Assembly: GCF_033097485.1 (NCBI RefSeq)
Contig: NZ_AP028634.1
Coordinates: forward strand, 1,107,126-1,171,125
Origin: Pyrofollis japonicus
Lineage (GTDB): Archaea; Thermoproteota; Thermoprotei_A; Sulfolobales; Pyrodictiaceae
Direction: 5' to 3'
DNA length: 64,000 nucleotides
The notes below the pieces were generated by a model that had not been told where the DNA came from, did not search any database, and saw only the letters and a program-made list of their open reading frames with translations. Each line of letters starts with the position of its first letter. Position 1 is the first letter of the stretch. Position numbers and translations under genes: made by a program. Of the stretch, positions 1 through 64,000 are shown in pieces.

Positions 1-345
1 GCATCGATCCCCGAGAGTAAGACAGTCTATCTTGTCAACGGGGACCATTGTGATTGCATCGTGGTAGGCGATGCCGTGCTCTACCCGGGGCCGGATGACA
101 AATATGGTATCATGGTAGTGGTAGATTATTTGTCCTCCCTGTATGCTTCTCTGTTTTGCAGCTCTCCATATCCTGCGGATACTGTACTCGCTCAGCCCTC
201 TACTCCTTAGAAATGTCGTTGTGAAAACCGGTGCATCAATACACCTAAGCGAATGCATTGATGCGCATAGCTTGGAGATATCCCTAAGCCCTAGAAGGAC
301 GGCCTCAAAGAGCCTTATGAGGTCTCTTTGTAGCCTATCTTGCAC
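1..345 (-). CDS. Hypothetical protein, C-terminus beyond window edge
   Basis: This minus-strand frame stays open from a GTG start to the left edge, giving at least 115 residues with no stop. The start has a GGAGGGGAGG stretch about 9 bases upstream, and a TATA-like ATAATTAT lies about 25 bases upstream of the expected transcription start. The visible protein begins with an amphipathic helix, has a basic middle (RSRGLSEYSIRRIWRAAKQR) and then a beta-rich stretch ending near VPVDKIDCLTLGDR. I do not recognise the family. The basic, possibly helix-turn-helix-like middle could suit a nucleic-acid binder, but that is only an impression. A plus-strand frame in the same place looks like a shadow because it lacks a ribosome site. 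Confidence 0.5.
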   Translation of the reverse strand, partial: MQDRLQRDLIRLFEAVLLGLRDISKLCASMHSLRCIDAPVFTTTFLRSRGLSEYSIRRIWRAAKQRSIQGGQIIYHYHDTIFVIRPRVEHGIAYHDAITMVPVDKIDCLTLGDRC

Positions 346-448
346 TCTGCTCGTCCTCCCCTCCTTCCCTAAGGAATAGGATAATTATAGTGCTCTCTAG
401 GGGTCTGGGTATAGGATTATCTCCAATTATATGGCTATTTTCTTTTCC

Positions 449-507
449 TCGGCCAGGTGTCCGCTCATCATCTAGACTAGTCAGCGGAGGTGCATACAAG
501 TCCTCAC
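449..507 (-). ncRNA. Possible C/D-box guide RNA
   Basis: On the minus strand the order is a C-like box GTGAGGA, 16 bases, a perfect CTGA, a 9-base spacer, a perfect C-type box ATGATGA, 12 bases and a D-like CCGA. The total of 59 bases and the box order match archaeal C/D sRNAs. The internal D'/C' pair is better conserved than the outer C and D boxes, which is the reverse of the usual pattern, so the call is weak. It lies in the gap between the partial gene and the DHH gene. I could not assign an rRNA or tRNA target. Confidence 0.25.
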
Positions 508-551
508 TGGTTTCACTTGATCCACAAAAATGGCACGCTGCTACAAGGGCC

Positions 552-1589
552 CTAGAGGCGTAGACTTAGTCTTCGAAGGACGTTCTCGAGCGTTACTAGA
601 TCAACGTCTTCCCGGAGCCTAACTATGGCTAAGCCGCTGTGCCCGCCTATATCCTCTGCTACGCCCTCCTTTACTAGGCCTGTTGCTACCCGGTAGGCTC
701 CGCGCCCCTTGCTCCTTATTATTAGGAGCCTCACGCCATCGTCTCTCTCAACGAGCAGCGCTACCGGTTGCTTCAGTATCTTATACAGTTTTGACGCTAG
801 TGCGCTTGAGCCCCTGTTTACCCACTTTCCTCTAGCATCCACGAAGCGTATATAGCCTACCCGTTTAGCAGTAATGGCTAGCTCCTTGGCCTTCTCTGCG
901 ATCTCTTTGTCACTCTCCTCCGCTATCTTGACCACTTTTTCTACGAGCTTAGTGTCGAACGGCATGTCCTGGGGCAGCGGGCTCGCGAGCCACTTGACGA
1001 GCTTCCTCCACAACTCCTTGTCGCGGAGCACTGTGCATGCCTTCGATATGCTCGCCGCAAGCTTCACGACCCGCCTCTCTGCCTCTGTTAGCGGCCTAGC
1101 GCCTCTCTCAAGAACGCCAACGGCCTTCATGAATGCTTCCAGCCTTGGCGTCATGTGGCGTACTCCTAGGCTTCGTAGCAAGTTATAGGTCAGCATTGCT
1201 GTCGGCTTATGCCCGAGGTATATTTCTTCGCTTAGCTCGTATAGCTTCTTAGACATGTAGATTGTTGAGAAGTGGTGGTCTATGTATATTAGCCGCGTCC
1301 CTTTACAGTCTCGCATGAAGTCTAGGAGCACTTCGTGTATGTCCTTAGTGAGTGGTATATCCAGCACAGCTAATGCGTCGGGACAGTTACCGGCCTCCAG
1401 TATGTGTTGGAGAGCGTCCTTGAATCCCCGGGGCCCAGCAGGCTCGAGGCTGACCTCGTGCCTACCCTTGAGCGGATAAACCTTCCTATAGTACTGTGCA
1501 TAGTATAGCATCGCTGCAGCAGTTACCCCATCCGCATCCCAGTCAGCTATAATCCCTACCGGTATCTTGACAAGGCTCCTCGGCTTCAT
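552..1589 (-). CDS. DHH/DHHA1-family phosphoesterase
   Basis: A 345-residue protein of the RecJ/NrnA-like DHH superfamily, metal-dependent enzymes that hydrolyse phosphodiester bonds in single-stranded nucleic acids or small nucleotides. The N-terminus has the DxD motif I (ADWDADGVTAA, about residues 16-26), followed by an aspartate in ALAVLDIPL and the signature DHH in IYIDHHFS near residue 104. The C-terminal DHHA1 domain ends with GGHSGLA, the substrate-binding glycine motif. Length fits archaeal stand-alone DHH-DHHA1 proteins. It lies downstream of the UbiA gene on the same strand after a hairpin-rich 197-base gap, so it is probably transcribed separately. Whether it acts like archaeal RecJ in replication or repair, or like a nanoRNase, cannot be told from sequence. 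Confidence 0.85.
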   Translation of the reverse strand: MKPRSLVKIPVGIIADWDADGVTAAAMLYYAQYYRKVYPLKGRHEVSLEPAGPRGFKDALQHILEAGNCPDALAVLDIPLTKDIHEVLLDFMRDCKGTRLIYIDHHFSTIYMSKKLYELSEEIYLGHKPTAMLTYNLLRSLGVRHMTPRLEAFMKAVGVLERGARPLTEAERRVVKLAASISKACTVLRDKELWRKLVKWLASPLPQDMPFDTKLVEKVVKIAEESDKEIAEKAKELAITAKRVGYIRFVDARGKWVNRGSSALASKLYKILKQPVALLVERDDGVRLLIIRSKGRGAYRVATGLVKEGVAEDIGGHSGLAIVRLREDVDLVTLENVLRRLSLRL

Positions 1590-1731
1590 AGTATCAGCTC
1601 CCAGTACCTACTATTTGCAAAACACCCCCCTAAGTCTAGATAGGACGCTACTAACGAGAATAAGCAAAACAACAGCATTTACGCTGGTAAGACCAAATTA
1701 TGCTCGTAAAAGGACTAGAAAGAGCGGTGCT

Positions 1732-1747
1732 CACTGATTAATCAGTG
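1732..1747. repeat. Perfect 16-bp palindrome
   Basis: CACTGATTAATCAGTG is an exact inverted repeat with no loop. It lies between the UbiA stop codon and the DHH start, both on the minus strand. It could be a dimeric-regulator operator for the DHH gene or a processing or termination hairpin after UbiA. I see no second copy in the window. Confidence 0.7.
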
Positions 1748-1759
1748 CTGGCTAGCCGG

Positions 1760-1782
1760 GCATGAACTGCAGCAGTTCGTGC
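1760..1782 (-). terminator. Strong hairpin just after the UbiA stop
   Basis: GCATGAACTG and CAGTTCGTGC form a 10-bp stem with one T-G wobble around a CAG loop, starting five bases beyond the UbiA stop codon. Position suggests a 3'-end element. No long T-run follows, so classical U-rich archaeal termination is not shown and the role as terminator is inferred. Confidence 0.4.
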
Positions 1783-1786
1783 TCAT

Positions 1787-2683
1787 TCACAGCAAGTTGA
1801 TGAGTAGTTGCCCCGTGTATCCCGTTATTGCGAGGACTGTAAAGTTGAAGGCAAGCTGTGCCGCCAAGGGGTCGGCGTTTGGCGGTACACGGTCTCCGGA
1901 TAATGCTCTCGTGGTTTCGATTGCCTTTGGTATGCTTAGTAAGGGTAGGAGTGCGAGGGGCTGTCTCGCCGCGACGGCTATCAGTGCTTGGGCGGCATAG
2001 GCTAGTGCAACGAGTGCTTTGAAGAGTTTCTGTGTCTTCTGCTTGCCGAGTATAGTCGCTATTGTCACGAACCCAGCTGCTTTGTCTGTCTCAATGTCGC
2101 GCAGGTTGTTGGCGACGAGTACACCGACTATTAGCAGCGCTATAGGAAACGACACTATAACCGGCTCCAGTATCTTGACCAGCCCGCTGGCCATGTAGAA
2201 GACCCCAATCGGTATTATTATGCCCCAGGCTATGTATACGAGAAGCTCTCCAAGTCCCCTATACTTGGCCTTTATCGGCGGCCCCGTGTACGAGTAGGCT
2301 GCGAGTAGTCCTAGTAGTGCTAGGAAGGGTGCAAGAGGCCTCGCGGCCCAAGTGATTAGTGCGAGTATGGTTCCTGCGAGGCCCAGTCCTATGCCGTAGG
2401 CCAGGGTTGCTTGAGGCGTTAATATGTTGGCGAAGATGGGGTGTGGCCGGTATATCACTGTGCCGGTGCCTGGCTTGTCAACCCCGTAGCGGTAGTCGAA
2501 GTAGTCGTTCAGCACGTTTGCTGCTGCGTGGAGCAGTACGCTTCCAGCTATGGCGACTATTACTAGCGGTATGTTGACGGCATAGCCGGCTATTGTGGCG
2601 TACAGTGCAACCACTATGGATAAGAGTATCGTCATGGGGAAGCTCCATGGCCTTGTGGCGATGAGGAGCCCCCCTAGCCCCAA
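1787..2683 (-). CDS. UbiA-family prenyltransferase
   Basis: A 298-residue integral membrane enzyme that transfers a polyprenyl chain to an acceptor. Candidate acceptors are an aromatic or quinone ring, as in MenA/UbiA, or glyceryl phosphate in archaeal lipid synthesis. The first Asp-rich motif NDYFDYRYGVDK is at residues 59-70 and the second, NNLRDIETDKAAG, at about 193-205. These bind the Mg-diphosphate of the prenyl donor. The rest is eight or nine hydrophobic helices, and the length is typical. The first motif resembles MenA-type (1,4-dihydroxy-2-naphthoate) enzymes, so quinone synthesis is my first guess, but archaeal UbiA paralogues are hard to separate by eye. No quinone gene is adjacent. 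Confidence 0.85.
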   Translation of the reverse strand: MGLGGLLIATRPWSFPMTILLSIVVALYATIAGYAVNIPLVIVAIAGSVLLHAAANVLNDYFDYRYGVDKPGTGTVIYRPHPIFANILTPQATLAYGIGLGLAGTILALITWAARPLAPFLALLGLLAAYSYTGPPIKAKYRGLGELLVYIAWGIIIPIGVFYMASGLVKILEPVIVSFPIALLIVGVLVANNLRDIETDKAAGFVTIATILGKQKTQKLFKALVALAYAAQALIAVAARQPLALLPLLSIPKAIETTRALSGDRVPPNADPLAAQLAFNFTVLAITGYTGQLLINLL

Positions 2684-2892
2684 ATATTACCACCAGCTAG
2701 TGGTGTAGACTACTAAGAGGAAGCAGTTTAGAGTATTCTTGAACGCGAAAAACCTTCGGCAAACCAAGTCTACAAATCATAGCCGAGAAGGGGTTGCCAG
2801 CACTGCCTAGTACTACGGCTCCGACTTAGAGGTGCATTATTAGTCTCTCTCCGCACTTGTTCTCCGATAGGGTGGCAGGAGAGGGTTCAGCT

Positions 2893-3786
2893 ATGAGCAG
2901 GCTCGAAGAATTGATCGAGGAGGCTGTTCCGCGACTAAGAGAAATCGGGGGCTTCGTTAAGAAGCGCGTCGAGTCAGTTCTGGTTGCTGGGGATACCCAC
3001 GGCTATAGAGAGGCCACCGAGTGGGTCCTAAAAATAGCGGACAAGCTAAACCCGGAGCTAGTAGTCTTCCTCGGCGACTACGTTGACCGAGGGCCTCGCG
3101 GCGTCGAGAATCTTGAGCTACTCCTCGAGCGCTTCATATCCGAGCCTCATCGCTACCTGCTCCTCAGAGGAAACCACGAATCACCGGTAATGAACTACTA
3201 CTATGGGTTCCGCGAGGAGCTTGTCAACAAGCTCGGCCCGGAGGCTTTGAGAAGTGTGGAGCAGCTCTACGAGTGCCTCGTGCTCCACGCAGTCATAAAC
3301 GATGTGTGGCTCGTTCACGGCGGAGTACCTTGCAGAGACTGTGGTGGGGGAGAAGAGCCACCCGTAGAGCTAGATCTGCTCGTCAAGGAGTCGGAGGAGA
3401 TACACTGCAAGGAAGATGCGTTGGAGCCGGAGGGCCTAGTAATGCAGATGCTGTGGAACGACCCAGAGGGGAGCATCGAGTGGTTTGCTCCTAGCATGAG
3501 GGGGTCAGGCATATACCTCTACGGGAGGAAGGCTTGGAGTAACTTCCTCGAGCATAACGGCCTCAAGTTCATCCTACGCGCACACGAGACCGTTGACGCT
3601 GTAGCAGTGTGGAAGCCTGACGGTGGCTATGAGCCAGGGCTAAGCCACGGCCAAGAGCTTCGCGTAGAGGATCTCCACGGCACGGTAGTCACGGTGTTCA
3701 CGAGCCTCTACCATGGTCGTGGAGCAGGAGCAGTCTACATGACCCAGGATGTGTTCAAGGTGTACAGGTTCCCCGAAGAGCCGTAA
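2893..3786 (+). CDS. PP1/PP2A-like Ser/Thr protein phosphatase
   Basis: A 297-residue metallophosphatase of the PPP family, removing phosphate from Ser/Thr residues (archaeal PP1 type). The three metal-binding motifs are GDTHG at residues 33-37, GDYVDRG at 61-67 and GNHE at 93-96. Later histidines (LVHGGVP, LRAHETVD) complete the site. The start is placed at the ATG preceded by AGGAGAGGG about 9 bases upstream. An in-frame upstream start would add 12 residues but has no ribosome site. A four-cysteine stretch around CRDCGGGEE and HCKED in the middle is unusual and could bind a metal. It is convergent with the FAD oxidoreductase. Confidence 0.9.
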   Translation: MSRLEELIEEAVPRLREIGGFVKKRVESVLVAGDTHGYREATEWVLKIADKLNPELVVFLGDYVDRGPRGVENLELLLERFISEPHRYLLLRGNHESPVMNYYYGFREELVNKLGPEALRSVEQLYECLVLHAVINDVWLVHGGVPCRDCGGGEEPPVELDLLVKESEEIHCKEDALEPEGLVMQMLWNDPEGSIEWFAPSMRGSGIYLYGRKAWSNFLEHNGLKFILRAHETVDAVAVWKPDGGYEPGLSHGQELRVEDLHGTVVTVFTSLYHGRGAGAVYMTQDVFKVYRFPEEP

Positions 3787-3810
3787 AGGGAGGAGAGTAG
3801 TGTTCGAGAA

Positions 3811-3877
3811 GAGCCGTCGCCGGCTCGGCGCCCCCTCACAGAGGGAAAGGGGAGCCACCGGCTCCCTCAGGGGCGCC
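3811..3877. other. Nested intergenic hairpins between convergent genes
   Basis: GAGCC/GGCTC forms a small hairpin. Directly after it an 8-bp stem GGCGCCCC/GGGGCGCC encloses an inner GGGAGCC/GGCTCCC hairpin, with an alternative CCCTC/GAGGG hairpin beside it. The region separates two convergent genes, so it may be a bidirectional terminator or a small structured RNA. It does not match a C/D RNA, and I could not fit it to an H/ACA guide. Confidence 0.45.
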
Positions 3878-3907
3878 CAGCAGAGTGATGTACCCTGGCC
3901 CGTGTAT

Positions 3908-5044
3908 CTAGGTTTTTCCGGCTGCCTCGCTTTTCCCGAGGAGGAGCTCCCTGTACACTCGGAGAACTAGGCGGTGATAGTGCTCAGCAAAGTTCGTGCG
4001 TAGTGCCAGCCTCTTCCCTATTACCAGGATACCGTCATGCGGCCCCATTACGAGCCCTGTTAGCGGGAAACAAGTAGTTATGAATGGCTCATACTTCTTG
4101 GGCTCCCTGCCCTCTAGGAGTTTGACGATGCTCTCTGCCGCAGTCCTTGCGGATCTAATTGCCTCTCTCGCGACTTTGAGCGAAAGGCAGCCCCCGCGCC
4201 TTATCGAAGCAGCATCCCCGACGGCGAACACTTTGCCACCGAGGCCAGGTACGCGAAGATATTCGTCAACGAGGAAGAAGCCTCCCTTACCAAGAGCCTC
4301 TTTTGGAGCATTGACCCCGGGTCCCTGGAGCCCAGCACTCCAGACGACAAGGTCCGCCTCAACGGTATCGCCTCCCTCAAACACTACCCGGCCAGGCTCT
4401 ACGCGTACGACGCGGTGATCCATGAGCAGGACTGCTCCCAGTTCGCCGAGGATGCGCTTAGCTATCTCCGAGGCCGCCTTATTACCTAGTAGCTGTAGGG
4501 GCTCAGAAAGCATGTCTATAACGGCCACACTGAGCCCGAGCCCCTTCTCCGTGCTTAGCCACAGCAGCTCGGCGGCAAGCTCAACGCCAACAAACCCTGC
4601 TCCGACGATAGCTATGCCCCCAACATCGCCATCCACGACCATTCGGTTAATCCTCTCAGCTTCCTCGGGAGAATAGAGGGGCACGCTATGCTCCTCGGCC
4701 CCTGGTACACCGTAGAAAGCGGGGCGTGCACCGGTAGCCAAAACCAGGTAATCATAGTCAATGGGTTCTCCATTCGACAGAGTAGCCTTGTTCGGCGAAA
4801 CCTCTACAACCTTGTCGCTAATGATTTGAACGCCGTATTTCTCGGCGAAACCTCGTACATTTAGCACGGCCTCCTCCGCACCATATCTCCCAGAGGCTAT
4901 GGCCGGTATGAGTGGCTGGAACGAGAACACAGGCCTCGGAGTAATCCACAAGCACTCATTGCTTTCGCAAACACCCCTTTGCCCAAGAACCCTAACTGCC
5001 TCTACACCTGCAAACCCGCTGCCAGCGACAACAATGCGAGCCAA
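3908..5044 (-). CDS. FAD-dependent NAD(P)H/sulfide-quinone-type oxidoreductase
   Basis: A flavoprotein of the NDH-2/sulfide:quinone oxidoreductase superfamily, about 378 residues. The N-terminal FAD Rossmann motif is VVAGSGFAG, ATGARPAF follows, a second nucleotide-binding motif VGAGFVGVELA lies mid-protein, and GKVFAVGDAASI near residue 280 is the FAD-binding aspartate motif. I prefer the TTG start because GGGAGG lies 11 bases upstream. A GTG start seven codons earlier has no ribosome site. SQRs carry a conserved central cysteine pair that I do not see, whereas cysteines occur at the N-terminus and in FITTCFPLTG, so NDH-2-like is the safer description. It probably works at the membrane with a quinone. 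Confidence 0.8.
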   Translation of the reverse strand: MARIVVAGSGFAGVEAVRVLGQRGVCESNECLWITPRPVFSFQPLIPAIASGRYGAEEAVLNVRGFAEKYGVQIISDKVVEVSPNKATLSNGEPIDYDYLVLATGARPAFYGVPGAEEHSVPLYSPEEAERINRMVVDGDVGGIAIVGAGFVGVELAAELLWLSTEKGLGLSVAVIDMLSEPLQLLGNKAASEIAKRILGELGAVLLMDHRVVRVEPGRVVFEGGDTVEADLVVWSAGLQGPGVNAPKEALGKGGFFLVDEYLRVPGLGGKVFAVGDAASIRRGGCLSLKVAREAIRSARTAAESIVKLLEGREPKKYEPFITTCFPLTGLVMGPHDGILVIGKRLALRTNFAEHYHRLVLRVYRELLLGKSEAAGKT

Positions 5045-5218
5045 GATGCCTCTTTCCTCCCACACGTGCCTGGTGGGAAGAAGGAGGGTGCTAGGATAAA
5101 ACAGCTAGGCTCGTGCCCCTAGCGAGAAGAGGCCAAAACATGGTACAGCAGTATCGATTCCCGAGGCAAGGAAACAGAGAAGGAAAGGGGATTAAAATAA
5201 GGCTTGTGGACTAGTTGT

Positions 5219-7054
5219 TCACTTCTCTGCTGCGTATTTCTCTGCAAGGGGTACGGCGTCGTCTAGGCCTAGCTTCTTCAGCGTTTCAGGCTTGGGTACT
5301 CCGTTGCTTGCCCAGCCGCGCTCCTCGTAGTACATCTTCAGCATCTCTATGAACTTGTCCTTGTCGAGCTTTGCGCCCTTGAGTGGGCCCTTGGTAAGTG
5401 GTTCCTTGAACCACCGCTCTGGCGGCATGTCCATCTCTATGCTCCAGCCATCCATCTCTCTTATCCAGATCATTCTTATCAGTGCGTATATTCTGTCGGC
5501 AACGGTGAAGAAGTCGTCAAGGGTGTAGCTGAGACCTGTTGCTGCGTTGAACATTCTCACGTAGTGGTCTAGGCTCAGACCGAGCTCTATCCATGGGAAC
5601 CTGCACGCTACAGCTGACTCGAAGAAGCCTCCACGTATCCTCTGCTGCTCTATGACCTTCTGCACCTTTGGCCGGTCGTAGTTGAAGCGGCCGTGCTGCA
5701 CCTCCCAGCTGATAACCCATGCGTCCTTGTGGTGGGCGCCTATCGGGCTAGTGGCGTATGCTAGGGCCATGCCTGGTGCGGCGTGGCAGTCGTAGGCGCT
5801 TATCTCGAGGCCCTTCACGTGCATGGCGTACCATGTCTCGCCTACCTTCTCTGATACCCTCTTTACGCCCTCTGCGAGGAGATTACCTACGCCGCGGCGG
5901 TATGCAATGTCCTCTATTAGCTTCCTTATCTTCCGGAATTCTCCCCACCTGGCGTCGAGCTCTAGTTTGCCCCTCTCAGCAGCCTCTAGGGCGTAGCCAA
6001 GGGTGTTGCCAAGGCTTATCGTGTCAAGCCCCAGCATGTCTGCAAGCCTGTTGAGCACGCCGACGTCCTCGAGGCGCCCGATCCCTATGTTGCTTCCAAG
6101 CATGGCGACGTTCTCGTAGTCGAGCTCCGACTTCTGGCCCTCCGAGTCCTTAATCGTGTGGCCACAGCTCATTACACAGTAGGGGCAACTCCTCACTTCA
6201 ACCTTTATCTTCTCCATGTAGTTGCCGCCTATCCTCTCGTAGTCGTCGAACACGCCTTCGCGGAAATTATACGTCGGTAACACGCTCGCATTCTGGGACC
6301 ACTCGATGGTCATCATTGTGCCCTGGCGCATCCAGAAGTCGTAGTTCGGCGAGGACTTGGTCTCCCGGATAGCCTCCCTTGCAAACTTCATATACTTGTC
6401 AGGGTCGAACAACTCCGGCCTCTTCGTGCCCTTCACGACTATTGCCTTGAGCTTCTTGCTGCCCATCACTGCCCCCATTCCTGGGCGGCCACCGCTTCTA
6501 CCCTTCTGTGCAACAACGGTGGCATAGCGTACAAGGTTCTCTCCGGCAGGCCCTATTATGAGGAACCCGGCGTTCTTACCATATCTCTCTGTGAGCTTGT
6601 CGTGCGTCGTGAACGCGTCTAGGCCCCAGAGATCCTCAGCGCTATCAATCCTAGCCTTATCGTCCTCTATTACGAGCACACCGGGCTTCTCGAGGGCACC
6701 CTTAATCACTACTGCGTCCCAGCCGGCCGCACGCAAGTGTATCGAGGCCCAGGAACCAATGTTACCGTCGCCGTAGCCCCCGGTCAAAGGGCTCTTCGCA
6801 GCTACCACAACCTTGCCCGTATTCGGGCCGGGGAGAGCAGTAAGGGCTCCAACAGCTACTACGAAGAGGTTATCGGGGCTAAGAGGGTCAGTCCCAGGCT
6901 TAAGGTGATCCCATAGAATCTTAGCGGCGAACCCCCTGCCGCCCAGGAACATCTTCGCCATTTCGCCGGGGTAGCGCCACTCGCGGAACTCTCCGCGAGA
7001 GAGGTCCACCCAGAGAATGCGCTTGCTCCAGCTATACAGCCTCTCGTCAGACAA
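5219..7054 (-). CDS. Tungsten aldehyde:ferredoxin oxidoreductase family protein
   Basis: A 611-residue AOR-family enzyme that oxidises an aldehyde to the acid and reduces ferredoxin, using a tungsto-bispterin and one [4Fe-4S] cluster. The N-terminal domain has the pterin-binding GGRGFAAKILWD and the family motif RSGGRPGMGAVMGSKKLKAI. Cluster ligands are C290, C293 and C297 in CPYCVMSC and C484 in AVACRFPW. Length is the family norm of about 600-620. Which subfamily (AOR, FOR, GAPOR or WOR) is not decidable here. It lies upstream of the FAD oxidoreductase on the same strand with a 174-base gap. A MoaE gene elsewhere in the window fits the need for pterin cofactor. Confidence 0.93.
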   Translation of the reverse strand: MSDERLYSWSKRILWVDLSRGEFREWRYPGEMAKMFLGGRGFAAKILWDHLKPGTDPLSPDNLFVVAVGALTALPGPNTGKVVVAAKSPLTGGYGDGNIGSWASIHLRAAGWDAVVIKGALEKPGVLVIEDDKARIDSAEDLWGLDAFTTHDKLTERYGKNAGFLIIGPAGENLVRYATVVAQKGRSGGRPGMGAVMGSKKLKAIVVKGTKRPELFDPDKYMKFAREAIRETKSSPNYDFWMRQGTMMTIEWSQNASVLPTYNFREGVFDDYERIGGNYMEKIKVEVRSCPYCVMSCGHTIKDSEGQKSELDYENVAMLGSNIGIGRLEDVGVLNRLADMLGLDTISLGNTLGYALEAAERGKLELDARWGEFRKIRKLIEDIAYRRGVGNLLAEGVKRVSEKVGETWYAMHVKGLEISAYDCHAAPGMALAYATSPIGAHHKDAWVISWEVQHGRFNYDRPKVQKVIEQQRIRGGFFESAVACRFPWIELGLSLDHYVRMFNAATGLSYTLDDFFTVADRIYALIRMIWIREMDGWSIEMDMPPERWFKEPLTKGPLKGAKLDKDKFIEMLKMYYEERGWASNGVPKPETLKKLGLDDAVPLAEKYAAEK

Positions 7055-7166
7055 ACCACTACACCGTTTATGAGACTAGTATGAGACTGATAGAAAAACT
7101 AGGCGCCGAGCCGACCACTAGGCACTTTTACCTTCTACGGGGATTCTTTGGCGCAAGGGCCCGGCA

Positions 7167-7562
7167 TTGCCTGTAGCAGCGCGGCTTTGGGACATAGCAC
7201 TAATCGCCCTGGGAGGAGCACTAGGAGCCTTGGCGCGGTGGAGCCTCGCCTCAATCGTTCAGAATAACCACGAGTTCCCCATAGGCACGCTCGTAGTTAA
7301 TGTGCTCGGATCCCTACTCCTAGGCTTCGTGCTTGGAGCAGCATCGCTATACGGCGCCTTCACCAGGGAGCAGCGCTTGTTGCTGGCAACGGGGTTTGCT
7401 GGAGCCTTTACAACGTTTTCAACATTCATGTACGAGTCGTTAATGCTGCTGGTAGAGTATTCTGCGGCTTATGCGATCGCCTACATAGGGCTAAGCATAA
7501 GCCTAGGCCTAGCAGCAGTTTACCTGGGCTACACGCTCGCAGCAATGGTGTACAAGCCTTGA
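7167..7562 (+). CDS. crcB: CrcB/Fluc fluoride ion channel
   Basis: A 131-residue, four-helix membrane protein of the Fluc family, which exports fluoride as a dual-topology dimer. The family motifs GGALGALARW near residue 16, the VNVLGSLLLG helix, and GFAGAFTTFSTF near residue 75 with the phenylalanine box are all present. A single crcB gene implies an antiparallel homodimer. The start codon is TTG. The stop overlaps the next start by four bases, so it is co-translated with the DUF190 gene. No fluoride-riboswitch consensus is visible upstream. Confidence 0.92.
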   Translation: MPVAARLWDIALIALGGALGALARWSLASIVQNNHEFPIGTLVVNVLGSLLLGFVLGAASLYGAFTREQRLLLATGFAGAFTTFSTFMYESLMLLVEYSAAYAIAYIGLSISLGLAAVYLGYTLAAMVYKP

Positions 7563-7888
7563 CTCGCTACGCTAGGCTAAGAATCTATATAGGCGAATCA
7601 GATCGATACCAGCACAAGCCCCTCTACATGTACCTCCTCGAATGGTTCCACCACCACGGCTTCAAAGGGGCAACAGTGATACGGGGAATAGCAGGCTACG
7701 GTTCTCACAGCAAGATTCACAGCGTAAGCGTTTTCAGGCTATCAGAGGATCTACCAATAATAGTCGAAGTTGTAGACGAGGAGGAAAAGATACACGGCTC
7801 GCTAGACGAGATAAAGAAGCTCGTAAAAGAAGGGCTGATAACGATTGAGCCTGTAGAAGTAGTCTTCTATGGGCATAGAGAAGAATAG
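7559..7888 (+). CDS. DUF190 family protein
   Basis: A 109-residue soluble protein of the DUF190 family, predicted ferredoxin-like/PII-like fold. Recognisable features are the N-terminal RLRIYIGESDRYQHKPLY, the GFKGATVIRGIAGYG segment and a C-terminal beta-alpha unit. DUF190 genes often accompany crcB, and here the starts and stops overlap by TTGA, so translational coupling is very likely. A role in sensing or tuning fluoride efflux is inferred from the pairing only. No enzymatic residues are evident. Confidence 0.88.
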   Translation: MTRYARLRIYIGESDRYQHKPLYMYLLEWFHHHGFKGATVIRGIAGYGSHSKIHSVSVFRLSEDLPIIVEVVDEEEKIHGSLDEIKKLVKEGLITIEPVEVVFYGHREE

Positions 7889-7998
7889 AATTACGGCGAG
7901 GAAGCGTGGAGAAGAATTATCAAGTTCTAGGTTAGCGTTGTAAAAAAGCCTGGGTTAATCTTTTTTCCCTAAGATTTGTGGAGATGGATTGTATGGTG

Positions 7999-8706
7999 TT
8001 ACTGGCAGTTGGCGACGCGCTTTAGGAACTTCCTGGCCATCTCCTTCTCTTCGGGTGTGGCCTTGTCCTCGTAGCAGAACCACCAGTCGAAGCACTTGAA
8101 CTGCTTCAACCTCTCAGCAGCCTCTTGCTCGGTTGATGCTGGTGGTACTATTACGTTGTCACCGATTATTTCGTTGTTTGGCCAGTTGGCTGGGAATGCT
8201 CTGCCATACTTGGTGTTAAGCTGTAGTGCTTCTAGTAGCCTTAGTATCTCGTCAATGTTTCTGCCAACGTCTAGCGGGTAGTAGAGTATTGCTCTAATGA
8301 TGCCCTTGTTGTCTACGATGAAGACTGCTCTGACTGTTACGACGCCACTCTCTGCGTGAATCATTCCTAGCTTCTTGGCTACTTGGCCCATCGGGTCAGC
8401 GATTATCGGGAATGGTATCTCTACTCCAAGCTTCTCCTTGATCCACTCCTTCCACTTGATGTGGCTGAAGCTGTTGTCTACGCTTAGGCCTATTAGCTCG
8501 GTGTTGAGCTTCTGGAAGTCCTCGTACCTCTTGGCGAAGGCCACGAACTCTGTTGTACATACTGGTGTGAAGTCTGCTGGGTGGCTGAAGAGGACGAACC
8601 ACTTACCCTTCTCGACGAAGTAGTCTGGTAGCTTTATTACACCTCTGTCAGTCTTTACCTCCATCTCTGGGAACTTTTCACCAATTAGGGGTATTTCGCC
8701 GGGCAT
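7999..8706 (-). CDS. Thiol peroxidase (ApTPx-like peroxiredoxin)
   Basis: A 235-residue peroxiredoxin reducing hydrogen peroxide and alkyl hydroperoxides. The peroxidatic cysteine is C50 in [14 protein letters not shown]205 and C211 in CFDWWFC match the resolving-cysteine region of Aeropyrum pernix ApTPx, which has C50, C207 and C213. A further C234 sits at the extreme C-terminus. The long C-terminal arm is typical of the decameric Prx6-type archaeal enzymes. GAGGTG lies upstream of the ATG and a TATA box about 70 bases upstream, so it is a single-gene unit. Confidence 0.95.
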
Positions 8707-9042
8707 TCCTCATGCACCTCTATTCCGGTTTCTCCGTATTCTCTGTTTTCTAGAAATAGTTTCTAACAAGATTTAAGCCTATCCCCGCAGCCTACAGGGT
8801 AATACCCTGTTCGTTTCCACTCCTTCAGCGAGACCTCTAAGGGAAAAAGCTTGCTCCGTAGACGAATGCTTGCGTAAAACAAGTAGTTATTGGATGCTTC
8901 TTAGCCTCGATAACTTTGCCGGTAATACTTGTCGCATCGCGTCCAACGAGGACTCTTCGGACAGAACGCTTCAGTATGCTTGGGCGTCGTAGCCACACCT
9001 ATATTGCCCAATAACCGGCTATGACGAGAAAAGGGGATAAGT
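8707..9042. other. Gene-free interval between divergent genes
   Basis: This 336-base gap separates the divergent peroxiredoxin and DUF998 genes. Apart from the peroxiredoxin TATA box and a GGGGAT ribosome site before the DUF998 ATG, I see no repeat, RNA gene or convincing coding frame. A minus-strand open frame across it lacks a ribosome site and coding character. Confidence 0.5.
8770..8779 (-). promoter_or_regulatory. TATA box of the peroxiredoxin gene
   Basis: On the minus strand the sequence reads GGCTTAAATC, a good archaeal TATA element. It would place transcription start about 45 bases before the ATG. Confidence 0.5.
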
Positions 9043-9582
9043 ATGCACCGCGAATGTGTCTCACTGTTTGCTTTAGCGCTAATTGTCCCCCTTACAGCAA
9101 TATTTGTCGCAATAGCTGTTTCTCCGTGGTTTAGCTTCTGGAACAACGCTCTAAGCGATCTAGGGCATCAAGAAAAGCACCCCGCGTCTGCAAAGATATT
9201 TAATGCTGGGCTAGGCCTTGGCGCCATAATTTTGGCGCTGCTTGCATGCAAGTGTCTCCGAGGCATCTGTAATGCATTAGTGGTAGCTGCCGCGGCTAGT
9301 CTCGTCCTCGTAGCAGTCTACAACGAGGCCTATGGTAAGATCCACTTCTGGGTCTCGGTTCTATTCTTTCTCTCACTACTCTCACTAGTCATCGCTAAAC
9401 TCTACTTAGGCCCTACTAGGAGAATAAGAATATACTCTGCCATCACTGCTACAATCTATGTACTCATCTGGTACCTGCACTTCGTTGAAGAAACGCCGCC
9501 AGGTGCTGCGATACCTGAACTAACCTCTGTAACACTCTATGCGCCTCTCTTGCTTGACTGTCTTAAGAGACCTTCACCCTAG
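9043..9582 (+). CDS. DUF998 family membrane protein
   Basis: A 179-residue integral membrane protein with about six hydrophobic helices. The hallmark NNALSDLGHQEKHPASAKIF after the first helix, with its SDLG motif, is typical of DUF998. Further features are conserved glycines in the second helix and an EAYGKIHFWVSV loop. Function of the family is unknown. The ATG is preceded by AAAGGGGAT. A second, diverged DUF998 protein is encoded near 49.4 kb. No neighbour suggests a partner. Confidence 0.8.
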   Translation: MHRECVSLFALALIVPLTAIFVAIAVSPWFSFWNNALSDLGHQEKHPASAKIFNAGLGLGAIILALLACKCLRGICNALVVAAAASLVLVAVYNEAYGKIHFWVSVLFFLSLLSLVIAKLYLGPTRRIRIYSAITATIYVLIWYLHFVEETPPGAAIPELTSVTLYAPLLLDCLKRPSP

Positions 9583-9790
9583 GAGTATGTATCGCGCACA
9601 CTTTCTATACTTTCTAAAAACGGTGTACTTTTCAACCCCGCTCCCCGGGTGGGCATAGTCCCCAGAATAAGGCCTTGTGTTATAGAAGGAACCCGTATTG
9701 ATGTGGTTCGGGTTCGTGATTGTCAGACTTATTGCATCTACTTGTTTTCCGCGATTCTGTAGTCTATTCCCATTATAATGGGATTGACGA

Positions 9791-9800
9791 AATATTTATA
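9791..9800 (+). promoter_or_regulatory. Promoter of the first Liv operon
   Basis: AATATTTATA preceded by an A-rich BRE-like stretch is a near-ideal archaeal TATA box. Transcription should begin about 25 bases downstream, leaving a leader of roughly 45 bases before the binding-protein ATG. Confidence 0.65.
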
Positions 9801-9869
9801 ACTACCTTTACTCAGTGAGCGGTGAACAACACTCGGTAGACATACAAGAGACTAGGGGGTGTGTATGTC

Positions 9870-11249
9870 ATGGCTAACACGAAGCTCATAGTTGGATCGA
9901 TAATAATACTACTCATAGTAATCGGTGCAGCCGTATACCTAGCACAGAAGGGAGGAAAGCAGACAACAACCACGTCCCCAGCAGCTACTCAAGCATCTGC
10001 TTCACAACCAGCTACGCAGGCAACCCAGACAGTGCCATCAGAAACAACTACCCAGACACAGGCATCAGCCAACATTAAAGTCGTGAAGATCGGTGCATTG
10101 CTTCCGCTAACCGGTGACCTCGCATCCTTCGGCAAAGCGAATGAGGAGTCAATACTTCTAGCAGAGAAGGATGTCAACAAGTACCTTGAGGAAAAAGGCG
10201 CTAATTGGAGAATAAAGATAGTAATAGTCGATACTGCTACTGATCCCGCTACGGCTAAGGAGCGCTTTGACACACTCTACCAGCAGGGCATAAGGTTCTT
10301 CATAGGTCCGATGACTAGCGCCGAGCTAGCGCAGATAGTGAGCCTCATACAGCAGGGCTATAAGGCGGTAGTAATTAGTCAGTCAAGCACAGCGCCGTCA
10401 CTGGCCCTCAAGGACACGGTATTCAGGTTCCCGCCTCCAGACGAATTCCAGGGCAAAGTACTGGCAAAGCTCTACCAGAAGGACGGCGTAACCCACGTTA
10501 TAATGGTTTACCGCAACGATGACTGGGGAAGCGGTCTCGCAGGCTACATAGAGAAGTACGCCAAGGCAGCCGGGATCAGCATCGTGCAGAAGATACCATA
10601 CGACCCCAAGGCAGCAAACTTCGCAAACGTCGTCGAGCAGATAAAGACGGCCGTAGAGAATCTCCTCAACAAGGGCGTACCAGCCGACAAGATCGGTGTA
10701 GAACTGATAGGCTTCGACGAAACAGCCAACATACTAGAACAAGCAAACAACTACGACGTTCTGAAGAAAGTAAAGTGGTACGGCAGCGATGGTAGCGCGC
10801 TCAGCCAGGCAGTACTACAGAGCCCTGGCGCAGCAGAATTCGCGGCCACAGTGAAGTGGAAGAACACGATAACATTCTCTATAAGTGACAAGACCGCGAG
10901 GGTCTACTGTACGCTGAAGAAGAAGCTAGGCTACAGCCCAGACCCGTACAGCCTCATAGCCTATGATGCCGTGTGGGCAATGGCCCTAGCTATAGAGAAA
11001 GCAGGCGGGCCTAACGCGACACCCGATGCTGTTGCAAAGGCGATACCAGAGGTGCTCAAGAACTATGTCGGGGTCTCCGGTAAGATAGTCCTAAACGAGT
11101 ACGGCGATAGAGCCGGCTCGGACTATGGCATATTCACTGTAGTGAAGACCGATGATAAGTATGAATGGAGGCTAATAGAGCTCTACAAGTTCGAGAAGGA
11201 CGACATCGTGCCAGTCCAGGGCAACCCGCTATCCTGTGAACAGCAATAA
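9870..11249 (+). CDS. Branched-chain amino acid-type ABC substrate-binding protein 1
   Basis: A 459-residue extracellular binding protein of the LivK/Leu-Ile-Val family (type I periplasmic-binding fold). It begins with an uncleaved-looking hydrophobic anchor (LIVGSIIILLIVIGAAVYLA), followed by a Thr/Ser/Gln-rich linker of about 45 residues that would tether the domain to the outer membrane face. The mature domain opens with KIGALLPLTGDLASFG, and GPMTSAELAQIV and SQSSTAPSLA are ligand-loop motifs. The ATG is chosen because AGGGGGTG precedes it; a GTG three codons earlier overlaps that site. It heads a five-gene operon with ATPases and permeases. The true ligand may be an amino acid, peptide or amide. 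Confidence 0.9.
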   Translation: MANTKLIVGSIIILLIVIGAAVYLAQKGGKQTTTTSPAATQASASQPATQATQTVPSETTTQTQASANIKVVKIGALLPLTGDLASFGKANEESILLAEKDVNKYLEEKGANWRIKIVIVDTATDPATAKERFDTLYQQGIRFFIGPMTSAELAQIVSLIQQGYKAVVISQSSTAPSLALKDTVFRFPPPDEFQGKVLAKLYQKDGVTHVIMVYRNDDWGSGLAGYIEKYAKAAGISIVQKIPYDPKAANFANVVEQIKTAVENLLNKGVPADKIGVELIGFDETANILEQANNYDVLKKVKWYGSDGSALSQAVLQSPGAAEFAATVKWKNTITFSISDKTARVYCTLKKKLGYSPDPYSLIAYDAVWAMALAIEKAGGPNATPDAVAKAIPEVLKNYVGVSGKIVLNEYGDRAGSDYGIFTVVKTDDKYEWRLIELYKFEKDDIVPVQGNPLSCEQQ

Positions 11250-11455
11250 GGCATAAACGGTCAACTAATCCATCCATAATACATTCTTTTTGAGAAAAAT
11301 TCTTTCCTCTTTTCAATAATTATCATATCCCACAATAAGTCTATACACTTATTAACCCTCTAGGATAGAGAAGCCCCTAGGCTCATGGTGCTCTAGGCCG
11401 CCATTTCGCGGTTGCTCGGCGTCCCACGCGCTGAACAGGACAGGGTGATGCTTTG

Positions 11456-12217
11456 ATGGACGCGGTACTGGAGGCGTATGGGCTCGTAAAGACGTTTGGT
11501 GCTCTAAGAGCACTTGACGGTGTCGATATCCGTGTACCCCGCGGTAAGATAACGCTACTAATAGGGCCCAATGGGAGCGGCAAGAGCACGCTCATAAACG
11601 TTCTTAGCGGAGTCTATAAGCCGGACGCAGGCAAGATAATACTCGACGGGGAGGAAATAACCCATCTTCCTCCACACGAGCGTTTCCGCCGCGGCCTCGT
11701 ACGCTCCTTCCAGATTCCCCGCCTCTTCTCGGGCCTAGCCGTCATAGAGAACACTGTCTATGCTCGCTACGGGAACCCCGGCGAGGGAGTCATCAGCGGC
11801 CTCTTTCGCAGAAAGTGGCTCAGCTTCGAGGAGGAGACTGCTAGGCGCGCAGCAAGGTACCTAGGTATAACGAAGATAGCGAAGCTTTGGAGCCGCAAGC
11901 CCAGTGAGCTCAGCGGTGGCCAGATGAAGCTCCTAGAGATTGCTAGGGTGCTTATGCCCGACAATCCCAAGGTAATCCTCATGGACGAGCCCACGGCGGG
12001 TGTAAATCCTACGCTCGCCCACGAGATTTTCCAGTTTATTCGCTCACTCCGAGACCGCTACAACCTCTCTTTCCTCATAATAGAGCATCGCTTAGACATA
12101 GCTGTAGAGTACGTTGACTACGCTTACGCAATGGCCCTTGGCAGGATAATTGCTGAGGGCAAGCCCCGCGAGGTCCTCGAGAACCCCGTCGTCATTGACA
12201 GCTACCTAGGGGGATGA
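11456..12217 (+). CDS. Liv-type ABC ATPase 1 (LivG-like)
   Basis: A 253-residue ATP-binding subunit. Walker A GPNGSGKST is at residues 37-45, the ABC signature LSGGQ at 152-156, Walker B VILMDEPTAGVNP follows, and the H-loop is in LIIEHRLDI. The insert between Walker A and signature, containing RSFQIPRLF, and the C-terminal GRIIAEGKPREVL tail are typical LivG features. ATG with GGTGAT five bases upstream is preferred over TTG one codon earlier. It lies about 200 bases after the binding-protein gene. T-rich sequence in that gap may cause partial termination. The next ATPase begins seven bases after its stop. Confidence 0.93.
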   Translation: MDAVLEAYGLVKTFGALRALDGVDIRVPRGKITLLIGPNGSGKSTLINVLSGVYKPDAGKIILDGEEITHLPPHERFRRGLVRSFQIPRLFSGLAVIENTVYARYGNPGEGVISGLFRRKWLSFEEETARRAARYLGITKIAKLWSRKPSELSGGQMKLLEIARVLMPDNPKVILMDEPTAGVNPTLAHEIFQFIRSLRDRYNLSFLIIEHRLDIAVEYVDYAYAMALGRIIAEGKPREVLENPVVIDSYLGG

Positions 12218-12223
12218 GGAGCA

Positions 12224-12949
12224 ATGGTTGATGATGTTATTCTTAGGACGGAGATGCTTAACGCTGGATATGGTCGCTTCCACATATTGTTCGACATAAG
12301 CATAGCTGTGCGACGCGGCGAGATATTCGTAATAGTCGGGCCTAATGGGAGCGGCAAGAGTACTTTTCTAAAGACACTTTTCGGCCTGACAAGGATCTAT
12401 TCCGGTAAAATAGAGTTCGAGGGCAAGGATATAACGCATCTGCCTCCACATGCCAGGGCGAGGCTGGGGATAGCATACCTGCCGCAGACAAACAATGTCT
12501 TCGCAGAGCTCACGGTAAAGGAAAACCTCTACATGGCTGGCTACGGTATCGATAGGAGCATAGTTGAGAAAAGGGTCCAGGAAGTCCTCGAGTACTTCCC
12601 CATACTTCGGGAAAAGCTAAGCGTCAAGGCAAAGGCTCTCAGTGGTGGCCAGCGCCAGCTCCTCGCAATGGCTATGGCGCTTATCCGCGACCCCAGGCTA
12701 TTCATGTTCGACGAACCCACTGCAGGGCTCGCGCCAAAGGCCGCCAAGGAACTCGTTGATAGGATTATCTGGCTCCGTCAAGAACTCGGAAAGACAATTG
12801 TCTGGGTTGAGCAGAACGCTAGGCTCGCACTCGAGCAAGGCGATACGGCTGCTCTCCTCGTTTCCGGACGCGTAGCGTACTCCGGTCCTGCCCGAGAACT
12901 CCTCGCAGACAAAGAGCTAGGCAAGAAGTACCTCGGCCTCAAGGGGTGA
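12224..12949 (+). CDS. Liv-type ABC ATPase 2 (LivF-like)
   Basis: A 241-residue ATP-binding subunit that would pair with the preceding ATPase to power the importer. Walker A GPNGSGKST is at residues 39-47, the signature is LSGGQRQLLAMAMAL, Walker B is LFMFDEPTAGLAP, and the H-loop is replaced by the LivF-style VWVEQNARLAL. The motif GIAYLPQTNNVFAELTVKEN is the Q-loop region. Length is that of LivF (about 235-240). The ATG has GGGGATGAGGAG upstream, which overlaps the end of the previous gene. Confidence 0.93.
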   Translation: MVDDVILRTEMLNAGYGRFHILFDISIAVRRGEIFVIVGPNGSGKSTFLKTLFGLTRIYSGKIEFEGKDITHLPPHARARLGIAYLPQTNNVFAELTVKENLYMAGYGIDRSIVEKRVQEVLEYFPILREKLSVKAKALSGGQRQLLAMAMALIRDPRLFMFDEPTAGLAPKAAKELVDRIIWLRQELGKTIVWVEQNARLALEQGDTAALLVSGRVAYSGPARELLADKELGKKYLGLKG

Positions 12950-12956
12950 ACAAGGC

Positions 12957-13958
12957 ATGGGTATTCTCCCGAGCCTCCCATTCGTGCTAACAAGCATAGC
13001 CTATGCCTCGGCAATAGGCCTGCTCAGCATGGGGCTCAACCTAACCTATCTCACAACAAGAGTACCGAACTTCGCCCACGCAACAATAGGCATGATAGGG
13101 GCAGTGGTAACGCTCTTCCTAATTGACAAGTTTTTCTACAAGCCTAGCTGGGCTATCTTCATTGCTGGTCCCCTCGTGGGAGGCGCGGCTGCCGCACTCT
13201 TCGCGGCATTCATGTACGTCGCTATACTGAAGCCCCTCGCTGACCGCGGAAACACGGTAATAGGGTTAATGATAGCAACATTTGCCGTAGACATAATCTT
13301 GCTCAACATATTGACGCTAATACTGAACATTGTCCATGGCGTGCACATACCTAAGCTCATTGGCGCGCCCATAGCGGGGTTCCAGCCAAAGATAAGGATA
13401 GGCAGCTATATCATAGACTCCTACACAGTTGTGCTCCCACTAGCAGCCATAGTATTGACTACAGTGTTCCACCTCTTCCTCACAAGAACCAGCTTCGGAA
13501 TAGCAATGAGGGCGTCAATAGAGAACCCAGACCTCGCAAGCGCGATGGGAGTCAACGTCAACCTGGTCTATACTACGTCTTGGGCTATTAGCGGCTTCCT
13601 CGCCGGAGCAGCCGGAGCACTGATAGCATTCACCTTCAAGGGCGTTGACCCAAGCGTCTCCGCGCTCATCATTGTAACCGTGTTCGCGGGCAGCATCGTC
13701 GGGGGACTCACGAGCGTGTACTGGGGACTCATAGGTGGACTCCTAGTCGGCCTAGCCGAGAAGTTAGGCACGGTACTAATTGACAACATTTATCACGCAT
13801 ACTTTGTTACTAATCTAGGCTTCCCGAACGTCTCGCTAATAAACTACGAGAAAATAATGAGCCTCGGCCTCGTGATCATAGTCCTCCTCTATGCTCCGCA
13901 AGGTCTCGCGGGCATTGATTGGAGAAGACTAGTCACGAGAAAGAAGTCCAAGGGGTGA
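12957..13958 (+). CDS. Liv-type ABC permease 1 (LivH-like)
   Basis: A 333-residue membrane permease with about eight to nine helices. Early LivH motifs such as GLLSMGLNLTYLTTRVPNFAHA are recognisable, as are the coupling segment RTSFGIAMRASIENPDLASA and GSIVGGLTSVYWGLIGG. It forms the heterodimeric channel with the next gene product. GGGGTGA lies upstream of the ATG, at the very end of the ATPase gene. The stop is followed within five bases by the preferred start of the second permease. Confidence 0.92.
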   Translation: MGILPSLPFVLTSIAYASAIGLLSMGLNLTYLTTRVPNFAHATIGMIGAVVTLFLIDKFFYKPSWAIFIAGPLVGGAAAALFAAFMYVAILKPLADRGNTVIGLMIATFAVDIILLNILTLILNIVHGVHIPKLIGAPIAGFQPKIRIGSYIIDSYTVVLPLAAIVLTTVFHLFLTRTSFGIAMRASIENPDLASAMGVNVNLVYTTSWAISGFLAGAAGALIAFTFKGVDPSVSALIIVTVFAGSIVGGLTSVYWGLIGGLLVGLAEKLGTVLIDNIYHAYFVTNLGFPNVSLINYEKIMSLGLVIIVLLYAPQGLAGIDWRRLVTRKKSKG

Positions 13959-13963
13959 CCTTG

Positions 13964-15130
13964 ATGCTCGAGTGGTGGATATTCAGCGAATCATTCCTAA
14001 TAACCATATTCGTCTACACGGTTGTATCTATCAGTCTAAACCTAGAGGCAGGATTCACCGGTATACCAAACTTCGGCAAACACTTCTTCGTATTCCTGGG
14101 AGCATTCGCAGCACAAGGCATCGGTGTACGAATAGCTGCCTGGCTCTACGAGAAGCTCGAGCCACAAGCAGCCCAGGAGGCGCTGCAACAAGTCTCAATG
14201 ATGGTGCCAAGCGTGTCACCCAACGCCTCCCTAGTATCGATAGCGGCGAACCCGGATGCAAACAGGATAATAGTAAACAACTACCTGAAGCCCTTCGTGA
14301 CGAGCAACCTCGGCGTAGAGGTGCTACTAGCCATAGTGATACTGGGGGTTACGGTTGCACTGGCGCTGATCTTCGGCCTTGTAGCAAGCTATGCGGCGCT
14401 ACGGCTGCGGGAGGACTATCTCGCTATACTGTTGCTCTCATTCGCCGAGCTAATGGTCATGGTTGTGTTCTACCAGTCGGAGAGCCTCAATGGGGGCAAC
14501 AAGGGCCTATGGGCGATAACGTTTACGAGGAATCCGATGAGGTTCGCGCTGATAGGTAGCGCGGCACTAGCTATCCTAGCATATATCTATGCTGAAAAGA
14601 TAGCCAACAGCCCCATGGGAAGAGCTATGAGGGCGGTGAGAGACGACGAGGTAGCAGCAAGCGTGTTCGGCCGCGACATAGCATCAATAAGGCTCAGAGT
14701 AATAATGGTTGCCTCAGTAATGGCCGCGCTTGCTGGCCTCTTCTATATACAGAACAATGCATCAGCAACATCGATAACATTCAACCGTGTAGCATGGACA
14801 TTCCTACCATGGGCTATGATAATACTGGGCGGAATGGCTAACAATGCCGGAGCCGTAATAGGTACACTAGTCTTCCTCATAGGAATGAGGCTCTTCACGT
14901 ACTACCAGGACCAAATAAGCCACCTCCTTGGCATACAGGCTAGCCTCGTGGCAAGCCTGCTGCCGAACATATTGATAGGTATACTGATTCTAGTGGTACT
15001 GTATCTACGCCCTCAAGGAATAATACCGGAGCACATAAGCAAGACACTGGACTTTAAGAAAATAATGAGGGAGGAGGCAGGCTTAGAGGAAACAATTGGC
15101 AACAATGGGGATAGAAAGAAGGAGGCTTAA
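13964..15130 (+). CDS. Liv-type ABC permease 2 (LivM-like)
   Basis: A 388-residue LivM-type permease. Family motifs are NLEAGFTGIPNFGKHFFVF near the N-terminus, ALRLREDYLAILLLSFAELM in the middle, and the coupling region GRAMRAVRDDEVAASVFGRD. The start is the ATG with AGGGGTGA six bases upstream; a longer in-frame version would overlap the previous gene by 40 bases without a ribosome site. The C-terminus, ISKTLDFKKIMREE, is a cytoplasmic tail whose SKTLDFK motif is shared with the second LivM in this window, suggesting common ancestry of the two cassettes. Confidence 0.92.
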   Translation: MLEWWIFSESFLITIFVYTVVSISLNLEAGFTGIPNFGKHFFVFLGAFAAQGIGVRIAAWLYEKLEPQAAQEALQQVSMMVPSVSPNASLVSIAANPDANRIIVNNYLKPFVTSNLGVEVLLAIVILGVTVALALIFGLVASYAALRLREDYLAILLLSFAELMVMVVFYQSESLNGGNKGLWAITFTRNPMRFALIGSAALAILAYIYAEKIANSPMGRAMRAVRDDEVAASVFGRDIASIRLRVIMVASVMAALAGLFYIQNNASATSITFNRVAWTFLPWAMIILGGMANNAGAVIGTLVFLIGMRLFTYYQDQISHLLGIQASLVASLLPNILIGILILVVLYLRPQGIIPEHISKTLDFKKIMREEAGLEETIGNNGDRKKEA

Positions 15131-15212
15131 GACCTCATCTAGGCTCCAAAGAAGCGTTTCCTTAGCGTATATCAGTCCTCGTCATTGTCGTGGATTCGTA
15201 GTGGGTTGGGCA

Positions 15213-15222
15213 ATACTTAAAA
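15213..15222 (+). promoter_or_regulatory. Promoter of the second Liv binding-protein gene
   Basis: ATACTTAAAA lies 40-50 bases upstream of the ATG and fits an archaeal TATA box with a short leader carrying GGTGAAAGGAT. The second Liv cassette therefore has its own promoter. Confidence 0.55.
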
Positions 15223-15261
15223 CCACTTCATATTAACACCAAAAAAAGACGGTGAAAGGAT

Positions 15262-16764
15262 ATGAGATCGGCTGCAGCGTTAGCCCTCCTGGCGATATTC
15301 CTTGCACCACTGATAGGGCAAGTGGCATTTGCAGCAGAGAAGCCGGTCACAATAACCATTGGTGCGCTGCTCCCGCTTACTGGAGACCTAAGCGACTACG
15401 GTATCAGGCAGAAGGCCACACTGGAAGTAGCCATAGAGGATATGAACAAGTACCTTGAGGAGCACAATGCCTGGTTCCGCTTAGCGCTAGCGGTAGAGGA
15501 TACTGCTACTCAGCCCGACCAGGCGGTGCAGAAGTTTAACGCCCTAGTAGCTAGGGGCATCAAGTTCATAATCGGCCCGATGAGCAGCGCTGAGGCAAAG
15601 AAAGTCAAGGATCTAGCAACTCAGCAGAACGTGCTCCTCATAAGCCCCTCGAGCACTGCGGACGAGCTAGCAATACCGGGCGACAACCTCTACAGATTCT
15701 GCTCGCCAAACGCTGTAGAGGCAGATGCGCTTGCAAAGCTAATGGAGGACCTGGGCATCAAGGGTATCGTTATAATAGTGCGTGCTGATACCTGGGGCGA
15801 GGACCTGAGGAAAGCTGTTGAGGAGAACGCTAAGAAGCTAGGCATAGAGGTTAAGCCGGCACTGGAGTACAACCCTGAGTCGCCGAACTTCGGAGCCATA
15901 GCGTCCCAAGCCAAGGACTATGTTGACGATCTCGCGAAGAAGTATGGTAAGCCACACGTAGCAGTAGTTATCTTGTCGTTCAAGGAGGCAGTGCAGTTAA
16001 TGACGGAGGCGGCTAACTACAAGTCGCTGAGAGACGTTCTCTGGATAGGTAGTGACGCGACAGCAAAGCTCGCGACAATAAGCCAGGACCCCGTTGTAAG
16101 GCAGTTCGCCAAGGAAACTCTGTTCATCAACCCGTTGTACTCGCCAGCAGCCACCGAGAACCAGAAGAGGATAGCGGAGAAGGTCAAGGCTATGATAAAG
16201 GACGTTCCAGATGCCTATAGCTATGCGGGCTACGACGCAGTAGTAGCCATAGCGCTTGCGCTTATGAAGGCGCCGCCAGAGATAAGGAATGATCCAGACA
16301 AGCTCGTAGACTTCGTGAAGCAGCAGCTGGACAACGGGCTCACAATGACGGACGAATTTGCAAAGCTATCTGCGACCGGCAAGTTCCCGCTAAGCAAGGC
16401 AGGCGACCGCGCAACGGCTGACTTCGACTGGTGGATAGTATATGACTTCAACAACAAGTGGGACTGGTACCTTGTAGGCAAGTACTTCGGCCTCAACCAG
16501 TCAAATGTCTGGTACAAGATCAACGGCGTAACATACCTTGACCTCGTGAAGCAGAAGTTCGGCCAGGCAAAGCCCACAACATCGGCGCCAGCAACCACGA
16601 CACAGAGCCAGCCACAACAGCAGCCTACAACTGCGGCACCAAGCACACAGACAACAGCTAAGGAGGAGAAGAAGGGAGGCGGCAGCAACGCCGCACTCAT
16701 CGCTGGCATAATAATAGTAATAATAGTGATAATCGGAGCAGCACTAGCACTACGCAAGAAGTAG
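15262..16764 (+). CDS. Branched-chain amino acid-type ABC substrate-binding protein 2
   Basis: A 500-residue LivK-family binding protein. It has a cleavable Sec-type signal peptide (hydrophobic core AALALLAIFLAPLIG, likely cut after FAA), then a domain opening with TIGALLPLTGDLSDYG and motifs GPMSSAEAKKV and SPSSTADELA. At the C-terminus a Thr/Gln/Pro-rich linker of about 40 residues leads to a transmembrane helix (ALIAGIIIVIIVIIGAALAL) and a basic LRKK stop. It is thus anchored at the opposite end from binding protein 1. It heads a second complete set of ATPase and permease genes. Ligand is unknown. Confidence 0.9.
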   Translation: MRSAAALALLAIFLAPLIGQVAFAAEKPVTITIGALLPLTGDLSDYGIRQKATLEVAIEDMNKYLEEHNAWFRLALAVEDTATQPDQAVQKFNALVARGIKFIIGPMSSAEAKKVKDLATQQNVLLISPSSTADELAIPGDNLYRFCSPNAVEADALAKLMEDLGIKGIVIIVRADTWGEDLRKAVEENAKKLGIEVKPALEYNPESPNFGAIASQAKDYVDDLAKKYGKPHVAVVILSFKEAVQLMTEAANYKSLRDVLWIGSDATAKLATISQDPVVRQFAKETLFINPLYSPAATENQKRIAEKVKAMIKDVPDAYSYAGYDAVVAIALALMKAPPEIRNDPDKLVDFVKQQLDNGLTMTDEFAKLSATGKFPLSKAGDRATADFDWWIVYDFNNKWDWYLVGKYFGLNQSNVWYKINGVTYLDLVKQKFGQAKPTTSAPATTTQSQPQQQPTTAAPSTQTTAKEEKKGGGSNAALIAGIIIVIIVIIGAALALRKK

Positions 16765-16912
16765 GCCCCTTCCAAGGGGGGATGAAGTAGTCTTCGCAGA
16801 GGGAGTTTTTTAGCCATGAATAACAATTGGCTCCTAGTATTCGCGTTTTTACCCGTTCACCCCTCTCGTCTAGTCGTTTTAACTACTTGTAGCCGTAGCC
16901 CTGGTTGACAGG

Positions 16913-17764
16913 ATGAAGCGTCAGCGTATCCAGGCGGAGGAGGTGTCTGGGAAGGTGTCACAACAAGCTGCTGCGGCTGAGAAGCCACCAAGCCCGGTAC
17001 AAGACGATATCATATTGTGGACGGAGGGCGTAGTGAAGCGATTCGGCGGCGTAGTCGCTCTCGACGGGGTCTCTGTGCGCATACCTAGGAAGAAGATAAC
17101 TCTCCTAATAGGCCCGAATGGTAGCGGAAAAACCACGCTCGTCAACGTGATAACAGGGTTCTATCCGCCGGATAAGGGCCGGGTAATCTACGAAGGCAAG
17201 GACATAACGGGTAAGCCTCCCCACCTCATAGCGCGCATGGGGATTATAAGGACATTCCAGATACCAAAGCCGTTCATGAACCTCACCGTGCTTGAGAACC
17301 TACTTGCAGCTAACCCGCCGGGGAGCTACGAGAACCCATACCTCGCATGGGTGAGCAAGAGGCGCTGGCTCAACGTTGAGCAAGACGCTGTTGAGAGGGC
17401 TTTTCAGATACTGAAGCTCCTTGGCCTCGAGAACGAGTGGGACCAGAAGGCTACATCGCTCAGCGGTGCTGGGCTCAAGCTACTAGAGGTTGGGAGAGCA
17501 TTGATGAGCGGCGCCAAGCTAATGATAATGGACGAGCCGGCTGCAGGCGTGAACCCCGCGAAAGCCCACGAGATATTCGCTACGCTGACGAGGCTACGCG
17601 ATGAGCACGGGATAACCTTCTTCATAATCGAGCACAGAATAGATATTGCCGCAAAGTACGTTGACTATGCCTACGCGATGGCTCTTGGCAGGGTGATAAG
17701 CGAGGGCTCGCCCGAGAAAGTGCTCCACGATCCACGCGTAATCGAGAGCTACATAGGCTCCTAG
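16913..17764 (+). CDS. Liv-type ABC ATPase 3 (LivG-like) with altered signature
   Basis: A 283-residue LivG-type ATPase. A hydrophilic, Gln/Ala-rich extension of about 30 residues precedes the fold. Walker A GPNGSGKTT is at residues 67-75, RTFQIPKPF marks the LivG insert, Walker B is LMIMDEPAAGVNP, and FIIEHRIDI carries the H-loop histidine. The signature is odd: LSGAG at residues 183-187 instead of LSGGQ, as in the sister ATPase. The altered signature should weaken one of the two composite ATP sites, which is tolerated in asymmetric ABC dimers. The gene follows the binding protein after 148 bases that hold a CCCCTT/AAGGGG hairpin and T-runs. Confidence 0.93.
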   Translation: MKRQRIQAEEVSGKVSQQAAAAEKPPSPVQDDIILWTEGVVKRFGGVVALDGVSVRIPRKKITLLIGPNGSGKTTLVNVITGFYPPDKGRVIYEGKDITGKPPHLIARMGIIRTFQIPKPFMNLTVLENLLAANPPGSYENPYLAWVSKRRWLNVEQDAVERAFQILKLLGLENEWDQKATSLSGAGLKLLEVGRALMSGAKLMIMDEPAAGVNPAKAHEIFATLTRLRDEHGITFFIIEHRIDIAAKYVDYAYAMALGRVISEGSPEKVLHDPRVIESYIGS

Positions 17765-17778
17765 CCAGGTGGTTCATT

Positions 17779-18504
17779 ATGCCTAAGCCAATGCTTGTCC
17801 TTAAGAAGATAAACTCTGGTTACGGGAAGTTCCACATACTCTTCGATATCGACCTTGAGGTTCCCCGCGGCAAGATAACCGTAGTGGTCGGCCCCAATGG
17901 TGCTGGCAAGACAACGCTCCTCAATACTATCTTCGGGCTGGCAACTATTCATAGTGGCCGCATAGTCTACGAGGGCCAAGACATAACTAATGTGCCAGCC
18001 TATAAGAGGGCGAAGATGGGGATGGCTTACACGCTCCAGCTCTTCAACATATTTAGCACGTTGACGGTCAGGGAGAACCTCTTACTAGCAACCTATGATA
18101 TCCCGCCAGATGAGGCCAAGAAGCGCATGGAGGAGGTCTTCCAGCTCTTCCCGAGGCTAAAGGAGCGCCTCTTCCAGAAAGCTGGCACGCTCAGCGGCGG
18201 CGAGAGACAAATGCTCGCCATCGCTATTAGCATGCTCAGGAAGCCGAAGCTAATGCTCCTCGACGAGCCAACGGCGGGCCTCGCGCCCAAGCTAGCCAAG
18301 GAGGTGTTCGAGGCTATAAGGCAGCTAGGCGACCAAGGATACACCATTATCCTTGCCGAGCAGAACGCTAAGGGAGCCCTAGAGATAGGCGACGAGGCAG
18401 TAGTGATTGCAAGCGGCAGGATAGTTGCCAGGGGCAAGGCGCAGGAACTCCTACACGATCGTGACCTTGCGAGGAAGTATCTTGGTCTCGAACTCGAAGC
18501 CTAG
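17779..18504 (+). CDS. Liv-type ABC ATPase 4 (LivF-like)
   Basis: A 241-residue LivF-type ATPase. Walker A GPNGAGKTT is at residues 38-46, the signature is LSGGERQMLAIAISML, Walker B is LMLLDEPTAGLAP, and ILAEQNAKGAL replaces the H-loop histidine as usual for LivF. Because its signature is canonical, the composite site pairing it with the partner Walker A should be intact even if the LivG partner signature is weakened. GGTGGT lies six bases upstream of the ATG, 14 bases after the previous stop. Confidence 0.93.
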   Translation: MPKPMLVLKKINSGYGKFHILFDIDLEVPRGKITVVVGPNGAGKTTLLNTIFGLATIHSGRIVYEGQDITNVPAYKRAKMGMAYTLQLFNIFSTLTVRENLLLATYDIPPDEAKKRMEEVFQLFPRLKERLFQKAGTLSGGERQMLAIAISMLRKPKLMLLDEPTAGLAPKLAKEVFEAIRQLGDQGYTIILAEQNAKGALEIGDEAVVIASGRIVARGKAQELLHDRDLARKYLGLELEA

Positions 18505-18525
18505 GAGTAAAAGGGGTGGAATGGA

Positions 18526-19602
18526 ATGGCTGTCATGAGTATTCAGTCCACGTTTCAAGCTCTCTACTATGCGAGCCTTCTCTCAATACTGAGTGTTGGC
18601 GTAACACTGTCCTATATGACTACGAAGGTTTTCAACTTCGCCCACGTAAGGTTCGCAATGGTCTCGAGCTATGTTGCGGCAACGGTTATTCTACTGCTTG
18701 TCAGAGCCCTAGGAATCCACGGGGACTTTGCATGGAAGCAGGTCGCCGGCCTACAGATGAGGATGCCTCTACCCTGGTGGGTCTACGCTGCGGCACTAGT
18801 AGCGGCGTTTGTTGTTGGTGGGCTCGTAGCCGTGGCACAGTATTATCTCGTCCTGCGTCCGCTTCAGCGCCGCGGAGCAGGAAGCATGGCGCTAATGATA
18901 TCGACGCTTGGATTTGACTTCGTATTGATAGCGATACTGTTCATATACATGACTCTGCCGCAGATAAGGCGTATGACCGCTGAGGCCATACCTCTAATAG
19001 GCAAGGTATCGTTCGATAGCCTCGGCATGGATTCCCTTGATATAGTTATAAGTACGGGCTCTGTTACGATACGCGGAGCCGTCATCTTGGCAATAGTATT
19101 TGCGCTGGCAACCATCATTGGGCTCTACTTGTTGCTCACCCGGACCAAGCTGGGAATAATGATGAGGTCATCGATAGAGAACCCTAGGCTATCGCTAGTG
19201 CTAGGCATAAACGTTGACCGCGTCTTCGCCATAACGTGGTTCATCGCTGGCGCGATAGCCGGGCTAGCAGGCTACCTATTCATCTTCGCAACGGTATACC
19301 TTGCACGTGTATCGCCTACGTCGCCCTCGGACCAGATAATAGTCAGCGTGTTCGCGGGCAGCATTGTTGGTGGCATCAACAGCGTCCCAGGCAGCATAGG
19401 TGGAGGCTTCCTCATAGGCCTCATAGAGAAGTTCTTCGTACCACTACTAAGCGGTGTGACCGGTCCGGGCATAGTTAAGTACGACAAGGTATTCTCGATG
19501 CTCGCGGTAGCGCTGACGCTGCTCTTCATACCAGAGGGACTCGCCTCAGTTAACTGGAGGCGTCTTTTCAGATCAAGGTCTTCATCATCAACATCCGGGT
19601 GA
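18526..19602 (+). CDS. Liv-type ABC permease 3 (LivH-like)
   Basis: A 358-residue LivH-type permease with about eight helices. N-terminal motifs are SILSVGVTLSYMTTKVFNFA, mid-protein LLTRTKLGIMMRSSIENPRL is the ATPase-coupling segment, and GSIVGGINSVPGSIGGGFL follows. An insertion of about 30 residues after the second helix (LGIHGDFAWKQVAGLQ) makes it longer than permease 1. The tail is Arg/Ser-rich (RLFRSRSSSSTSG). GGGGTGG upstream supports the ATG; an alternative ATG three codons in is possible. It sits 21 bases after the ATPase gene. Confidence 0.92.
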   Translation: MAVMSIQSTFQALYYASLLSILSVGVTLSYMTTKVFNFAHVRFAMVSSYVAATVILLLVRALGIHGDFAWKQVAGLQMRMPLPWWVYAAALVAAFVVGGLVAVAQYYLVLRPLQRRGAGSMALMISTLGFDFVLIAILFIYMTLPQIRRMTAEAIPLIGKVSFDSLGMDSLDIVISTGSVTIRGAVILAIVFALATIIGLYLLLTRTKLGIMMRSSIENPRLSLVLGINVDRVFAITWFIAGAIAGLAGYLFIFATVYLARVSPTSPSDQIIVSVFAGSIVGGINSVPGSIGGGFLIGLIEKFFVPLLSGVTGPGIVKYDKVFSMLAVALTLLFIPEGLASVNWRRLFRSRSSSSTSG

Positions 19603-19622
19603 TAATGGGGAGGTGGTACTAG

Positions 19623-20741
19623 ATGGTTAATGCGGTTGCGCTTGCGGAACAAGTATTCTCGTTCATAGGCGTATACGCGATCGTCACATTAGCGCTGAAT
19701 ATCAAGGCAGGGCACACCGGTATACCGGACTTCGGCCACGCAATGTTCTTCGGTATAGGCGGCATAGTTGTTGGCAACCTTGCAGCCCACTTGGCTGCAG
19801 CGCTCGCAGCTGGATCTGTTCCAGGTGTGTCTGTTTCCGGAGTACTTGCCAACAATACTGCCACTCTGAATGCCCTCAACACTCAGTACTTCCCGAGCCA
19901 CCCAGGGGTTGCGATAGGCCTCATACTGTTCGCCATAGTTGTCGCCCTCGTGCTCGGAGGCATAGTGGGCTGGCTGGCAAGCTTACCAGCACTCAGGCTG
20001 CGGGGCGAGTACTTGGCAATACTGTTGTTAGCGACAGCTGAGGCTGTGAGAATATTCGTCACTTACACAAAGCAGATAATGGGAAGCACGCCGACGGTTG
20101 GCCTATCAACACCAGATCTCTTCGCCTGGGCCGGCGACTCCGGTGCTGCGGCAACAGTGTTCACAGTGCTAATGGCGATTATAGTGTTCATAGTGTTTGA
20201 GCGCATACACAACTCGCCAGCTGGCAGGCTCTTCAGAGCGGTAAGAGACGACGAGGACGCCGCAAAGGCCCTCGGAAGAGACGTCGTGGTCGTCAGAAGA
20301 GACGCAATGATAATAGGCAGTGCGGTCGCAGCCCTCGGAGGCGTAGTATACGCGCTAAACCCGTTCCTAGGCGGAGGCGCCGTTGCAGCAGCATCAATAT
20401 TCAACAGAGTATTCTGGACCTTCTGGCCCTGGGCCCTCATGATACTCGGCGGCATGGCCAGCAACCGCGGAGTAGTAGCGGCGACAATCCTTGTAGGCGT
20501 GCTCCTCGTGTGGCCTATCCGCGTCTACAAGGTACAGCTAGCAGAAGCTCTTGGAGCAAGCGCGCTAGGATTAGACCCCAATAGCTTCGCGAACGCATTA
20601 GAATACCTGCTGCTAGGACTTCTAATAATACTGGCACTAGCATTGAAGCCCGAAGGAATAATACCAGAGCCGCCAAGCAAGACGCTAGACTTCAAACAAT
20701 TCGCCAAAAGAGTACTAGGGAAAGACTCAGAAGCTCAGTAA
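19623..20741 (+). CDS. Liv-type ABC permease 4 (LivM-like)
   Basis: A 372-residue LivM-type permease, last gene of the second cassette. Motifs include NIKAGHTGIPDFGHAMFFGI, LPALRLRGEYLAILLLATAE and the coupling segment GRLFRAVRDDEDAAKALGRD. An extracytoplasmic loop rich in Ala/Ser/Val (SVPGVSVSGVLANNTATLN) follows the second helix. The C-terminus PSKTLDFKQFAKRVLGKD shares the SKTLDFK motif with the other LivM. GGGGAGGTGG precedes the ATG. T-rich sequence (GGTTTTTTATC) after the stop likely terminates the operon. Confidence 0.92.
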   Translation: MVNAVALAEQVFSFIGVYAIVTLALNIKAGHTGIPDFGHAMFFGIGGIVVGNLAAHLAAALAAGSVPGVSVSGVLANNTATLNALNTQYFPSHPGVAIGLILFAIVVALVLGGIVGWLASLPALRLRGEYLAILLLATAEAVRIFVTYTKQIMGSTPTVGLSTPDLFAWAGDSGAAATVFTVLMAIIVFIVFERIHNSPAGRLFRAVRDDEDAAKALGRDVVVVRRDAMIIGSAVAALGGVVYALNPFLGGGAVAAASIFNRVFWTFWPWALMILGGMASNRGVVAATILVGVLLVWPIRVYKVQLAEALGASALGLDPNSFANALEYLLLGLLIILALALKPEGIIPEPPSKTLDFKQFAKRVLGKDSEAQ

Positions 20742-21021
20742 AGTTTTAGCAGAGAGTTTAGTAGAGCTTCCCCATAGGTTTTTTATCATCAAAATCTGAT
20801 TGTATTCTAATATATGTATGTCTTCTTGTCTTCACCTTCAACTAGGTTATAGGAAACTCGCTTTTTGTCTCAGCATATATTGGATACAAAATAATGGTAC
20901 AATAGCATATGGTGCCTGGTATAGATAAATTTATGATCTAGAGGTTATAGCTCGTTTTCGTCCTTAAGCATTTTAGAAGGTCGGCGAGGCAACCCTTGCA
21001 ACTCATTGGCTGCAATTACTG

Positions 21022-21948
21022 TTACTCGAATTTGCTATGAACAGTATAATTCTCAGCAATTCTTTCATCGGCTATGCCCGGCTTAGCTTTCAACAGCCAC
21101 TCTGCATACTCTCGGTCACTACCACGTATATGAGTTTCAAGAAGCTCAGCTGTGTCAGCCACAGCCTCTATTACTTTGTCTAGTTTATCGTCTTGAACGA
21201 GTCTGCCCACGAGACCAAGTAATGTTGCGTGTTCCTTACGTAGCTCATCAATACCAGGGTAGCCAAGTTTCTCTAATACATATTCTTCATCATCTATGTG
21301 CTGTCTAAGAACATCTATGAAAATCTTTATGCGTTTCTCTATTTCCTTGTACTCGGCTCCAACAAGGATATACCTATACATGTTATTAAAAGCATTTATG
21401 AGCGACATGTGTTCTCTGTCAAGGCCTTGTACGTATACGCTTAGCCTGGGACCCCAGGCTATCGGTCTCCAATATAAGTGGTAGAATACGGCCCTTACTT
21501 TTCCGACATAGCTTACGGCCTGGTTTATTGCTTCAAGCCCATATATATCTCCCTGCCTAATACTGCTTACCCGTGCACCCGTAATGACAGCATAGTATGC
21601 TAGGAGCCAAGCCTCCCACTCACTGCCTTGGACATTTATAAGATATATCGATTTGAGTGAACCGGGTCTTTTTACTAGTTTGTTTCTCAGCTCGTCTAGA
21701 GACCCTCTAAGTTCAACTATTTTCTCCTCATCCTTTACGCCCAGCTTTTCTGCGATGATCCGTGGTTTTCGGAGTATAGGGCTTGTTTCCTCTATGTAGC
21801 GTGAGACGAAATTGTATGGTGGGACGAGTATTGTTGGATAAGGCTGTTCCTCAGCAATCTCGGGAATCAAGCCCTCTTTCAGAATTTTCTTGGCCCTAGG
21901 ATCCCTTATGATTCTGCGAAAAAGCTTTCCGAAAGGCATCGACTGCAC
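21022..21948 (-). CDS. Protein with C-terminal hemerythrin-like domain
   Basis: A 308-residue protein. Residues about 175-290 resemble the four-helix hemerythrin fold, which binds a diiron centre and O2 or senses redox. Visible ligands are H180, H217 with E221 (HIDDE), H240, and H273 with D278 (THIRGSD). The histidine normally found four residues before H240 is L236, so one of the five His ligands is missing. The N-terminal 170 residues are basic, mixed alpha/beta, and unrecognised. AT-rich promoter-like sequence lies upstream. No chemotaxis or signalling gene is adjacent. The hemerythrin assignment rests on spacing of ligands, not on a search. Confidence 0.55.
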   Translation of the reverse strand: MQSMPFGKLFRRIIRDPRAKKILKEGLIPEIAEEQPYPTILVPPYNFVSRYIEETSPILRKPRIIAEKLGVKDEEKIVELRGSLDELRNKLVKRPGSLKSIYLINVQGSEWEAWLLAYYAVITGARVSSIRQGDIYGLEAINQAVSYVGKVRAVFYHLYWRPIAWGPRLSVYVQGLDREHMSLINAFNNMYRYILVGAEYKEIEKRIKIFIDVLRQHIDDEEYVLEKLGYPGIDELRKEHATLLGLVGRLVQDDKLDKVIEAVADTAELLETHIRGSDREYAEWLLKAKPGIADERIAENYTVHSKFE

Positions 21949-22088
21949 CAGTACTTTTGTGTACTTTAATGCTAATGGTTAATAAGTAGTAGTGATTACA
22001 TAATATATTGCTTGTTTAATAAACGTATATATTGAGTCACTATAAGAGAATGGGTTAAAGGATACAGCATTTTATAGAGTTTTCGAGC

Positions 22089-22148
22089 TCAGTGCTCGGC
22101 CGGATTCTTCACCGCCCTTCGGCTAAGCATAATCCCCGGCTCATCATC
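22089..22148 (-). ncRNA. Candidate C/D-box guide RNA
   Basis: On the minus strand: C box GATGATGA, an 18-base guide, D'-like CCGA, a 5-base spacer, C'-like GGTGAAG, a 14-base guide, and a perfect D box CTGA. The 60-base length and spacing match archaeal C/D sRNAs that direct 2'-O-methylation of rRNA or tRNA. A TATA-like ATAATTCA lies about 20-25 bases upstream. The terminal stem is weak. Guide 2 (AATCCGGCCGAGCA) and guide 1 (ending ATTATGCTTAG) could not be matched to a target without rRNA sequence. The remaining part of this 338-base gap is AT-rich promoter sequence for the flanking divergent genes. Confidence 0.4.
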
Positions 22149-22286
22149 GCGGAGATACGTGAATTATCCCATCAATACTCGCGTATTTCCCGAGCATATA
22201 CACCGGATTGAATTCTTCTCCTAAGCGTAGTGCCTTACCCCTCTTATTTACATCATTCAGTAAAATACGCTGTGCGGGTGGGATAA

Positions 22287-22685
22287 TTGGCGCTTACCTC
22301 CTCTAGCCCCGTTCTAGTGGTTGGTGTTGACGCAGCTCGGCCAGAGGAGAGAGCGAAGGCATTCTCTGTTCTAAGGTATGCGATAATCGCACGGCTACTG
22401 TTGGCTCCTACGCCGCTTCACCAACTAATAGAGGACCTAGTCATGCTGAGGGAAGCGGGTTTCCTGCCTCCTGCGTTCACGCTCAGAGACATACTAGAAG
22501 AGGTTGAACTCTACGAGGCTCTTGGCCTTATATACGAGAACGATGAAGGCTTGCTCACTGTTAACACGGAGATGCTCAGCGACGAGGAAATAGTTGTGCG
22601 CATAGAGAACGTATTGCTAGGAATGGCTGACTTGATAAGCTCAGGCCTCCCCCTGCCGCCACGCAGCGTGGCTGCTGTAGCCTAG
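22287..22685 (+). CDS. Hypothetical protein
   Basis: A 132-residue acidic, Leu/Glu-rich protein starting at TTG with GGGTGGG four bases upstream. I do not recognise a family. A mostly helical middle (LHQLIEDLVMLREAGFLP, LRDILEEVELYEALGLIYEN) alternates hydrophobic and charged residues. The segment around RDILEEVELYEALGLI could be a winged-helix-like fold, but no recognition helix stands out. It is convergent with the anchored coiled-coil protein that follows and divergent from the hemerythrin-like gene. Confidence 0.6.
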   Translation: MALTSSSPVLVVGVDAARPEERAKAFSVLRYAIIARLLLAPTPLHQLIEDLVMLREAGFLPPAFTLRDILEEVELYEALGLIYENDEGLLTVNTEMLSDEEIVVRIENVLLGMADLISSGLPLPPRSVAAVA

Positions 22686-22738
22686 GTATAGTGTTATTCA
22701 TCGATAATTATTCGGTGATTGCGCTAGAACTATACACA

Positions 22739-23356
22739 TTATTTGCAGGCACTGGTTTCGTTCATCCTTATTCTCTTCAAGTCTATTACTATGCTCTCGG
22801 ATAGCTTCTCTAACTTGGCGGCAGACCGGTTGACAAGCTTAAACCAGTCTCCTTTAGTGCTATGGGTCCTTGTGGCATTTGCTAAGTATTTTTCTAAGTC
22901 TTTAAGCCCGTCCTCGAGTACTCGAAGCCTATCGAGATACATGTCTTTGAGCGCTTTGTATGCGCATTCATTTCCAACTGTGGCTGCATACATGTTTATT
23001 GCACGAAGTAAAAGCCTTAGCTCTTCGATAAGGCTGTTTAAGCGATATATTACGTTGTTGGGTTCTCCGTTGCCGCCATAGACTATTACTGAGTCAATAG
23101 TAGAGGCATACCCGGCAACAATTACTGCACAGCTGAAGCTATCCGTATAGTTATTCTCCAACGTATATGTTATAAGCCCTAGCGCTTCCAGGAGGTTATC
23201 TAGGCGCTCCCTTAGCTCCCTTAGTTCGATATATACTAGCTTCTCTTGTAGGCTCTTAGCGGAACTATGGGCGTAGTAGCCGTAGTAAATGCTGATAAGT
23301 ATTATGGTTAAGCCTATTGCGAAGAAGGCTCTGGCGCCATTCTTCTGCAAAAACAC
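22739..23356 (-). CDS. Membrane-anchored helical protein, unknown function
   Basis: A 205-residue protein with one N-terminal transmembrane helix (AFFAIGLTIILISIYYGYYA), likely a signal anchor, followed by an outside domain rich in leucine heptads such as LRELRERLDNLLEALGLI and LRVLEDGLKDLEKYL. Three cysteines outside the membrane could form disulfides, and N-glycosylation sequons (NYT, NAT, NRS, NET) fit an extracellular location. The start is GTG. No family is recognised. It might be a cell-surface or sensor-like protein, but nothing adjacent supports that. Confidence 0.6.
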   Translation of the reverse strand: MFLQKNGARAFFAIGLTIILISIYYGYYAHSSAKSLQEKLVYIELRELRERLDNLLEALGLITYTLENNYTDSFSCAVIVAGYASTIDSVIVYGGNGEPNNVIYRLNSLIEELRLLLRAINMYAATVGNECAYKALKDMYLDRLRVLEDGLKDLEKYLANATRTHSTKGDWFKLVNRSAAKLEKLSESIVIDLKRIRMNETSACK

Positions 23357-23419
23357 GTACTTGCACCACGTGGCAAAAAGGCTTCAAGACATGTATTATT
23401 TTCTTGCCTATTCCTTGGG

Positions 23420-24016
23420 CTAGCTTAGTAGCTTGTCTAAGAGCTTTTTTGCCTCAGTCCTAAACTCCTCTATGCTTTTTTCCTCGTTGACGAGCATGTG
23501 GTCCGCAAGAGCTATGACGTTTCCGAGCCCGAAGCCGAGCTCCGTTAGGTCGCGTGCGACAAAGTCCTCCCAGGTCTTGGGGTCGCCGGGTCGTCCCCGC
23601 CTCCTTATCCTCTCGAACCGTGTCCGTGGAGACGCGTGTACAGCGACTATGATTACTTCGCCGTAGCGGCGGAACACGTTTACCTCGTCTAGGCTCCTCA
23701 CACCGTCCACGAGCACGACGCTATTATTAGTTCTCCTTATTTTCTCCGCGGTCCTCTCAGCGACAACCGTGGGGCCGTATTCTTCCCTAAGCTTCTTGGC
23801 AACCATGTTGAGATTGCTGGGTGTGGGTTCAAGCCCCCTTCTCGCCGCTTCTTCGCGGACTACGTCACCCATAACGAAAACGGGTATTCCCATCTCCTTG
23901 GCGATGCTAGATACTATTGACTTCCCGCTTCCAGGCATACCGGCTACAAGGACTATGATCCTATGGGCTCCGGGCTCCAATACTCGCCCAATTACTAAGG
24001 GTTCGGGTAAGAACAA
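23420..24016 (-). CDS. UPF0200-family nucleotide kinase-like protein
   Basis: A 198-residue P-loop protein related to nucleoside-monophosphate and dephospho-CoA kinases. Walker A GMPGSGKS is at residues 26-33, followed by FVMGDVVREEAARRGL, a nucleotide-monophosphate-binding-like segment, and VLVDGVRSLDEV, a Walker B-like strand. The lid region RIRRRGRPGDPKTW is Arg-rich. The family is archaea-wide with no proven substrate. It follows the UPF0201 gene on the same strand after about 43 bases, a pairing conserved in archaea as far as I recall. An operon is therefore likely. Confidence 0.85.
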   Translation of the reverse strand: MFLPEPLVIGRVLEPGAHRIIVLVAGMPGSGKSIVSSIAKEMGIPVFVMGDVVREEAARRGLEPTPSNLNMVAKKLREEYGPTVVAERTAEKIRRTNNSVVLVDGVRSLDEVNVFRRYGEVIIVAVHASPRTRFERIRRRGRPGDPKTWEDFVARDLTELGFGLGNVIALADHMLVNEEKSIEEFRTEAKKLLDKLLS

Positions 24017-24059
24017 GGCTCATTATTTAAGGAGAGCGCCGAAACCCAGAGGAGAGCCT

Positions 24060-24497
24060 CTAGTCCTCTGGCATGGGGTTCTCGTAGATAGGCCTACCCA
24101 TCTTGGTTGGAGGCGCTAGCCAGTCAACCACGGCTCTGGGGTCGCTGTGCTCTATCGTGAACACAATTGGGCCTAGAGGAGCCTCGGCGTCAAGGTCTAC
24201 TAGGCTGACCCTGCCGACGAAAGCTGCCTGCTTGTTCAGCTTAAACACTAGCAGCCCCCTGTCTATGCCTCTCAGCATGTAGCTACGGGCAGCGTCGAGT
24301 ATGCGCTCCATTCGCAGCTTTTCGTGGAGCTTGACGAGGCCTCTAAGACTATAGGACTCAGCCACTACCAGCTGATAGCCTCCTCCCAAGTCCTCCACGT
24401 GGATAATGTCTGGCATGAAGACGTTCAGTATGGCCTTCTTAACCCTCTCAACGTCCTCTGTGGGGCGTACCTCTGCCTCAACCCTTACACGAGCCAT
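24060..24497 (-). CDS. UPF0201-family protein
   Basis: A 145-residue archaeal protein of the UPF0201 family (COG1325). Its N-terminus VRVEAEVRPTEDVERVKKAI is diagnostic, followed by a beta-alpha fold similar to the ribosomal-protein/RNA-binding type. The start is the ATG with GGCGGAT just upstream; a longer in-frame start adds 15 residues with no ribosome site. The family has been suggested to bind RNA, but this is not demonstrated by the sequence. It is first of a two-gene unit with UPF0200. Confidence 0.82.
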   Translation of the reverse strand: MARVRVEAEVRPTEDVERVKKAILNVFMPDIIHVEDLGGGYQLVVAESYSLRGLVKLHEKLRMERILDAARSYMLRGIDRGLLVFKLNKQAAFVGRVSLVDLDAEAPLGPIVFTIEHSDPRAVVDWLAPPTKMGRPIYENPMPED

Positions 24498-24770
24498 GAT
24501 CCGCCAATCCCTTATAAAGGATGAGGGCCCGGAGCCCCCCATATAGTTTGCCTAAGTGGGTGCCGTAGCTCTTCAGCCCAGGCTGCCTTCATCGTGCTTG
24601 ATTTAGCTATGACGCCTTTGCAAGCTTGTCCGCGTAGCCGAGTCTCAGGGGAATCTCTAGCCCAGAAAAGAACAATGCCCGTGACCCCCCTACTAGGAAG
24701 CTTCATTACTCTGCCTAGAGAACATATAGAAAAACATACCGGGCAAAGCAAGAACAGGAGGGGAATAGAC

Positions 24771-25274
24771 ATGGCCGAGGTCACGGAGAATATTCTTGAG
24801 GAGCTTCGGAAAGTTATAGCCGAGACACCGTGTCCGGGCTGGGCTCATGCCCCGCACCCTGCCGACGTGATAATAGTTGCTAAGGGCAGGACTATAGAGG
24901 AGGCCTTTGAGCAGGCAGCAATAGGGGTCTACGAGGTAATAACTGACACGTCTAAGGTTGAGCCCCTTGAGGAGAGAAGCATAGAGGATGAGGGCGAGGA
25001 TCTCGAGCAGCTACTCTATCGCTGGATAGAGGATCTCTTGTTCTATACTGATAGCGAGGGCCTCGTCTTCTCAAAGTTCAAGGTGGAGCCCATAGAGAAG
25101 GCCGCCGATGAGCAAGGAAACCTGATCCTCAGGCTCAGGGCAAAGGCCTGGGGCGAGAAACTGACACCCGGCAAGCACCCAACCAGGACAGTGGTAAAGG
25201 CGATGACGTACGCGATGATGGAGATAGTGAAGGAGAACGGGTGCTGGAGGGTACAATTCGTGGTAGATATCTAG
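24771..25274 (+). CDS. Archease, RNA-ligase activator
   Basis: A 167-residue archease, the chaperone-like cofactor that stimulates RtcB in tRNA splicing and RNA ligation. Family landmarks are the HPADVIIVAKGRTIEEAFEQ segment, EDLEQLLYRWIEDLLFYTD, and the C-terminal HPTRTVVKAMTYAMMEI followed by VQFVVDI. Archaeal archeases are about 140 residues; this one has a slightly longer N-terminus with a CPGW motif. GGAGGGG before the ATG fixes the start; an upstream open frame is ignored. No rtcB is in the window. The 3' end overlaps the next gene by 34 bases. Confidence 0.92.
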   Translation: MAEVTENILEELRKVIAETPCPGWAHAPHPADVIIVAKGRTIEEAFEQAAIGVYEVITDTSKVEPLEERSIEDEGEDLEQLLYRWIEDLLFYTDSEGLVFSKFKVEPIEKAADEQGNLILRLRAKAWGEKLTPGKHPTRTVVKAMTYAMMEIVKENGCWRVQFVVDI

Positions 25275-26080
25275 GCCCAGCTTTTTCGCCCCCTAATAGT
25301 CCTCCTTTGCATCCGAGGAAGAGATTCTGTCCCGGTGTTGACGACGTGCCTCTAGGCTTCGAGGAATACGTCTTCCTCGTCCGCAACCTTCGGGGAGTCT
25401 ATGCTCCTCTCCCCAACGACGACCACGGCGCCTATGTTGGGTGGATTACTCGTCGCTACCGCTACCGCGACATAGGCGTTGCCAGCTGCATAGTGGAGGC
25501 CGCGGGCAACGTCTTTGAGGGAAGGCTTGGCGGTAACCCGTTCCACGTACTAGAGCCTCCGACAGAGAAGCTGCGCGAAGCCCTTCGGGAGGCGGGTAAC
25601 GCTTTGGCGGAGAGGATCAATAGTTGTCTCGCGGAGTCTCTTCTCCTAAGCCTGGTCTACGCCTCACCCCTGTACGTCACCCAGGGGAGTCTTGGAGAAC
25701 TAGAAGGCGCGGGCCTAGTAGTAGGAATAGTCAAGGGCGGAATCGCCGACCTCAATTCTGCTAGGCTGCACATGAGGATAGCGGGGTACAGCATCCTAGA
25801 CCGCTATACCACCTCAGTGAAGGAGGCCATTGACTGCATCTCACGAGGCTGCTCCCCGGACGAGATACTTGGGCTCCGCAAAGAGTTCGCGGCGAAGGAC
25901 GCTAAGAGATATTGGCGCATAGCCGGAAAGGGGAGCGACCCCGTAATAGCTTATCTCGACCACGTGCACGTCCTCGTAGAGAAAGGTGTTGCAGCTAGAC
26001 TTGTTGGCTGGGAAGAGCGTGTACTACTCGCCATGCCGGTGGGATTCGTGCTTGATTCCGCGATAAAGGCTACTGGCTAG
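25241..26080 (+). CDS. Hypothetical protein overlapping archease
   Basis: A 279-residue protein I do not recognise. The GTG start has AAGGAG five bases upstream, all inside the archease gene, so the 34-base overlap appears real and implies translational coupling. Features: a Pro-rich start, PGVDDVPLGFEEYVFLVRN, a cysteine-containing helix EAAGNVFEGRLGGNPFHVL, a strand-helix unit GLVVGIVKGGIADLNSARL, and an Asp/His-rich segment near residue 240 (VIAYLDHVHVLVEKG). It looks soluble, mixed alpha/beta. Coupling to archease hints at RNA metabolism, which is inference. Its stop overlaps the stop of the convergent lipoate-ligase small subunit by four bases. Confidence 0.65.
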   Translation: MLEGTIRGRYLGPAFSPPNSPPLHPRKRFCPGVDDVPLGFEEYVFLVRNLRGVYAPLPNDDHGAYVGWITRRYRYRDIGVASCIVEAAGNVFEGRLGGNPFHVLEPPTEKLREALREAGNALAERINSCLAESLLLSLVYASPLYVTQGSLGELEGAGLVVGIVKGGIADLNSARLHMRIAGYSILDRYTTSVKEAIDCISRGCSPDEILGLRKEFAAKDAKRYWRIAGKGSDPVIAYLDHVHVLVEKGVAARLVGWEERVLLAMPVGFVLDSAIKATG

Positions 26081-26370
26081 TCTCCCTGTGAAAGCGCCCT
26101 TCTCAGCGCCTCCAGTATATCCTCCACTGTCACGCCGTATATCGTGGCCTGTAGTCCTCGGAGCGCCTGCTCCACCTCGTCTACTACCTTATCCCTACTA
26201 GTTTCTAAGGATTCGAGCCTCTCTATGAGCTTCTCCATCTCGTCCTCGGGGTCGGCGAAGAAGTCGCCGCTAAGCAGCACGCCGCACACCACGTTATCCT
26301 TATCAATCCTGATGCATACTCTCGCTAACTTGCCGCCAGGGTGCTTCTTCTCACCACAGAGCAGCTTCAC
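26077..26370 (-). CDS. Lipoate-protein ligase, accessory (C-terminal domain) subunit
   Basis: A 97-residue protein resembling the separate C-terminal domain of archaeal lipoate ligase (LplB of Thermoplasma acidophilum). Family marks are KHPGGKLARVCIRID and the SGDFFADPEDEMEKLIERLE stretch. In Thermoplasma this subunit is required to form lipoyl-AMP. It starts at GTG with GGGGAG upstream, nine bases after the catalytic-subunit stop, so the two are co-transcribed. Assignment is by motif memory and context, both of which agree well. Confidence 0.8.
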   Translation of the reverse strand: MKLLCGEKKHPGGKLARVCIRIDKDNVVCGVLLSGDFFADPEDEMEKLIERLESLETSRDKVVDEVEQALRGLQATIYGVTVEDILEALRRALSQGD

Positions 26371-26379
26371 TACTCCCCT

Positions 26380-27261
26380 TCACCTCCCTCCCAGCACTTC
26401 CTTAACCTCCTCTGCAACCTTCTCCTGCTCCGGATCGGGCTGAGCAGCCCACATGAGTGCTTCTGCCTCGTCCCCGCTAAGCGAATCCTTCACGAAACCA
26501 AGGTACTTGAGGTTCCAAGCAGGCCTAGAGTATTTCTCGCGATAGAGCCTCAAAGCCTCTCTCAGTTCCTCCCGTGATGCTTCGCCCCACTCCTTCTCCA
26601 GGCCAAGCTTCTCGGCGAGCGCATCTGCTATCGCAGAGTATACCTCGCGGGGCTCCAACTTCCTCCCCACGGCCTCCTCGAGCGTGATAACCCTCTTAAC
26701 CCTGCTACCGACGAAGCGCTTGTCCGAGAGCTTCTCCTTCGAGATCCTCAGCACCCGGCCGAGTATAGCCAAGTCGCTTGAGACCAGGAGAGCACCATGG
26801 ACGAAGAGCTTGCCGGGAGCACTGGTGCCAGCTAGCCCAGAGACCTTTCTCCCATCAATCTCGACGTCGTTGAGTGCACGGTAGTAGGCATTGTTGGCGC
26901 CAAGAGAGCTAAGCGCATCAGCAACGGCCTCTCCGACCAAGTGGAAAAGGTCAACAACCGTTCTCGCCCCCGCCACGCCTTGTTTGACGACGAGCGCGTA
27001 GTTTATGTTACCAAGATCATGGTAGACGGCGCCGCCGCCAGTAAAGCGGCGTACCAGCTTCACACCCATGTCGCGGAGAGCATCCGGGTTCACCTCTAGG
27101 GCGGCGCACTGGTGCCGACCAATCACGACAACCCGGTCGTTCCTCCAGAAGCGTAGCACGCCGCCTTCTCCGCTAAAGACCCGGTAAAAGGCCTCCTCGA
27201 AGCCGAGGTTGAAGAACTGGTTACGAGGCCACTCAGCTACAAAAACCCGGAGTATGCCCAT
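26380..27261 (-). CDS. lplA: Lipoate-protein ligase, catalytic subunit
   Basis: A 293-residue LplA/BPL-family ligase that adenylates lipoate and attaches it to lipoyl domains such as E2 or glycine-cleavage H protein. Signature RRFTGGGAVYHDLGNINYA is the lipoate-binding loop, preceded by VVVIGRHQCAALEVN. The catalytic lysine is probably K in SAPGKLFVHGALL. Archaeal LplA lacks the C-terminal domain of E. coli LplA, which is here encoded by the next gene. No lipoyl-domain protein is in the window. Family alternatives (octanoyltransferase LipM) lack the partner subunit, so ligase is preferred. Confidence 0.88.
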   Translation of the reverse strand: MGILRVFVAEWPRNQFFNLGFEEAFYRVFSGEGGVLRFWRNDRVVVIGRHQCAALEVNPDALRDMGVKLVRRFTGGGAVYHDLGNINYALVVKQGVAGARTVVDLFHLVGEAVADALSSLGANNAYYRALNDVEIDGRKVSGLAGTSAPGKLFVHGALLVSSDLAILGRVLRISKEKLSDKRFVGSRVKRVITLEEAVGRKLEPREVYSAIADALAEKLGLEKEWGEASREELREALRLYREKYSRPAWNLKYLGFVKDSLSGDEAEALMWAAQPDPEQEKVAEEVKEVLGGR

Positions 27262-27340
27262 GTCGCGGACCCAGGCAAAGACTGAGAACAGGGTTTGAGG
27301 AGCTTTAGGCTTACCGTCCTGCTAGACGGCGTCGCGTTGA

Positions 27341-27663
27341 CTACATGCACTGGGTCCGGAGAATGGACCTGCTTAAAGCCATGGGTGCTGTGCCCCCAGC
27401 GCTTGGCGTGCTTTTAAGCATGCATGCAAGTGCTAAGGCATCCCTCTCCCGTGATGGGAGAAGGCTCTTAATAATCGCGGCGACTTGTTCACAGCTCAGC
27501 TCATCGAACCCCGTACCATAGATCTTCTTGCCAAGCACACTTAGGGTTACATGGAGTCCAAAGGCGCTTGCCGAGTATTCCCTCCCCTCCTCTTCTGCTT
27601 CCTCTATTCTCCCACCCGCTAAGTAATAGAGGGTAGTACCTCTACTTCTACCAGACTATACAT
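27341..27663 (-). pseudogene. Small gene broken by a single-base frameshift
   Basis: An ATG with GAGAGGGGTG upstream opens MYSLVEVEVLPSIT and stops after 14 codons. One base out of phase, a frame continues LAGGRIEEAEEEGREYSASA, then FGLHVTLSVLGKKIYGTGFD, ELSCEQVAAIIKSLLPSRER and on to a stop, with strong coding character. Restoring one T in the TT run at about 27620 would join them into one protein of about 107 residues. I do not recognise the family. Either the gene is inactivated or the base is a sequencing error. It lies in the gap between lplA and the hydrolase gene; the rest of that gap holds nothing I can name. Confidence 0.5.
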
Positions 27664-27823
27664 CGCATCTACACCCCTCTCCAAGACGAGGCCAAGGCTC
27701 AAAATAATCATCGTAATCAAGCACTAGTTGAGCAACGATTATCCCTATTCCTATGCCTGGATTCCTCGCCGAAACAATATCGGCGACAGAGAACACTACT
27801 CGTAAGAAGCGGGGTTCAGCGCC

Positions 27824-28444
27824 GTGCCGCGCATAGTTAGGATAAGCACCGAGAAGACCACGTGCGAAGCACTGATCGAGGAAAGCCGGGACAGTAAAGG
27901 CCTGCTCCTACTACACGGTTACAGCTTCCGCTACACGGTTTGGTCCGAGCCAAGCATAACCAGCTTTCTGGCCGAGAGGGGATGGGGCTACGCTGCGCCC
28001 GACATGCCGTACGGGAAGTCAACGAGCTGCACCAAGAAAACGCAGAGCCTTGAAACAAACCTCGAGGTAGCGGAAAAGGCGTTGGCCGAGGCACGGATAG
28101 AGCGCTTCATAGCAGTCGGGGCAAGCATGGGTGCGCGCTACGCCTTAGCGCTAGCAGCACGAAGACCAGGCCAAGTACTAGGAATAGTACTTGTCGGCCC
28201 AGCACTCGGCCGCAGCGCCGACGAGCTGTTGGCAGAGGCCGCTGAAAAGCTACGAGGAAGACCAGTACTCGTAGTCAGAGGCACCGGAGACACTGTCGCG
28301 ACAAAAGAAGCGGTAGAGAGAGTTGTGAAAGCCCTTTCCGCGACATACGTAGAGATACCTAGGGCCGGGCACGTGGCTCACAGGGATAGCCCAGAAGAAT
28401 TCAAGAAAGTGCTCAGCGAATACCTCAATAGCATACAGCTCTGA
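27824..28444 (+). CDS. Alpha/beta-hydrolase
   Basis: A 206-residue compact serine hydrolase. The oxyanion segment is LLLHGYSFRYTVW, the nucleophile elbow is GASMG near residue 101 (G-x-S-x-G), an aspartate in VVRGTGDTVATKEAV and a histidine in RAGHVAHRDS complete the triad. The fold lacks a large cap domain, as in small esterase or dienelactone-hydrolase-like enzymes. Two cysteines (KTTCEAL and KSTSCTKK) are near the N-terminus. The substrate cannot be inferred. GTG start; single-gene unit. Confidence 0.85.
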   Translation: MPRIVRISTEKTTCEALIEESRDSKGLLLLHGYSFRYTVWSEPSITSFLAERGWGYAAPDMPYGKSTSCTKKTQSLETNLEVAEKALAEARIERFIAVGASMGARYALALAARRPGQVLGIVLVGPALGRSADELLAEAAEKLRGRPVLVVRGTGDTVATKEAVERVVKALSATYVEIPRAGHVAHRDSPEEFKKVLSEYLNSIQL

Positions 28445-28759
28445 TGATTTCGTAGCCAGCGCAGCAAATGGCGAAAACCCTCTAGTAGCCGAAGGAATCT
28501 CTAGACATGTTTTCTCTCCTATCATTACTCTATTCCCGCGAACTACTAGCGCCCAGGATAGGCAGCCTGCACATTCTTAATGAGCCCAAGCCGGCTATCT
28601 AAGATGATATGACCCCGGTCTTAAAGAGCATAGATATAAAATATTTTAGAAACAATAGATCTCATACAGGCCGTCAAGGCTTTACAGTTGGTTTTAAAAG
28701 TCATGGCTATGAGTATACATATGTAATGGGACAGCTACAAGGAGCCGAGGTGGAATGAT
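28445..28759. other. Gene-free, AT-rich interval
   Basis: The 315-base gap between the hydrolase and the V4R gene holds an AT-rich tract (ATATAAAATATTTTAG) and the V4R promoter. I see no coding frame, tRNA or clear guide RNA in it. Confidence 0.45.
28691..28700 (+). promoter_or_regulatory. TATA box of the V4R gene
   Basis: GTTTTAAAAG lies about 60 bases before the TTG start, with a leader ending in GAGGTGG. Confidence 0.45.
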
Positions 28760-29312
28760 TTGACAGCAGAGGAGCTCCAATTCGATAAAGAAAAGGCAGA
28801 GCTACACATAGGTGCAGGCAAGGAGCGCTACATCCTCATCCCTATGCGAGCCTACGCGGCAATCATTGACGCCATTGTTGGTCTCGTAGGCGAATCAGCA
28901 GCGAGCGCCCCACTATACTACATAGGGAAGAAAATAGGGGCAGGGACTCGTAGAAGAACTAAAGACGAGACTTGAAAAACACGTGGAAGAAGCCAATGTC
29001 GAGAACCTAGTCAAAGAGTACGCGGGGCTCCTAGAAGAACTCGGCTTCGGCAAAATAGAGATTGCTGAGTTCGACTCCAAACACGCAGTGATAAAAATGA
29101 AGAACCCGCCGAGCATGGCCGGCATAGCACTAGTTAAAGGCTCTGCTGAAAAACTCCTATTGCAAGGCAAGAAGATTTGCCACCTAGAGGCCGGTATGAT
29201 GGCGGGTGCTTTCGAGGAAGTGCTCAACGCCAAGTACCAGGGACTAGAAAAAGAACATGGATCAGTCGATGACCCGTACTGCATTATAGAGGTTAAGAAA
29301 ATCGGTGGGTAA
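28760..29312 (+). pseudogene. V4R-domain protein, frameshifted
   Basis: Two adjacent frames together encode one V4R (4-vinyl-reductase-like) domain protein of about 183 residues. The first frame ends soon after YYIGKKIGAG. One base out of phase the sequence continues GLVEELKTRLEKHVEEANVE without interruption into a second part with NPPSMAGIALVKGSAEK and CHLEAGMMAGAFEEVL, the cysteine-containing core of V4R domains. Removing one G from the GGG run at 28943-28945 restores a single frame. V4R proteins bind hydrophobic ligands or zinc and often act as sensors beside transcription regulators. The TTG start has GAGGTGG upstream. A sequencing error is at least as likely as a real pseudogene. Confidence 0.8.
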
Positions 29313-29610
29313 GGCATTAGAACTTGTTCTTAATTGTGCTGCGGCCCTAGATCCTTGTCTAGTAATATCATATAGTCGATCCGCCACTACTTCTCTTATT
29401 TTTGAAGCAGGGTTGCTCCTTTTTGCGTCGTTGTTGTGCATTCTCTAGGCCATTGGATGTTCTGTGATAATGGCGAATAGCTTAGGAGCATGATCCGTTC
29501 TGATCCTTAATCCAAATTGGTGTTTTTACATTAATTATTGTAACTTTGCTGTTGTCTCTATGTTTTAGCACTTGTTTAAAACTCTCTTGCAGCGCACGGA
29601 GCCTTTCTTC

Positions 29611-31047
29611 ATGGGGGTTGGAGCCGGGTTGACTTCTAGGAGAGAGTTCCTCAAGCTCCTCGGCACTGGTATTGTAGGCTTAGCTGTCGGGGCCGGAATC
29701 GGCTATGCTGCTAAGAAGGGTGGCGGTGTACGCACCGTCACCAAGACTGTTGGCGGCGGGGGCGCTGCCCCTACGACAACGGTTACTAAGACCGTGCAGG
29801 CTAGCGGTAGGAAGATTAAGGCTCTCTGGGTCTACGTGGGCCCCATAGGCGATTATGGCTGGACTCACGCCCATGACGCCGGTAGGCGCGCGGCCGAGAA
29901 GGCTCTGAAGGGCCTCGTCGAGACCAAGTACTTGGAGAAAGTGTCGGGCGGCGAGGCCTATGAGAGAATAAAAGCCGCCTTGGAGGCAGAGCGCTTCGAC
30001 GCAGTCTTTGCCACGAGCTTCGACTTTCTCGACGCTGTTAGGAGGCTGGCCAAGGAGTACCCTGACATAATGTTCTATCACTGCAGCGGGCCCTGGGAAA
30101 TGTTCAAAGACTTGCCCAACGTCGCGACATACTTCGCAGAGTTCTACCAGCTATACTATCTCAACGGTATCGCCGCCGGCGCAGTAACCAAGACATGCAA
30201 GGTCGGCTACGTCCCAGCATTCCTCATACCAGAGGTAGTAAGGCACATCAATGCCTTCGCCCTCGGCGCAGTCCACGGAGCCAAGCTCATGGGCAAGTGC
30301 GGTAGCGGCGAAAAGCTCGAGATCTACGTCTCCGCACCCCTCAGGGAATGGTTCAACCCATCCAAGGCAAGAGAGTACGCAGCAGCCCTCATAAACCAGT
30401 ACAACGTGGACGTGCTCGCATTCACCGAGGACTCCACAGCAGTGCTAGAAACAGCGGCAGAGTACGGCGCCTACAGCTTCAGCCACTACAGCAACATGCT
30501 CGAATACTTCACCAAGGGCAAGGGAGCCTCCTCGCCCAACGCGAAGAGAGTCGTAGAGCACCACTTGACTGGCCAAGTAGCCGACTGGGCACCTATCTAC
30601 ACCTATCTCCTATCAAAGCTCGTAGCCGGGTCAGCGGAGAAGGAAGACGTGTGGGCAAGGATAGGCGACTTCACCCCGATAAAGTGGAGGAGGCCACCAG
30701 AGCGCTCGACAGCGGGGAGACACGAGGGCGCAGTCTACCTAGCCCCGCTCAACACCAGCGTCATCCCTGCGAAGGCCATGGATGAGATAAAGAGGCTCTA
30801 CGAGGATATGAAGGAGCTGCTCTTTGAGCCGTTCACTGGCCCGATAAGGGGCTACACAATAGACCCAGCGACCGGCAAGAAGATCGGAGACGTCGAGGTA
30901 AAGGTGCCAGAGGGCCAGAGATGGGGAAGAAACGAGCTATGGGGATGCAGCACAAGGTGCTGGGACAAGTGCTTCACCGAGCAACAGCCAAAGACATGCA
31001 ACACGATGAACTGGTTCTACGAGAAAATAATAACCCTAGGCAGCTAA
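29611..31047 (+). CDS. Tat-exported BMP-family substrate-binding protein
   Basis: A 478-residue extracellular protein of the basic-membrane-protein (PnrA/Med) family, type I binding fold, usually the receptor of nucleoside-type ABC importers. The twin-arginine motif SRREFLKLLG lies at residues 9-18, followed by a hydrophobic core and a Gly/Thr-rich linker. The domain opens with VYVGPIGDYGWTHAHDAG and includes DAVFATSFDFLDAV. Near the C-terminus C446, C450, C454 and C463 are clustered, which is unusual and could form disulfides or bind metal. The ATG is chosen for a sensible Tat n-region; a TTG 13 codons upstream is possible. No ATPase or permease genes are adjacent. Confidence 0.8.
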   Translation: MGVGAGLTSRREFLKLLGTGIVGLAVGAGIGYAAKKGGGVRTVTKTVGGGGAAPTTTVTKTVQASGRKIKALWVYVGPIGDYGWTHAHDAGRRAAEKALKGLVETKYLEKVSGGEAYERIKAALEAERFDAVFATSFDFLDAVRRLAKEYPDIMFYHCSGPWEMFKDLPNVATYFAEFYQLYYLNGIAAGAVTKTCKVGYVPAFLIPEVVRHINAFALGAVHGAKLMGKCGSGEKLEIYVSAPLREWFNPSKAREYAAALINQYNVDVLAFTEDSTAVLETAAEYGAYSFSHYSNMLEYFTKGKGASSPNAKRVVEHHLTGQVADWAPIYTYLLSKLVAGSAEKEDVWARIGDFTPIKWRRPPERSTAGRHEGAVYLAPLNTSVIPAKAMDEIKRLYEDMKELLFEPFTGPIRGYTIDPATGKKIGDVEVKVPEGQRWGRNELWGCSTRCWDKCFTEQQPKTCNTMNWFYEKIITLGS

Positions 31048-31137
31048 GAGGCAGCGATTTCTCGCAACAAGTCTTTGCTTAGTCTGTTTCCCTGCTTTTT
31101 CTCTTCAAACTATTTAGGGTCAAAACACTATGCTTCT

Positions 31138-31305
31138 TCACGAATCATGTCTCGCCGCTACAGCTTCCACCGCTTCCATAGTTAAGGAGACAGGGATGAC
31201 CTCAATTCCTTATAGACGGGGGCTCGCTGGACAAGCTGTTTCCAGCCATGCTGCGAGCCCTGCTAGGCTAATATTACGGAGTAGATGCTGTAGTAGCTCA
31301 ATCAT
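31138..31305 (-). pseudogene. Small protein gene interrupted by an in-frame stop
   Basis: An ATG with GGGAGG four bases upstream starts MIELLQHLLRNISLAGLAAW and runs for 31 codons to TAA. The same frame continues GIEVIPVSLTMEAVEAVAAR for 24 further codons to TGA. Both halves have similar composition and codon choice. It follows the wHTH gene on the same strand. It could be a nonsense-mutated 55-residue gene, or the 31-residue peptide alone could be the product. I recognise no family. The rest of this roughly 300-base gap is T-rich sequence after the BMP gene. Confidence 0.35.
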
Positions 31306-31353
31306 TTGTCCTCCCATAGGAGGCTAGGAATTAGCGCTACAACTCTAGGGTTT

Positions 31354-31611
31354 TCAGGAGAGTGCAGGCGGATCATACATCTCTACTAGTAGCTCATAGA
31401 GGCGTAGCCACTCAAACCCCCTGCTTGTTATCACGTACCTGCCCTCTTCGTCTTTCTGCACTAGCCCCCTCAAGGCCATGGTTTCGAGCAGTATTCGGGC
31501 CCTTCGATGAGAAAGATTTGCCTCCAGTGCCAAGCGGTTAACGTTTTTCGGTGTCAGTGAGGCAAGGGCTCGGAGAATATCTGCTACAATGTCGTGGCGG
31601 CACCTCTTCAC
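31354..31611 (-). CDS. Winged-helix DNA-binding protein
   Basis: An 85-residue predicted transcription regulator. The order is helix VADILRALASLTPKNVNRLA, recognition-helix region LEANLSHRRARILLETM, then a beta wing LVQKDEEGRYVITSRGFEWL, the pattern of archaeal winged helix proteins of the PadR/DUF2250-like or Sso10a-like kind. The GTG start is chosen because GGGAGGTG lies about 11 bases upstream; a longer frame would add 21 residues. It is divergent from the bactofilin-like gene, with 145 bases between the two starts, so control of that gene is plausible but unproven. Confidence 0.75.
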   Translation of the reverse strand: MKRCRHDIVADILRALASLTPKNVNRLALEANLSHRRARILLETMALRGLVQKDEEGRYVITSRGFEWLRLYELLVEMYDPPALS

Positions 31612-31756
31612 GGAGCTACTTGCACCTCCCTTATGGATTCCCGCTCTAATTCTACCAGCTGGGCCTGTAGTCATGTCTTGCGGACGAGTCGTACGGCCTC
31701 CACATATACCGGGTAATCACCTAGTCCTAGTATCCCGGAGTAGAGGTGTCCAGGCT

Positions 31757-32383
31757 GTGAGCGAGCTGAAGGTTGGTGGAAGCGTCAAGCTCCGCGGCCC
31801 TATATCGTTCCGAGTCCTCGACGTAGCGGGCTCGCTTAGCATTGAGGGCGACGTAGAGGTAGAGGAGGATTTCAAAGTATCGGGCTCGGGGAAGGTGAAG
31901 GGCAGGCTGAAGGCTAAGAGTATTCGTGCGGCTGGCAGCCTCGACGTGGAAGGCGAAGTTGTTGCGGAGGAGATAGACTTCTCCGGCTCAATGAAGGCCT
32001 CAGCGATAAAGACTGGCTCGCTCAGTGTCTCCGGCTCGCTGAAGAGCGGCGTGATAGAGGCGAGAGAAGTAGAGATCCATGGAAGCGTTAAGGGTGATAT
32101 AAAGGCGGTAAGCGTCATCATAGGGAAGAAGTCGAAGGTTCGTGGAACAATAGTTGCTGATAGGGTTGTTGTTGAGAGGAAGGCTGAAGTTGAGAGAATC
32201 ATTGCCAGAGAGGTTGTCATCGAGAAAGACGCTGAGGCTGATTACGTTGAGGCCGAGAAGGCTATTGTTAAGCGGGGAGCCTATGTAGGAGAACTGCGCT
32301 ACGTCAAGGAATACGTTGCGGAGGAGGGCGCCGAGGTAGATCGTGTAACTAGGATAGAGCGCCTCTCGGCTGAAGCCCCCTAG
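31757..32383 (+). CDS. Bactofilin-like polymer-forming protein
   Basis: A 208-residue protein built of short beta repeats of the form GS-x-hydrophobic-x-G (KVGGSVKLRGPISF, DVAGSLSIEGDVEVEEDF, KVSGSGKVKGRLKAKSI, and so on), the right-handed beta-helix of bactofilins (DUF583). Bactofilins self-assemble into filaments without nucleotide. No transmembrane helix is present. The GTG start has AGAGGTG eight bases upstream and begins the protein at the first repeat; a longer open frame upstream lacks coding character. The second half has a charged repeat series (VVERKAEVERIIAREVVIEKDAEADYV split over turns). Archaeal bactofilins are little studied. Confidence 0.8.
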   Translation: MSELKVGGSVKLRGPISFRVLDVAGSLSIEGDVEVEEDFKVSGSGKVKGRLKAKSIRAAGSLDVEGEVVAEEIDFSGSMKASAIKTGSLSVSGSLKSGVIEAREVEIHGSVKGDIKAVSVIIGKKSKVRGTIVADRVVVERKAEVERIIAREVVIEKDAEADYVEAEKAIVKRGAYVGELRYVKEYVAEEGAEVDRVTRIERLSAEAP

Positions 32384-32587
32384 ACACTAGACTCTCAGCC
32401 TAGGGGTTGTTGGCTCTACGCTGAGGCTCCACCATTCTGCCACGAGGCTTTAAAGGCTGAGTAGCTTATGCACTGATTTTGCCTAGTGACCCGGCAACGG
32501 CTCTACAGTAAAGACAGTGTGCTTTGGTGACACCTCTAGTGTTTTCAGCCAGGGCTTCTATGTCTACGTAGACGAGGGAGCATCTGA

Positions 32588-33772
32588 GTGAAGCGCCGCG
32601 AGCTAGCAGTGTTATTAGCCGTGTTTGTGGCCGTTGCTAGTGCTAGTGCCGGTGCTGGTTTAGCGAGGCTTGCGTTGGCGAGGTATCTGCGCTACGACCT
32701 GGGTACATCGGTGCTCGTCGCGTCCAGCCTTACCAGCTGGTTCATGGTGTTTAGGGCTGTTTCGTCCCTCGTTACCGGCGTCATTGTTGATGCTTGGCCG
32801 TCGGCTTCTCGGCTGTTTCTCCCCCTCCCCCTCGCACTGATAGCGCTAATAGTGTATACTGAGTCCCTTGTAACAGACCCCTTTACTGCCCTCGTGCTCA
32901 ACGGGTTGTGGGGCCTTCTTGGAGGAATGGTTTGGCCTCTTGCCCAGACCACGACCTCGCTTCTCGCGCGCAGCTGGAGCAATACAGCTATGAGCATCTA
33001 CTTCGCAATGGGGTTTCTAGGGGTAACGCTTGGCCAAGCCCTCTATGGCTTCCTCCCGTTCTCTAATGCAGGTGTTTTGCGCGTCTCGGTGCTATTCTTC
33101 CTCGTCGCGGCTGGATTCATGGTGGTTGCTGCAAGCTATGCTCCTGCAGCAATTAGGTCTGGGAGAGAGAGGCGTCGAGGCAAAAAGCTGCGTGAAACCG
33201 TTATGGGGGAGACCGTTATGCTGCTCCTCGTCGTGGCCTTTGTAGCAGGTTTTGCCTCGGGTCTTCTGAGAGAGTTCCTCTACATCTACCTCGGCGAGGT
33301 ATACGGGCTTAGTCGCCGCGGGCTGGCCTCCGTACTCGCAGTCGCAGGTGTTGCATCATTCGCAGCAGGGCTCGGCATCGGGCCGCTCGCCGACCGGGTC
33401 GGTGTAAGCAGAGCACTCGTACTCATACTGCTCACTGGAGCTGTTGGTGGCGTCTTGCTTGCATCGCCGGAGCTACTAGCAGCATTCACGGGAATAGTAT
33501 TGATGAACATGGCTACTCGCGGAAGCCTACCATTGACGCGTAACGCTGTACTGCTCGGAGCTTCTGCATCCCTCGTAGCGCTCTCGAATACCTTGAACAA
33601 TGCGGGGCAAGTAATTTCACCCATAATTGCGGGCTATCTCTACGAGCACACGGCGTGTGAGACTACGCCACTGATACACCTGTACTGCAAGGGCTCACCA
33701 TACCTACTCTCATCAGCATTAATGATACTCGTCGTCATAATCTATGCTGTTCTTCGCCGCAAAAGGAGTTAA
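32588..33772 (+). CDS. Major facilitator superfamily transporter
   Basis: A 394-residue, 12-helix MFS permease. The helix 2-3 loop motif is degenerate, but the second-half equivalent GPLADRVGVSRALVL is clear, and the central cytoplasmic loop is Arg/Lys-rich (RSGRERRRGKKLRE). A C-terminal cysteine pair lies in an outer loop (HTACETTPLIHLYCKG). The GTG start has GAGGGAG seven bases upstream. Substrate unknown. The 3' end runs close to, but is separate from, the protease gene promoter. Confidence 0.85.
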   Translation: MKRRELAVLLAVFVAVASASAGAGLARLALARYLRYDLGTSVLVASSLTSWFMVFRAVSSLVTGVIVDAWPSASRLFLPLPLALIALIVYTESLVTDPFTALVLNGLWGLLGGMVWPLAQTTTSLLARSWSNTAMSIYFAMGFLGVTLGQALYGFLPFSNAGVLRVSVLFFLVAAGFMVVAASYAPAAIRSGRERRRGKKLRETVMGETVMLLLVVAFVAGFASGLLREFLYIYLGEVYGLSRRGLASVLAVAGVASFAAGLGIGPLADRVGVSRALVLILLTGAVGGVLLASPELLAAFTGIVLMNMATRGSLPLTRNAVLLGASASLVALSNTLNNAGQVISPIIAGYLYEHTACETTPLIHLYCKGSPYLLSSALMILVVIIYAVLRRKRS

Positions 33773-33875
33773 TCCCCTCATCGCCCATTGGGCTGATGAC
33801 TGGCTCCACCGACAGTATTGTGCAAAAGATATACCTATATGTACTCATAGCTATACCTGTCTACTGGTGAAGTGT

Positions 33876-34805
33876 TTGGCAGACGGTGCTGCGCCGACGT
33901 ATGGCTTCGGCGACGTGATATGGTGGCTATTCTGGCTGCTATTCCTAATACTGATGCTTGAACCCGTTATGAGTATGCGGAGACTGCACGCGGCAAGACT
34001 GTCCCTTATTAGGGAAATGGAGAGGAAGTACGGGTGGCGCGTAATAACGATGATTCACCGCGAGGAGCGAGTATCGTTCTTCGGTATACCGATACAGAGG
34101 TTCATAAACATTGAGGACTCCGAGGCAGTGCTCCGCGCGATAAGGACCACGCCTCCAGACAAGCCCATAGCACTGATACTCCACACGCCGGGAGGCCTCG
34201 TCCTAGCCGCTAGCCAGATAGCAATGGCTCTCAAGAGGCACCCCGGCAAGAAAATAGTAATTGTGCCCCACTACGCTATGAGCGGTGGCACACTCATAGC
34301 ATTAGCGGCCGACGAGATACTGATGGATCCGAACGCGGTGCTTGGCCCGCTTGACCCCCAGCTAGCACTTGGGCCACAGGGCCCGGTGGTACCGGCGCCA
34401 AGCATAGTGAAGGTGGCCAAAATGAAGAAGGACAAGGCCGCCGACACAACGCTCATCGTTGCCGACGTCGCCGAGAAGGCCATCATGGAGATGCAGGAAA
34501 CCATAGTAGAGCTGCTCAAGGACAAAATGGGCGAGGATAAGGCGAAGGAGCTCGCAAAGATACTGACAGAGGGCAGGTGGACACACGACTACCCGATAAC
34601 CGTTGAGAAGGCGAGGGAGCTAGGCCTGCCAGTAAAGACCGAGGTACCGCCAGAGGTCTATGAGCTAATGGAGCTGTATCCACAAGCGCCAGGCAACCGG
34701 CCCGGAGTAGAATACATACCGCAGCCGCTGCCAACGCCAAGCCATAGGCAGCACGGCGGAAATACTCGCGGAGTAGCGGTGATCGTGAGACGATTCCTCG
34801 GCTAG
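33876..34805 (+). CDS. ClpP-class membrane serine protease (SDH/DUF114 family)
   Basis: A 309-residue membrane-anchored protease-like protein of the SppA/ClpP fold, serine-dehydrogenase-proteinase type. One N-terminal transmembrane helix (DVIWWLFWLLFLILMLEPV) is followed by the domain with ALILHTPGGLVLAASQIAMA, the catalytic-serine region HYAMSGGTLIALAADEILMD, and GPLDPQ. The TTG start is chosen from GGTGA five bases upstream and a TATA-like GATATACC placing transcription near 33855; a longer frame overlaps the MFS gene. Such proteins are thought to degrade membrane or signal peptides. The C-terminus ends in a Pro-rich, basic tail. Confidence 0.85.
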   Translation: MADGAAPTYGFGDVIWWLFWLLFLILMLEPVMSMRRLHAARLSLIREMERKYGWRVITMIHREERVSFFGIPIQRFINIEDSEAVLRAIRTTPPDKPIALILHTPGGLVLAASQIAMALKRHPGKKIVIVPHYAMSGGTLIALAADEILMDPNAVLGPLDPQLALGPQGPVVPAPSIVKVAKMKKDKAADTTLIVADVAEKAIMEMQETIVELLKDKMGEDKAKELAKILTEGRWTHDYPITVEKARELGLPVKTEVPPEVYELMELYPQAPGNRPGVEYIPQPLPTPSHRQHGGNTRGVAVIVRRFLG

Positions 34806-34903
34806 AGAAAACAATGTGTAAAACAAGTCTCTCTTTTTATTACCTCGATGCCTAAGATAATGGGTTTTTCGCCAAGTAGCATATTCTTGGCAATGCAGCA
34901 CCG

Positions 34904-35566
34904 CTACGACTCCATCTTTTTAACTCGGACACCGTCGCCTAGAACCCAGTATGTTCCGTCGCTTCTCTCCTCGAGCTTGAATATCGGTGCCTTGTGCTTA
35001 ACCTCTTCTAGGAGTAGGGCTGCTGTGTGGAATGCTTCATGCCTGCTCCTAGCTGATACGAGGATATGGATTGTGTAGTCTCCGGGCCTTCTTTCCCCAA
35101 TGTAGTGTAGTACGGCCACGTCTATCACGCCTGGGACGTCGGCATATTTTGCTGCCAGCTCGTAGAGCTTTCGATCCGCAAGCTCCCGGTATGCGTCGTA
35201 GACTAGCTTGTCTACGCGGTTTCCGTTGACATAGCCCTTGACGAACCCCGTGAATCCTACTACTGCGCCGCCTCCGAGAACAGTTGCGCGGAGCGCCATC
35301 GCCTTTACAAGCTTGTCAAGGGACATGTTTTCCTCCGGCATAATGACTCTGGCGACGAGGACGCCCGGCTTGGGCACAAGGGCGTAGCAAGCCGTATTGG
35401 AGGGCACCTCGTCTTGGGGGTCGAGAATCTTGCCGCTACAAGCGATGGCGTAGTCCTCTCCTAGTCCCAGCTCGGTAGCGATCTCCGAGACCCTCGAAGC
35501 AGCTGTATCCGCTTCCTCTTCGCTGATATCCAGGCCGGTGAAGCGGAGCACGCGCAGGTGGGGCAT
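34904..35566 (-). CDS. moaE: Molybdopterin synthase catalytic subunit with N-terminal extension
   Basis: A 220-residue MoaE-type protein that adds sulfur to precursor Z to make molybdopterin, the cofactor of W/Mo enzymes. The MoaE core starts at AVVGFTGFVKGYVNGNRVDK near residue 100 and contains LVYDAYRELADRKLYELA, DVAVLHYIGERRPGDYTIHI, SARSRHEAFHTAALLLEEVK and KAPIFKLEE with the catalytic lysines. The first 90 residues (RVLRFTGLDISEEEADTAA onward) resemble a degenerate MoaD-like beta-grasp domain but lack the terminal Gly-Gly tail. The AOR in this window is one possible client of the pterin. Confidence 0.88.
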   Translation of the reverse strand: MPHLRVLRFTGLDISEEEADTAASRVSEIATELGLGEDYAIACSGKILDPQDEVPSNTACYALVPKPGVLVARVIMPEENMSLDKLVKAMALRATVLGGGAVVGFTGFVKGYVNGNRVDKLVYDAYRELADRKLYELAAKYADVPGVIDVAVLHYIGERRPGDYTIHILVSARSRHEAFHTAALLLEEVKHKAPIFKLEERSDGTYWVLGDGVRVKKMES

Positions 35567-35610
35567 AGTCCCTGTCTCCGAGAAAGCAGTAATACCCCTC
35601 TAGAGGCTCT

Positions 35611-36720
35611 TTACGGTGTCCCCGAAACTCGTGTCTCCAGAATCCTCTCCGCTACGGCAGAGACACCGAAGCGTAGCGGATCAGTAACGGGTACCAAGTA
35701 CTCCCTGCTATACTTCTCGATTAGCCTTTTCGCGTCTTCCTCGCCGAGCATGCTAGTATTCAGCGCTATGCCGGCTACAACCATGTCGGGGTAGGGATTG
35801 AGGCTCCTAAGGTACAAGATCTCCTCACGGGGCTCGGGAACAGGTAAGGGCTTTGCAGCATGCTCAAACCCAGCTCTCGTGGTCCTCCCAGGCACGTGTG
35901 CTATAACGATGTGTGTTGGTGCCGCCCCGCGCAGGATCCCCAACGATACGTGGCCGTAAGCCTCGTGGCTTATCGCTGCCTGGCCCTCAACTACGATTGC
36001 CTCGCAGCCCCTCTCAGCCTCATCGACAACAGCCTTCTCTACGGCCCCCGCGACGAAGTCGCTCGGTACTGCGTCAGCAACTATGCCGCGGGCTCCAAGG
36101 AGTAGCATTGTCTGCCCAGTCCCAACCATGCAGGCCCTTATTCCCCTCCTAGCTAGCTCCTCGTAGAGAGTATACGTCACAATATTCTTGCCCGCGTCGC
36201 AATCCGTTCCCGCGACGAGTACACGGATAACCCTCGTTAATAATACGCTTCCATCCCAGATCCTGAGATAACTTGGGTCAGGCTTACGCACGTCAACGAT
36301 CCTCGCGCCAGAGGACTCGGCCGCTCTCCTCAGCCGCGGTATGTCGGAGAGGAAGGTGTGGAGCCCACTATAGACGTCTATGCCGAGGCTGAGGGCTCGC
36401 TCGATGTCGTCGAGCCACTCCTCCGGCAATCGTCCCCCTACGGGCGCAGCTCCAAGAATTAACGCGCTTGGCTGGTAGCGCAGAGCATCGCCAAGAGACC
36501 CTACAACTGGTATGCCGCGCTCCTCGATACCTAGTACTTCTCCTGCATCACGACCCGCATTACGCCTATCAACGACTGCCACTATGTCCCAGAGCAGCCC
36601 TCCATTAAAGATAACAAGGTCGTGGGCAGTCTTACCTTCTGGCAACCCGTAAGCGCCATCGGCATAAACTATTGCCTTGCGTCGCCCCCTGTGATAAACC
36701 ATCGGCAAGACAGAAGCCAC
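35611..36720 (-). CDS. DUF1611/DgcN-family P-loop protein
   Basis: A 369-residue protein of the DUF1611 family. The N-terminal half is a Rossmann-like domain (GGLLWDIVAVVDRRNAGRDA, ALILGAAPVGGRLPEEWLDD). The C-terminal half has a P-loop-like VAGTDCDAGKNIVTYTL, then IVVEGQAAISHEAYGHVSLG and HVPGRTTRAGFEHAAKPL. A bacterial member, DgcN, works in D-glutamate metabolism; the archaeal function is unknown. A TATA box (CTTATATTTT on the minus strand) places transcription start about 8 bases before the GTG used here; TTG four codons further in, with GGTGG upstream, is an equally good start. It is followed by moaE on the same strand after 44 bases, a possible operon. Confidence 0.82.
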   Translation of the reverse strand: MASVLPMVYHRGRRKAIVYADGAYGLPEGKTAHDLVIFNGGLLWDIVAVVDRRNAGRDAGEVLGIEERGIPVVGSLGDALRYQPSALILGAAPVGGRLPEEWLDDIERALSLGIDVYSGLHTFLSDIPRLRRAAESSGARIVDVRKPDPSYLRIWDGSVLLTRVIRVLVAGTDCDAGKNIVTYTLYEELARRGIRACMVGTGQTMLLLGARGIVADAVPSDFVAGAVEKAVVDEAERGCEAIVVEGQAAISHEAYGHVSLGILRGAAPTHIVIAHVPGRTTRAGFEHAAKPLPVPEPREEILYLRSLNPYPDMVVAGIALNTSMLGEEDAKRLIEKYSREYLVPVTDPLRFGVSAVAERILETRVSGTP

Positions 36721-36992
36721 CTAGGATCCATGGAGGCATTGTTGCAGCAAAATATAAGCATAAAGGCGCTAATTACGGTAGAAATAGCATACCTTACACA
36801 GCGTCGCAGCCATAGCCTTTCTACGCTAACGGGACGATACGAGGACTATATGCGCTAAGACCTCTTATGAGGTGTATCGAGTCTTTGAGAATAGCCTATC
36901 AGTAATGGCTTGAGAACCGGGTACCTGTGTCGCGAAAAGTGTAGAGAAGGGAAAGAAAAAGGTATGGGGTTTGAACTATCTTAAGTACGTGA

Positions 36993-37364
36993 TTATATAG
37001 TGCGTTTGTAGGCTATCAATAAGCCGCCTATGAGGCCGAGCCATGCACCTAGTGTGTAGAATCCTCCGTCAAAGGGTAGGGTGATCAGTGATAGTATTGC
37101 TACAGTCCATCCCACGGCGGTAGGGTGCTTATTGTACCAGTAGAGCGTGATGAATATGAGAATGCTTAGGATTATTTCAGTCCAGCCGGTTACGGCTGCG
37201 GATCCGTAGTGCCAGCCATAGAAGTTGCCCGTGCTAAGTACTGCGATACCGTCTATGAGTATGAGGAGTGCTCCTAGGGCTGCGGTCCACAGAGCGTAGC
37301 TTGGTACTTTCGTGGTCATTTGTGTGCTTCTTGTGAGAGCTTTCTGCTCTGACACACCTTTCAC
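36993..37364 (-). CDS. Small four-helix membrane protein
   Basis: A 123-residue protein with four hydrophobic helices: ALWTAALGALLILIDGIAVL, then TGWTEIILSILIFITLYWY, AVGWTVAILSLITLPF and TLGAWLGLIGGLLIAYKR. The pattern of glycines and the short cytoplasmic tail resemble widespread archaeal small membrane proteins of unknown function. Starts at GTG; a second GTG three codons in has GGTGA upstream and may be the true one. AT-rich sequence upstream provides promoter material. No partner is evident. Confidence 0.7.
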   Translation of the reverse strand: MKGVSEQKALTRSTQMTTKVPSYALWTAALGALLILIDGIAVLSTGNFYGWHYGSAAVTGWTEIILSILIFITLYWYNKHPTAVGWTVAILSLITLPFDGGFYTLGAWLGLIGGLLIAYKRTI

Positions 37365-37636
37365 CGTGTATATGTGTGTTCTTTAACACCCGTATACGTT
37401 TAACGCTTGTGTAAGAAAAATGAATAAATTGATACTATATGTATTTCAAGTAAAATAATAAACACTATTTTTTCAAAAACAAATATTATAAAGAATCAAT
37501 TATCTGAATTAAGAGGTAAGCATCGATAGGAATTTGAAACAAATTACTATTCTCAAAACTCTCTGAGCCCCTGCGTAGCATTGCGCGGCTTGGATGAAAA
37601 GGGGTGGTAGCATAGCCCCGAGCGGGCATGGACGGC
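37365..37636. other. AT-rich gene-free interval
   Basis: The first 190 bases are markedly more AT-rich than the rest of the window, with runs such as ATTTTTTCAAAAAC and AATATTATAAAGAATC. It contains the promoter region of the upstream membrane-protein gene. I see no RNA gene, direct repeats or origin-type boxes. Confidence 0.5.
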
Positions 37637-38530
37637 TTAATCCTTTAGCGAGCTTAGTGCGGGATAGCTGCTTCTAGTATAGCTGCTGCAGCTTATAGTC
37701 TTCGTTACAACTACTTTAGGGAAGAGCTTCCTTGCCTTCTCCACGAGGCTCCCTATCGGGCCAGTACTCTTGAACGCGTATACTGCTGGTCCTTTACCCG
37801 AGATGCCTGCTGTCTCGGCTTCGCTTCTTATTAGCTCGAATAAGGGCTCAGCACTCGTTCCCGTCGCTAACGCTGTGGCTACACCGTTTACGAGTACTGT
37901 CTTGCCCCAGTCGCCGTCCTCGAGGAGCCTCCATGCCGCGAGGTATAGTGGTTGGTATATTTCAAATGCTTCCCTGTCTATGCTCTTTATGCTTCGTCTC
38001 CCCGGTACAGCTATTACGACTAGGCCCTCGGGGCCATCGATGTGTCTTAACAGTTGCTGCGAAGCGTTATTCGTTGCATAGGTGCCGCACCCGCTTACAG
38101 CAAGGTGGTCGTCGAGGGCCCCAGTAATCGTTAGCCCAGCCGCCCTAGCTACTTCAACTCCAAGCTTGGCCAGCTCTAGCAGAGACGATTGGTAGCCTAG
38201 CAGTCTTAGCCCAGCCTCTAGGGCCGCGTTTATGAGAGCACTGCTCCCCTTGAGGCCTGCTTCAAGAGGTATGTCCGAGATGCCGCGGATGCAGAGTGAG
38301 CCAATGCCCTTACCTACGTGCTTGCTCAGTGTATCAGCTACTGCCTCGAGGATTGCCTTGTCTACTTCGACGCGTGTGCTCCGCGTAATGGTATAGCCCC
38401 TTGGCTTACTACACTTCCAGGCCTCCACGCTGAGCCAAAGATCTATTGCTGTGGCGGCTCCGAGCCCTCCCGTGCCTATCGCGTTCACAACCCCTATGGC
38501 TCCATGGGCTCTGCCTCGGGCTGTCTCCAC
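37637..38530 (-). CDS. aroK: Archaeal (GHMP-type) shikimate kinase
   Basis: A 297-residue GHMP-superfamily kinase phosphorylating shikimate at the 3-hydroxyl, the fifth step of the pathway. This archaeal enzyme is unrelated to bacterial AroK. The N-terminus has GAIGVVNAIGTGGLGAATAI, the ATP-binding GHMP motif is PLEAGLKGSSALINAALEAG near residue 93, and AGISGKGPAVYAFK near residue 245 is the third GHMP motif. The GTG start has AGAGGGG upstream. It is divergent from aroA, whose product performs the next step. Confidence 0.93.
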   Translation of the reverse strand: METARGRAHGAIGVVNAIGTGGLGAATAIDLWLSVEAWKCSKPRGYTITRSTRVEVDKAILEAVADTLSKHVGKGIGSLCIRGISDIPLEAGLKGSSALINAALEAGLRLLGYQSSLLELAKLGVEVARAAGLTITGALDDHLAVSGCGTYATNNASQQLLRHIDGPEGLVVIAVPGRRSIKSIDREAFEIYQPLYLAAWRLLEDGDWGKTVLVNGVATALATGTSAEPLFELIRSEAETAGISGKGPAVYAFKSTGPIGSLVEKARKLFPKVVVTKTISCSSYTRSSYPALSSLKD

Positions 38531-38672
38531 GCAAGACCCCTCTGAGCAACTAGTGGGAGAACCGGGAGCCTAATTAAAGGAGCCCCCTTACCCGTGTCAG
38601 AGTAGCCAGGAAGGCCTAGCTATCCAAGCCAGCGCGGAGGCCATGTGGTTTCTAGGAGGGTGTTTACAAGCC

Positions 38673-39968
38673 TTGGTTAACGAGAGCATAGTACTACTAG
38701 GGCCATCGATCCTAGACGGCTCAGTGAGGGCTCCTCCCTCTAAGAGCTATTCGCATCGCGCCTTCTTCGCGTCATTGCTTGCACGAGGCGAAAGCACCAT
38801 AGTCAACCCCCTGTGGAGCAATGACACTGCTACATCTCTAGCAGCCATTCGAGCCCTAGGGGCCCAAGCACGGCGCATTGATAACGCCCTACGAGTAGTA
38901 TCTGATGGCGCTAGGGGGCTGCGCTGGGCCCCAGTTATCTATGTAGCCGAGTCAGGTACGACAATGAGGCTGGTAACGGCTCTGCTAGGCCTGCTCGACA
39001 AGCCTGTACTAGTTTATGGGCGTGGCCGTATCCACGAGCGCCCAGTCAAAGGGCTGCTCGAGGCCCTTGGAAGTCTTGGCGCTGAATATATTGTTTCGCG
39101 AGGCTGCTGCCCGCCACATGTAGTCAAGGGGCCGGTTAGAGGTAGCCATGTCAAGGTTGATGCAAGGGAGAGTAGCCAGTATGTTTCAGCACTCCTTATG
39201 CTCGGGGCAGGGTTGGGAGAGCTAGACATAACTGTTACTAATCTTGAGTCAAAGCCATATGTTGACATAACTATTCGCGTCCTTGAAGCCTACGGTGTAA
39301 GCGTTGAGCGCGAAGATTATCGGTGGTTCCACGTAGTCGGTGAGCCGGTACCAGTTACATACGTCGTGCCTGGGGACTGGAGCAGCGCAGCGGCACTGCT
39401 CGCGGCAGGAGCCGTTGCTGGGCACGTACGCGTGGAGGGGCTTGACCCGGCGGACCCCCAGCCCGATAAAGCGATAACGTACATATTAAGATCTATGGGC
39501 GCTGGCATAAGGGTTAGAGAAAACTATGCTGAGGCTTGGAGTACTGGGCGCCTAGAGGGGTTCGAAACGCGTATTCAAGACTATCCCGATCTAGGCCCCG
39601 TCTTGGCTGCGCTTGCGGCAATTGCATGCGGTTACTCGAGGATATGTTGTGCGGAGAGACTTAGGCTCAAGGAGAGTGACCGCGTAGAGGCAATCCTAGA
39701 CCTTATGAGGCGTAGTGGCGTAGATTCGTGGCTCGAGGAAGGGGACAAGGGGCTCTGCATAGTAGTTAGGGGTGCATGTGGCAGGCTAAGGGGCGGAGTC
39801 GTCTACGATGTACATGGGGACCACCGGGTAGCAATGGCGGCAGCCATCTTGGGCCTCGCCTCAGCAGGGGAAACGGTTATCAGAAACCCAGGTGTCGTGG
39901 CTAAGTCCTTTCCCGGTTTCTGGGATGCTTTGAAAAAGCTTGGTGCGAGGATAGTTGAGGAGAAGTAG
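38673..39968 (+). CDS. aroA: 3-phosphoshikimate 1-carboxyvinyltransferase (EPSP synthase)
   Basis: A 431-residue EPSP synthase joining shikimate-3-phosphate and PEP. Motifs in order: APPSKSYSHRAFFASLLA at the N-terminus, AESGTTMRLVTALLGL near residue 90, GDWSSAAALLAAGAV in the middle, RLKESDRVEAIL and DVHGDHRVAMAAAILGLA near the C-terminus, all active-site segments. I prefer the TTG start, with AGGAGGGTG 11 bases upstream, which gives the usual N-terminus; an ATG ten codons earlier overlaps that ribosome site. It is followed 20 bases later by chorismate synthase. Confidence 0.95.
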   Translation: MVNESIVLLGPSILDGSVRAPPSKSYSHRAFFASLLARGESTIVNPLWSNDTATSLAAIRALGAQARRIDNALRVVSDGARGLRWAPVIYVAESGTTMRLVTALLGLLDKPVLVYGRGRIHERPVKGLLEALGSLGAEYIVSRGCCPPHVVKGPVRGSHVKVDARESSQYVSALLMLGAGLGELDITVTNLESKPYVDITIRVLEAYGVSVEREDYRWFHVVGEPVPVTYVVPGDWSSAAALLAAGAVAGHVRVEGLDPADPQPDKAITYILRSMGAGIRVRENYAEAWSTGRLEGFETRIQDYPDLGPVLAALAAIACGYSRICCAERLRLKESDRVEAILDLMRRSGVDSWLEEGDKGLCIVVRGACGRLRGGVVYDVHGDHRVAMAAAILGLASAGETVIRNPGVVAKSFPGFWDALKKLGARIVEEK

Positions 39969-39988
39969 TTGAAGAGGGATGAGTATCC

Positions 39989-41137
39989 TTGGCGATGGGC
40001 AGGCTTCTCAGGTTTACATTGTTCGGGGAGAGCCACGGGTGCTGCGTGGGCTTTGTGCTTGAAGGAGTTCCGCCGGGGATACCGCTCGACGCTGACGAGA
40101 TAAACCGGGAGCTGGCTCTTCGCCGTCCCGGAAGATTATTGACAAGCCCCCGACGAGAACCCGACACCGTCGAGATACTGAGCGGAGTCTACATGGGGTA
40201 TACTACTGGCGCCCCTCTGGCTGCAATTATTCGCAACCGCGATATCGATAGCAGTTTCTACGAGAAAACTGTGCGATACCGTCCCAGACCCGGGCACTCC
40301 GACCTCACAGCAAGGCTCCGCTACATGGGGTTCAACGATTACCGTGGCGGCGGCATGTTCTCGGGAAGGCTTACGGCAGCAATAGTCGCTGCGGGCACCA
40401 TAGCGAAGAAGATCATTGGTAGGCATGGCGTAGCTCTCTATGCTTATCTGCGCCGACTAGGGCCTGCTGAGTGCCCTGAGCCAGAGAGCCTAGAGAAGCC
40501 CGACGAGCTGGAGAAGGCTCGCAACGCGAGGAACCAGAGCCCAGTATTCTGTCACGACACGCAAGCCTCCGAGGAGATGGCTGCCGCGCTTAGAGACGCG
40601 ATGAGGAGCGGAGATAGCCTCGGAGGCCTCGTAGAGCTATGGATCCTCGGAGCGCCGCCAGGGCTAGGGGACCCACCGTTAGAGCCCCTGGACGCAGAGC
40701 TGGCAAAGGCGTTCTTCTCGATACCAGGCGTTAGGGGAGTAGAGCTCGGAGTAGGCATGAAGGCAGCCGAGCTGAGGGGCTCAGAGGCGACCGACAACAT
40801 AGTAATCACCGAGGATGGGACTCCAAGACCAGTACCTGGGCACAGCGGAGGAGTACTAGGCGGACTCTCAACGGGGGCACCAATAGTCATGAGGATAGCG
40901 TTCAAACCGACCTCGACGATAAGAAAGCCCTTGCAGACAATTGACTGGAGAAGCTACGAGCCAGCAGAAATAACAGGGCGAGGCAGACACGACCCAGCTA
41001 TAGCGATAAGAGCAATACCCGTAGTAGAGGCGGTCGCCGCACTAGTACTAGGAGACCACTTACTGAGATGGCTCTCCTACAGACTAGAGCACTACCACTG
41101 GCTTGAAGAAGGTATAGGCAGCTCCTGGGAGGAGTAA
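39989..41137 (+). CDS. aroC: Chorismate synthase
   Basis: A 382-residue FMN-dependent lyase making chorismate from EPSP, the last shikimate-pathway step. Family signatures are LFGESHGCCVGFVLEGVPPG at the start, RGGGMFSGRLTAAIVAAG, VPGHSGGVLGGLSTGAPIVM and GRHDPAIAIRAIPVVEAVAA near the end. TTG start with GAGGGATGA six bases upstream; an ATG two codons in is an alternative. The C-terminal 20 residues (HYHWLEEG) extend past the usual end. It forms an operon with aroA. Confidence 0.96.
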   Translation: MAMGRLLRFTLFGESHGCCVGFVLEGVPPGIPLDADEINRELALRRPGRLLTSPRREPDTVEILSGVYMGYTTGAPLAAIIRNRDIDSSFYEKTVRYRPRPGHSDLTARLRYMGFNDYRGGGMFSGRLTAAIVAAGTIAKKIIGRHGVALYAYLRRLGPAECPEPESLEKPDELEKARNARNQSPVFCHDTQASEEMAAALRDAMRSGDSLGGLVELWILGAPPGLGDPPLEPLDAELAKAFFSIPGVRGVELGVGMKAAELRGSEATDNIVITEDGTPRPVPGHSGGVLGGLSTGAPIVMRIAFKPTSTIRKPLQTIDWRSYEPAEITGRGRHDPAIAIRAIPVVEAVAALVLGDHLLRWLSYRLEHYHWLEEGIGSSWEE

Positions 41138-41262
41138 CCAATTTGTTTGTAAACAGTGTTTAGGGCAGATTATCACGGTATTGGAAGCTAGGCCCATGGG
41201 GCTGGGGCATGGCGTTCAGAGGATAGTTGTTTTACTATAAGCCTTGGCACAGCGATCCCCTG

Positions 41263-41673
41263 CTACAAGGTCTCAACTCTTATTCCGAGCTCTCGTAGGA
41301 TTAACTCCCTCTTTGCTACAATGTCTTTGTCGAATGTCGCAAAGCGTTCTGCGCCGAGAAGCCTACATGACACAATATGGAGAAGGTCTAGCGTTCTAAG
41401 CTTGAGAGCGTCTGCGAGCCTAGAGGCCTGTAGAAGCACCTCGTCGAAATCTAGCTCGCCGATCCGGGCACCAATACTCTCAATAGAGTATATGGCGAGA
41501 GACAGCGGCGCCTCTAGACCAGCCCGCGAATACACAGAGGCGAGCTCAACTAGCGTTAGCTTGCTGACAACTCGTTTATCATTCACCGCCTCTAGTAGCT
41601 TGACGGCCTTCGAGTGATTAGGGTCCAGCTCATCCATGTAGGAGATTATCACATTGGTATCCACGTATATCAT
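41263..41673 (-). CDS. PIN-domain toxin (VapC-like)
   Basis: A 136-residue PIN-domain ribonuclease. The four acidic catalytic residues are visible: D5 in IYVDTNVIIS, E in TLVELASVYSRAG, D in LRTLDLLHIVSC, and D in FATFDKDIVAK. VapC toxins cleave tRNA or rRNA when not bound by antitoxin. The start overlaps the stop of the antitoxin gene by four bases, the usual VapBC arrangement. The pair is oriented against aroC and lies inside the aromatic amino acid locus. Confidence 0.9.
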   Translation of the reverse strand: MIYVDTNVIISYMDELDPNHSKAVKLLEAVNDKRVVSKLTLVELASVYSRAGLEAPLSLAIYSIESIGARIGELDFDEVLLQASRLADALKLRTLDLLHIVSCRLLGAERFATFDKDIVAKRELILRELGIRVETL

Positions 41674-41921
41674 CTACTTCGCCCTTCTTCGAGAAGCTCG
41701 GTGAGCCTACCGTGCCGGATCCGGTACCTCCTCTCCCTTAGTTCTTCAACCTTCTCGTACACGTTTTCCCAGAACCTTATCTCCTCCATGACGCTTCCAA
41801 GGCCACGCTCAATCATAATGTTAAAGGCGTGTGAACGGCTCCTCGCAAGGCCGTACTTAACCATCTTATCGGCTAGCTCAACGAGTTCTTTCCTAACCTT
41901 AATAGATACAGTAACAGACAC
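41670..41921 (-). CDS. Ribbon-helix-helix antitoxin (VapB-like)
   Basis: An 83-residue antitoxin. The N-terminus VTVSIKVRKELVELADKMVK with GLARSRSHAFNIMIERGL fits the CopG/Arc ribbon-helix-helix DNA-binding fold. The C-terminal half (EEIRFWENVYEKVEELRERR) is a charged helix that would wrap the toxin. The GTG start is chosen because GGGGGTG lies upstream and a TATA-like CTTATATC is about 45 bases upstream; a longer frame adds 20 residues. Likely autoregulates the vapBC unit. Confidence 0.82.
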   Translation of the reverse strand: MSVTVSIKVRKELVELADKMVKYGLARSRSHAFNIMIERGLGSVMEEIRFWENVYEKVEELRERRYRIRHGRLTELLEEGRSR

Positions 41922-42084
41922 TGCACCCCCGATAATAGAGGATATACCCAGGTATACCGATATAAGGGGCTCGTTCTCCATAGCCTTCTAGTTCTACCGA
42001 TTAACGCGACAGCAGTCTCTGTATGGATGCAAAACGCTCGCAGCCAAGAGGGCCCTCTATGACCCTTATTATGAATTGCCATGC

Positions 42085-42897
42085 CTAGGTCTTCTTATGG
42101 TATGGGTAGCTTCCAAGTACCCTTAGGAACAGGCTCCTCTGATGTACTTCTTTCAGCGACTCTGCGACATTCTTGTCGAGCCTTGTCCCCTCTAGCTCAA
42201 CGTAGAAGTTATAGTGCCACGGTTTGCCGGGGGCCGGCATAGAGTAGATCATTTTGAGGTTTATGTTCCTGGTTGCAAAGGGTTCAAGCCAGTAGTGCAG
42301 CGAGCCTGGCTGGTCGGGAAGAGCAGCTACAATCATTGTTCTCGACGCATTTCTTGGCTGGTCGTGCCACGCGAGGACTATGAACCTTGTATAGTTGTTT
42401 TCAGGACCTATGTTGTTATTTACGACTTCTAGTTTGTTTTCGGAGGCTGCGCGTTGGCTACATATACAGTAGCCCCCGTTTCTAGCAGCTTCTTCTGCCG
42501 CCTTACTCGTGCTCGAAGTCGGAACATACTCGTAGGTACCTAGTAGCTTGTTAACCGAGTGATAGGCTTCTCCATAAGCATGTGGGTGCGTGTAAAGCCT
42601 CTTTGGCGCACCGTCACCACTTCTTGCGAGCACGAGCCCTATTTTCATCTCTATACCGGCATATATGCTGAGCATAGTGGAGGCGAGGTTGTGTAAGGTC
42701 TCGCCTACTGGGCCCTCGAGACTATTCTCCAGCGGCACTACTCCGTAATCTGCCTCATAGTTCTCTACACGGTTAAAGACCTCCGTCACGCTCCTTGCAG
42801 GCACTAGTTCATATCCGTGGAACAACTCCTCGGCAGCGATATGGGTAAAGCTATTCCTCGGCCCAAGAAACGCTACTCGCTTGCCAGTCAACAGCAA
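42085..42897 (-). CDS. pheA: Prephenate dehydratase
   Basis: A 270-residue enzyme converting prephenate to phenylpyruvate for phenylalanine. The catalytic domain has VAFLGPRNSFTHIAAEELF, EADYGVVPLENSLEGPVGET and the essential TRF in NNYTRFIVLAW near residue 168. A C-terminal ACT domain (MIVAALPDQPGSLHYWLEPF, then HYNFYVELEG) should bind phenylalanine for feedback inhibition. It follows the tyrA fusion on the same strand after 16 bases and ends the four-gene tkt-tyrA-pheA unit. Confidence 0.95.
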   Translation of the reverse strand: MLLTGKRVAFLGPRNSFTHIAAEELFHGYELVPARSVTEVFNRVENYEADYGVVPLENSLEGPVGETLHNLASTMLSIYAGIEMKIGLVLARSGDGAPKRLYTHPHAYGEAYHSVNKLLGTYEYVPTSSTSKAAEEAARNGGYCICSQRAASENKLEVVNNNIGPENNYTRFIVLAWHDQPRNASRTMIVAALPDQPGSLHYWLEPFATRNINLKMIYSMPAPGKPWHYNFYVELEGTRLDKNVAESLKEVHQRSLFLRVLGSYPYHKKT

Positions 42898-42913
42898 CGC
42901 CTCCCTAGGCCCT

Positions 42914-43954
42914 CTAGGATAGGCTCTCTAAGGCTTCAAGCAGGGCCGATAGGGCTTCCCGGCTGTACGGGTTCTCCTTCCTAATCTCATCCACCACTCC
43001 GTGGAGAAGCTCAAGCCTCTCAGCTACACTCATAGTGCTCCTTAGGCTCCTGGTTACGAGCCCCTTCAGCTGCTCCTCGCTGATTCCTAGCTTTCTCGCG
43101 AGCCGCTGGGAGGCTAGCCGGTACAGGTCGTAGACAAGGTGGTGGAGCACCTGGTTAACAGCCATAATCCTGTCATGTGTATCCGGGTCTAGCTCAACGG
43201 CCTTGAGGCCCAAGCCGTTAAGAAGCCTCATAAGCCTAGGCTTCCATGCAACAAGCCTCACCGGGATAACGGCGACCCGTTCTCCTGCGATGCAGTGCAC
43301 TGGGCCGAACAAGGGGTGAAGGCTAGCATACTCTGGCGGATCCTCTGCCCCGCCGAGAATCTCCTCTATCCTAGGCACTAGGGGCTTCTTCGCTGAAGCC
43401 AAGTCTGTGAACAGCATGCTCCGCCTAGCACACGTTACGTGCTCCTTGAAGAGCCCCGGCACCGCTGAGCCGGGGACAGCGTATATAACCATGTCTGCCC
43501 AGTCAATGCCCCTACAAGGCTCCATGGCCACGGCGCCGAGCCTCTCGGCAAGCTTCTGCGCCTTCTCCTCACTCCTGCCTCCTATCGCTACCCAGCAACC
43601 CGCGCGCAAGAGGTTCTCGGCAAAAGTGGCGGCCATGCCGCCGTAGCCGTAGATGTAGACCCGGAGCCTCTCAGCACAGTATAGCTGAGCACAGCGAGAC
43701 TCCTTTATAAGCACGGTATAGAGGTGCTCAACAAGCTCCTCGCTGAGACCGAGCCTACGCGCCTCCTCTGACAGCGTGGCGAGAAGCTCCTTTTCCCTCT
43801 TGTCGTCGTAGACGGGGAGACCGGTACTCCGCTTAATCTTGCTAATACTTCTTACTACTCCTAGCCTTGCAGCAATGAGGCGTAGAATACTCGTATCAAT
43901 GTTCTCCAACGTGCTCCTAAGGGCCCTCAACTCTTCTCTAGCTACTTCCTCCAC
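42914..43954 (-). CDS. tyrA: Chorismate mutase-prephenate dehydrogenase fusion
   Basis: A 346-residue bifunctional enzyme of tyrosine synthesis. Residues 1-90 form an AroQ-type chorismate mutase (ALRSTLENIDTSILRLIAAR with VRSISKIKRSTGLPVYDDKR). The remainder is prephenate dehydrogenase with NAD-binding YGYGGMAATFAENLLRAG near residue 110, and ASLHPLFGPVHCIAGERVAV carrying the catalytic histidine region. Chorismate is thus converted to 4-hydroxyphenylpyruvate in one polypeptide. The gene overlaps transketolase C by 13 bases, showing translational coupling to the erythrose-4-phosphate supply. Confidence 0.94.
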   Translation of the reverse strand: MEEVAREELRALRSTLENIDTSILRLIAARLGVVRSISKIKRSTGLPVYDDKREKELLATLSEEARRLGLSEELVEHLYTVLIKESRCAQLYCAERLRVYIYGYGGMAATFAENLLRAGCWVAIGGRSEEKAQKLAERLGAVAMEPCRGIDWADMVIYAVPGSAVPGLFKEHVTCARRSMLFTDLASAKKPLVPRIEEILGGAEDPPEYASLHPLFGPVHCIAGERVAVIPVRLVAWKPRLMRLLNGLGLKAVELDPDTHDRIMAVNQVLHHLVYDLYRLASQRLARKLGISEEQLKGLVTRSLRSTMSVAERLELLHGVVDEIRKENPYSREALSALLEALESLS

Positions 43955-44901
43955 CTCTCAACAGCCTCCGCTATGCTCCTCGCTATCTGCCTCGGCATGA
44001 GCCCATGGCGCTCATAGAGGTCTAGAATGCTTCTAGCACTATGGCCGTAGCCCCTAGGCGCCACCGGTATGATAGGTACAGGGTAGTGCTGGGCGAGCGT
44101 CTCGGCCACGGCGCCGAAGACTCCTCCGCGGGGAAAATGCTCCTCAACGACAATCACTAGCCCGGTTCGCTGGGCAAGAGCCACGAGCCCGGCCTCGTCA
44201 ACGGGCTTCACGGTATGCAGATTGGCTACAGCAACGCTGATGCCCTTCTCCTCGAGAATCTTGGCGGCCTCAATCACATGCGCTAGCACGGGCCCAGCAG
44301 AGACCACAGCCACATCACTACCGTCGCGCAGCACCTCTAGTCTCCCAAACCTATACTCTGCTCCAGGATCAGTCACCTGCGGCGAATAATCCCTGCCAAT
44401 ACGCATATAGGCGGGGCCGTGAACCTCGTGGAGCCTTATCAAGGCCTTATAGGCTTGGAAGGCATCAGCTGGAACAACCACAGCCATGTTGTGGAGAACC
44501 CTCATGACCGCTATGTCCTCTAGGCTCTGGTGGCTAGCACCGTCACCGTGGTCACTGAACCCGCTATGCGTAGCAATGAGCTTCACGTTGAGCCTCATAC
44601 GGTCAATAGTGTTCCTTATCTGCTCCCACGCCCTCATCATGAACATTGCGAACGCGGCCGCATACGGCTTCTTGCCCGCCAAGGCGAGCCCGGCAGTAAA
44701 GCCAACCATGTCCTGCTCCGATATCCCTATGTTAACGAACCTCTCCGGGTACTTGTCACCAAACCACTTGGTCCTCGTACTCCGGGCAACGTCGGCAGTA
44801 ACAACTACAACGTCTCTATCAATGTCGCCCAGGTATAGCAGCGCCTTGCCCACAGCGTCGCGCATGGCCCCGAGATTCTCTGCTACAACCATGCTAGACA
44901 T
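43942..44901 (-). CDS. Transketolase, C-terminal subunit
   Basis: A 319-residue protein corresponding to the pyrimidine-binding and C-terminal domains of transketolase. Motifs include NIGISEQDMVGFTAGLALAG with the catalytic glutamate and HSGFSDHGDGASHQSLEDIA. Archaea often split transketolase into two polypeptides. The ATG with GGTGG five bases upstream overlaps the N-terminal subunit stop by eight bases; a longer start would increase the overlap to 44. Placement next to tyrA and DAHP synthase suggests the role is to make erythrose-4-phosphate for aromatics. Confidence 0.93.
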   Translation of the reverse strand: MSSMVVAENLGAMRDAVGKALLYLGDIDRDVVVVTADVARSTRTKWFGDKYPERFVNIGISEQDMVGFTAGLALAGKKPYAAAFAMFMMRAWEQIRNTIDRMRLNVKLIATHSGFSDHGDGASHQSLEDIAVMRVLHNMAVVVPADAFQAYKALIRLHEVHGPAYMRIGRDYSPQVTDPGAEYRFGRLEVLRDGSDVAVVSAGPVLAHVIEAAKILEEKGISVAVANLHTVKPVDEAGLVALAQRTGLVIVVEEHFPRGGVFGAVAETLAQHYPVPIIPVAPRGYGHSARSILDLYERHGLMPRQIARSIAEAVERWRK

Positions 44902-45706
44902 GCTGGCCACCGGTGGCTTCGAGTAATCCCAGGCCATTGCCTCTCCGAGTATGCGCTATGATAGCGACGGGCCGTGGGGATGCGTCCGCGTACTCTAGGG
45001 CCTCTAGGAGCATCTCGTAGCTATGGCCGTCAACCTCTAGGACTTGCCACCCTAGGCTCTGAAACCTATCGGCAAGGCTGCCCTTGTTCTTGATCTCGCT
45101 TGTCGCCCCGTCAAGCTGGTATCCATTGTTATCCACTATTGCTACCACGTTGCGTAGGCCGAGATGAGGTATCGTCGCGGCTGCTTCCCATACCTGCCCC
45201 TCATCGAGCTCGCCGTCGCCGAGGACAACGAAGACCTTGTGCTCGTCCTCGGTGCCGTCAAGCCTCATCGCGTATGCTATCCCGGCCGCAATGCTGAGGC
45301 CCTGGCCAAGGCTGCCCGTCGACACATCAACCCCGTCAAGGCTGTTATCCGGATGCCCCTCTAGGCCATCAATGTCACGTATCCCGTCTAGGTCCTCCTC
45401 CGAGAGCTTGCCCAGCTCTACGAGGAGCGCGTAGAGCGCTGGCACGGCATGCCCTTTGCTCAGTATTAGCCAGTCCCTCTGAGTTGGTTTGGATCCTGTC
45501 CGCTGAAGCCCTCTACCGACCAGTATAGCGTTTAGGATATCGAGACTGCTTAGTGAGGAGCCGACATGTATACTCTTCTCCACTGAGGCCATTCGGAGAA
45601 CTCTATCACGTGCGCGGAGCGCTACTGAGTGCAGGAACTGGATTCTGCTCCGCGGGGAGACGAGCCCGCTCCTCTTTACGACTTCTAGCCTCGATACAAT
45701 AGGCAA
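44894..45706 (-). CDS. Transketolase, N-terminal subunit
   Basis: A 270-residue thiamine-diphosphate-binding half of transketolase. Visible motifs are the substrate-loop SKGHAVPALYALLVELG, TGSLGQGLSIAAGIAYAM, and the ThDP motif running from GDGELDEGQVWEAA to VDNNGYQLDG. It is first of a four-gene unit (tktN-tktC-tyrA-pheA) in which three of the four junctions overlap or abut. It is divergent from DAHP synthase, which uses the erythrose-4-phosphate this enzyme can produce. Confidence 0.94.
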   Translation of the reverse strand: MPIVSRLEVVKRSGLVSPRSRIQFLHSVALRARDRVLRMASVEKSIHVGSSLSSLDILNAILVGRGLQRTGSKPTQRDWLILSKGHAVPALYALLVELGKLSEEDLDGIRDIDGLEGHPDNSLDGVDVSTGSLGQGLSIAAGIAYAMRLDGTEDEHKVFVVLGDGELDEGQVWEAAATIPHLGLRNVVAIVDNNGYQLDGATSEIKNKGSLADRFQSLGWQVLEVDGHSYEMLLEALEYADASPRPVAIIAHTRRGNGLGLLEATGGQHV

Positions 45707-45783
45707 CTCCCTCCTCTATTCCGCTGAGCTAGGTTTTCCACGTCTGCGTCTACGTGCAGCACAACACACCGGTGTAGGGGTAA

Positions 45784-45792
45784 AAATATATT
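45784..45792 (+). promoter_or_regulatory. Promoter of the DAHP synthase operon, near-leaderless
   Basis: AAATATATT is a strong TATA box only about 26-34 bases before the ATG, so the mRNA should begin within a few bases of the start codon. No ribosome site precedes the ATG, consistent with a leaderless transcript. Confidence 0.6.
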
Positions 45793-45817
45793 TCTAAGCT
45801 GTGCTTACACGGCCCCT

Positions 45818-46675
45818 ATGAGGCTCAAAGACGCTAAGAGAATGGGTGCACGGGTATTGGATTGCTGGAGAGTGCTCCACAAGGGAGGCGGGCCGATAAG
45901 CTTCCGAGTCGGCCGCGCAGTTGTCGGCGGAGAAGAGCCCCTAGTAATAGCCGGGCCATGCAGCGTTGAAAACCCTGACATGATTCTTGAAACAGCCGCG
46001 ACACTCAAGCAGATACTCGTTGACAGGCTCGGTTTCAGCAACGTTATACTCCGCGGCGGAGCCTGGAAACCACGCACTAGTCCCTACAGCTTCCAGGGGC
46101 ACGGCGAGAAAGCACTCGAATGGCTGAGAGAGGCAGGCGACAAGACCGGACTACCCGTGATGACGGAGGTAATGGATCCCCGGGACGTCGGTACTGCAGC
46201 CGAGTACGTCGACGCCATATGGGTTGGCGCTAGAAATATGCAGAACACGCCGCTCCTAAAAGAACTAGCCAAGGCGGGTAAACCCGTGTTCCTGAAGCGC
46301 CACTTCGGCTCAACGATAAACGAGTGGCTCTGTTCAGCCGAGTACCTATTAGCAGACGGCCTAGAAGAGGTAGCTCTGATAGAGAGGGGGATAAGGTGTA
46401 TCAACGAGTACGCGAGGTTTAGCCTCGATATAACGGTCGTGCCGGTGGTGAAGGAGGTCTCAAGGCTCCCAATAATAGTTGATGTAAGCCACCCTGCTGG
46501 GCGCCGCAGCCTCGTCCCATGGCTCGCTCGCGCAGCACTTGCGGCAGGAGCCCATGGCATAATGGTTGAGGTTCACCCGAGGCCTGACGAGGCACTAAGC
46601 GATGCAAAGCAGCAGCTAGACTTCAGAATGTTTGAGACAATGGTGAAGGAGTTAAGGGAGATGGGGTTGCTGTGA
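45818..46675 (+). CDS. aroF: 3-deoxy-7-phosphoheptulonate (DAHP) synthase, type I-beta
   Basis: A 285-residue DAHP synthase that condenses PEP and erythrose-4-phosphate, the first shikimate step. It is the short KDO8P-synthase-like (I-beta) form without a regulatory domain. Motifs: VIAGPCSVENPDMILETA, RGGAWKPRTSPYSFQGHG, GLPVMTEVMD, IWVGARNMQNTPLLKEL, FLKRHFGSTINEWL and the metal-binding DVSHPAGRR with EVHPRPDEALSDAKQQL. The absence of an ACT or chorismate mutase domain suggests no direct allosteric control. Its stop overlaps the aroB start by four bases. Confidence 0.96.
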   Translation: MRLKDAKRMGARVLDCWRVLHKGGGPISFRVGRAVVGGEEPLVIAGPCSVENPDMILETAATLKQILVDRLGFSNVILRGGAWKPRTSPYSFQGHGEKALEWLREAGDKTGLPVMTEVMDPRDVGTAAEYVDAIWVGARNMQNTPLLKELAKAGKPVFLKRHFGSTINEWLCSAEYLLADGLEEVALIERGIRCINEYARFSLDITVVPVVKEVSRLPIIVDVSHPAGRRSLVPWLARAALAAGAHGIMVEVHPRPDEALSDAKQQLDFRMFETMVKELREMGLL

Positions 46676-47781
46676 GCCTCGAGCACAGCACGTGGGCGAT
46701 AAACGAGTCCATCAGCGTCGATATAGCTGTGGGGCCGGGAGCGCGCATAGTATTGCCAAGACTTGTCCGGGAAGCAGGCCGGGACTACACCTCTATACTA
46801 ATAGTCGCAGACTCCGGGGTTCCCGGGAGATTCGTCGAGGACATGGTGGAGGCATTTACCCGGGAAGGCTTCAGAGTAGAGAAGCTAGTTGTGAAAGGAG
46901 GAGAGAAGGCCAAGAGCATCAACACCGTCGTTGGGCTATGGGAGTGGTTGCTCAAAGTAGGAGCTGATAGGTGGAGCCTCCTCGTAGCTTATGGCGGTGG
47001 AGCGGTGAGCGATGCTGCTGGCTTTGCGGCAGCCACCTACATGAGGGGCATAGACTGGGCTACAGTACCCACGACGCTTCTCTCTATGGCGGATGCCGCG
47101 GCGGGCGGCAAGACCGCGATAGACTTCAACGCGAAGAACATTATCGGTGCTTTCCATCACCCACGCTTCATAGTTGCCGATACAGAGCATCTCGAGACGC
47201 TCGATGAGAGAAACTATGTCTCCGGGCTAGCAGAGGTAGTCAAGCACGCACTTCTCGAGGGAGAATGGTTCCTCGACTGGTTACGTAGGAACCGAGAGGC
47301 AATTCTTGCCAGAAGCCACGCCGAGGCATCGAAGATGATAAGGATGAGCCTGGATACGAAGATGAAGATAGTTGCAAGAGACTATAGGGAGAGGAAGGGT
47401 GATCGCATGCTCCTCAACCTGGGCCATACAGTTGCCCATGCGGTTGAGAAGGCCACAGGGTATACAGTGAGTCACGGAGAAGCCGTGGCAATAGGCCTCG
47501 TAGTCGAGGCCTACGCGGCTACGAGGATAACTGGATTGCCGAGAAGCAGCATTGAGGAAATAAGGGAGACCCTAAGCCTCTTTGGCCTCCCTACGAGGCC
47601 GCCGAGCAACATAAGCGCGGACGAGGCCGTAAAGCTGATGAGACTTGATAAGAAGAGGAGAGGAGACAAGCTAACACTACCATTACTAGAGGCTATTGGG
47701 CGCCCGGTCCTCGTGGACCTGAGACTAGACGAGGCCGAGAAAGTACTAGCGGAGGCATGGAGGGAGGCTGGCAACGCCTAA
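46672..47781 (+). CDS. aroB: 3-dehydroquinate synthase
   Basis: A 369-residue NAD- and metal-dependent cyclase for the second shikimate step. NAD-binding and active-site motifs are AYGGGAVSDAAGFAAATYMR, VPTTLLSMADAAAGGKTAID and NIIGAFHHPRFIVAD. Metal ligands lie in LAEVVKHALLEGEW, LNLGHTVAHAVEKATGYTVS and HGEAVAIGLVVEA. The GTG start overlaps the DAHP synthase stop (GTGA). aroD begins five bases after its stop. Length is normal. Confidence 0.96.
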   Translation: MSLEHSTWAINESISVDIAVGPGARIVLPRLVREAGRDYTSILIVADSGVPGRFVEDMVEAFTREGFRVEKLVVKGGEKAKSINTVVGLWEWLLKVGADRWSLLVAYGGGAVSDAAGFAAATYMRGIDWATVPTTLLSMADAAAGGKTAIDFNAKNIIGAFHHPRFIVADTEHLETLDERNYVSGLAEVVKHALLEGEWFLDWLRRNREAILARSHAEASKMIRMSLDTKMKIVARDYRERKGDRMLLNLGHTVAHAVEKATGYTVSHGEAVAIGLVVEAYAATRITGLPRSSIEEIRETLSLFGLPTRPPSNISADEAVKLMRLDKKRRGDKLTLPLLEAIGRPVLVDLRLDEAEKVLAEAWREAGNA

Positions 47782-47785
47782 CCCT

Positions 47786-48454
47786 TTGAACCACGTGGCA
47801 TGCGTACCTTCGCCCGGGCTTAGTTCCGATGAAATCCTTGAGCTAGTGACGAGCAAGGAGTGTAGGCTAGTAGAGCTCCGCCTAGACCTACTAGGCTATA
47901 CGCGTAGCGAGGCACTAGGGCTCGTAGAGGCTTTCGCATCTCGTGGAGTAAGGACGATTGTTACCCTGCGCGATAGCCGTGAAGGGGGAAAATACAGTGG
48001 GTCAGACGACGAGAAGGCTCTTCTCCTACTAGAGGCGCTTGATAGGGGGGCGTGGCTCATAGACGTTGAGTACCGCTTCCCTCTCCTCGACAAGGTGCTG
48101 GGGGATGCCCGGGGCCGCGTCCTGGTATCATTCCATGATTATCGGTGGACGCCTCCCTCCGAGGTCCTCTACAGCTATGCGGGCGACATGATAAGGCGGG
48201 GAGCAGCGATAGCCAAGATAGTTACTATGGCAAGGAGCTTTAGTGACAATTGGCGCCTAATAGGCCTCAACACGTGGAGGCCCGGAAAGGTGGTAGCGTT
48301 CGCAATGGGTAAGAAAGGCAGGCTCTCAAGGATACTCGCACCTCTGGCTGGAGCTCCCTTCACATATGCTGCCCTCGGTGAACCAGTAGCACCTGGGCAG
48401 CTGGGCTTAGACGAGCTGCTAGCCGCGTGGCGGCTCCTGGGAGCAATAGACTAG
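47786..48454 (+). CDS. aroD: 3-dehydroquinate dehydratase, type I
   Basis: A 222-residue class I dehydroquinase catalysing the third shikimate step via a Schiff base. ECRLVELRLDLLGYTRSEA, IVTLRDSREGGKYSGS, the catalytic histidine in VLVSFHDYRWTPP and the Schiff-base lysine in AIAKIVTMARSFSDNW are all present. FAMGKKGRLSRILAPLAGAP is the C-terminal substrate loop. TTG start. It is third in the aroF-aroB-aroD operon and convergent with aroE, 52 bases away. Confidence 0.95.
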   Translation: MNHVACVPSPGLSSDEILELVTSKECRLVELRLDLLGYTRSEALGLVEAFASRGVRTIVTLRDSREGGKYSGSDDEKALLLLEALDRGAWLIDVEYRFPLLDKVLGDARGRVLVSFHDYRWTPPSEVLYSYAGDMIRRGAAIAKIVTMARSFSDNWRLIGLNTWRPGKVVAFAMGKKGRLSRILAPLAGAPFTYAALGEPVAPGQLGLDELLAAWRLLGAID

Positions 48455-48506
48455 GCTAGGCCACGGGGGCCTCCTTTAGCCTATCAACTTGTGAGGAGCA
48501 GTGTTG

Positions 48507-49364
48507 CTAGCCACTCGTGCTCAGATACTTTACAACCTCGTTTACTACGTAGTTGTAGTCATCAATACTGGGCTCTATGCCTAGCCATATCTTCTCCGCG
48601 TATAGTGCTTGCCAGACAAGCATACAGAGCCCGGTGACTGTTCTCGCCCCTCTCTTTCGCGCTTCTCGGAGAAGCAGGGTTTCCAGCGGCTGATAAACCA
48701 TGTCAAATACTACTTGGCCGCTATGAATTGCGGCGATAACGGGTGGTGCTTGATCGGGGCAGCAAGACTTGCTTCCGAGAGGCGTAGCGTTAACTATTAT
48801 GTCGGCTCTTCTTGCCGCGTTCTCCGCGTCGTCTAAACTACTAATCTCCAAATCTATGCCGAGCCCCCTAGCCCAGTGAGCCAGCTTCTTCGCTCTGTCC
48901 ATGCTCCTATTGGCAACAATTATCCTGGATACGCCGAGCCTATACAGAGCGTAGACAGCGGCTCTCGCAGCCCCGCCAGCACCTATGACTAGGGCCCTCT
49001 CCCCCTGGATTCTCCCGAGGCACTTCATCACACCCAAGTAGTCAGTGTTGTAGCCCCACAGCTTCCCGCCCCCGTTCTTAACAGTGTTTACCGCCCCTAT
49101 CTCCGCGGCATCTTCCTCAAGGCCATCGAGAAGCCCTATTATCTTCTCCTTGAGCGGGATAGTCGCGTTGAACCCGGCTGCCAGGCTGCGCAGAGCATGC
49201 ACCCTCTCAGCCAAGGCCTCCGGCACTGTATCCCATACCAGGTAAACAGCATCAACGCCGTAGCGCTCATAAAATGTGCAATGAATGAGAGGGCTCAAGC
49301 TGTGTTTAACAGGACTACCTATGAGCCCGTAGAGCCTAGTCCCCGGGGAACACCGCCTAGGCAA
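48507..49364 (-). CDS. aroE: Shikimate dehydrogenase
   Basis: A 285-residue NADP-dependent enzyme for the fourth shikimate step. Substrate-binding motifs are GSPVKHSLSPLIHCTFYE with FNATIPLKEKIIGLLD, then AVNTVKNGGGKLWGYNTDYL, and the NADP site VIGAGGAARAAVYALYRLG with the NRS loop (IIVANRSMDRAKKL). The C-terminal QALYAEKIWLG is typical. I prefer the TTG with GAGGTG eight bases upstream; a GTG seven codons earlier is possible. Together with the other genes in this locus it completes the path from DAHP to chorismate. Confidence 0.95.
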   Translation of the reverse strand: MPRRCSPGTRLYGLIGSPVKHSLSPLIHCTFYERYGVDAVYLVWDTVPEALAERVHALRSLAAGFNATIPLKEKIIGLLDGLEEDAAEIGAVNTVKNGGGKLWGYNTDYLGVMKCLGRIQGERALVIGAGGAARAAVYALYRLGVSRIIVANRSMDRAKKLAHWARGLGIDLEISSLDDAENAARRADIIVNATPLGSKSCCPDQAPPVIAAIHSGQVVFDMVYQPLETLLLREARKRGARTVTGLCMLVWQALYAEKIWLGIEPSIDDYNYVVNEVVKYLSTSG

Positions 49365-49410
49365 GTACCCTACACCTCGTAGCACCTACGTAGGCCTTAA
49401 GCTAACCCCG

Positions 49411-49989
49411 CTAGCGATGGGAAAGCTCCCGTGAGGCAACAATAACACCTACATCAATAAAGACTATGAGGTACGTCTCCAGGGTTGCTGCGCTCGGCCA
49501 CCCAGGCCACAGGGCAAGCAATACTCCAAGCGGTATAGATACTAGGAGCGCTGCTAGAGACACTTTCGCAGCCCTTGAGCCCCGCTTGGCTTGCCCGTAG
49601 AGGAGGAGGCTCAGCCCCCAGTAGCTCTGGATAAAGAACCACGTGGAGACGCATACGTGGTGCCTTGTCCCGGAAGGGAATATGCCTATGAGTAGGAGGA
49701 ATACGCCGGCCACAACCATGTAGGAGGCCCCAATGGCCTCGGGCTTGTTCTCGGCGAGATAGGTGGCCGCGATACCCCATAGCGCAAGCAGTACTCCGAG
49801 CAGCACCAAGCCATAGTTGTAGAGGCCTGGGCAGCAGCTACGGGGGCCACCTAGGTCGCTGAAAGCGTGCCTAGTGAATACGAACCAGTCTCTGTTAAGA
49901 AGCCACGCAGCCCCGATAATGAGCCACGCGAGTACTACTACGAGGGGTCCTAGGTATATTAGGTAGCGGCTAATCCTAGCAGTCTCCAA
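49411..49989 (-). CDS. DUF998 family membrane protein (second copy)
   Basis: A 192-residue membrane protein with about six helices. After the first helix it carries WFVFTRHAFSDLGGPRSCC, the SDLG motif of DUF998. Later helices include VAGVFLLLIGIFPSGTRHHV and WFFIQSYWGLSLLLYG. It is paralogous to the DUF998 protein at 9.0 kb but diverged. The TTG start with AGAGG nearby aligns with the paralogue N-terminus; longer starts run into the divergent cupin gene. Function unknown. Confidence 0.75.
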   Translation of the reverse strand: METARISRYLIYLGPLVVVLAWLIIGAAWLLNRDWFVFTRHAFSDLGGPRSCCPGLYNYGLVLLGVLLALWGIAATYLAENKPEAIGASYMVVAGVFLLLIGIFPSGTRHHVCVSTWFFIQSYWGLSLLLYGQAKRGSRAAKVSLAALLVSIPLGVLLALWPGWPSAATLETYLIVFIDVGVIVASRELSHR

Positions 49990-50002
49990 GACCTCTGCAT
50001 CC

Positions 50003-50011
50003 CATATAAAA
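50003..50011 (+). promoter_or_regulatory. Promoter of the cupin gene
   Basis: TATAAAAGA lies about 40 bases before the TTG start, giving a leader of about 14 bases that contains a GGTG ribosome site. Confidence 0.45.
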
Positions 50012-50047
50012 GACTTGATGCACGGAATAATATAGTGGTGCATCGTA

Positions 50048-50404
50048 TTGCAAGACAAGTACATAGAGGTAATGCCTGGGGTTCACTCCCGCCTCCTCTA
50101 CTGCAGCGACGAAGCAGTAGTCATCGAGACGCTTCTAGAGAAGGGCGCTGTTGTGCCAAAGCACAGTCATACTAGTCTACAAGTCTCCTTCTGCCAAAGA
50201 GGCCTCCTAGAGCTGAAGATAGGTGGCAAGACAGTAGTCATGAGGCCTGGTGATCTCCAAGTTATCCCGCCGGGAGTCGAGCATGAGGCCAGGGCTCTGG
50301 AGGAGACAGTAGTCGTTGACGTCAATGCACCGTTTACAGAGGATCGTAAAGGCCTCGTGGAGAAGCTGGGAGGGTGCCAAGCAGCACAAGTAAAGAAAGG
50401 CTAG
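50048..50404 (+). CDS. Small cupin-domain protein
   Basis: A 118-residue single-domain cupin. Motif 1 is VVPKHSHTSLQVSFCQRGLL, in which H-x-H and a glutamine replace the usual G-x5-H-x-H-x4-E ligands, and motif 2 is MRPGDLQVIPPGVEHEARAL with the third histidine. Such proteins bind a divalent metal and can be enzymes or ligand sensors. The TTG start has GGTG upstream. It stands between a divergent DUF998 gene and the convergent CcdA-like gene. Function unassigned. Confidence 0.85.
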   Translation: MQDKYIEVMPGVHSRLLYCSDEAVVIETLLEKGAVVPKHSHTSLQVSFCQRGLLELKIGGKTVVMRPGDLQVIPPGVEHEARALEETVVVDVNAPFTEDRKGLVEKLGGCQAAQVKKG

Positions 50405-50419
50405 GGAGCCGAGGAGTTC

Positions 50420-51097
50420 TTAGACGAGCACGACTACCCCTACCAGTATCAGTAATATGCCGGCCACTGCGCTCAGCTCGGCCGAGTACCTGGCAACAGC
50501 TTCTTGCACCTTCCTTACCCGATACGCAGCCGTTATGGAGACACCTATCACGAGGAGAGGGGCGACGAACACAAGGTTGTAGATGAGCAGGTATGGTAGT
50601 AGCTCTGTGATCGATGTAGCGCTGCTTGCCCGGGCTAGCGTGATGAATGCGAGGAGGGGCCCGCTACTACATGGCAAGAGCGTGAAGGAGGCCAGGAAGC
50701 CTAGAAGCCCCGCGGCCAGGATGCTCCAAGCTGCTCGTAGGGCGTGCTTTGAGAGCTTTCCCCCAGGTCTTGCAAGGGGCAGTGCCTTTCCGTGTCTCTC
50801 AGCGACCGCCTCTGCAAGGGTATAGGAGCCGAAAGCCATCGCCACGACTCCCAGGAGCCATATAGGCAGAGTTGTCGAGGCAAAGGCTATTCCGAGGGCA
50901 ACCAGGAGGTAACCTATGTAAACGGCTGCCGTGAAAGCCAGGGCGGTAGCCATTACCCTTTTCGGACTCTTCGTGCGAATAGAGGTTGCGAGCAAGAGCA
51001 CAGCATACACGTAGAAAGTACACGGATTGATGCTGTCAAGCGCGGCGAACCCGACAAGCTCGCCGAGAAGCCTAGTATGGAGCACTTTTGTAGTCAA
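50420..51097 (-). CDS. CcdA/DsbD-type thiol-electron transporter
   Basis: A 225-residue membrane protein with six helices of the CcdA/DsbD-beta type, which passes electrons from cytoplasmic thioredoxin to extracytoplasmic thiol proteins. The two redox cysteines are C26 in SINPCTFYVY and C143 in TLLPCSSGPLLAF. The two three-helix halves are pseudo-symmetric, split by a loop at about residues 100-118. It lies 34 bases downstream of an anchored thioredoxin-like protein, the likely electron acceptor. Confidence 0.88.
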   Translation of the reverse strand: MTTKVLHTRLLGELVGFAALDSINPCTFYVYAVLLLATSIRTKSPKRVMATALAFTAAVYIGYLLVALGIAFASTTLPIWLLGVVAMAFGSYTLAEAVAERHGKALPLARPGGKLSKHALRAAWSILAAGLLGFLASFTLLPCSSGPLLAFITLARASSATSITELLPYLLIYNLVFVAPLLVIGVSITAAYRVRKVQEAVARYSAELSAVAGILLILVGVVVLV

Positions 51098-51131
51098 ACC
51101 CCCATGCTCGGTGATTAATGTTATCCCGTAA

Positions 51132-51740
51132 CTAGCCCGGGCTAATCAGCTCTGAAGCGTTGATTGTGGCTGTACAGAGTACTTGGTAAAGCTCCTTCGA
51201 GGCATCTATCTCGCCATACTTGTCTCCAGCCAGGTAGACGTGAATCTTGCCCTCCATTCTTGGCTCACTGCTTAGGAGCGCCTCGTTCCACCACTCGGTG
51301 CTTCTGAGCTCCCCGACTTCTACGAAGAGGATCCCGTCCTTGCTGCAAGCAACTATTGTCGGGACTCCCTGTGTTGCCTTGAGCTTGTAGAGAGCCCAGA
51401 AGGCTTCTGCACAACCACTGTTAAGGACGGAGCAGAAGTAAGACCTTATACCTGTCCTCGAGGAGTACCTCTCAAAGAATTCCTCCATTGCCTTGCAATG
51501 AGGGCATCTCGGATCACCTATTTCCACTATGAATACGTTCCTGTGCTCAATTGTAGTAGTCGGGTTCTGCTGAGCATTAGTAGTACTAGTTGTTTGGCTA
51601 CTCGTTCTGGGCGCTTCGGCGGAACTGGCAGTGCTACTAGTATTGTCTCCGATATGTAGGCCTAGGCCCAGGACTAGTGCAGCCACGACTACAATACTGA
51701 TTAGTAAGACTAGGAGCGGATACTGGCTTCTCACCTTCAC
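51132..51740 (-). CDS. Membrane-anchored thioredoxin-like protein
   Basis: A 202-residue extracytoplasmic protein. An N-terminal helix (LLVLLISIVVVAALVLGLGL) anchors it, a Ser/Thr-rich linker of about 35 residues follows, then a thioredoxin fold with active site CPHC at C79 and C82. Two further cysteines (YFCSVLNSGCAEAFW) form a second possible disulfide, and GVPTIV holds the cis-proline. GTG start with AAGGTGAT upstream. Position next to the CcdA-like gene suggests an extracellular thiol-disulfide role. Confidence 0.86.
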   Translation of the reverse strand: MKVRSQYPLLVLLISIVVVAALVLGLGLHIGDNTSSTASSAEAPRTSSQTTSTTNAQQNPTTTIEHRNVFIVEIGDPRCPHCKAMEEFFERYSSRTGIRSYFCSVLNSGCAEAFWALYKLKATQGVPTIVACSKDGILFVEVGELRSTEWWNEALLSSEPRMEGKIHVYLAGDKYGEIDASKELYQVLCTATINASELISPG

Positions 51741-51743
51741 GAA

Positions 51744-51977
51744 TCACCTTTTCTCCAGGACAGCGTAGTACGCGTTGCTCTCTTCTCCGCGCTCTATAAC
51801 CTTTGCCGCGTTGCTCTTCTCTATACTAGAGATAGTTTCGTCTAATACCTCCTTTGCAGACTTGGCGACAATTACTTTCAGTTTCTCACCGCTCTCCAGC
51901 TTGTCTAGCTCAGCTAGCACGTACAGCGTATAGTCGCCACACGCTGATGCTATTTTTCTAAGATCAAACACCTTCAC
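51744..51977 (-). CDS. TusA-like small protein
   Basis: A 77-residue protein with the layout of TusA/SirA sulfur carriers: VKVFDLRKIASACGDYTLYV, where C13 stands near the expected persulfide cysteine, then ELDKLESGEKLKVIVAKSAK, and a C-terminal strand SNAYYAVLEKR. The usual C-P-x-P motif is replaced by CGDY, so sulfur transfer is uncertain. The GTG start has GGGGAT five bases upstream. It precedes the thioredoxin-like gene by three bases, so both are surely in one operon. Confidence 0.65.
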   Translation of the reverse strand: MKVFDLRKIASACGDYTLYVLAELDKLESGEKLKVIVAKSAKEVLDETISSIEKSNAAKVIERGEESNAYYAVLEKR

Positions 51978-52086
51978 GCGTAATCCCCGGATGATAAGGT
52001 TGCTAAGGATTGTTAAAAAGATTTCCCAGCTTGTGCAAAAATAGAGATAAAATGATATCACTGCTTCATTCTACTAGCCGAGGCGC

Positions 52087-52722
52087 TTATTTATCCCAGA
52101 TAGAAGCTGCTTCATCGACGCTCTTCGGTTCTTTAACGATAACTTTGCCCCTAGTAGTGATGAAGGCTGGTACACGGCTGCTCGGGATACCATAGCCTTG
52201 CACAATTGCGGCCTCCGCGTTCACGCTCCAAAGCTCCGTATCCGGGCAATGAGCAACAACTTGGATACTATAGTATAGTGCCCTCGTACACGGCAGTCCG
52301 GAGACGACATAGAGGGCTAGGCGGCCACTTGGACATCTAGACGGCTTCTCGCCCTCCCATGCGCCTCCGGCCAGCGCTATCGAAAGATAAAAGGGCATGA
52401 GGAGTACGTCGGCGGGGATACCGTAGTACACTAGTCTGCCCTGTAGCCGCCCGCCTACGCGTATAGCGGGCTCTGGTAATTGCTCCCCCCACTTGTCAAG
52501 CTCAAGACGCTTCAGAACAACCTTTTCGTAGACCCCGAGCCTTCGCTTAACGTATTCGTAGCCCTCCTCGGAGAAAGGTGATAAGGGAACAACCTCTACG
52601 TCAACCTCTACGGGCTCAACAAGCTTCTCTAGGAAATCTCTCGCCTCGCTCAAAGAAGGCAAGCCGGATACAGCCAGCAAAGAGTCTAACATAGCTTCTT
52701 TCAAAAACTTCGCATCGTACAA
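52087..52722 (-). CDS. PDO-like protein with a single-cysteine active site
   Basis: A 211-residue protein that resembles archaeal protein disulfide oxidoreductases, which have two tandem thioredoxin folds. The second fold is recognisable (LALYVVSGLPCTRALYYSIQ, then AAIVQGYGIPSSRVPAFITT with the cis-proline). Its active site is PCTRA, with C145 but no second cysteine; C130 and C159 are nearby. The first fold lacks a CxxC altogether. It could use a monothiol mechanism or be structural. It is first in the TusA-like/Trx-like/CcdA gene series, 109 bases upstream. TTG start. Confidence 0.6.
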   Translation of the reverse strand: MYDAKFLKEAMLDSLLAVSGLPSLSEARDFLEKLVEPVEVDVEVVPLSPFSEEGYEYVKRRLGVYEKVVLKRLELDKWGEQLPEPAIRVGGRLQGRLVYYGIPADVLLMPFYLSIALAGGAWEGEKPSRCPSGRLALYVVSGLPCTRALYYSIQVVAHCPDTELWSVNAEAAIVQGYGIPSSRVPAFITTRGKVIVKEPKSVDEAASIWDK

Positions 52723-52749
52723 TACTATCCCTAGTAATGAGTAAAAACA

Positions 52750-52996
52750 GTGAGCCCGGTACTAAAAACTGAGCCGTACATCTACGAAGAAGGCTCGCAT
52801 ATAGCTCTGCACCTTGGTCAGAAGACGAGCGTTACACGGTACAAGGGAATGAAGTATATGGGTAACAGTGTGCGGGCACCCAAAGGGGCCGCGGCTCATC
52901 CAGGCCGCCGTGGAACCAGCGGCTGTCTACCGCGGCACCCCGGTAATAGAATCTTGGACTAGGATTCGCGCTGGAATAAGGATAACGCTCGGCTAG
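52750..52996 (+). pseudogene. Small unidentified gene broken by a frameshift
   Basis: A GTG start opens LKTEPYIYEEGSHIALHLGQ and TSVTRYKGMKYMGNSVRAPK. The frame then decays, while one base out of phase it continues GPRLIQAAVEPAAVYRGTPV and IESWTRIRAGIRITLG to a TAG. Removing one G from the GGGG run at 52885-52888 joins the two into a coherent 81-residue protein. I do not recognise the family. Its stop overlaps the convergent aldo/keto reductase stop by four bases, as intact genes often do. Either a recent pseudogene or a sequencing error. Confidence 0.5.
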
Positions 52997-53964
52997 CTCA
53001 TCGATGCTCCGGGGCTCCTGCCCTTCTCGTATATCTGTCGCAGCTTCTCCACCTCTTCCTTGCTCAGCAACGGCGCCTCCGAGGCCTCTACGAGCTCTCT
53101 TAGCTTCTCCTTGGTCCTTGCCGCGACCTCTATCGTGTCTACCGGTATGCTTGAGTATATGAATCGTAGCGCGAGCTGCGCGGGCGTATTAGCCTCGAGG
53201 AGTGTGGCAAGCTCCTCTCTCAGAGTCTTCTCCATGAACTTGTAGAGTACGAGTGCGCTACGATACCAGCCTCTCATCCTCTTGCCGCCAGCATAGTACG
53301 GCTCCATGTTCTCCCAGCTACTCGGAGTCTCCCCCAGCATCAGGCCGCCAGCATGAGGCATCGCGACTATTATGCCGCGGCCCTTCTCCCTCGCCTCCCT
53401 AGCTATGGTCGCTCCGGGCTCCTGCTCCAAGACATTGTAGACGAAGCGCAGAGCCTCAACCTCATCGTGGCGAAGAGCCTCTCTAGCAGCTAGCAGGGCG
53501 TCCGGGTCCTGGCTTATCGAGACAGCTAGGTGACTTGCAAGCTCGTCCTCCACGAGGCCCCGCATAGCCTCGTAGAGCGCCCTGTTGCGGAGAACCTCGA
53601 GGCCCGGGTCATGGATTATAGCTAAATCTACAGGGCATTTTCCTAGAGCCTCACATGCCTCCTCTAGGCTGCTGGTTAGGAATTCTGGCTCGAAGCTCTG
53701 TCCTCCCCCGCGCTTATAGCCCACAAGCACACCTACTACTGCTTCCTCGATGTCCTCGCCGAGCCCGCGGCGAAGCGCCTCTAGCGCCTCCATGCCGTAC
53801 ACTGGCGCCGTGATGTAGAAGTTTATGCCTAGGCTCCACGCCTCTTTGACGAGCTCTGCGAGGTCCCGGCGAGAGAGCCCCTCGTAGGGACCGTGTACAC
53901 CGTAAACAGCGTACGCGATGGCCGATACTTTTAGCCCGGTTCTCCCGAGCACATTGTACTTCAC
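52993..53964 (-). CDS. Aldo/keto reductase family protein lacking the catalytic Asp
   Basis: A 323-residue TIM-barrel protein of the aldo/keto reductase superfamily, normally NADPH-dependent carbonyl reductases. It starts with the typical YNVLGRTGLKVSAIAYAVYG. The family D-T-A-x-x-Y-G motif reads ITAPVYG, so the catalytic aspartate is I51, while the tyrosine (Y56), a lysine (K84) and a histidine (H118, in LAIIHDPG) remain. The NADP-binding C-terminus is present (VDTIEVAARTKEKLRELVEA). GTG start with GGTG eight bases upstream; a longer start would add 17 residues. It may be catalytically altered or non-enzymatic. Confidence 0.85.
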   Translation of the reverse strand: MKYNVLGRTGLKVSAIAYAVYGVHGPYEGLSRRDLAELVKEAWSLGINFYITAPVYGMEALEALRRGLGEDIEEAVVGVLVGYKRGGGQSFEPEFLTSSLEEACEALGKCPVDLAIIHDPGLEVLRNRALYEAMRGLVEDELASHLAVSISQDPDALLAAREALRHDEVEALRFVYNVLEQEPGATIAREAREKGRGIIVAMPHAGGLMLGETPSSWENMEPYYAGGKRMRGWYRSALVLYKFMEKTLREELATLLEANTPAQLALRFIYSSIPVDTIEVAARTKEKLRELVEASEAPLLSKEEVEKLRQIYEKGRSPGASMS

Positions 53965-54150
53965 GATACGCGCACCTCTCAGAAAAGACCTTATTGTATG
54001 CATCTTATTAAACATGTTCTTTTAGTTCCTATTTTATCAAACAAAATACTTACCTAATTATATGCTAGCTAGTACGTGCTGCTGTCTCGCCTACACAATC
54101 CTATATAGGAGGATGTAAGGATTCCATGCCGGCGCATAGGAGAAGGAGAA

Positions 54151-55320
54151 GTGGCTAGTCAAGCAGGGGGCGAAAAGCGGGATCTGTGGCTACTAGTTAT
54201 TGCTACCTACATGTTCTTCTCCGGAATGATGTCGATAACCTCTATCGTCGCCAGGTATGCAAGGTTCCTAGGAGTGAGCATAGCCAGCACAGGGATAATC
54301 TTCTCACTGGCGTCATTGTCGGCCGCGGTTCTCCGCATCCCGGTTGGTGTTGCAGCCGACCGCATCGGCCCCAGGCCCTTCATGGCGCTCGGAGGGTTAT
54401 CGCTGGCACTCGCCGGCCTCGTAGCCATGGTGAGCGAGAGCGGCCTAGGACTAGGCATAACGAGGATAATGCAGGGCGTCGGCCTAGCACTCTTCGTTGC
54501 ACCGAGCATCTACGTTGCGAGCATGGTGCGAGGAGTAAGCGTTAACACCGCCGTCTCGCTACGTAGTGCAGCTATATCGACTGCCTCGGCAACAGCGCCC
54601 TTCATAGCGGGCCTCATAGTCGATAAAGCCGGCTACGGAGCTGCCTTCGCCTACGCTGTACTAAACTCAATAGGAGCTGCGGCTGCTTCATCACTCATCA
54701 AAGCCGGAGCGCCCCCGGCAAGAGCTGGGAAGCCGAGACTAGGAGAGGCTTTCTCAGCCCTACGGAGGATATGGATAATAGCAGTAACACCAATTGTTGA
54801 TGGAGCAGTCTTCCTCGGATTCCAGTCACTGCCGCAGGCAAACCTCAAGGACCTTGGCTACCCTGCCACTGTCTTCGGCACCGCGCTCTCCCTCAGCGGC
54901 GCCACAGGGCTCGTAGCAAGGCTATCAACATCGGCACTAGTGCCGCTGATAGGGTGCATCGCGACGATGCTTATGGGCTACACGCTACTAGTTGGCGCCA
55001 CAGCTGTGCTTCTCGCCTCAGTTCTCCCCCCATGGATATACTTGTCGGGCTCCCTATACGGCGCAGGATTCGGCCTCATAGCGCCCTCGGAACAAGTCCT
55101 CATAGTGTCGAACGTTGAGCCGAGAATAAGGAACACCGTACTCTCAATGTATACCCTCTCCTTCGACATAGGCGGCTTCATAGGCTCAACACTACTAGGA
55201 GCCATAGCTGAGCGAGGAGGCTACGAGGCAGGCTACACCGCTATGTTAGTAATGCAAGCACTATCCCTGGTACTCGTGGCATCATGGAGTATTTCTCGCA
55301 GGAGACTAAGAACGTGTTAG
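54151..55320 (+). CDS. Major facilitator superfamily transporter
   Basis: A 389-residue, 12-helix MFS permease. The loop 2-3 signature VGVAADRIGPRPFMALGG is well conserved, unlike in the other MFS protein in this window, and ITRIMQGVGLALFVAPSIYV resembles helix 4 of drug/proton antiporters. The substrate is unknown; drug or metabolite efflux is one possibility. GTG start with GGAGAAGGAG upstream, and a palindromic TATA (CCTATATAGG) about 40 bases upstream serves as promoter. Confidence 0.86.
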   Translation: MASQAGGEKRDLWLLVIATYMFFSGMMSITSIVARYARFLGVSIASTGIIFSLASLSAAVLRIPVGVAADRIGPRPFMALGGLSLALAGLVAMVSESGLGLGITRIMQGVGLALFVAPSIYVASMVRGVSVNTAVSLRSAAISTASATAPFIAGLIVDKAGYGAAFAYAVLNSIGAAAASSLIKAGAPPARAGKPRLGEAFSALRRIWIIAVTPIVDGAVFLGFQSLPQANLKDLGYPATVFGTALSLSGATGLVARLSTSALVPLIGCIATMLMGYTLLVGATAVLLASVLPPWIYLSGSLYGAGFGLIAPSEQVLIVSNVEPRIRNTVLSMYTLSFDIGGFIGSTLLGAIAERGGYEAGYTAMLVMQALSLVLVASWSISRRRLRTC

Positions 55321-55636
55321 GCACCGGCCCCTGCCTCTCTATCCCTAGATCAGCGTTCAATGTTCAACCTTGCCCGGGCTTATTAGGGACAAGCCTAGCC
55401 CTTACACATGTCTCCAGTTGTAGGCCGCAAGGAGGCTCTTTGGCAACTTTACTCCTATTAGTAGCGTGACCTTATCCTGTGGTCGTAAAAATCTAGAAAA
55501 CTGTTCACGTTACGAATTATGCGATATAGGTATTTGTACAAATTATTCGTGTTATCCTCGTTTAAAATATGGCATGTTGTATCTAGCCGTCGCCATATAA
55601 GTAGTTTTCTTTAACTGGTGTGAATGGGGAAGAGAT
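55321..55636. other. Gene-free interval with a thioredoxin promoter
   Basis: Between the MFS and thioredoxin genes I see no coding frame or RNA gene. A GCCCGGGC palindrome occurs near 55370. CATATAAG near 55590 fits a TATA box for the thioredoxin gene. Confidence 0.45.
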
Positions 55637-56038
55637 ATGACCGAGGCATATATGCCCTGGCTCCAGGAATACTTGAAGGACATGGGTATAGACGAGATAG
55701 TTGTTAAGACCGCGGAGAACGAGGAAGAACTAGACAAAGCGGTCTGCAGGCACAGCACCACGGTAGTCTTGTTCAGCAGCCCTACGTGTCCAGCATGCGC
55801 CGCCTATAGGCCGATATTCTATACCTATGCATACAAGGCTTTGAAGAAGTATGGCGAGAAGAAAGTAGGGTTCTACGAGGCAGACGTCTACAATATGCTT
55901 GAGAAGGCATGGGAGCTCGGAATATCGGCTACACCGACCACGATAATATTCAAGAAGTGCAAGCCGGTCGACGGCATAATAGGGCTTGTTGACGAGGAGT
56001 ATCTAGCCGAGCTCGTGGAAAAACATTTAGAGAAATAA
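55637..56038 (+). CDS. Thioredoxin
   Basis: A 133-residue cytoplasmic thioredoxin with an N-terminal extension of about 40 residues. The active site is CPAC (C51 and C54) in LFSSPTCPACAAYRPIFYTY; the cis-proline loop is ISATPTTIIF. An extra C37 and a KKCKP cysteine occur outside the active site. It could donate electrons to the CcdA-like protein or reduce peroxiredoxin. The ATG has GGGGAAGAG upstream. It is convergent with the DsbA/thioredoxin-fold hybrid protein. Confidence 0.9.
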   Translation: MTEAYMPWLQEYLKDMGIDEIVVKTAENEEELDKAVCRHSTTVVLFSSPTCPACAAYRPIFYTYAYKALKKYGEKKVGFYEADVYNMLEKAWELGISATPTTIIFKKCKPVDGIIGLVDEEYLAELVEKHLEK

Positions 56039-56070
56039 TAGTCCCCGGCTAGAAGACTGTTTCAGCTCCC

Positions 56071-56841
56071 CTATGCTAGGCCATGCTCGCCTAGTAGCCT
56101 CCAGTACTCCTCATCGTTTAGTATCTCTTCCTGTTCTCTACGGATTTTTGAGAGAAGACCAGCTGCACCCCTTTGCACAAAGCGAGCCATGTCCTCTACT
56201 AGTTCCTTCCTCGGGAAGGGTTTCGAGGGTAACCCGCTCCTACCAATACTTGCCTTGGCAATTAGCCATGCCCCCACATTAGTTGGTGTTGCAAGCTGCT
56301 TCAGCTCCTCCCGCGCCAAGCTGCCTCCGCTGGCCCACCAGTACTCTCTTACAAACGATATGCCAAGTGCACGCATCACCTTATTGCGCCACTCCTCCCA
56401 GAGTTCTTTACCGCGCCTCTTGACCTCGCTGATAACGCTCTTCGGGTTAGCGCCGCTTAAAGGTGCACGGGTAGCAGCAGAGGCAAAGTCCGTGTCTAGG
56501 ACCGGGGCTATATCGTCGTGTAGATATGCCACTGCAGCGGCGTAGGCGCTGTGAAGCACTGTCTCCATGAACGCCTCTACTGGGTCTTTTCCACTAGGCT
56601 TCCAGGAGCCCGTGATTATTGCCTCTGCTTCCTCAGGCTCTACGGGATCGGTCGCCGCTGGTACGCCGTCAACCAGTATCCAGGGGACGCTCCATATATT
56701 TCTCCGAAGCACCTCTGAGCCCGCAGGGTCAGCTGTCGAGGCCAGCTCTACTCTATCTAAGAGGCCTTTCCTAGCGAGATTCTTCACTACATGGTAGCTC
56801 GTCGCACACGTGGGGTGAATATACATGAGTATTCTCGGCAA
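56071..56841 (-). CDS. Protein with N-terminal thioredoxin-like fold and unknown C-terminal domain
   Basis: A 256-residue protein. Residues 1-80 look like a glutaredoxin/thioredoxin fold: RILMYIHPTCATSYHVVKNL with C12 in a C-x-x-S site, and WSVPWILVDGVPAATDPVEP with the cis-proline. The rest is helical (KSVISEVKRRGKELWEEWRN, ALGISFVREYWWASGG, FVQRGAAGLLSKIRREQEEI) and unrecognised, with several tryptophans. The C-x-x-S site suggests mono-thiol chemistry. It may act with the nearby thioredoxin, which is convergent. No signal peptide, so cytoplasmic. Confidence 0.6.
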   Translation of the reverse strand: MPRILMYIHPTCATSYHVVKNLARKGLLDRVELASTADPAGSEVLRRNIWSVPWILVDGVPAATDPVEPEEAEAIITGSWKPSGKDPVEAFMETVLHSAYAAAVAYLHDDIAPVLDTDFASAATRAPLSGANPKSVISEVKRRGKELWEEWRNKVMRALGISFVREYWWASGGSLAREELKQLATPTNVGAWLIAKASIGRSGLPSKPFPRKELVEDMARFVQRGAAGLLSKIRREQEEILNDEEYWRLLGEHGLA

Positions 56842-56905
56842 GGCTTATTTCTCCAAGCAGAAGAGTTTCTTGCAGGAAATTAACGCTAGTGTCGCCTCAT
56901 ACCCG

Positions 56906-57913
56906 TCACCCCGGCTCTACGAACCCAACTACCTCGTAGTCGGGGAGTGTTACTAGCCAGGGCTCTGTACCATTATACGCCATTGCGGGGTCTATTACGA
57001 GCCACGTAGTATTGCCCCGGCTTATAGACGTGAAGCCGTCGAAAGGCACGCCTAGTGCTTGGAGGAGTGCAGCCATTCTCGCAGATAACTCCTCTTTGTC
57101 GGGGGGGAGAGCCACCAGTACCGAGGCGTGGTCGGGTACGTGGTCACCACTAGTATCTACGAGGGCGACCCCGGCCCGCAGCCCCACGGCGCGATACATT
57201 GATGCCAGGAGGACGGCGAAATCGTCGCAGTCCCCGCTCATAGTCTTAAGGGTTTCATCGGGTGACGCCACGTATTCTAAGCCCCTTGGATCACTGACGT
57301 AGCGCAGATTGTCTCTAGCCCAGAGAGCTATTGCGAGCACCTTGTAAACGGGGTCATTAGTTATGTTGCGGGGCAGGCTAGCGGAGACCGCCACGCGTAC
57401 AAGGGCCTTCTCCGACCCATTGTTAAGCAGACACAAGCTTGCATCAATAATGCTTCTCGGCACAAGGTGCTCAGAGAGGCCCCTGCCCGGGGCCGCTTCT
57501 CCGAGATACTCCTCCCTCCCCCCGATAACCAGGTAGACGTCCACGGAGCCACCGCCCGTAGCGTCAACGCTAAACCAGTAGACGATGCCCTTGTAGAGCT
57601 TGAGCCCAACACACTGCCTCCACCCAGGAACAAGCTCAACGGATTCATTAACGAGGATACTCCTCCGCGAAGCATAGTCTACGAGGGCTCGGAGAGCCTG
57701 GTCACGCACAGTGCTCGAAGGCCCTCTTACAAGCAACGACCTAATAGTCTCAACTATGCTGGCTAAGTCATGCCCTCTACCCGTCTTTGCGACAGCATGC
57801 ATACTGCAGGAGTCGTTGCAGGACAAGTGCTTGGCCACGAGCAAGCCAGCCACGAATCCCGATGCGAACACGGCTGTAAAGACGAGTACGAGTAGCCGCC
57901 TATCTCGCCACAT
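56906..57913 (-). CDS. Membrane-anchored transglutaminase-like protein
   Basis: A 335-residue extracytoplasmic protein. An N-terminal anchor (LLVLVFTAVFASGFVAGLLV) is followed by two cysteines (CNDSC) and a beta-rich region. The transglutaminase-like papain fold carries the triad C229 in SGDCDDFAVLLASMYRAVG, histidine in VPDHASVLVALPP and aspartate in WLVIDPAMAYNG. Family members act as peptidases or cross-linkers at the cell surface. N-glycosylation sequons are present. I chose the ATG just before the anchor; a longer frame would add 26 basic residues. Confidence 0.82.
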   Translation of the reverse strand: MWRDRRLLVLVFTAVFASGFVAGLLVAKHLSCNDSCSMHAVAKTGRGHDLASIVETIRSLLVRGPSSTVRDQALRALVDYASRRSILVNESVELVPGWRQCVGLKLYKGIVYWFSVDATGGGSVDVYLVIGGREEYLGEAAPGRGLSEHLVPRSIIDASLCLLNNGSEKALVRVAVSASLPRNITNDPVYKVLAIALWARDNLRYVSDPRGLEYVASPDETLKTMSGDCDDFAVLLASMYRAVGLRAGVALVDTSGDHVPDHASVLVALPPDKEELSARMAALLQALGVPFDGFTSISRGNTTWLVIDPAMAYNGTEPWLVTLPDYEVVGFVEPG

Positions 57914-58112
57914 GTCACAGCGCCATCGGCCGCGTCTATAGAGGCCCCTGTGCGGGAAGGAAAGAGGGTCGGTATCCAGGGTTTTCAGCACACTGCAGCA
58001 TAATACTGTTGCCCTGGGGCTAAGCCCCCGTCTAGAACATCATCCCCTCTTCACCATGTGCTGTCTCAATCTCTTAAAGAATTATGACCGCGTCGCCCAG
58101 TACCGTTCCTTT

Positions 58113-58490
58113 TTACTCTCTAGTGCTCAAGGCCTTCTCAACCAGCTCCATTAGCTTCTCCGCAGCCTGCGCCGCCGCCACGACGTCTTCGGGGGTGCAT
58201 ATCCTCTCCCCAGCACACTGGTGAAGCCCGGCCGCGCGCTGGAAGATGTCTAGGACTTCCTCGCCCAGCTTCTCTGCTACCCTATTCTTATACTCCCATA
58301 GCTCTTCGTCGCTCTCTATCTGTTTGCCGTCGACGCCGTAAGCGTACGCCTTTACCGCGAGGCTGACCGCGTCCCAGAGGGTCTCGGCCGCCAGGTCTAC
58401 TCGCCCACCCTGGGCATCCCTTATTGCACGCTCTACGAGCTCCCTTGACTTCCGGATACACTCCTCAGCCCTAGAAGCCCTTACACACAT
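58113..58490 (-). CDS. PaREP1/HEPN-like protein
   Basis: A 125-residue all-helical protein resembling the crenarchaeal PaREP1 family, a HEPN-related fold. The pattern includes AEECIRKSRELVERAIRDAQ, AAETLWDAVSLAVKAYAYGV and FQRAAGLHQC with a late histidine, followed by VVAAAQAAEKLMELVEKAL. HEPN proteins are often RNases paired with a nucleotidyltransferase, but no such partner is adjacent. A TATA box (GTTTAAATAC on the minus strand) is about 80 bases upstream. Several ATGs compete; the one after GGGGTG is used, and the first ATG would add 30 residues. Confidence 0.7.
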   Translation of the reverse strand: MCVRASRAEECIRKSRELVERAIRDAQGGRVDLAAETLWDAVSLAVKAYAYGVDGKQIESDEELWEYKNRVAEKLGEEVLDIFQRAAGLHQCAGERICTPEDVVAAAQAAEKLMELVEKALSTRE

Positions 58491-58982
58491 TACGCAAGAA
58501 ACACCCCACATGCCCGCAGAGAGGGAGCCTCTATGCCTCCGAGCATGGAGGGTATATGCTTGGTGGGAGTATTTAAACAATACCTAGTAGGTATTCTATT
58601 CTCACAATAAGACCACTAAGACGTATACAGCGGCCTTGGCGCCTCCCCTGGGGTGAAATAGCCCAAGAAGAGAGCTAATCATCAGCACCTACATCCTCCC
58701 AAAACTATCGCCATGCCATCCCCCGGTGCAGCTACACACCCTTAGCCCGGCCGATCCCCCATTCATCGCCTCAAAGACCGGTCAAGCAAGAAGAAACCAT
58801 AGAGGCAGCACAACGACTAGCCAAAGGTGCTCGAGGAAGAAGCTCCTAAGCGGCAATAAGGCAAGAAGACTAGCAACGACGCCGAAGAGGAAGCGGTAAC
58901 CCCTCCTTCCTTGTCGAAGACAAGGCTTAGATACGTGGGCCTCACGCTAAGCATCGTACCTAACACGTTGAGTAGGGTTATG
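58491..58982. other. Long gene-poor interval
   Basis: About 490 bases with the PaREP1-like promoter at one end. The middle is Pro/Arg-codon-rich with short frames such as KQEETIEAAQRLAKGARGR that might be gene remains, but none has a start and ribosome site. I see no tRNA, CRISPR or repeats. Confidence 0.4.
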
Positions 58983-59273
58983 TTATGCATAGAACTTTGT
59001 AATAAGCATTACAGGGCCGCCTACGAAGCCTCCACCAGTCTCTACCGGAGCTACTTGAAAGTATATGCCAAGACTGTTCGAGATAGTCTTAGCGACTACG
59101 CGTGCACGCGGCCCAAGCACCCGCTCCATAGCCTCGTACGCCCTATCGGGCTCAGTGACTAGGAGCTCCTCGAAACTAACACCATAGTGTCTACGAGCAT
59201 AACTATTCAATACGACGTATAAGCCAACCATACTCCTAACAAGGTACTCCCTGACCTCCAGGGGGCTAGGCAA
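58983..59273 (-). CDS. Hypothetical protein
   Basis: A 96-residue protein. A helical core (LEVREYLVRSMVGLYVVLNS, HYGVSFEELLVTEPDRAYEA) followed by VLGPRARVVAKTISNSLGI resembles small archaeal domains of the NitrOD5 type, of unknown function, but the match is only by pattern. The C-terminus is Gly-rich. The TTG start has GGGTG 10 bases upstream, and TTTATTAAG about 40 bases upstream could be its TATA box. A plus-strand open frame in the same place lacks a ribosome site and is taken as a shadow. Confidence 0.5.
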   Translation of the reverse strand: MPSPLEVREYLVRSMVGLYVVLNSYARRHYGVSFEELLVTEPDRAYEAMERVLGPRARVVAKTISNSLGIYFQVAPVETGGGFVGGPVMLITKFYA

Positions 59274-59394
59274 TTCTCGGTAACACCCTTGTATTACTGG
59301 GCCCAAAGCTTAATAAAACAAGCACGAAACCCTTGACGAACACCCCCTTGCGCAAAATATAAAACACTCTCCGCCTAGGAAAAGAAAGAAAAGC

Positions 59395-60471
59395 CTACTT
59401 GCCCCCGTCCTCAAGCAAGCGATACTTACGAAGAATACCATAAATATCAAAGCCAACAGGCTCAGTGGTCCACTTATCCCGGAACGGGTCATAAAGCTCA
59501 AAAGGCAAAGGCGTAACCTTCGTACGATAACCTATAAGGGGATACAAGATACAGGAAGCAATCCTCCTAAGAACTTCTGTATGAAACTCCGAGGGGACAC
59601 CAAGGCTTGCGATAACGTACTCGTCTGAAGCAATAATGTTTGCTGCAGAAGCAGTAACACTAGCAGCAACATAGACCTCGTCAAGACAGTCTCCGCGGGC
59701 CACAAAGCCTATCCTCTGGAAACAGTCACCCATGAGCGCCTTTCGGGCCCATATGCGGCCAGCAACACCGCTACGAGAAAGCTGATAATAATGACGATAA
59801 ACGAAGCGATACTTAAGGAAAGCATCGCTCTCAATACCAGCCTCCTCTTCAAGCCTCGCATTAACAGCATAGACTAGTTCGCGCAACCTACGAGTAGAGA
59901 GCTTAGGCTCAAGGTCAAGAATAGAGATTATAATATAGTCCATCAAGTACATTCTCGACTTATGAGGAGGAGCATTGAGCACGCGCCGCAGTGTATCATA
60001 AGCAGCGCTGACGTTCTCCTCGCTGAACCCCAGCTCGCCCGTACAATTCCACACAGGGAGACGATCGCCTACAAAGAAATACATAACATTATCTCTAAAC
60101 TTCTTCACCCAGTCCTCAACAGCAGGTAAGACAATAGGTATCAATGATTCGTGAACATCGTATGAGATGTGCACGAGGTTGCCAAGGAAGAAAACAATTG
60201 TGCCAACAAGCCTCGGGTATGGTAAGCCTGATATCTCTCTCACTTTTTGCACATTTATGAGCTGTCTCCACAGCTCCTTATCTCTTATGCCTATAACGAT
60301 GTTTCTAAACCCTAATGGAGACACATAGCGAACATGAAGTGCTGGTTCGGGCAGCTTTTTCACTACTTCGTGAAGAGTTGGTCTTGATACTCCGAATGCT
60401 TCCTTGTCTAGGCGGTAGTCGTAGCATGTTAGTAGTGCTGCTATCCTCTTTTCCTGCTTGTTTTGCTTCAC
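59395..60471 (-). CDS. Hypothetical protein, possible N-terminal HTH
   Basis: A 358-residue protein I do not recognise. The first 70 residues (KRIAALLTCYDYRLDKEAFG, VSRPTLHEVVKKLPEPALHV) could form a helix-turn-helix. The rest is mixed, with VGTIVFFLGNLVHISYDVHE, a Tyr/Arg-rich stretch (KYRFVYRHYYQLSRSGVAGR) and cysteines spread in the second half. No transmembrane helix is convincing. The GTG start has GGGGGAG eight bases upstream; the longer frame lacks coding character. It is divergent from the 48-residue peptide gene and may be a regulator. Confidence 0.65.
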   Translation of the reverse strand: MKQNKQEKRIAALLTCYDYRLDKEAFGVSRPTLHEVVKKLPEPALHVRYVSPLGFRNIVIGIRDKELWRQLINVQKVREISGLPYPRLVGTIVFFLGNLVHISYDVHESLIPIVLPAVEDWVKKFRDNVMYFFVGDRLPVWNCTGELGFSEENVSAAYDTLRRVLNAPPHKSRMYLMDYIIISILDLEPKLSTRRLRELVYAVNARLEEEAGIESDAFLKYRFVYRHYYQLSRSGVAGRIWARKALMGDCFQRIGFVARGDCLDEVYVAASVTASAANIIASDEYVIASLGVPSEFHTEVLRRIASCILYPLIGYRTKVTPLPFELYDPFRDKWTTEPVGFDIYGILRKYRLLEDGGK

Positions 60472-60619
60472 TAGTTTTGCTCCCCCTGGGGAATTGTGTC
60501 TAGGCCCCTTTATCTGGCTCGCCAAACAGGCCTCCAAGAACCTGCTTGGAATTGGTTTAGAAATGTGGTAGCAGAACTACTTGCACTTACAAGGCTAAGT
60601 GGCGAGGTGTGATCTAGGT

Positions 60620-60766
60620 ATGAAGAAGCTCGCAAAGCTCGCAGCTCAAATAGAGAACACCCCCTGGCTCAAACTAGCCCTAGTAGCAGCAATGGCTGCA
60701 GCAGTAGTAGCGTCTAAGAACCTGCTCCCCACAGACATAAAGGAAACTGATGTAGGCGCGGTCTAA
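60620..60766 (+). CDS. 48-residue single-helix membrane peptide
   Basis: A short gene with ATG, GAGGTGTGAT upstream and a TAA stop. The peptide begins MKKLAKLAAQIENTPWLKLA, continues into a hydrophobic stretch LVAAMAAAVVAS that could be one membrane helix, and ends NLLPTDIKETDVGAV. A hairpin followed by a T-run lies five bases after the stop, as expected for a complete transcription unit. No family recognised. The Ala-rich helix and basic N-terminus recall small membrane-associated peptides. Low length keeps confidence moderate. Confidence 0.5.
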   Translation: MKKLAKLAAQIENTPWLKLALVAAMAAAVVASKNLLPTDIKETDVGAV

Positions 60767-60770
60767 CCAC

Positions 60771-60805
60771 AACGTGTTTTTCAGCCATAAATTAAACACG
60801 TTTTT
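60771..60805 (+). terminator. Hairpin plus T-run after the 48-residue gene
   Basis: AACGTGTTT and AAACACGTT form a perfect 9-bp stem around a 14-base loop, and the second arm merges into TTTTT. This resembles a terminator for the preceding small gene. Confidence 0.5.
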
Positions 60806-60807
60806 GC

Positions 60808-60867
60808 CTAAGCGAGCCCACATAGTTTCTTCAATGCCTCGTCCTCGCTTACCCATATTGTCTTCAT
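60808..60867 (-). pseudogene. Possible antitoxin remnant
   Basis: A minus-strand ATG encodes MKTIWVSEDEALKKLCGLA and then stops. The N-terminus closely follows the start of VapB/RelB-type antitoxins (M-K-T-I-x-V-S-x-x). No ribosome site or toxin partner is visible, so at most it is a relic. The remaining 260 bases up to the TauE/SafE gene show open frames on both strands but none with a start signal. Confidence 0.2.
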
Positions 60868-61131
60868 AGGGTCGTTTTGCTATCTCTACCTGCTTTGCTG
60901 TGTGGCTGTGCTTCTGGGTGCATGGGTGCGTGTACTGGTGTATCTCTTGGCCGGTTTCTGCGCGGCAGTGGCGCCGGGGCATCTTTGCGTCGCTGGGCGC
61001 TATTCATCGGCCTAGCCATGTGCGGGGAGAATGATGGGGCCATAGCAATATCGGTGTTTGCGCTGTCTTCCCGGAGTAATTATTGTGATAAAAGTGTGGT
61101 TTGTGTGAGGTGTCTAGGCTAGTTGTTCATG

Positions 61132-62016
61132 TTATCTTGTTCTTCTTTGTTGTTTTGCCTCCTCTAGTGTCTTGATTCTTTGTGGCCTTGTTGTAGGTTT
61201 CTTAGTTGCTTTTGCTAGTATTATTGCTAGGCTTGCTATCAGTGCTGCTGCGGCGGCTTCTCCGGGTAGCCCGGCTTTCGCGATCTTCGCCGCTATCTCG
61301 GCTAGTGCTAGTGATAGCACGGCTATCATTGTAGCGCGTACGTGTACCGGTTTCACCCTGTGTACTAGCTTGGCTCCAGTGGCTCCTCCTGCTGCCCCCG
61401 CGGCCATTACTAGGAGTACTGCTGTGTAGCCTATGCTTATGCCGTGTGTGGTGTGGAGGGCGTAGAGATAGGTTGTGAACGCTGTTGCTGAGACTATGAG
61501 GGCTGTTGCAGCCGTGTTTGCGGATATCTTCTTGGGGTCGTTGTGGAGGTACGAGTATGCTATGAGCGCTATGGGTGCCGCATCCATGCCTATTAGCCCC
61601 GCTATTACTCCCTCAGCGGCTCCTAGCGCGGCAGCGATCCCCCCGCTTTTCTTGCCGCTTGGCGGTGCTGGTGGTGCTGTGAGCCTGTAGAGGGCGAAGA
61701 CCAGGAATGCGCCGAAGGCTACGAGTATTATGATTCTCGGGGTGTGGACTGCTATGTAGACCCCTAGCGGTACTAGCATTACTGCGGGTGCTGCTACTGT
61801 GGCCACTTTCTTCCAGTCTACTAGGCCGCGGCGAGTATGCAGCGCTGTGACCACTGCTAGGTCGGCGATGTTCTGCGCCAGGGCTAGTGTTATTGCTGTG
61901 TAGACGCTTAGTCCTAGGGCTATGTAGTTGGGTACTAGTACTCCGGCTGCACCCATTCCCGCTATGGCGAATATTGTTGAGAGTATGTATGTTAGTGCGG
62001 CGAGTGCCCCGATCAT
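61132..62016 (-). CDS. TauE/SafE-family transporter
   Basis: A 294-residue membrane protein with about eight helices in two repeats of the TauE/SafE fold, which exports sulfite, sulfoacetate or related anions. Repeat motifs are TIFAIAGMGAAGVLVPNYIA at the start and AALGAAEGVIAGLIGMDAAP in the middle, each with the conserved Gly-x-Gly-Gly-like turn weakened to Gly-Met-Gly. GGGTGG lies before the ATG. It is divergent from tetR across an interval that holds palindromic operators and a TATA box, so it is very likely repressed by TetR. Confidence 0.85.
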   Translation of the reverse strand: MIGALAALTYILSTIFAIAGMGAAGVLVPNYIALGLSVYTAITLALAQNIADLAVVTALHTRRGLVDWKKVATVAAPAVMLVPLGVYIAVHTPRIIILVAFGAFLVFALYRLTAPPAPPSGKKSGGIAAALGAAEGVIAGLIGMDAAPIALIAYSYLHNDPKKISANTAATALIVSATAFTTYLYALHTTHGISIGYTAVLLVMAAGAAGGATGAKLVHRVKPVHVRATMIAVLSLALAEIAAKIAKAGLPGEAAAAALIASLAIILAKATKKPTTRPQRIKTLEEAKQQRRTR

Positions 62017-62058
62017 TCTTGACCACCCGGTTAGTTTGTATCTGTTAGAATAGAAGAA

Positions 62059-62067
62059 ATATTTATA
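62059..62067 (-). promoter_or_regulatory. Probable TATA box of the TauE/SafE gene
   Basis: On the minus strand TATAAATAT lies about 45 bases before the ATG. The operators begin four bases upstream of it, where a bound repressor would block TBP/TFB. Confidence 0.5.
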
Positions 62068-62070
62068 CTT

Positions 62071-62099
62071 ACCGATCGGTCAAACCGGTCGGTCAGTAA
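62071..62099. promoter_or_regulatory. Tandem TetR operator between divergent genes
   Basis: Two overlapping palindromic half-site arrays, ACCGATCGGT and ACCGGTCGGTCAGTAA, lie between the divergent TauE/SafE and tetR promoters. The complement of the second (TTACTGACCGACCGGT) matches 15 of 16 bases with a site in front of the ACR3-like gene at the right edge. The sites thus define a shared operator, TTACTGACCGRCCGGT. Confidence 0.75.
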
Positions 62100-62103
62100 A
62101 GAG

Positions 62104-62113
62104 GTATTTAAAC
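62104..62113 (+). promoter_or_regulatory. Promoter of tetR
   Basis: GTATTTAAAC lies about 40 bases before the GTG start and 5 bases after the operator array, suggesting autorepression. Confidence 0.5.
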
Positions 62114-62149
62114 AAACACTATACGAGTATAAGGACTCGGGAGAAGGAA

Positions 62150-62731
62150 GTGACGAGAGAAGAAGCCGAGGAAACAAGGGAACGAATCATAAAAGCAGCA
62201 ATGAAGGTGTTCGCGGAGCACGGCTACTTCCGGGCCCCAGTACGCCTAATAGCTATGGAGGCCGGCGTCTCGAAGGGCCTAATATTCTGGTACTTCCGCA
62301 GCAAGGACGAGATAATACAACAGGTAGCCCTCAAAGCACTCCCCCACGACGTGATAAAGACTTGTCTCGACGAGGACCTCCGAGGCTGCAGCCTCCTCGA
62401 ATGCATAGCCCAGCGATACATAAGCAAGTACAGCGACGAGACCATGACAAGGCTGCTCATACATACGCTTGACGTAAAGAACGTGTACGAGTCGGTGGAC
62501 AAGCTGTTCCGAGACACATGCGAACAAATGCTCGGAGAAGTAGCTAAGCGATCGTTCCCCAGGGTAGGCGAGAAGAGGGCGAGGACACTTGCACGCCTGT
62601 TCTTCGGAGGCTTGCTCTGCCTGGTACTGAGTAAGCCGAAAGACATGAGCGTTCAAGAATACATCGAGGAGACTATTGGGATAATGAGGCCCTATTGCGG
62701 TAGCGGGCAGGAAGAAAACAAGGCAGGATAA
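62150..62731 (+). CDS. TetR/AcrR-family transcriptional repressor
   Basis: A 193-residue TetR-family regulator. The N-terminal HTH domain (ERIIKAAMKVFAEHGYFRAP, then LIAMEAGVSKGLIFWYFRSK) is fully conserved in pattern. The ligand domain has cysteines in TCLDEDLRGCSLLEC, at residue DTCEQ and near the C-terminus (MRPYCGSG), which could sense thiophilic metalloids or oxidants. GTG start with GGAGAAGG upstream. Matching operators flank both transporter genes, so it probably controls both and itself. TetR proteins are less common in crenarchaea than in bacteria. Confidence 0.92.
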   Translation: MTREEAEETRERIIKAAMKVFAEHGYFRAPVRLIAMEAGVSKGLIFWYFRSKDEIIQQVALKALPHDVIKTCLDEDLRGCSLLECIAQRYISKYSDETMTRLLIHTLDVKNVYESVDKLFRDTCEQMLGEVAKRSFPRVGEKRARTLARLFFGGLLCLVLSKPKDMSVQEYIEETIGIMRPYCGSGQEENKAG

Positions 62732-62840
62732 CAAGTAGAGAGAGAAAAGTCCATTACTTAAGTACCTTTCAAGCCCCTTGGACACGGCTTAAAGAAAAAC
62801 TAGCAAGGTTTAAAGAAAGATTTGGAACATGGTTACTATC

Positions 62841-63968
62841 TTACCGTCTTCCGATCTTTACAGTAATAGTTGCCTCGGCTGTCTTCGTTACAAATATTCC
62901 CCGGAGCCTCGGCAGTGCCTGTAGGTATGCTATTGCCACCGGTGCCTGTACTACTGGTACTAGTGCTGCTGGCACAGCTGCAGCAGGCCCTAGAGCCATG
63001 AGGGCTATTGCTGCTGCCACGCTCGCGTTCTTCGTCGCAGATATGAACGCTATTGCTGCGTGGTCCTCGTAGCATATGCCTAGCAGCTTGTCTAGTAGCG
63101 TCACTGAGCCAAGCAGTGCTGCGAGCATAGCTGTCTGGAGCGCTATGATCTCTGCCGCCAAGAGTGGCTTCGAGACGAGCATGCCCGCCTTGTTTGCCAC
63201 GAGCAGGGCTATCAGTATGAGCATCGTTATCATTGTTGATAGCGATAGGTGTGGCTTAATGCTCTGCTCCAGCATCCTGGTTATACATGCCTTGATCTCC
63301 TCGAGGCTCTTATCCTCGATGGCCTCTAGGCACTTGATCTTGCCGCGGTAGGCCCCGTGGTTCTCAATGATTTTTCCAGCGCGGCGATACACTATGGCGT
63401 AGCGGGTCAGCTGTCCAGCCACGAGGGGTATTAGCAGTGTGTAGGTTAGCGATGCAATGACTTTTCCTAGCGGTATTTTCACGGAGGTCATGGATGCGTA
63501 GAGGTGCATGTAGAGCGGTATCGCGCCGAACGCTCCTAGGAGGCTCAGCACTGCGAGGACAGTAGCTAGCTCTATGTTACCCTCTGCCAGCAACACGTAG
63601 CCGAGGGAGGCGCTCGACGCTGGCACGATATTGGCTACGAAGAACCCCAGGGCTATCTGCTTCTCTGCGAACAGCTTGGAGAACAGCATTGCTAGTAGCG
63701 GGGCAGCTATGAACACCATTGATACGCCTAGCAAGACTCCGCGGAGATTCTTGGCGGCATCGCGTAGCTTCTCTGTGCGCAGCTGTATCATTGACGGATA
63801 GATGGTGAGTATTGCGAATAATAGTATAGTATCCTTGACCAGCTCCTGGTGGGTCCTGAAGAAGCCTCGGTACGCGTAGCCGACTACCAGGCCTATGATG
63901 AGGGCTATTATGCTGTACAATAGTAGGAAATCTTTCATATGTTTCGATAACCGCTTTACATCCGGCAT
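62841..63968 (-). CDS. ACR3/bile-acid:sodium symporter family transporter
   Basis: A 375-residue membrane protein with about ten helices of the BART superfamily (ACR3 arsenite exporters, bile acid symporters). Motifs include LLFAILTIYPSMIQLRTEKL, the helix-break region FFVANIVPASSASLGYVLLA and AIAFISATKNASVAAAIALM near the end, each typical of the two inverted halves. A cytoplasmic insertion of about 45 residues (KIIENHGAYRGKIKCLEAIE onward) with two cysteines is unusual. GGGTG lies before the ATG; a GTG four codons earlier is possible. Arsenite export is a candidate role but not certain. Confidence 0.85.
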   Translation of the reverse strand: MPDVKRLSKHMKDFLLLYSIIALIIGLVVGYAYRGFFRTHQELVKDTILLFAILTIYPSMIQLRTEKLRDAAKNLRGVLLGVSMVFIAAPLLAMLFSKLFAEKQIALGFFVANIVPASSASLGYVLLAEGNIELATVLAVLSLLGAFGAIPLYMHLYASMTSVKIPLGKVIASLTYTLLIPLVAGQLTRYAIVYRRAGKIIENHGAYRGKIKCLEAIEDKSLEEIKACITRMLEQSIKPHLSLSTMITMLILIALLVANKAGMLVSKPLLAAEIIALQTAMLAALLGSVTLLDKLLGICYEDHAAIAFISATKNASVAAAIALMALGPAAAVPAALVPVVQAPVAIAYLQALPRLRGIFVTKTAEATITVKIGRR

Positions 63969-63980
63969 ATTCGCACCCAC

Positions 63981-63998
63981 TTACTGACCGGCCGGTCA
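63981..63998 (-). promoter_or_regulatory. TetR operator in front of the ACR3-like gene
   Basis: TTACTGACCGGCCGGTCA contains the perfect 14-bp palindrome TGACCGGCCGGTCA. It lies 13 bases before the start codon and matches the operator between TauE/SafE and tetR. The TATA box of this gene must lie beyond the window. Confidence 0.75.
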
Positions 63999-64000
63999 GA

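Follow-up and report, generated by a model that had tools for sequence, protein, structure and literature searches.

Four co-oriented genes on the minus strand of Pyrofollis japonicus, encoding a PDO-like protein, a TusA-like protein, an N-terminally anchored CPHC thioredoxin and a CcdA-like membrane protein, form a unit whose order is kept in seven genomes from two genera of the Pyrodictiaceae (that of the window, the whole stretch of 64,000 nucleotides analyzed here, with G180, G181 and G174–G177; G176 is counted though a contig end cuts its PDO-like gene). As the order recurs in relatives, it is not the result of chance. We place at about even the chance that thiol electrons cross from the cytoplasm to the cell exterior through the unit and that, in Pyrodictium, quinol may supply them by way of a DsrMK-like complex. 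The most informative fact about the unit is the presence of DsrK-like and b-type-cytochrome-like neighbors in relatives. A literature search of titles and abstract starts found no description of this gene set.

Table 1 Coordinates of the unit and its neighbors in the window
Feature	Position	Strand	Details
CcdA-like membrane thiol-electron carrier (putative)	50420..51097	(-)	225 aa; SINPC and LLPCS motifs
Outside thioredoxin (CPHC) with N-terminal anchor	51132..51740	(-)	202 aa
TusA-like protein	51744..51977	(-)	77 aa; starts at GTG 51977; has CGD where TusA has CPxP
PDO-like/TusA-like intergenic gap	51978..52086	(-)	109 bp, presuming the TusA-like start at the GTG, where homologues begin; TATA-like CTTTTTAA, by eye
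PDO-like protein	52087..52722	(-)	211 aa; single invariant cysteine
Aldo/keto reductase	52993..54015	(-)	PF00248, E 9e-20; upstream of the unit
CPAC thioredoxin	55637..56038	(+)	PF00085; neighbor, outside the conserved unit
C-A-T-S (C-x-x-S) thioredoxin-like protein	56071..56841	(-)	Neighbor, outside the conserved unit

The original prediction, which had described a six-gene thiol-redox cluster, is borne out in part; all six proteins that it named are present in the window. When gene order was compared for co-conservation, the PDO-like/TusA-like/thioredoxin/CcdA core held in the same order in relatives, while the two outer thioredoxin-fold genes proved to be neighbors only. The CPAC thioredoxin was rejected as a member on synteny and distribution, with a close homologue near the unit only in G181 among the loci searched. 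The C-x-x-S protein was rejected on the same grounds; homologues occur in 108 of the 229 genomes of the class and adjoin CcdA in G091 only, of nine genomes compared by eye (G042, G043, G091, G096, G097, G174, G175, G177 and G182, a subset of the genomes with both genes on one contig). The aldo/keto reductase and an MFS transporter separate these two genes from the unit. The reductase is also found close by in G180 and G181, making it a conserved neighbor within the genus only, and is probably not a member, as it was not found in Pyrodictium loci.

Within the unit, the TusA-like and thioredoxin genes are 3 bp apart and the thioredoxin and CcdA genes 34 bp apart. The longer gap between the PDO-like and TusA-like genes holds A/T-rich, TATA-like stretches in five relatives as well, weakest in L037 (by eye), and the TATA-like stretch therefore points to possibly two transcripts. 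Judged from these letters, the PDO-like gene may be transcribed separately from the other three, which counts against the preferred explanation. Also against it, the locus of G186 holds the PDO-like gene and the thioredoxin only, and no CcdA match was found anywhere in that genome.

A CcdA with an outside thioredoxin is the ordinary pair of the unit. The CcdA-like protein occurs in 96 of the 229 class genomes, and at 63 loci, drawn one each from 63 of these genomes (chiefly those with better matches; the window is not included), an outside thioredoxin accompanies CcdA in 47, fused in 32 and as a separate gene ≤3 kb away in 15; at the remaining 16 loci, several of them on contig ends, it is neither fused nor within that distance. 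One cysteine in each Pro-Cys membrane motif of the CcdA-like protein, D21-S-I-N-P-C26 and T-L-L-P-C143-S, is invariant along with its motif in 9/9 aligned sequences. The profile identified CcdA (5vkv) as its top match in the PDB at only E 0.11, the Pfam search of the window protein returned no match, and proteins from relatives matched SfLAP below its cut-off, such that the putative identity as CcdA draws more on the motifs and the neighboring genes than on profile scores. The thioredoxin has a single hydrophobic segment (residues 9–27), weak thioredoxin matches, and a CPHC motif that is invariant, with C103, C110, C132 and C189, in 8/8 sequences.

The unusual part of the unit is the cytoplasmic PDO-like/TusA-like pair. 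A fold search with a moderate model of the PDO-like protein (pLDDT 75; one of five models above 50) recovered AhpF N-domains, Sso1120 and PDOs at Z 12.2–14.5 over 142–173 residues, with the next match at Z 5.9, indicating the tandem thioredoxin folds of a PDO; a sequence search of the PDB with the alignment found no PDO match. In place of the CxxC of PDOs, the proteins have one invariant cysteine in 13/13 sequences (C145, in PG[L/R/V]PC), with P185 also invariant, and in a profile alignment this cysteine falls between the two canonical positions. The loss of the second active-site cysteine, originally described for two components, is borne out for the C-x-x-S protein, with its C-A-T-S; in the PDO-like protein, the retained cysteine may correspond to either of the two. 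A scan of named genomes with the PDO-like alignment returned three loci only. The PDO-like gene is present in 12 of 13 genomes with a TusA-like protein of the CGD type vs. 19 of 229 overall, though this count leaves out six genomes with a CGG-type protein (G016, G017, G019, G020, G021 and G054) and, as with the other co-occurrence counts for PDO-like, TusA-like and cytochrome c maturation (Ccm) genes, covers related, non-independent genomes, so that p-values are overstated. The two genes also remain side by side at a distance from CcdA in G056, and so they do in G182, where the TusA-like copy is divergent.

The AF2 model of the TusA-like protein (pLDDT 90.6) has a beta-alpha-beta-alpha-beta-beta topology and matched YeeD (Z 10.1–10.6) and TusA (Z 9.7) with an rmsd of 1.8–2.2 over 72 residues, with Alba-fold chains tying at Z 9.0–9.6. 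CPxP is the TusA motif. The TusA-like proteins have CGD at this position in 13/13 aligned sequences, with D5, C13, G14 and D15 invariant; the Pfam score is 15.3 bits, under the gathering score of 28.6 for PF01206, and the alignment found no TusA in a sequence search of the PDB. Phylum-wide, a wider profile matched 20 of 359 genomes, with strong matches (E 8e-21 or better) in the Pyrodictiaceae and G118/G119 only and the others weak (about 1e-7 to 1e-3). Few branches of the TusA-like tree are supported, the three-member genus clade alone well, and support is too sparse to place the window protein within or outside the kind linked to DsrK.

In Pyrodictium, two further genes lie at the locus, one for a membrane protein of the di-heme b-type and one for an iron-sulfur protein that is DsrK-like but divergent. 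At E≤1e-40, DsrK-like genes were found in 10 of the 229 class genomes, and eight of them have a TusA-like gene next to it in divergent orientation, while in the other two the contig ends there. Both 4Fe-4S motifs and the cysteines of the CCG domain are present in 10/10 of the DsrK-like proteins (14 invariant cysteine columns), the CCG spacing pattern matches in 9/10, and the membrane partners have the H-x9-H of DsrM-type heme histidines in 9/9. The best NCBIfam matches include DsrK, HmcF and TmcB, with four scanned proteins at 35–91 bits against a DsrK cut-off of 400. In the P. japonicus genome, no DsrK-like gene was found at E≤1e-40 (one weak, 95-residue ferredoxin-type match only) and no match to the b-type gene, and therefore the quinone link probably fails there.

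Under the proposed route, the CcdA-like carrier would take electrons from cytoplasmic thiols and pass them to the CPHC thioredoxin anchored at the outer face, and this thioredoxin would reduce disulfides, or similar sulfur bonds, outside. The PDO-like and TusA-like proteins, with one conserved cysteine each, could act as a pair that shuttles electrons or resolves a mixed disulfide at the cytoplasmic face, and in Pyrodictium the DsrK-like and b-type proteins could reduce this pair from the quinone pool. The route builds on observed gene content, order and conservation and on predicted folds; from these we infer that electrons may flow in this direction, that the pair may be partners, and that a quinone link and an outside client may exist. 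The original interpretation is partly supported: its cytoplasm-to-outside route agrees with the conserved pairing of CcdA and an outside thioredoxin and with the linkage, in two genera, of this pair to the PDO-like and TusA-like genes. Against the route, a single-cysteine donor is by itself unable to reduce a disulfide and release. By analogy with CoM and CoB in methanogens, the two cysteines might be joined in a protein heterodisulfide that serves as carrier of a quinol-linked complex of the DsrMK/HdrDE type, the reduced pair then driving CcdA and the outside thioredoxin; we consider this unlikely, and, if true, the respiratory chain would power thiol reduction at the cell surface.

The TusA-like member had also prompted the prediction of a sulfur-transfer path, which persists as a somewhat unlikely alternative: sulfane sulfur or polysulfide would be the substrate of the outside thioredoxin and CcdA, a persulfide would be carried inside on the TusA-like cysteine, and the DsrK-like/b-type complex of relatives would reduce or oxidize it, as DsrMK does with DsrC. 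The invariance of that cysteine in 13/13 sequences, the structural matches to TusA and to YeeD (one member of the thiosulfate-uptake pair), the DsrK, HmcF and TmcB matches in relatives and the Metallosphaera precedent of TusA beside heterodisulfide-reductase-like genes (PMC4175335) are consistent with this path. Against it, the CPxP is missing, a separate TusA of the CPEP type is encoded in P. japonicus (45052-45258 of its genome), and the neighbors searched for families included no recognizable DsrE, rhodanese or sulfur reductase. Further, the fullest cluster is that of Pyrodictium, including G175, taken as P. delaneyi Su06, which is reported to be unable to use sulfur or thiosulfate (PMC5556600), though the same paper argues that it may still reduce sulfite.

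A role in Ccm, with the outside thioredoxin keeping heme-binding CxxCH motifs reduced, is unlikely. TusA-like, PDO-like and CcmF genes follow in succession in G182, as do PDO-like and CcmF in G183; Ccm-positive genomes (a list that omits G074, below the family's cut-off) make up 11 of 13 with a CGD-type TusA-like protein vs. 47 of 229, and 9 of 10 with DsrK-like; and a CcdA-superfamily protein of P. delaneyi has been proposed in place of CcmH (PMC5556600). The linkage in G182 and G183 is via the PDO-like gene, not CcdA, and about 0.6 Mb separates the unit from the Ccm matches of the window's genome. Against this role, the P. japonicus Ccm cluster contains another thioredoxin/heme/CcdA fusion, matched in 9/9 genomes searched (P. 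japonicus included), which by gene order is the protein named in PMC5556600; because of this separate fusion, the unit's CcdA is not favored as the maturation CcdA. CcdA-positive genomes show no excess of Ccm (16 of 96 vs. 31 of 133 CcdA-negative), and PDO-like genes occur in G107 and G222–G225 without a Ccm family match. That the genes are neighbors without shared function is very improbable. The PDO-like and TusA-like genes do sit apart from CcdA in G182 and G056, and most CcdA fusions lack both, but the order is kept between genera despite PDO-like identities of 37–41%, and gaps within the TusA-like/thioredoxin/CcdA part are short.

Surface-thiol reduction in archaea without an outer membrane, and its electron source, are little studied. 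Where CcdA shares a locus with a TusA-like carrier and a DsrMK-like complex, the gene set outlines a possible path, open to testing, by which quinone-pool electrons would reach the cell surface. The same genes beside a sulfate-respiration-like membrane enzyme in close relatives suggest that the respiratory chain can power cell-surface chemistry, and the gene set may include a new carrier protein for the large heterodisulfide-reductase-like family.

Compared with known systems, the unit resembles CcdA/DsbD carriers in its membrane protein with two Pro-Cys motifs and its CxxC thioredoxin outside, the two being fused in many cases, and differs in that the window protein is divergent, below family cut-offs, and is joined by single-cysteine PDO-like and TusA-like proteins. 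The PDO-like protein shares tandem thioredoxin folds and the conserved thioredoxin-type proline with archaeal PDOs and the AhpF N-terminal domain, without their conserved CxxC. The TusA-like protein has a predicted fold similar to that of TusA/YeeD, one conserved cysteine and a 17-residue spacing from cysteine to conserved Gly equal to that of the P. japonicus CPEP-type TusA, whereas its CGD, two extra residues before the cysteine and sub-cut-off Pfam score set it apart. In relatives only, the two 4Fe-4S motifs, single CCG domain and b-type partner with heme-type histidine spacing recall DsrMK/HmcF/HdrDE; unlike those systems, scores are far under the NCBIfam DsrK cut-off, the window's genome lacks the gene at threshold, and a TusA-like gene adjoins, as does the PDO-like gene in Pyrodictium and G056.

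All six thiol-redox proteins named in the original prediction were found in the window, which covers 1107126-1171125 of a single 2,005,174-base contig. Four of them, a PDO-like protein, a TusA-like protein, a CPHC thioredoxin, and a CcdA-like carrier, are encoded by a unit of co-oriented genes. The TusA-like start was placed at GTG 51977, where homologues begin, as the listed ORF start is too early. Due to a 109-base gap between the PDO-like and TusA-like genes and, judged by eye, a TATA-like stretch inside it, the PDO-like gene may be transcribed separately. The complete order occurs in seven genomes, including the window's, two others from its genus (G180 and G181), and four Pyrodictium (G174-G177, with the PDO-like gene of G176 truncated by a contig end). 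A membrane protein of 198-210 residues separates the TusA-like and thioredoxin genes in Pyrodictium, and the G186 locus has the PDO-like gene and thioredoxin only.

Based on structure prediction, the TusA-like protein has a high-confidence beta-alpha-beta-alpha-beta-beta fold (pLDDT 90.6). YeeD and TusA chains ranked 1-3 in a structure search (Z 9.7-10.6), though the fold by itself is no proof of TusA kinship because Alba-fold chains tie (9.0-9.6). Kinship is supported by an alignment with the CPEP-type TusA of the same genome (hhalign E 1e-4, but a probability of only 56) and by a counted spacing of 17 residues from cysteine to glycine in both proteins. The TusA motif is CPxP, in place of which all 13 aligned TusA-like proteins have CGD. 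A second subtype, with CGG, occurs in six genomes, of which five belong to family f2 and one to f3, with no DsrK-like neighbor in the stretches read around these genes. The PDO-like model is only of moderate quality (pLDDT 75, with a single model out of five exceeding 50) and matched AhpF N-terminal domains, Sso1120, and PDOs at Z 12.2-14.5, the next match dropping to 5.9. All 13 diverse PDO-like members compared retain G142, P144, C145, and P185, the last being the thioredoxin-type proline, and no CxxC is conserved among them. In a profile alignment C145 falls between the two canonical cysteine positions. Three single-cysteine PDO-like proteins (L103, L107, and L102) share a common neighborhood of other genes, in genomes without Ccm (cytochrome c maturation) or DsrK-like matches.

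CcdA-like matches were found in 96 of the 229 genomes of the class. DNA-level inspection of 63 of these loci revealed an outside CxxC thioredoxin fused ahead of CcdA in 32, and one encoded separately at a distance of up to 3 kb on the same strand in 8 and on the opposite strand in 7; this test found neither arrangement in 16. As the two are fused or nearby in most loci examined, CcdA and an outside thioredoxin are an ordinary pair in these archaea. Besides CPHC, the outside thioredoxin has four invariant cysteines (C103, C110, C132, and C189; 8/8 sequences), which may serve in structural disulfides or as another redox pair. Thioredoxin-CcdA fusions also adjoin a haem-c membrane protein in G189 and, in the sole such adjacency seen, a convergent C-x-x-S homologue in G091.

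In Pyrodictium, a gene divergent from the PDO-like gene encodes a protein that combines two 4Fe-4S motifs with a CCG domain. Such a DsrK-like gene (E<=1e-40) occurs in 10 of the 229 genomes, with 14 cysteine columns kept in all ten proteins. In eight (G174, G175, G177, G181, G182, G189, G190, and G056, which belongs to a different family) the TusA-like gene is the divergent neighbor; in Pyrodictium, G189, and G056 a PDO-like or membrane-protein gene intervenes. The contigs of G187 and G020 end where the TusA-like gene would stand. A membrane protein belongs to the cluster in eight of the ten (G174, G175, G177, G182, G189, G056, G181, and G020), the contigs of G190 and G187 stopping too early to judge. 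All nine partners, these eight and that of G176, have H-x9-H, the histidine spacing of NarI. HmcF, DsrK, and TmcB came up among the top NCBIfam matches when four DsrK-like proteins were scanned, all far below cut-offs, and no informative NCBIfam family matched the membrane partners. The P. japonicus genome, source of the window, has no DsrK-like match at E<=1e-40, only one weak ferredoxin-type match, and no match for the b-type membrane protein. A separate DsrK-like/TusA-like locus in G181, a member of the same genus, also encodes a CPAC thioredoxin-like protein, whose gene is located between the DsrK-like and b-type genes; this protein and one from G186 share an extra LCEWF...C stretch.

Positions of the features (window positions are numbered within the window; L-handles are DNA stretches from genomes of the class, G-handles)
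Feature	Position	Detail
PDO-like	window 52087-52722	minus strand
TusA-like	window 51744-51977	minus strand
CPHC thioredoxin	window 51132-51740	minus strand
CcdA-like	window 50420-51097	minus strand
CPAC thioredoxin	window 55637-56038	
C-x-x-S protein	window 56071-56841	
Ccm-cluster fusion	L126:9654-11258 (G000:C1:554656-556257)	534 aa; anchored thioredoxin TCPVCK, haem-c CSACH, CcdA-like membrane segments with Pro-Cys and Gln-Cys motifs
Multihaem-motif protein	L126:14129-16774	881 aa; eight CxxCH motifs
Haem-c membrane protein	L065:5355-6695	G189; one CVKCH; also adjoins TusA-like gene
C-x-x-S homologue	L069:9096-9920	G091
CPAC thioredoxin-like	L108:8999-9517	G181
CPAC thioredoxin-like	L137:12030-12581	G186
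Single-cysteine PDO-like	L103:6832-7470	
Single-cysteine PDO-like	L107:6917-7552	
Single-cysteine PDO-like	L102:3270-3908	
CGG TusA-like	L109:7455-7691	
CGG TusA-like	L110:7506-7730	
CGG TusA-like	L118:6689-6961	
CGG TusA-like	L121:422-667	
CGG TusA-like	L122:6227-6436	
CGG TusA-like	L123:6563-6811	

Co-occurrence across the 229 genomes linked PDO-like to CGD TusA-like genes (12 of 13 genomes, p 2e-14), TusA-like to DsrK-like genes (8 of 10, p 3e-10), and Ccm to TusA-like genes (11 of 13, p 5e-7), with Ccm present in 16 of the 96 CcdA genomes (p 0.92). These p-values overstate the evidence because the genomes are related, and weight was put on gene adjacency in separate lineages instead. From gene content, order, and conservation together with predicted folds, we infer that cytoplasmic thiols would reduce CcdA, which would reduce the CPHC thioredoxin outside. 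The single conserved cysteine in each of the PDO-like and TusA-like proteins suggests that the two either pass on a persulfide or form a mixed disulfide with each other. DsrK/HdrD-type enzymes act on such bonds, which leads to the most novel, though less likely, reading: the PDO-like and TusA-like proteins would form a protein heterodisulfide that receives its electrons from quinol in Pyrodictium. The pair in P. japonicus would need a different reductant, possibly the canonical PDO present in the genome or the neighboring CPAC thioredoxin.

A sulfur-transfer path is a serious rival to the thiol-electron route, as the TusA-like cysteine and the DsrK-like neighbor would both suit it; against this, the fullest cluster occurs also in P. 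delaneyi Su06, a strain that the available text of PMC5556600 reports as unable to use sulfur or thiosulfate, while noting genes for sulfite reduction. There is also real evidence for a link to Ccm, with a divergent TusA-like gene, a PDO-like gene, and CcmF in succession in Pyrolobus fumarii (G182) and PDO-like followed by CcmF in G183. However, the P. japonicus Ccm cluster holds its own fusion of a thioredoxin, a haem-c motif, and CcdA-like segments, matched in all nine genomes searched (P. japonicus included) and, by gene order, the protein proposed as a CcmH substitute in the accessible part of PMC5556600, which leaves Ccm as one possible client of the unit. The multihaem-motif protein adjoins these Ccm genes, and the same text credits the corresponding cluster of P. 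delaneyi with sulfite reduction.

The single parts are of known kinds. No description of their combination, of the CGD TusA-like family, or of the single-cysteine PDO-like family was found in literature searched by titles and abstract openings, and a term search of PMC8105010 and PMC13140500 gave nothing on thioredoxin, heterodisulfide, or TusA (nor, for PMC8105010, on CcdA). CcdA accompanies thioredoxin-like genes in arsenic operons, as described in the available text of PMC2963123, a different setting from the four-gene unit. According to the portion of PMC10504309 available, DsrK is a CCG protein that carries two 4Fe-4S sites, and DsrM sequences diverge except at their haem histidines; the DsrK-like proteins and membrane partners of the relatives fit both descriptions.
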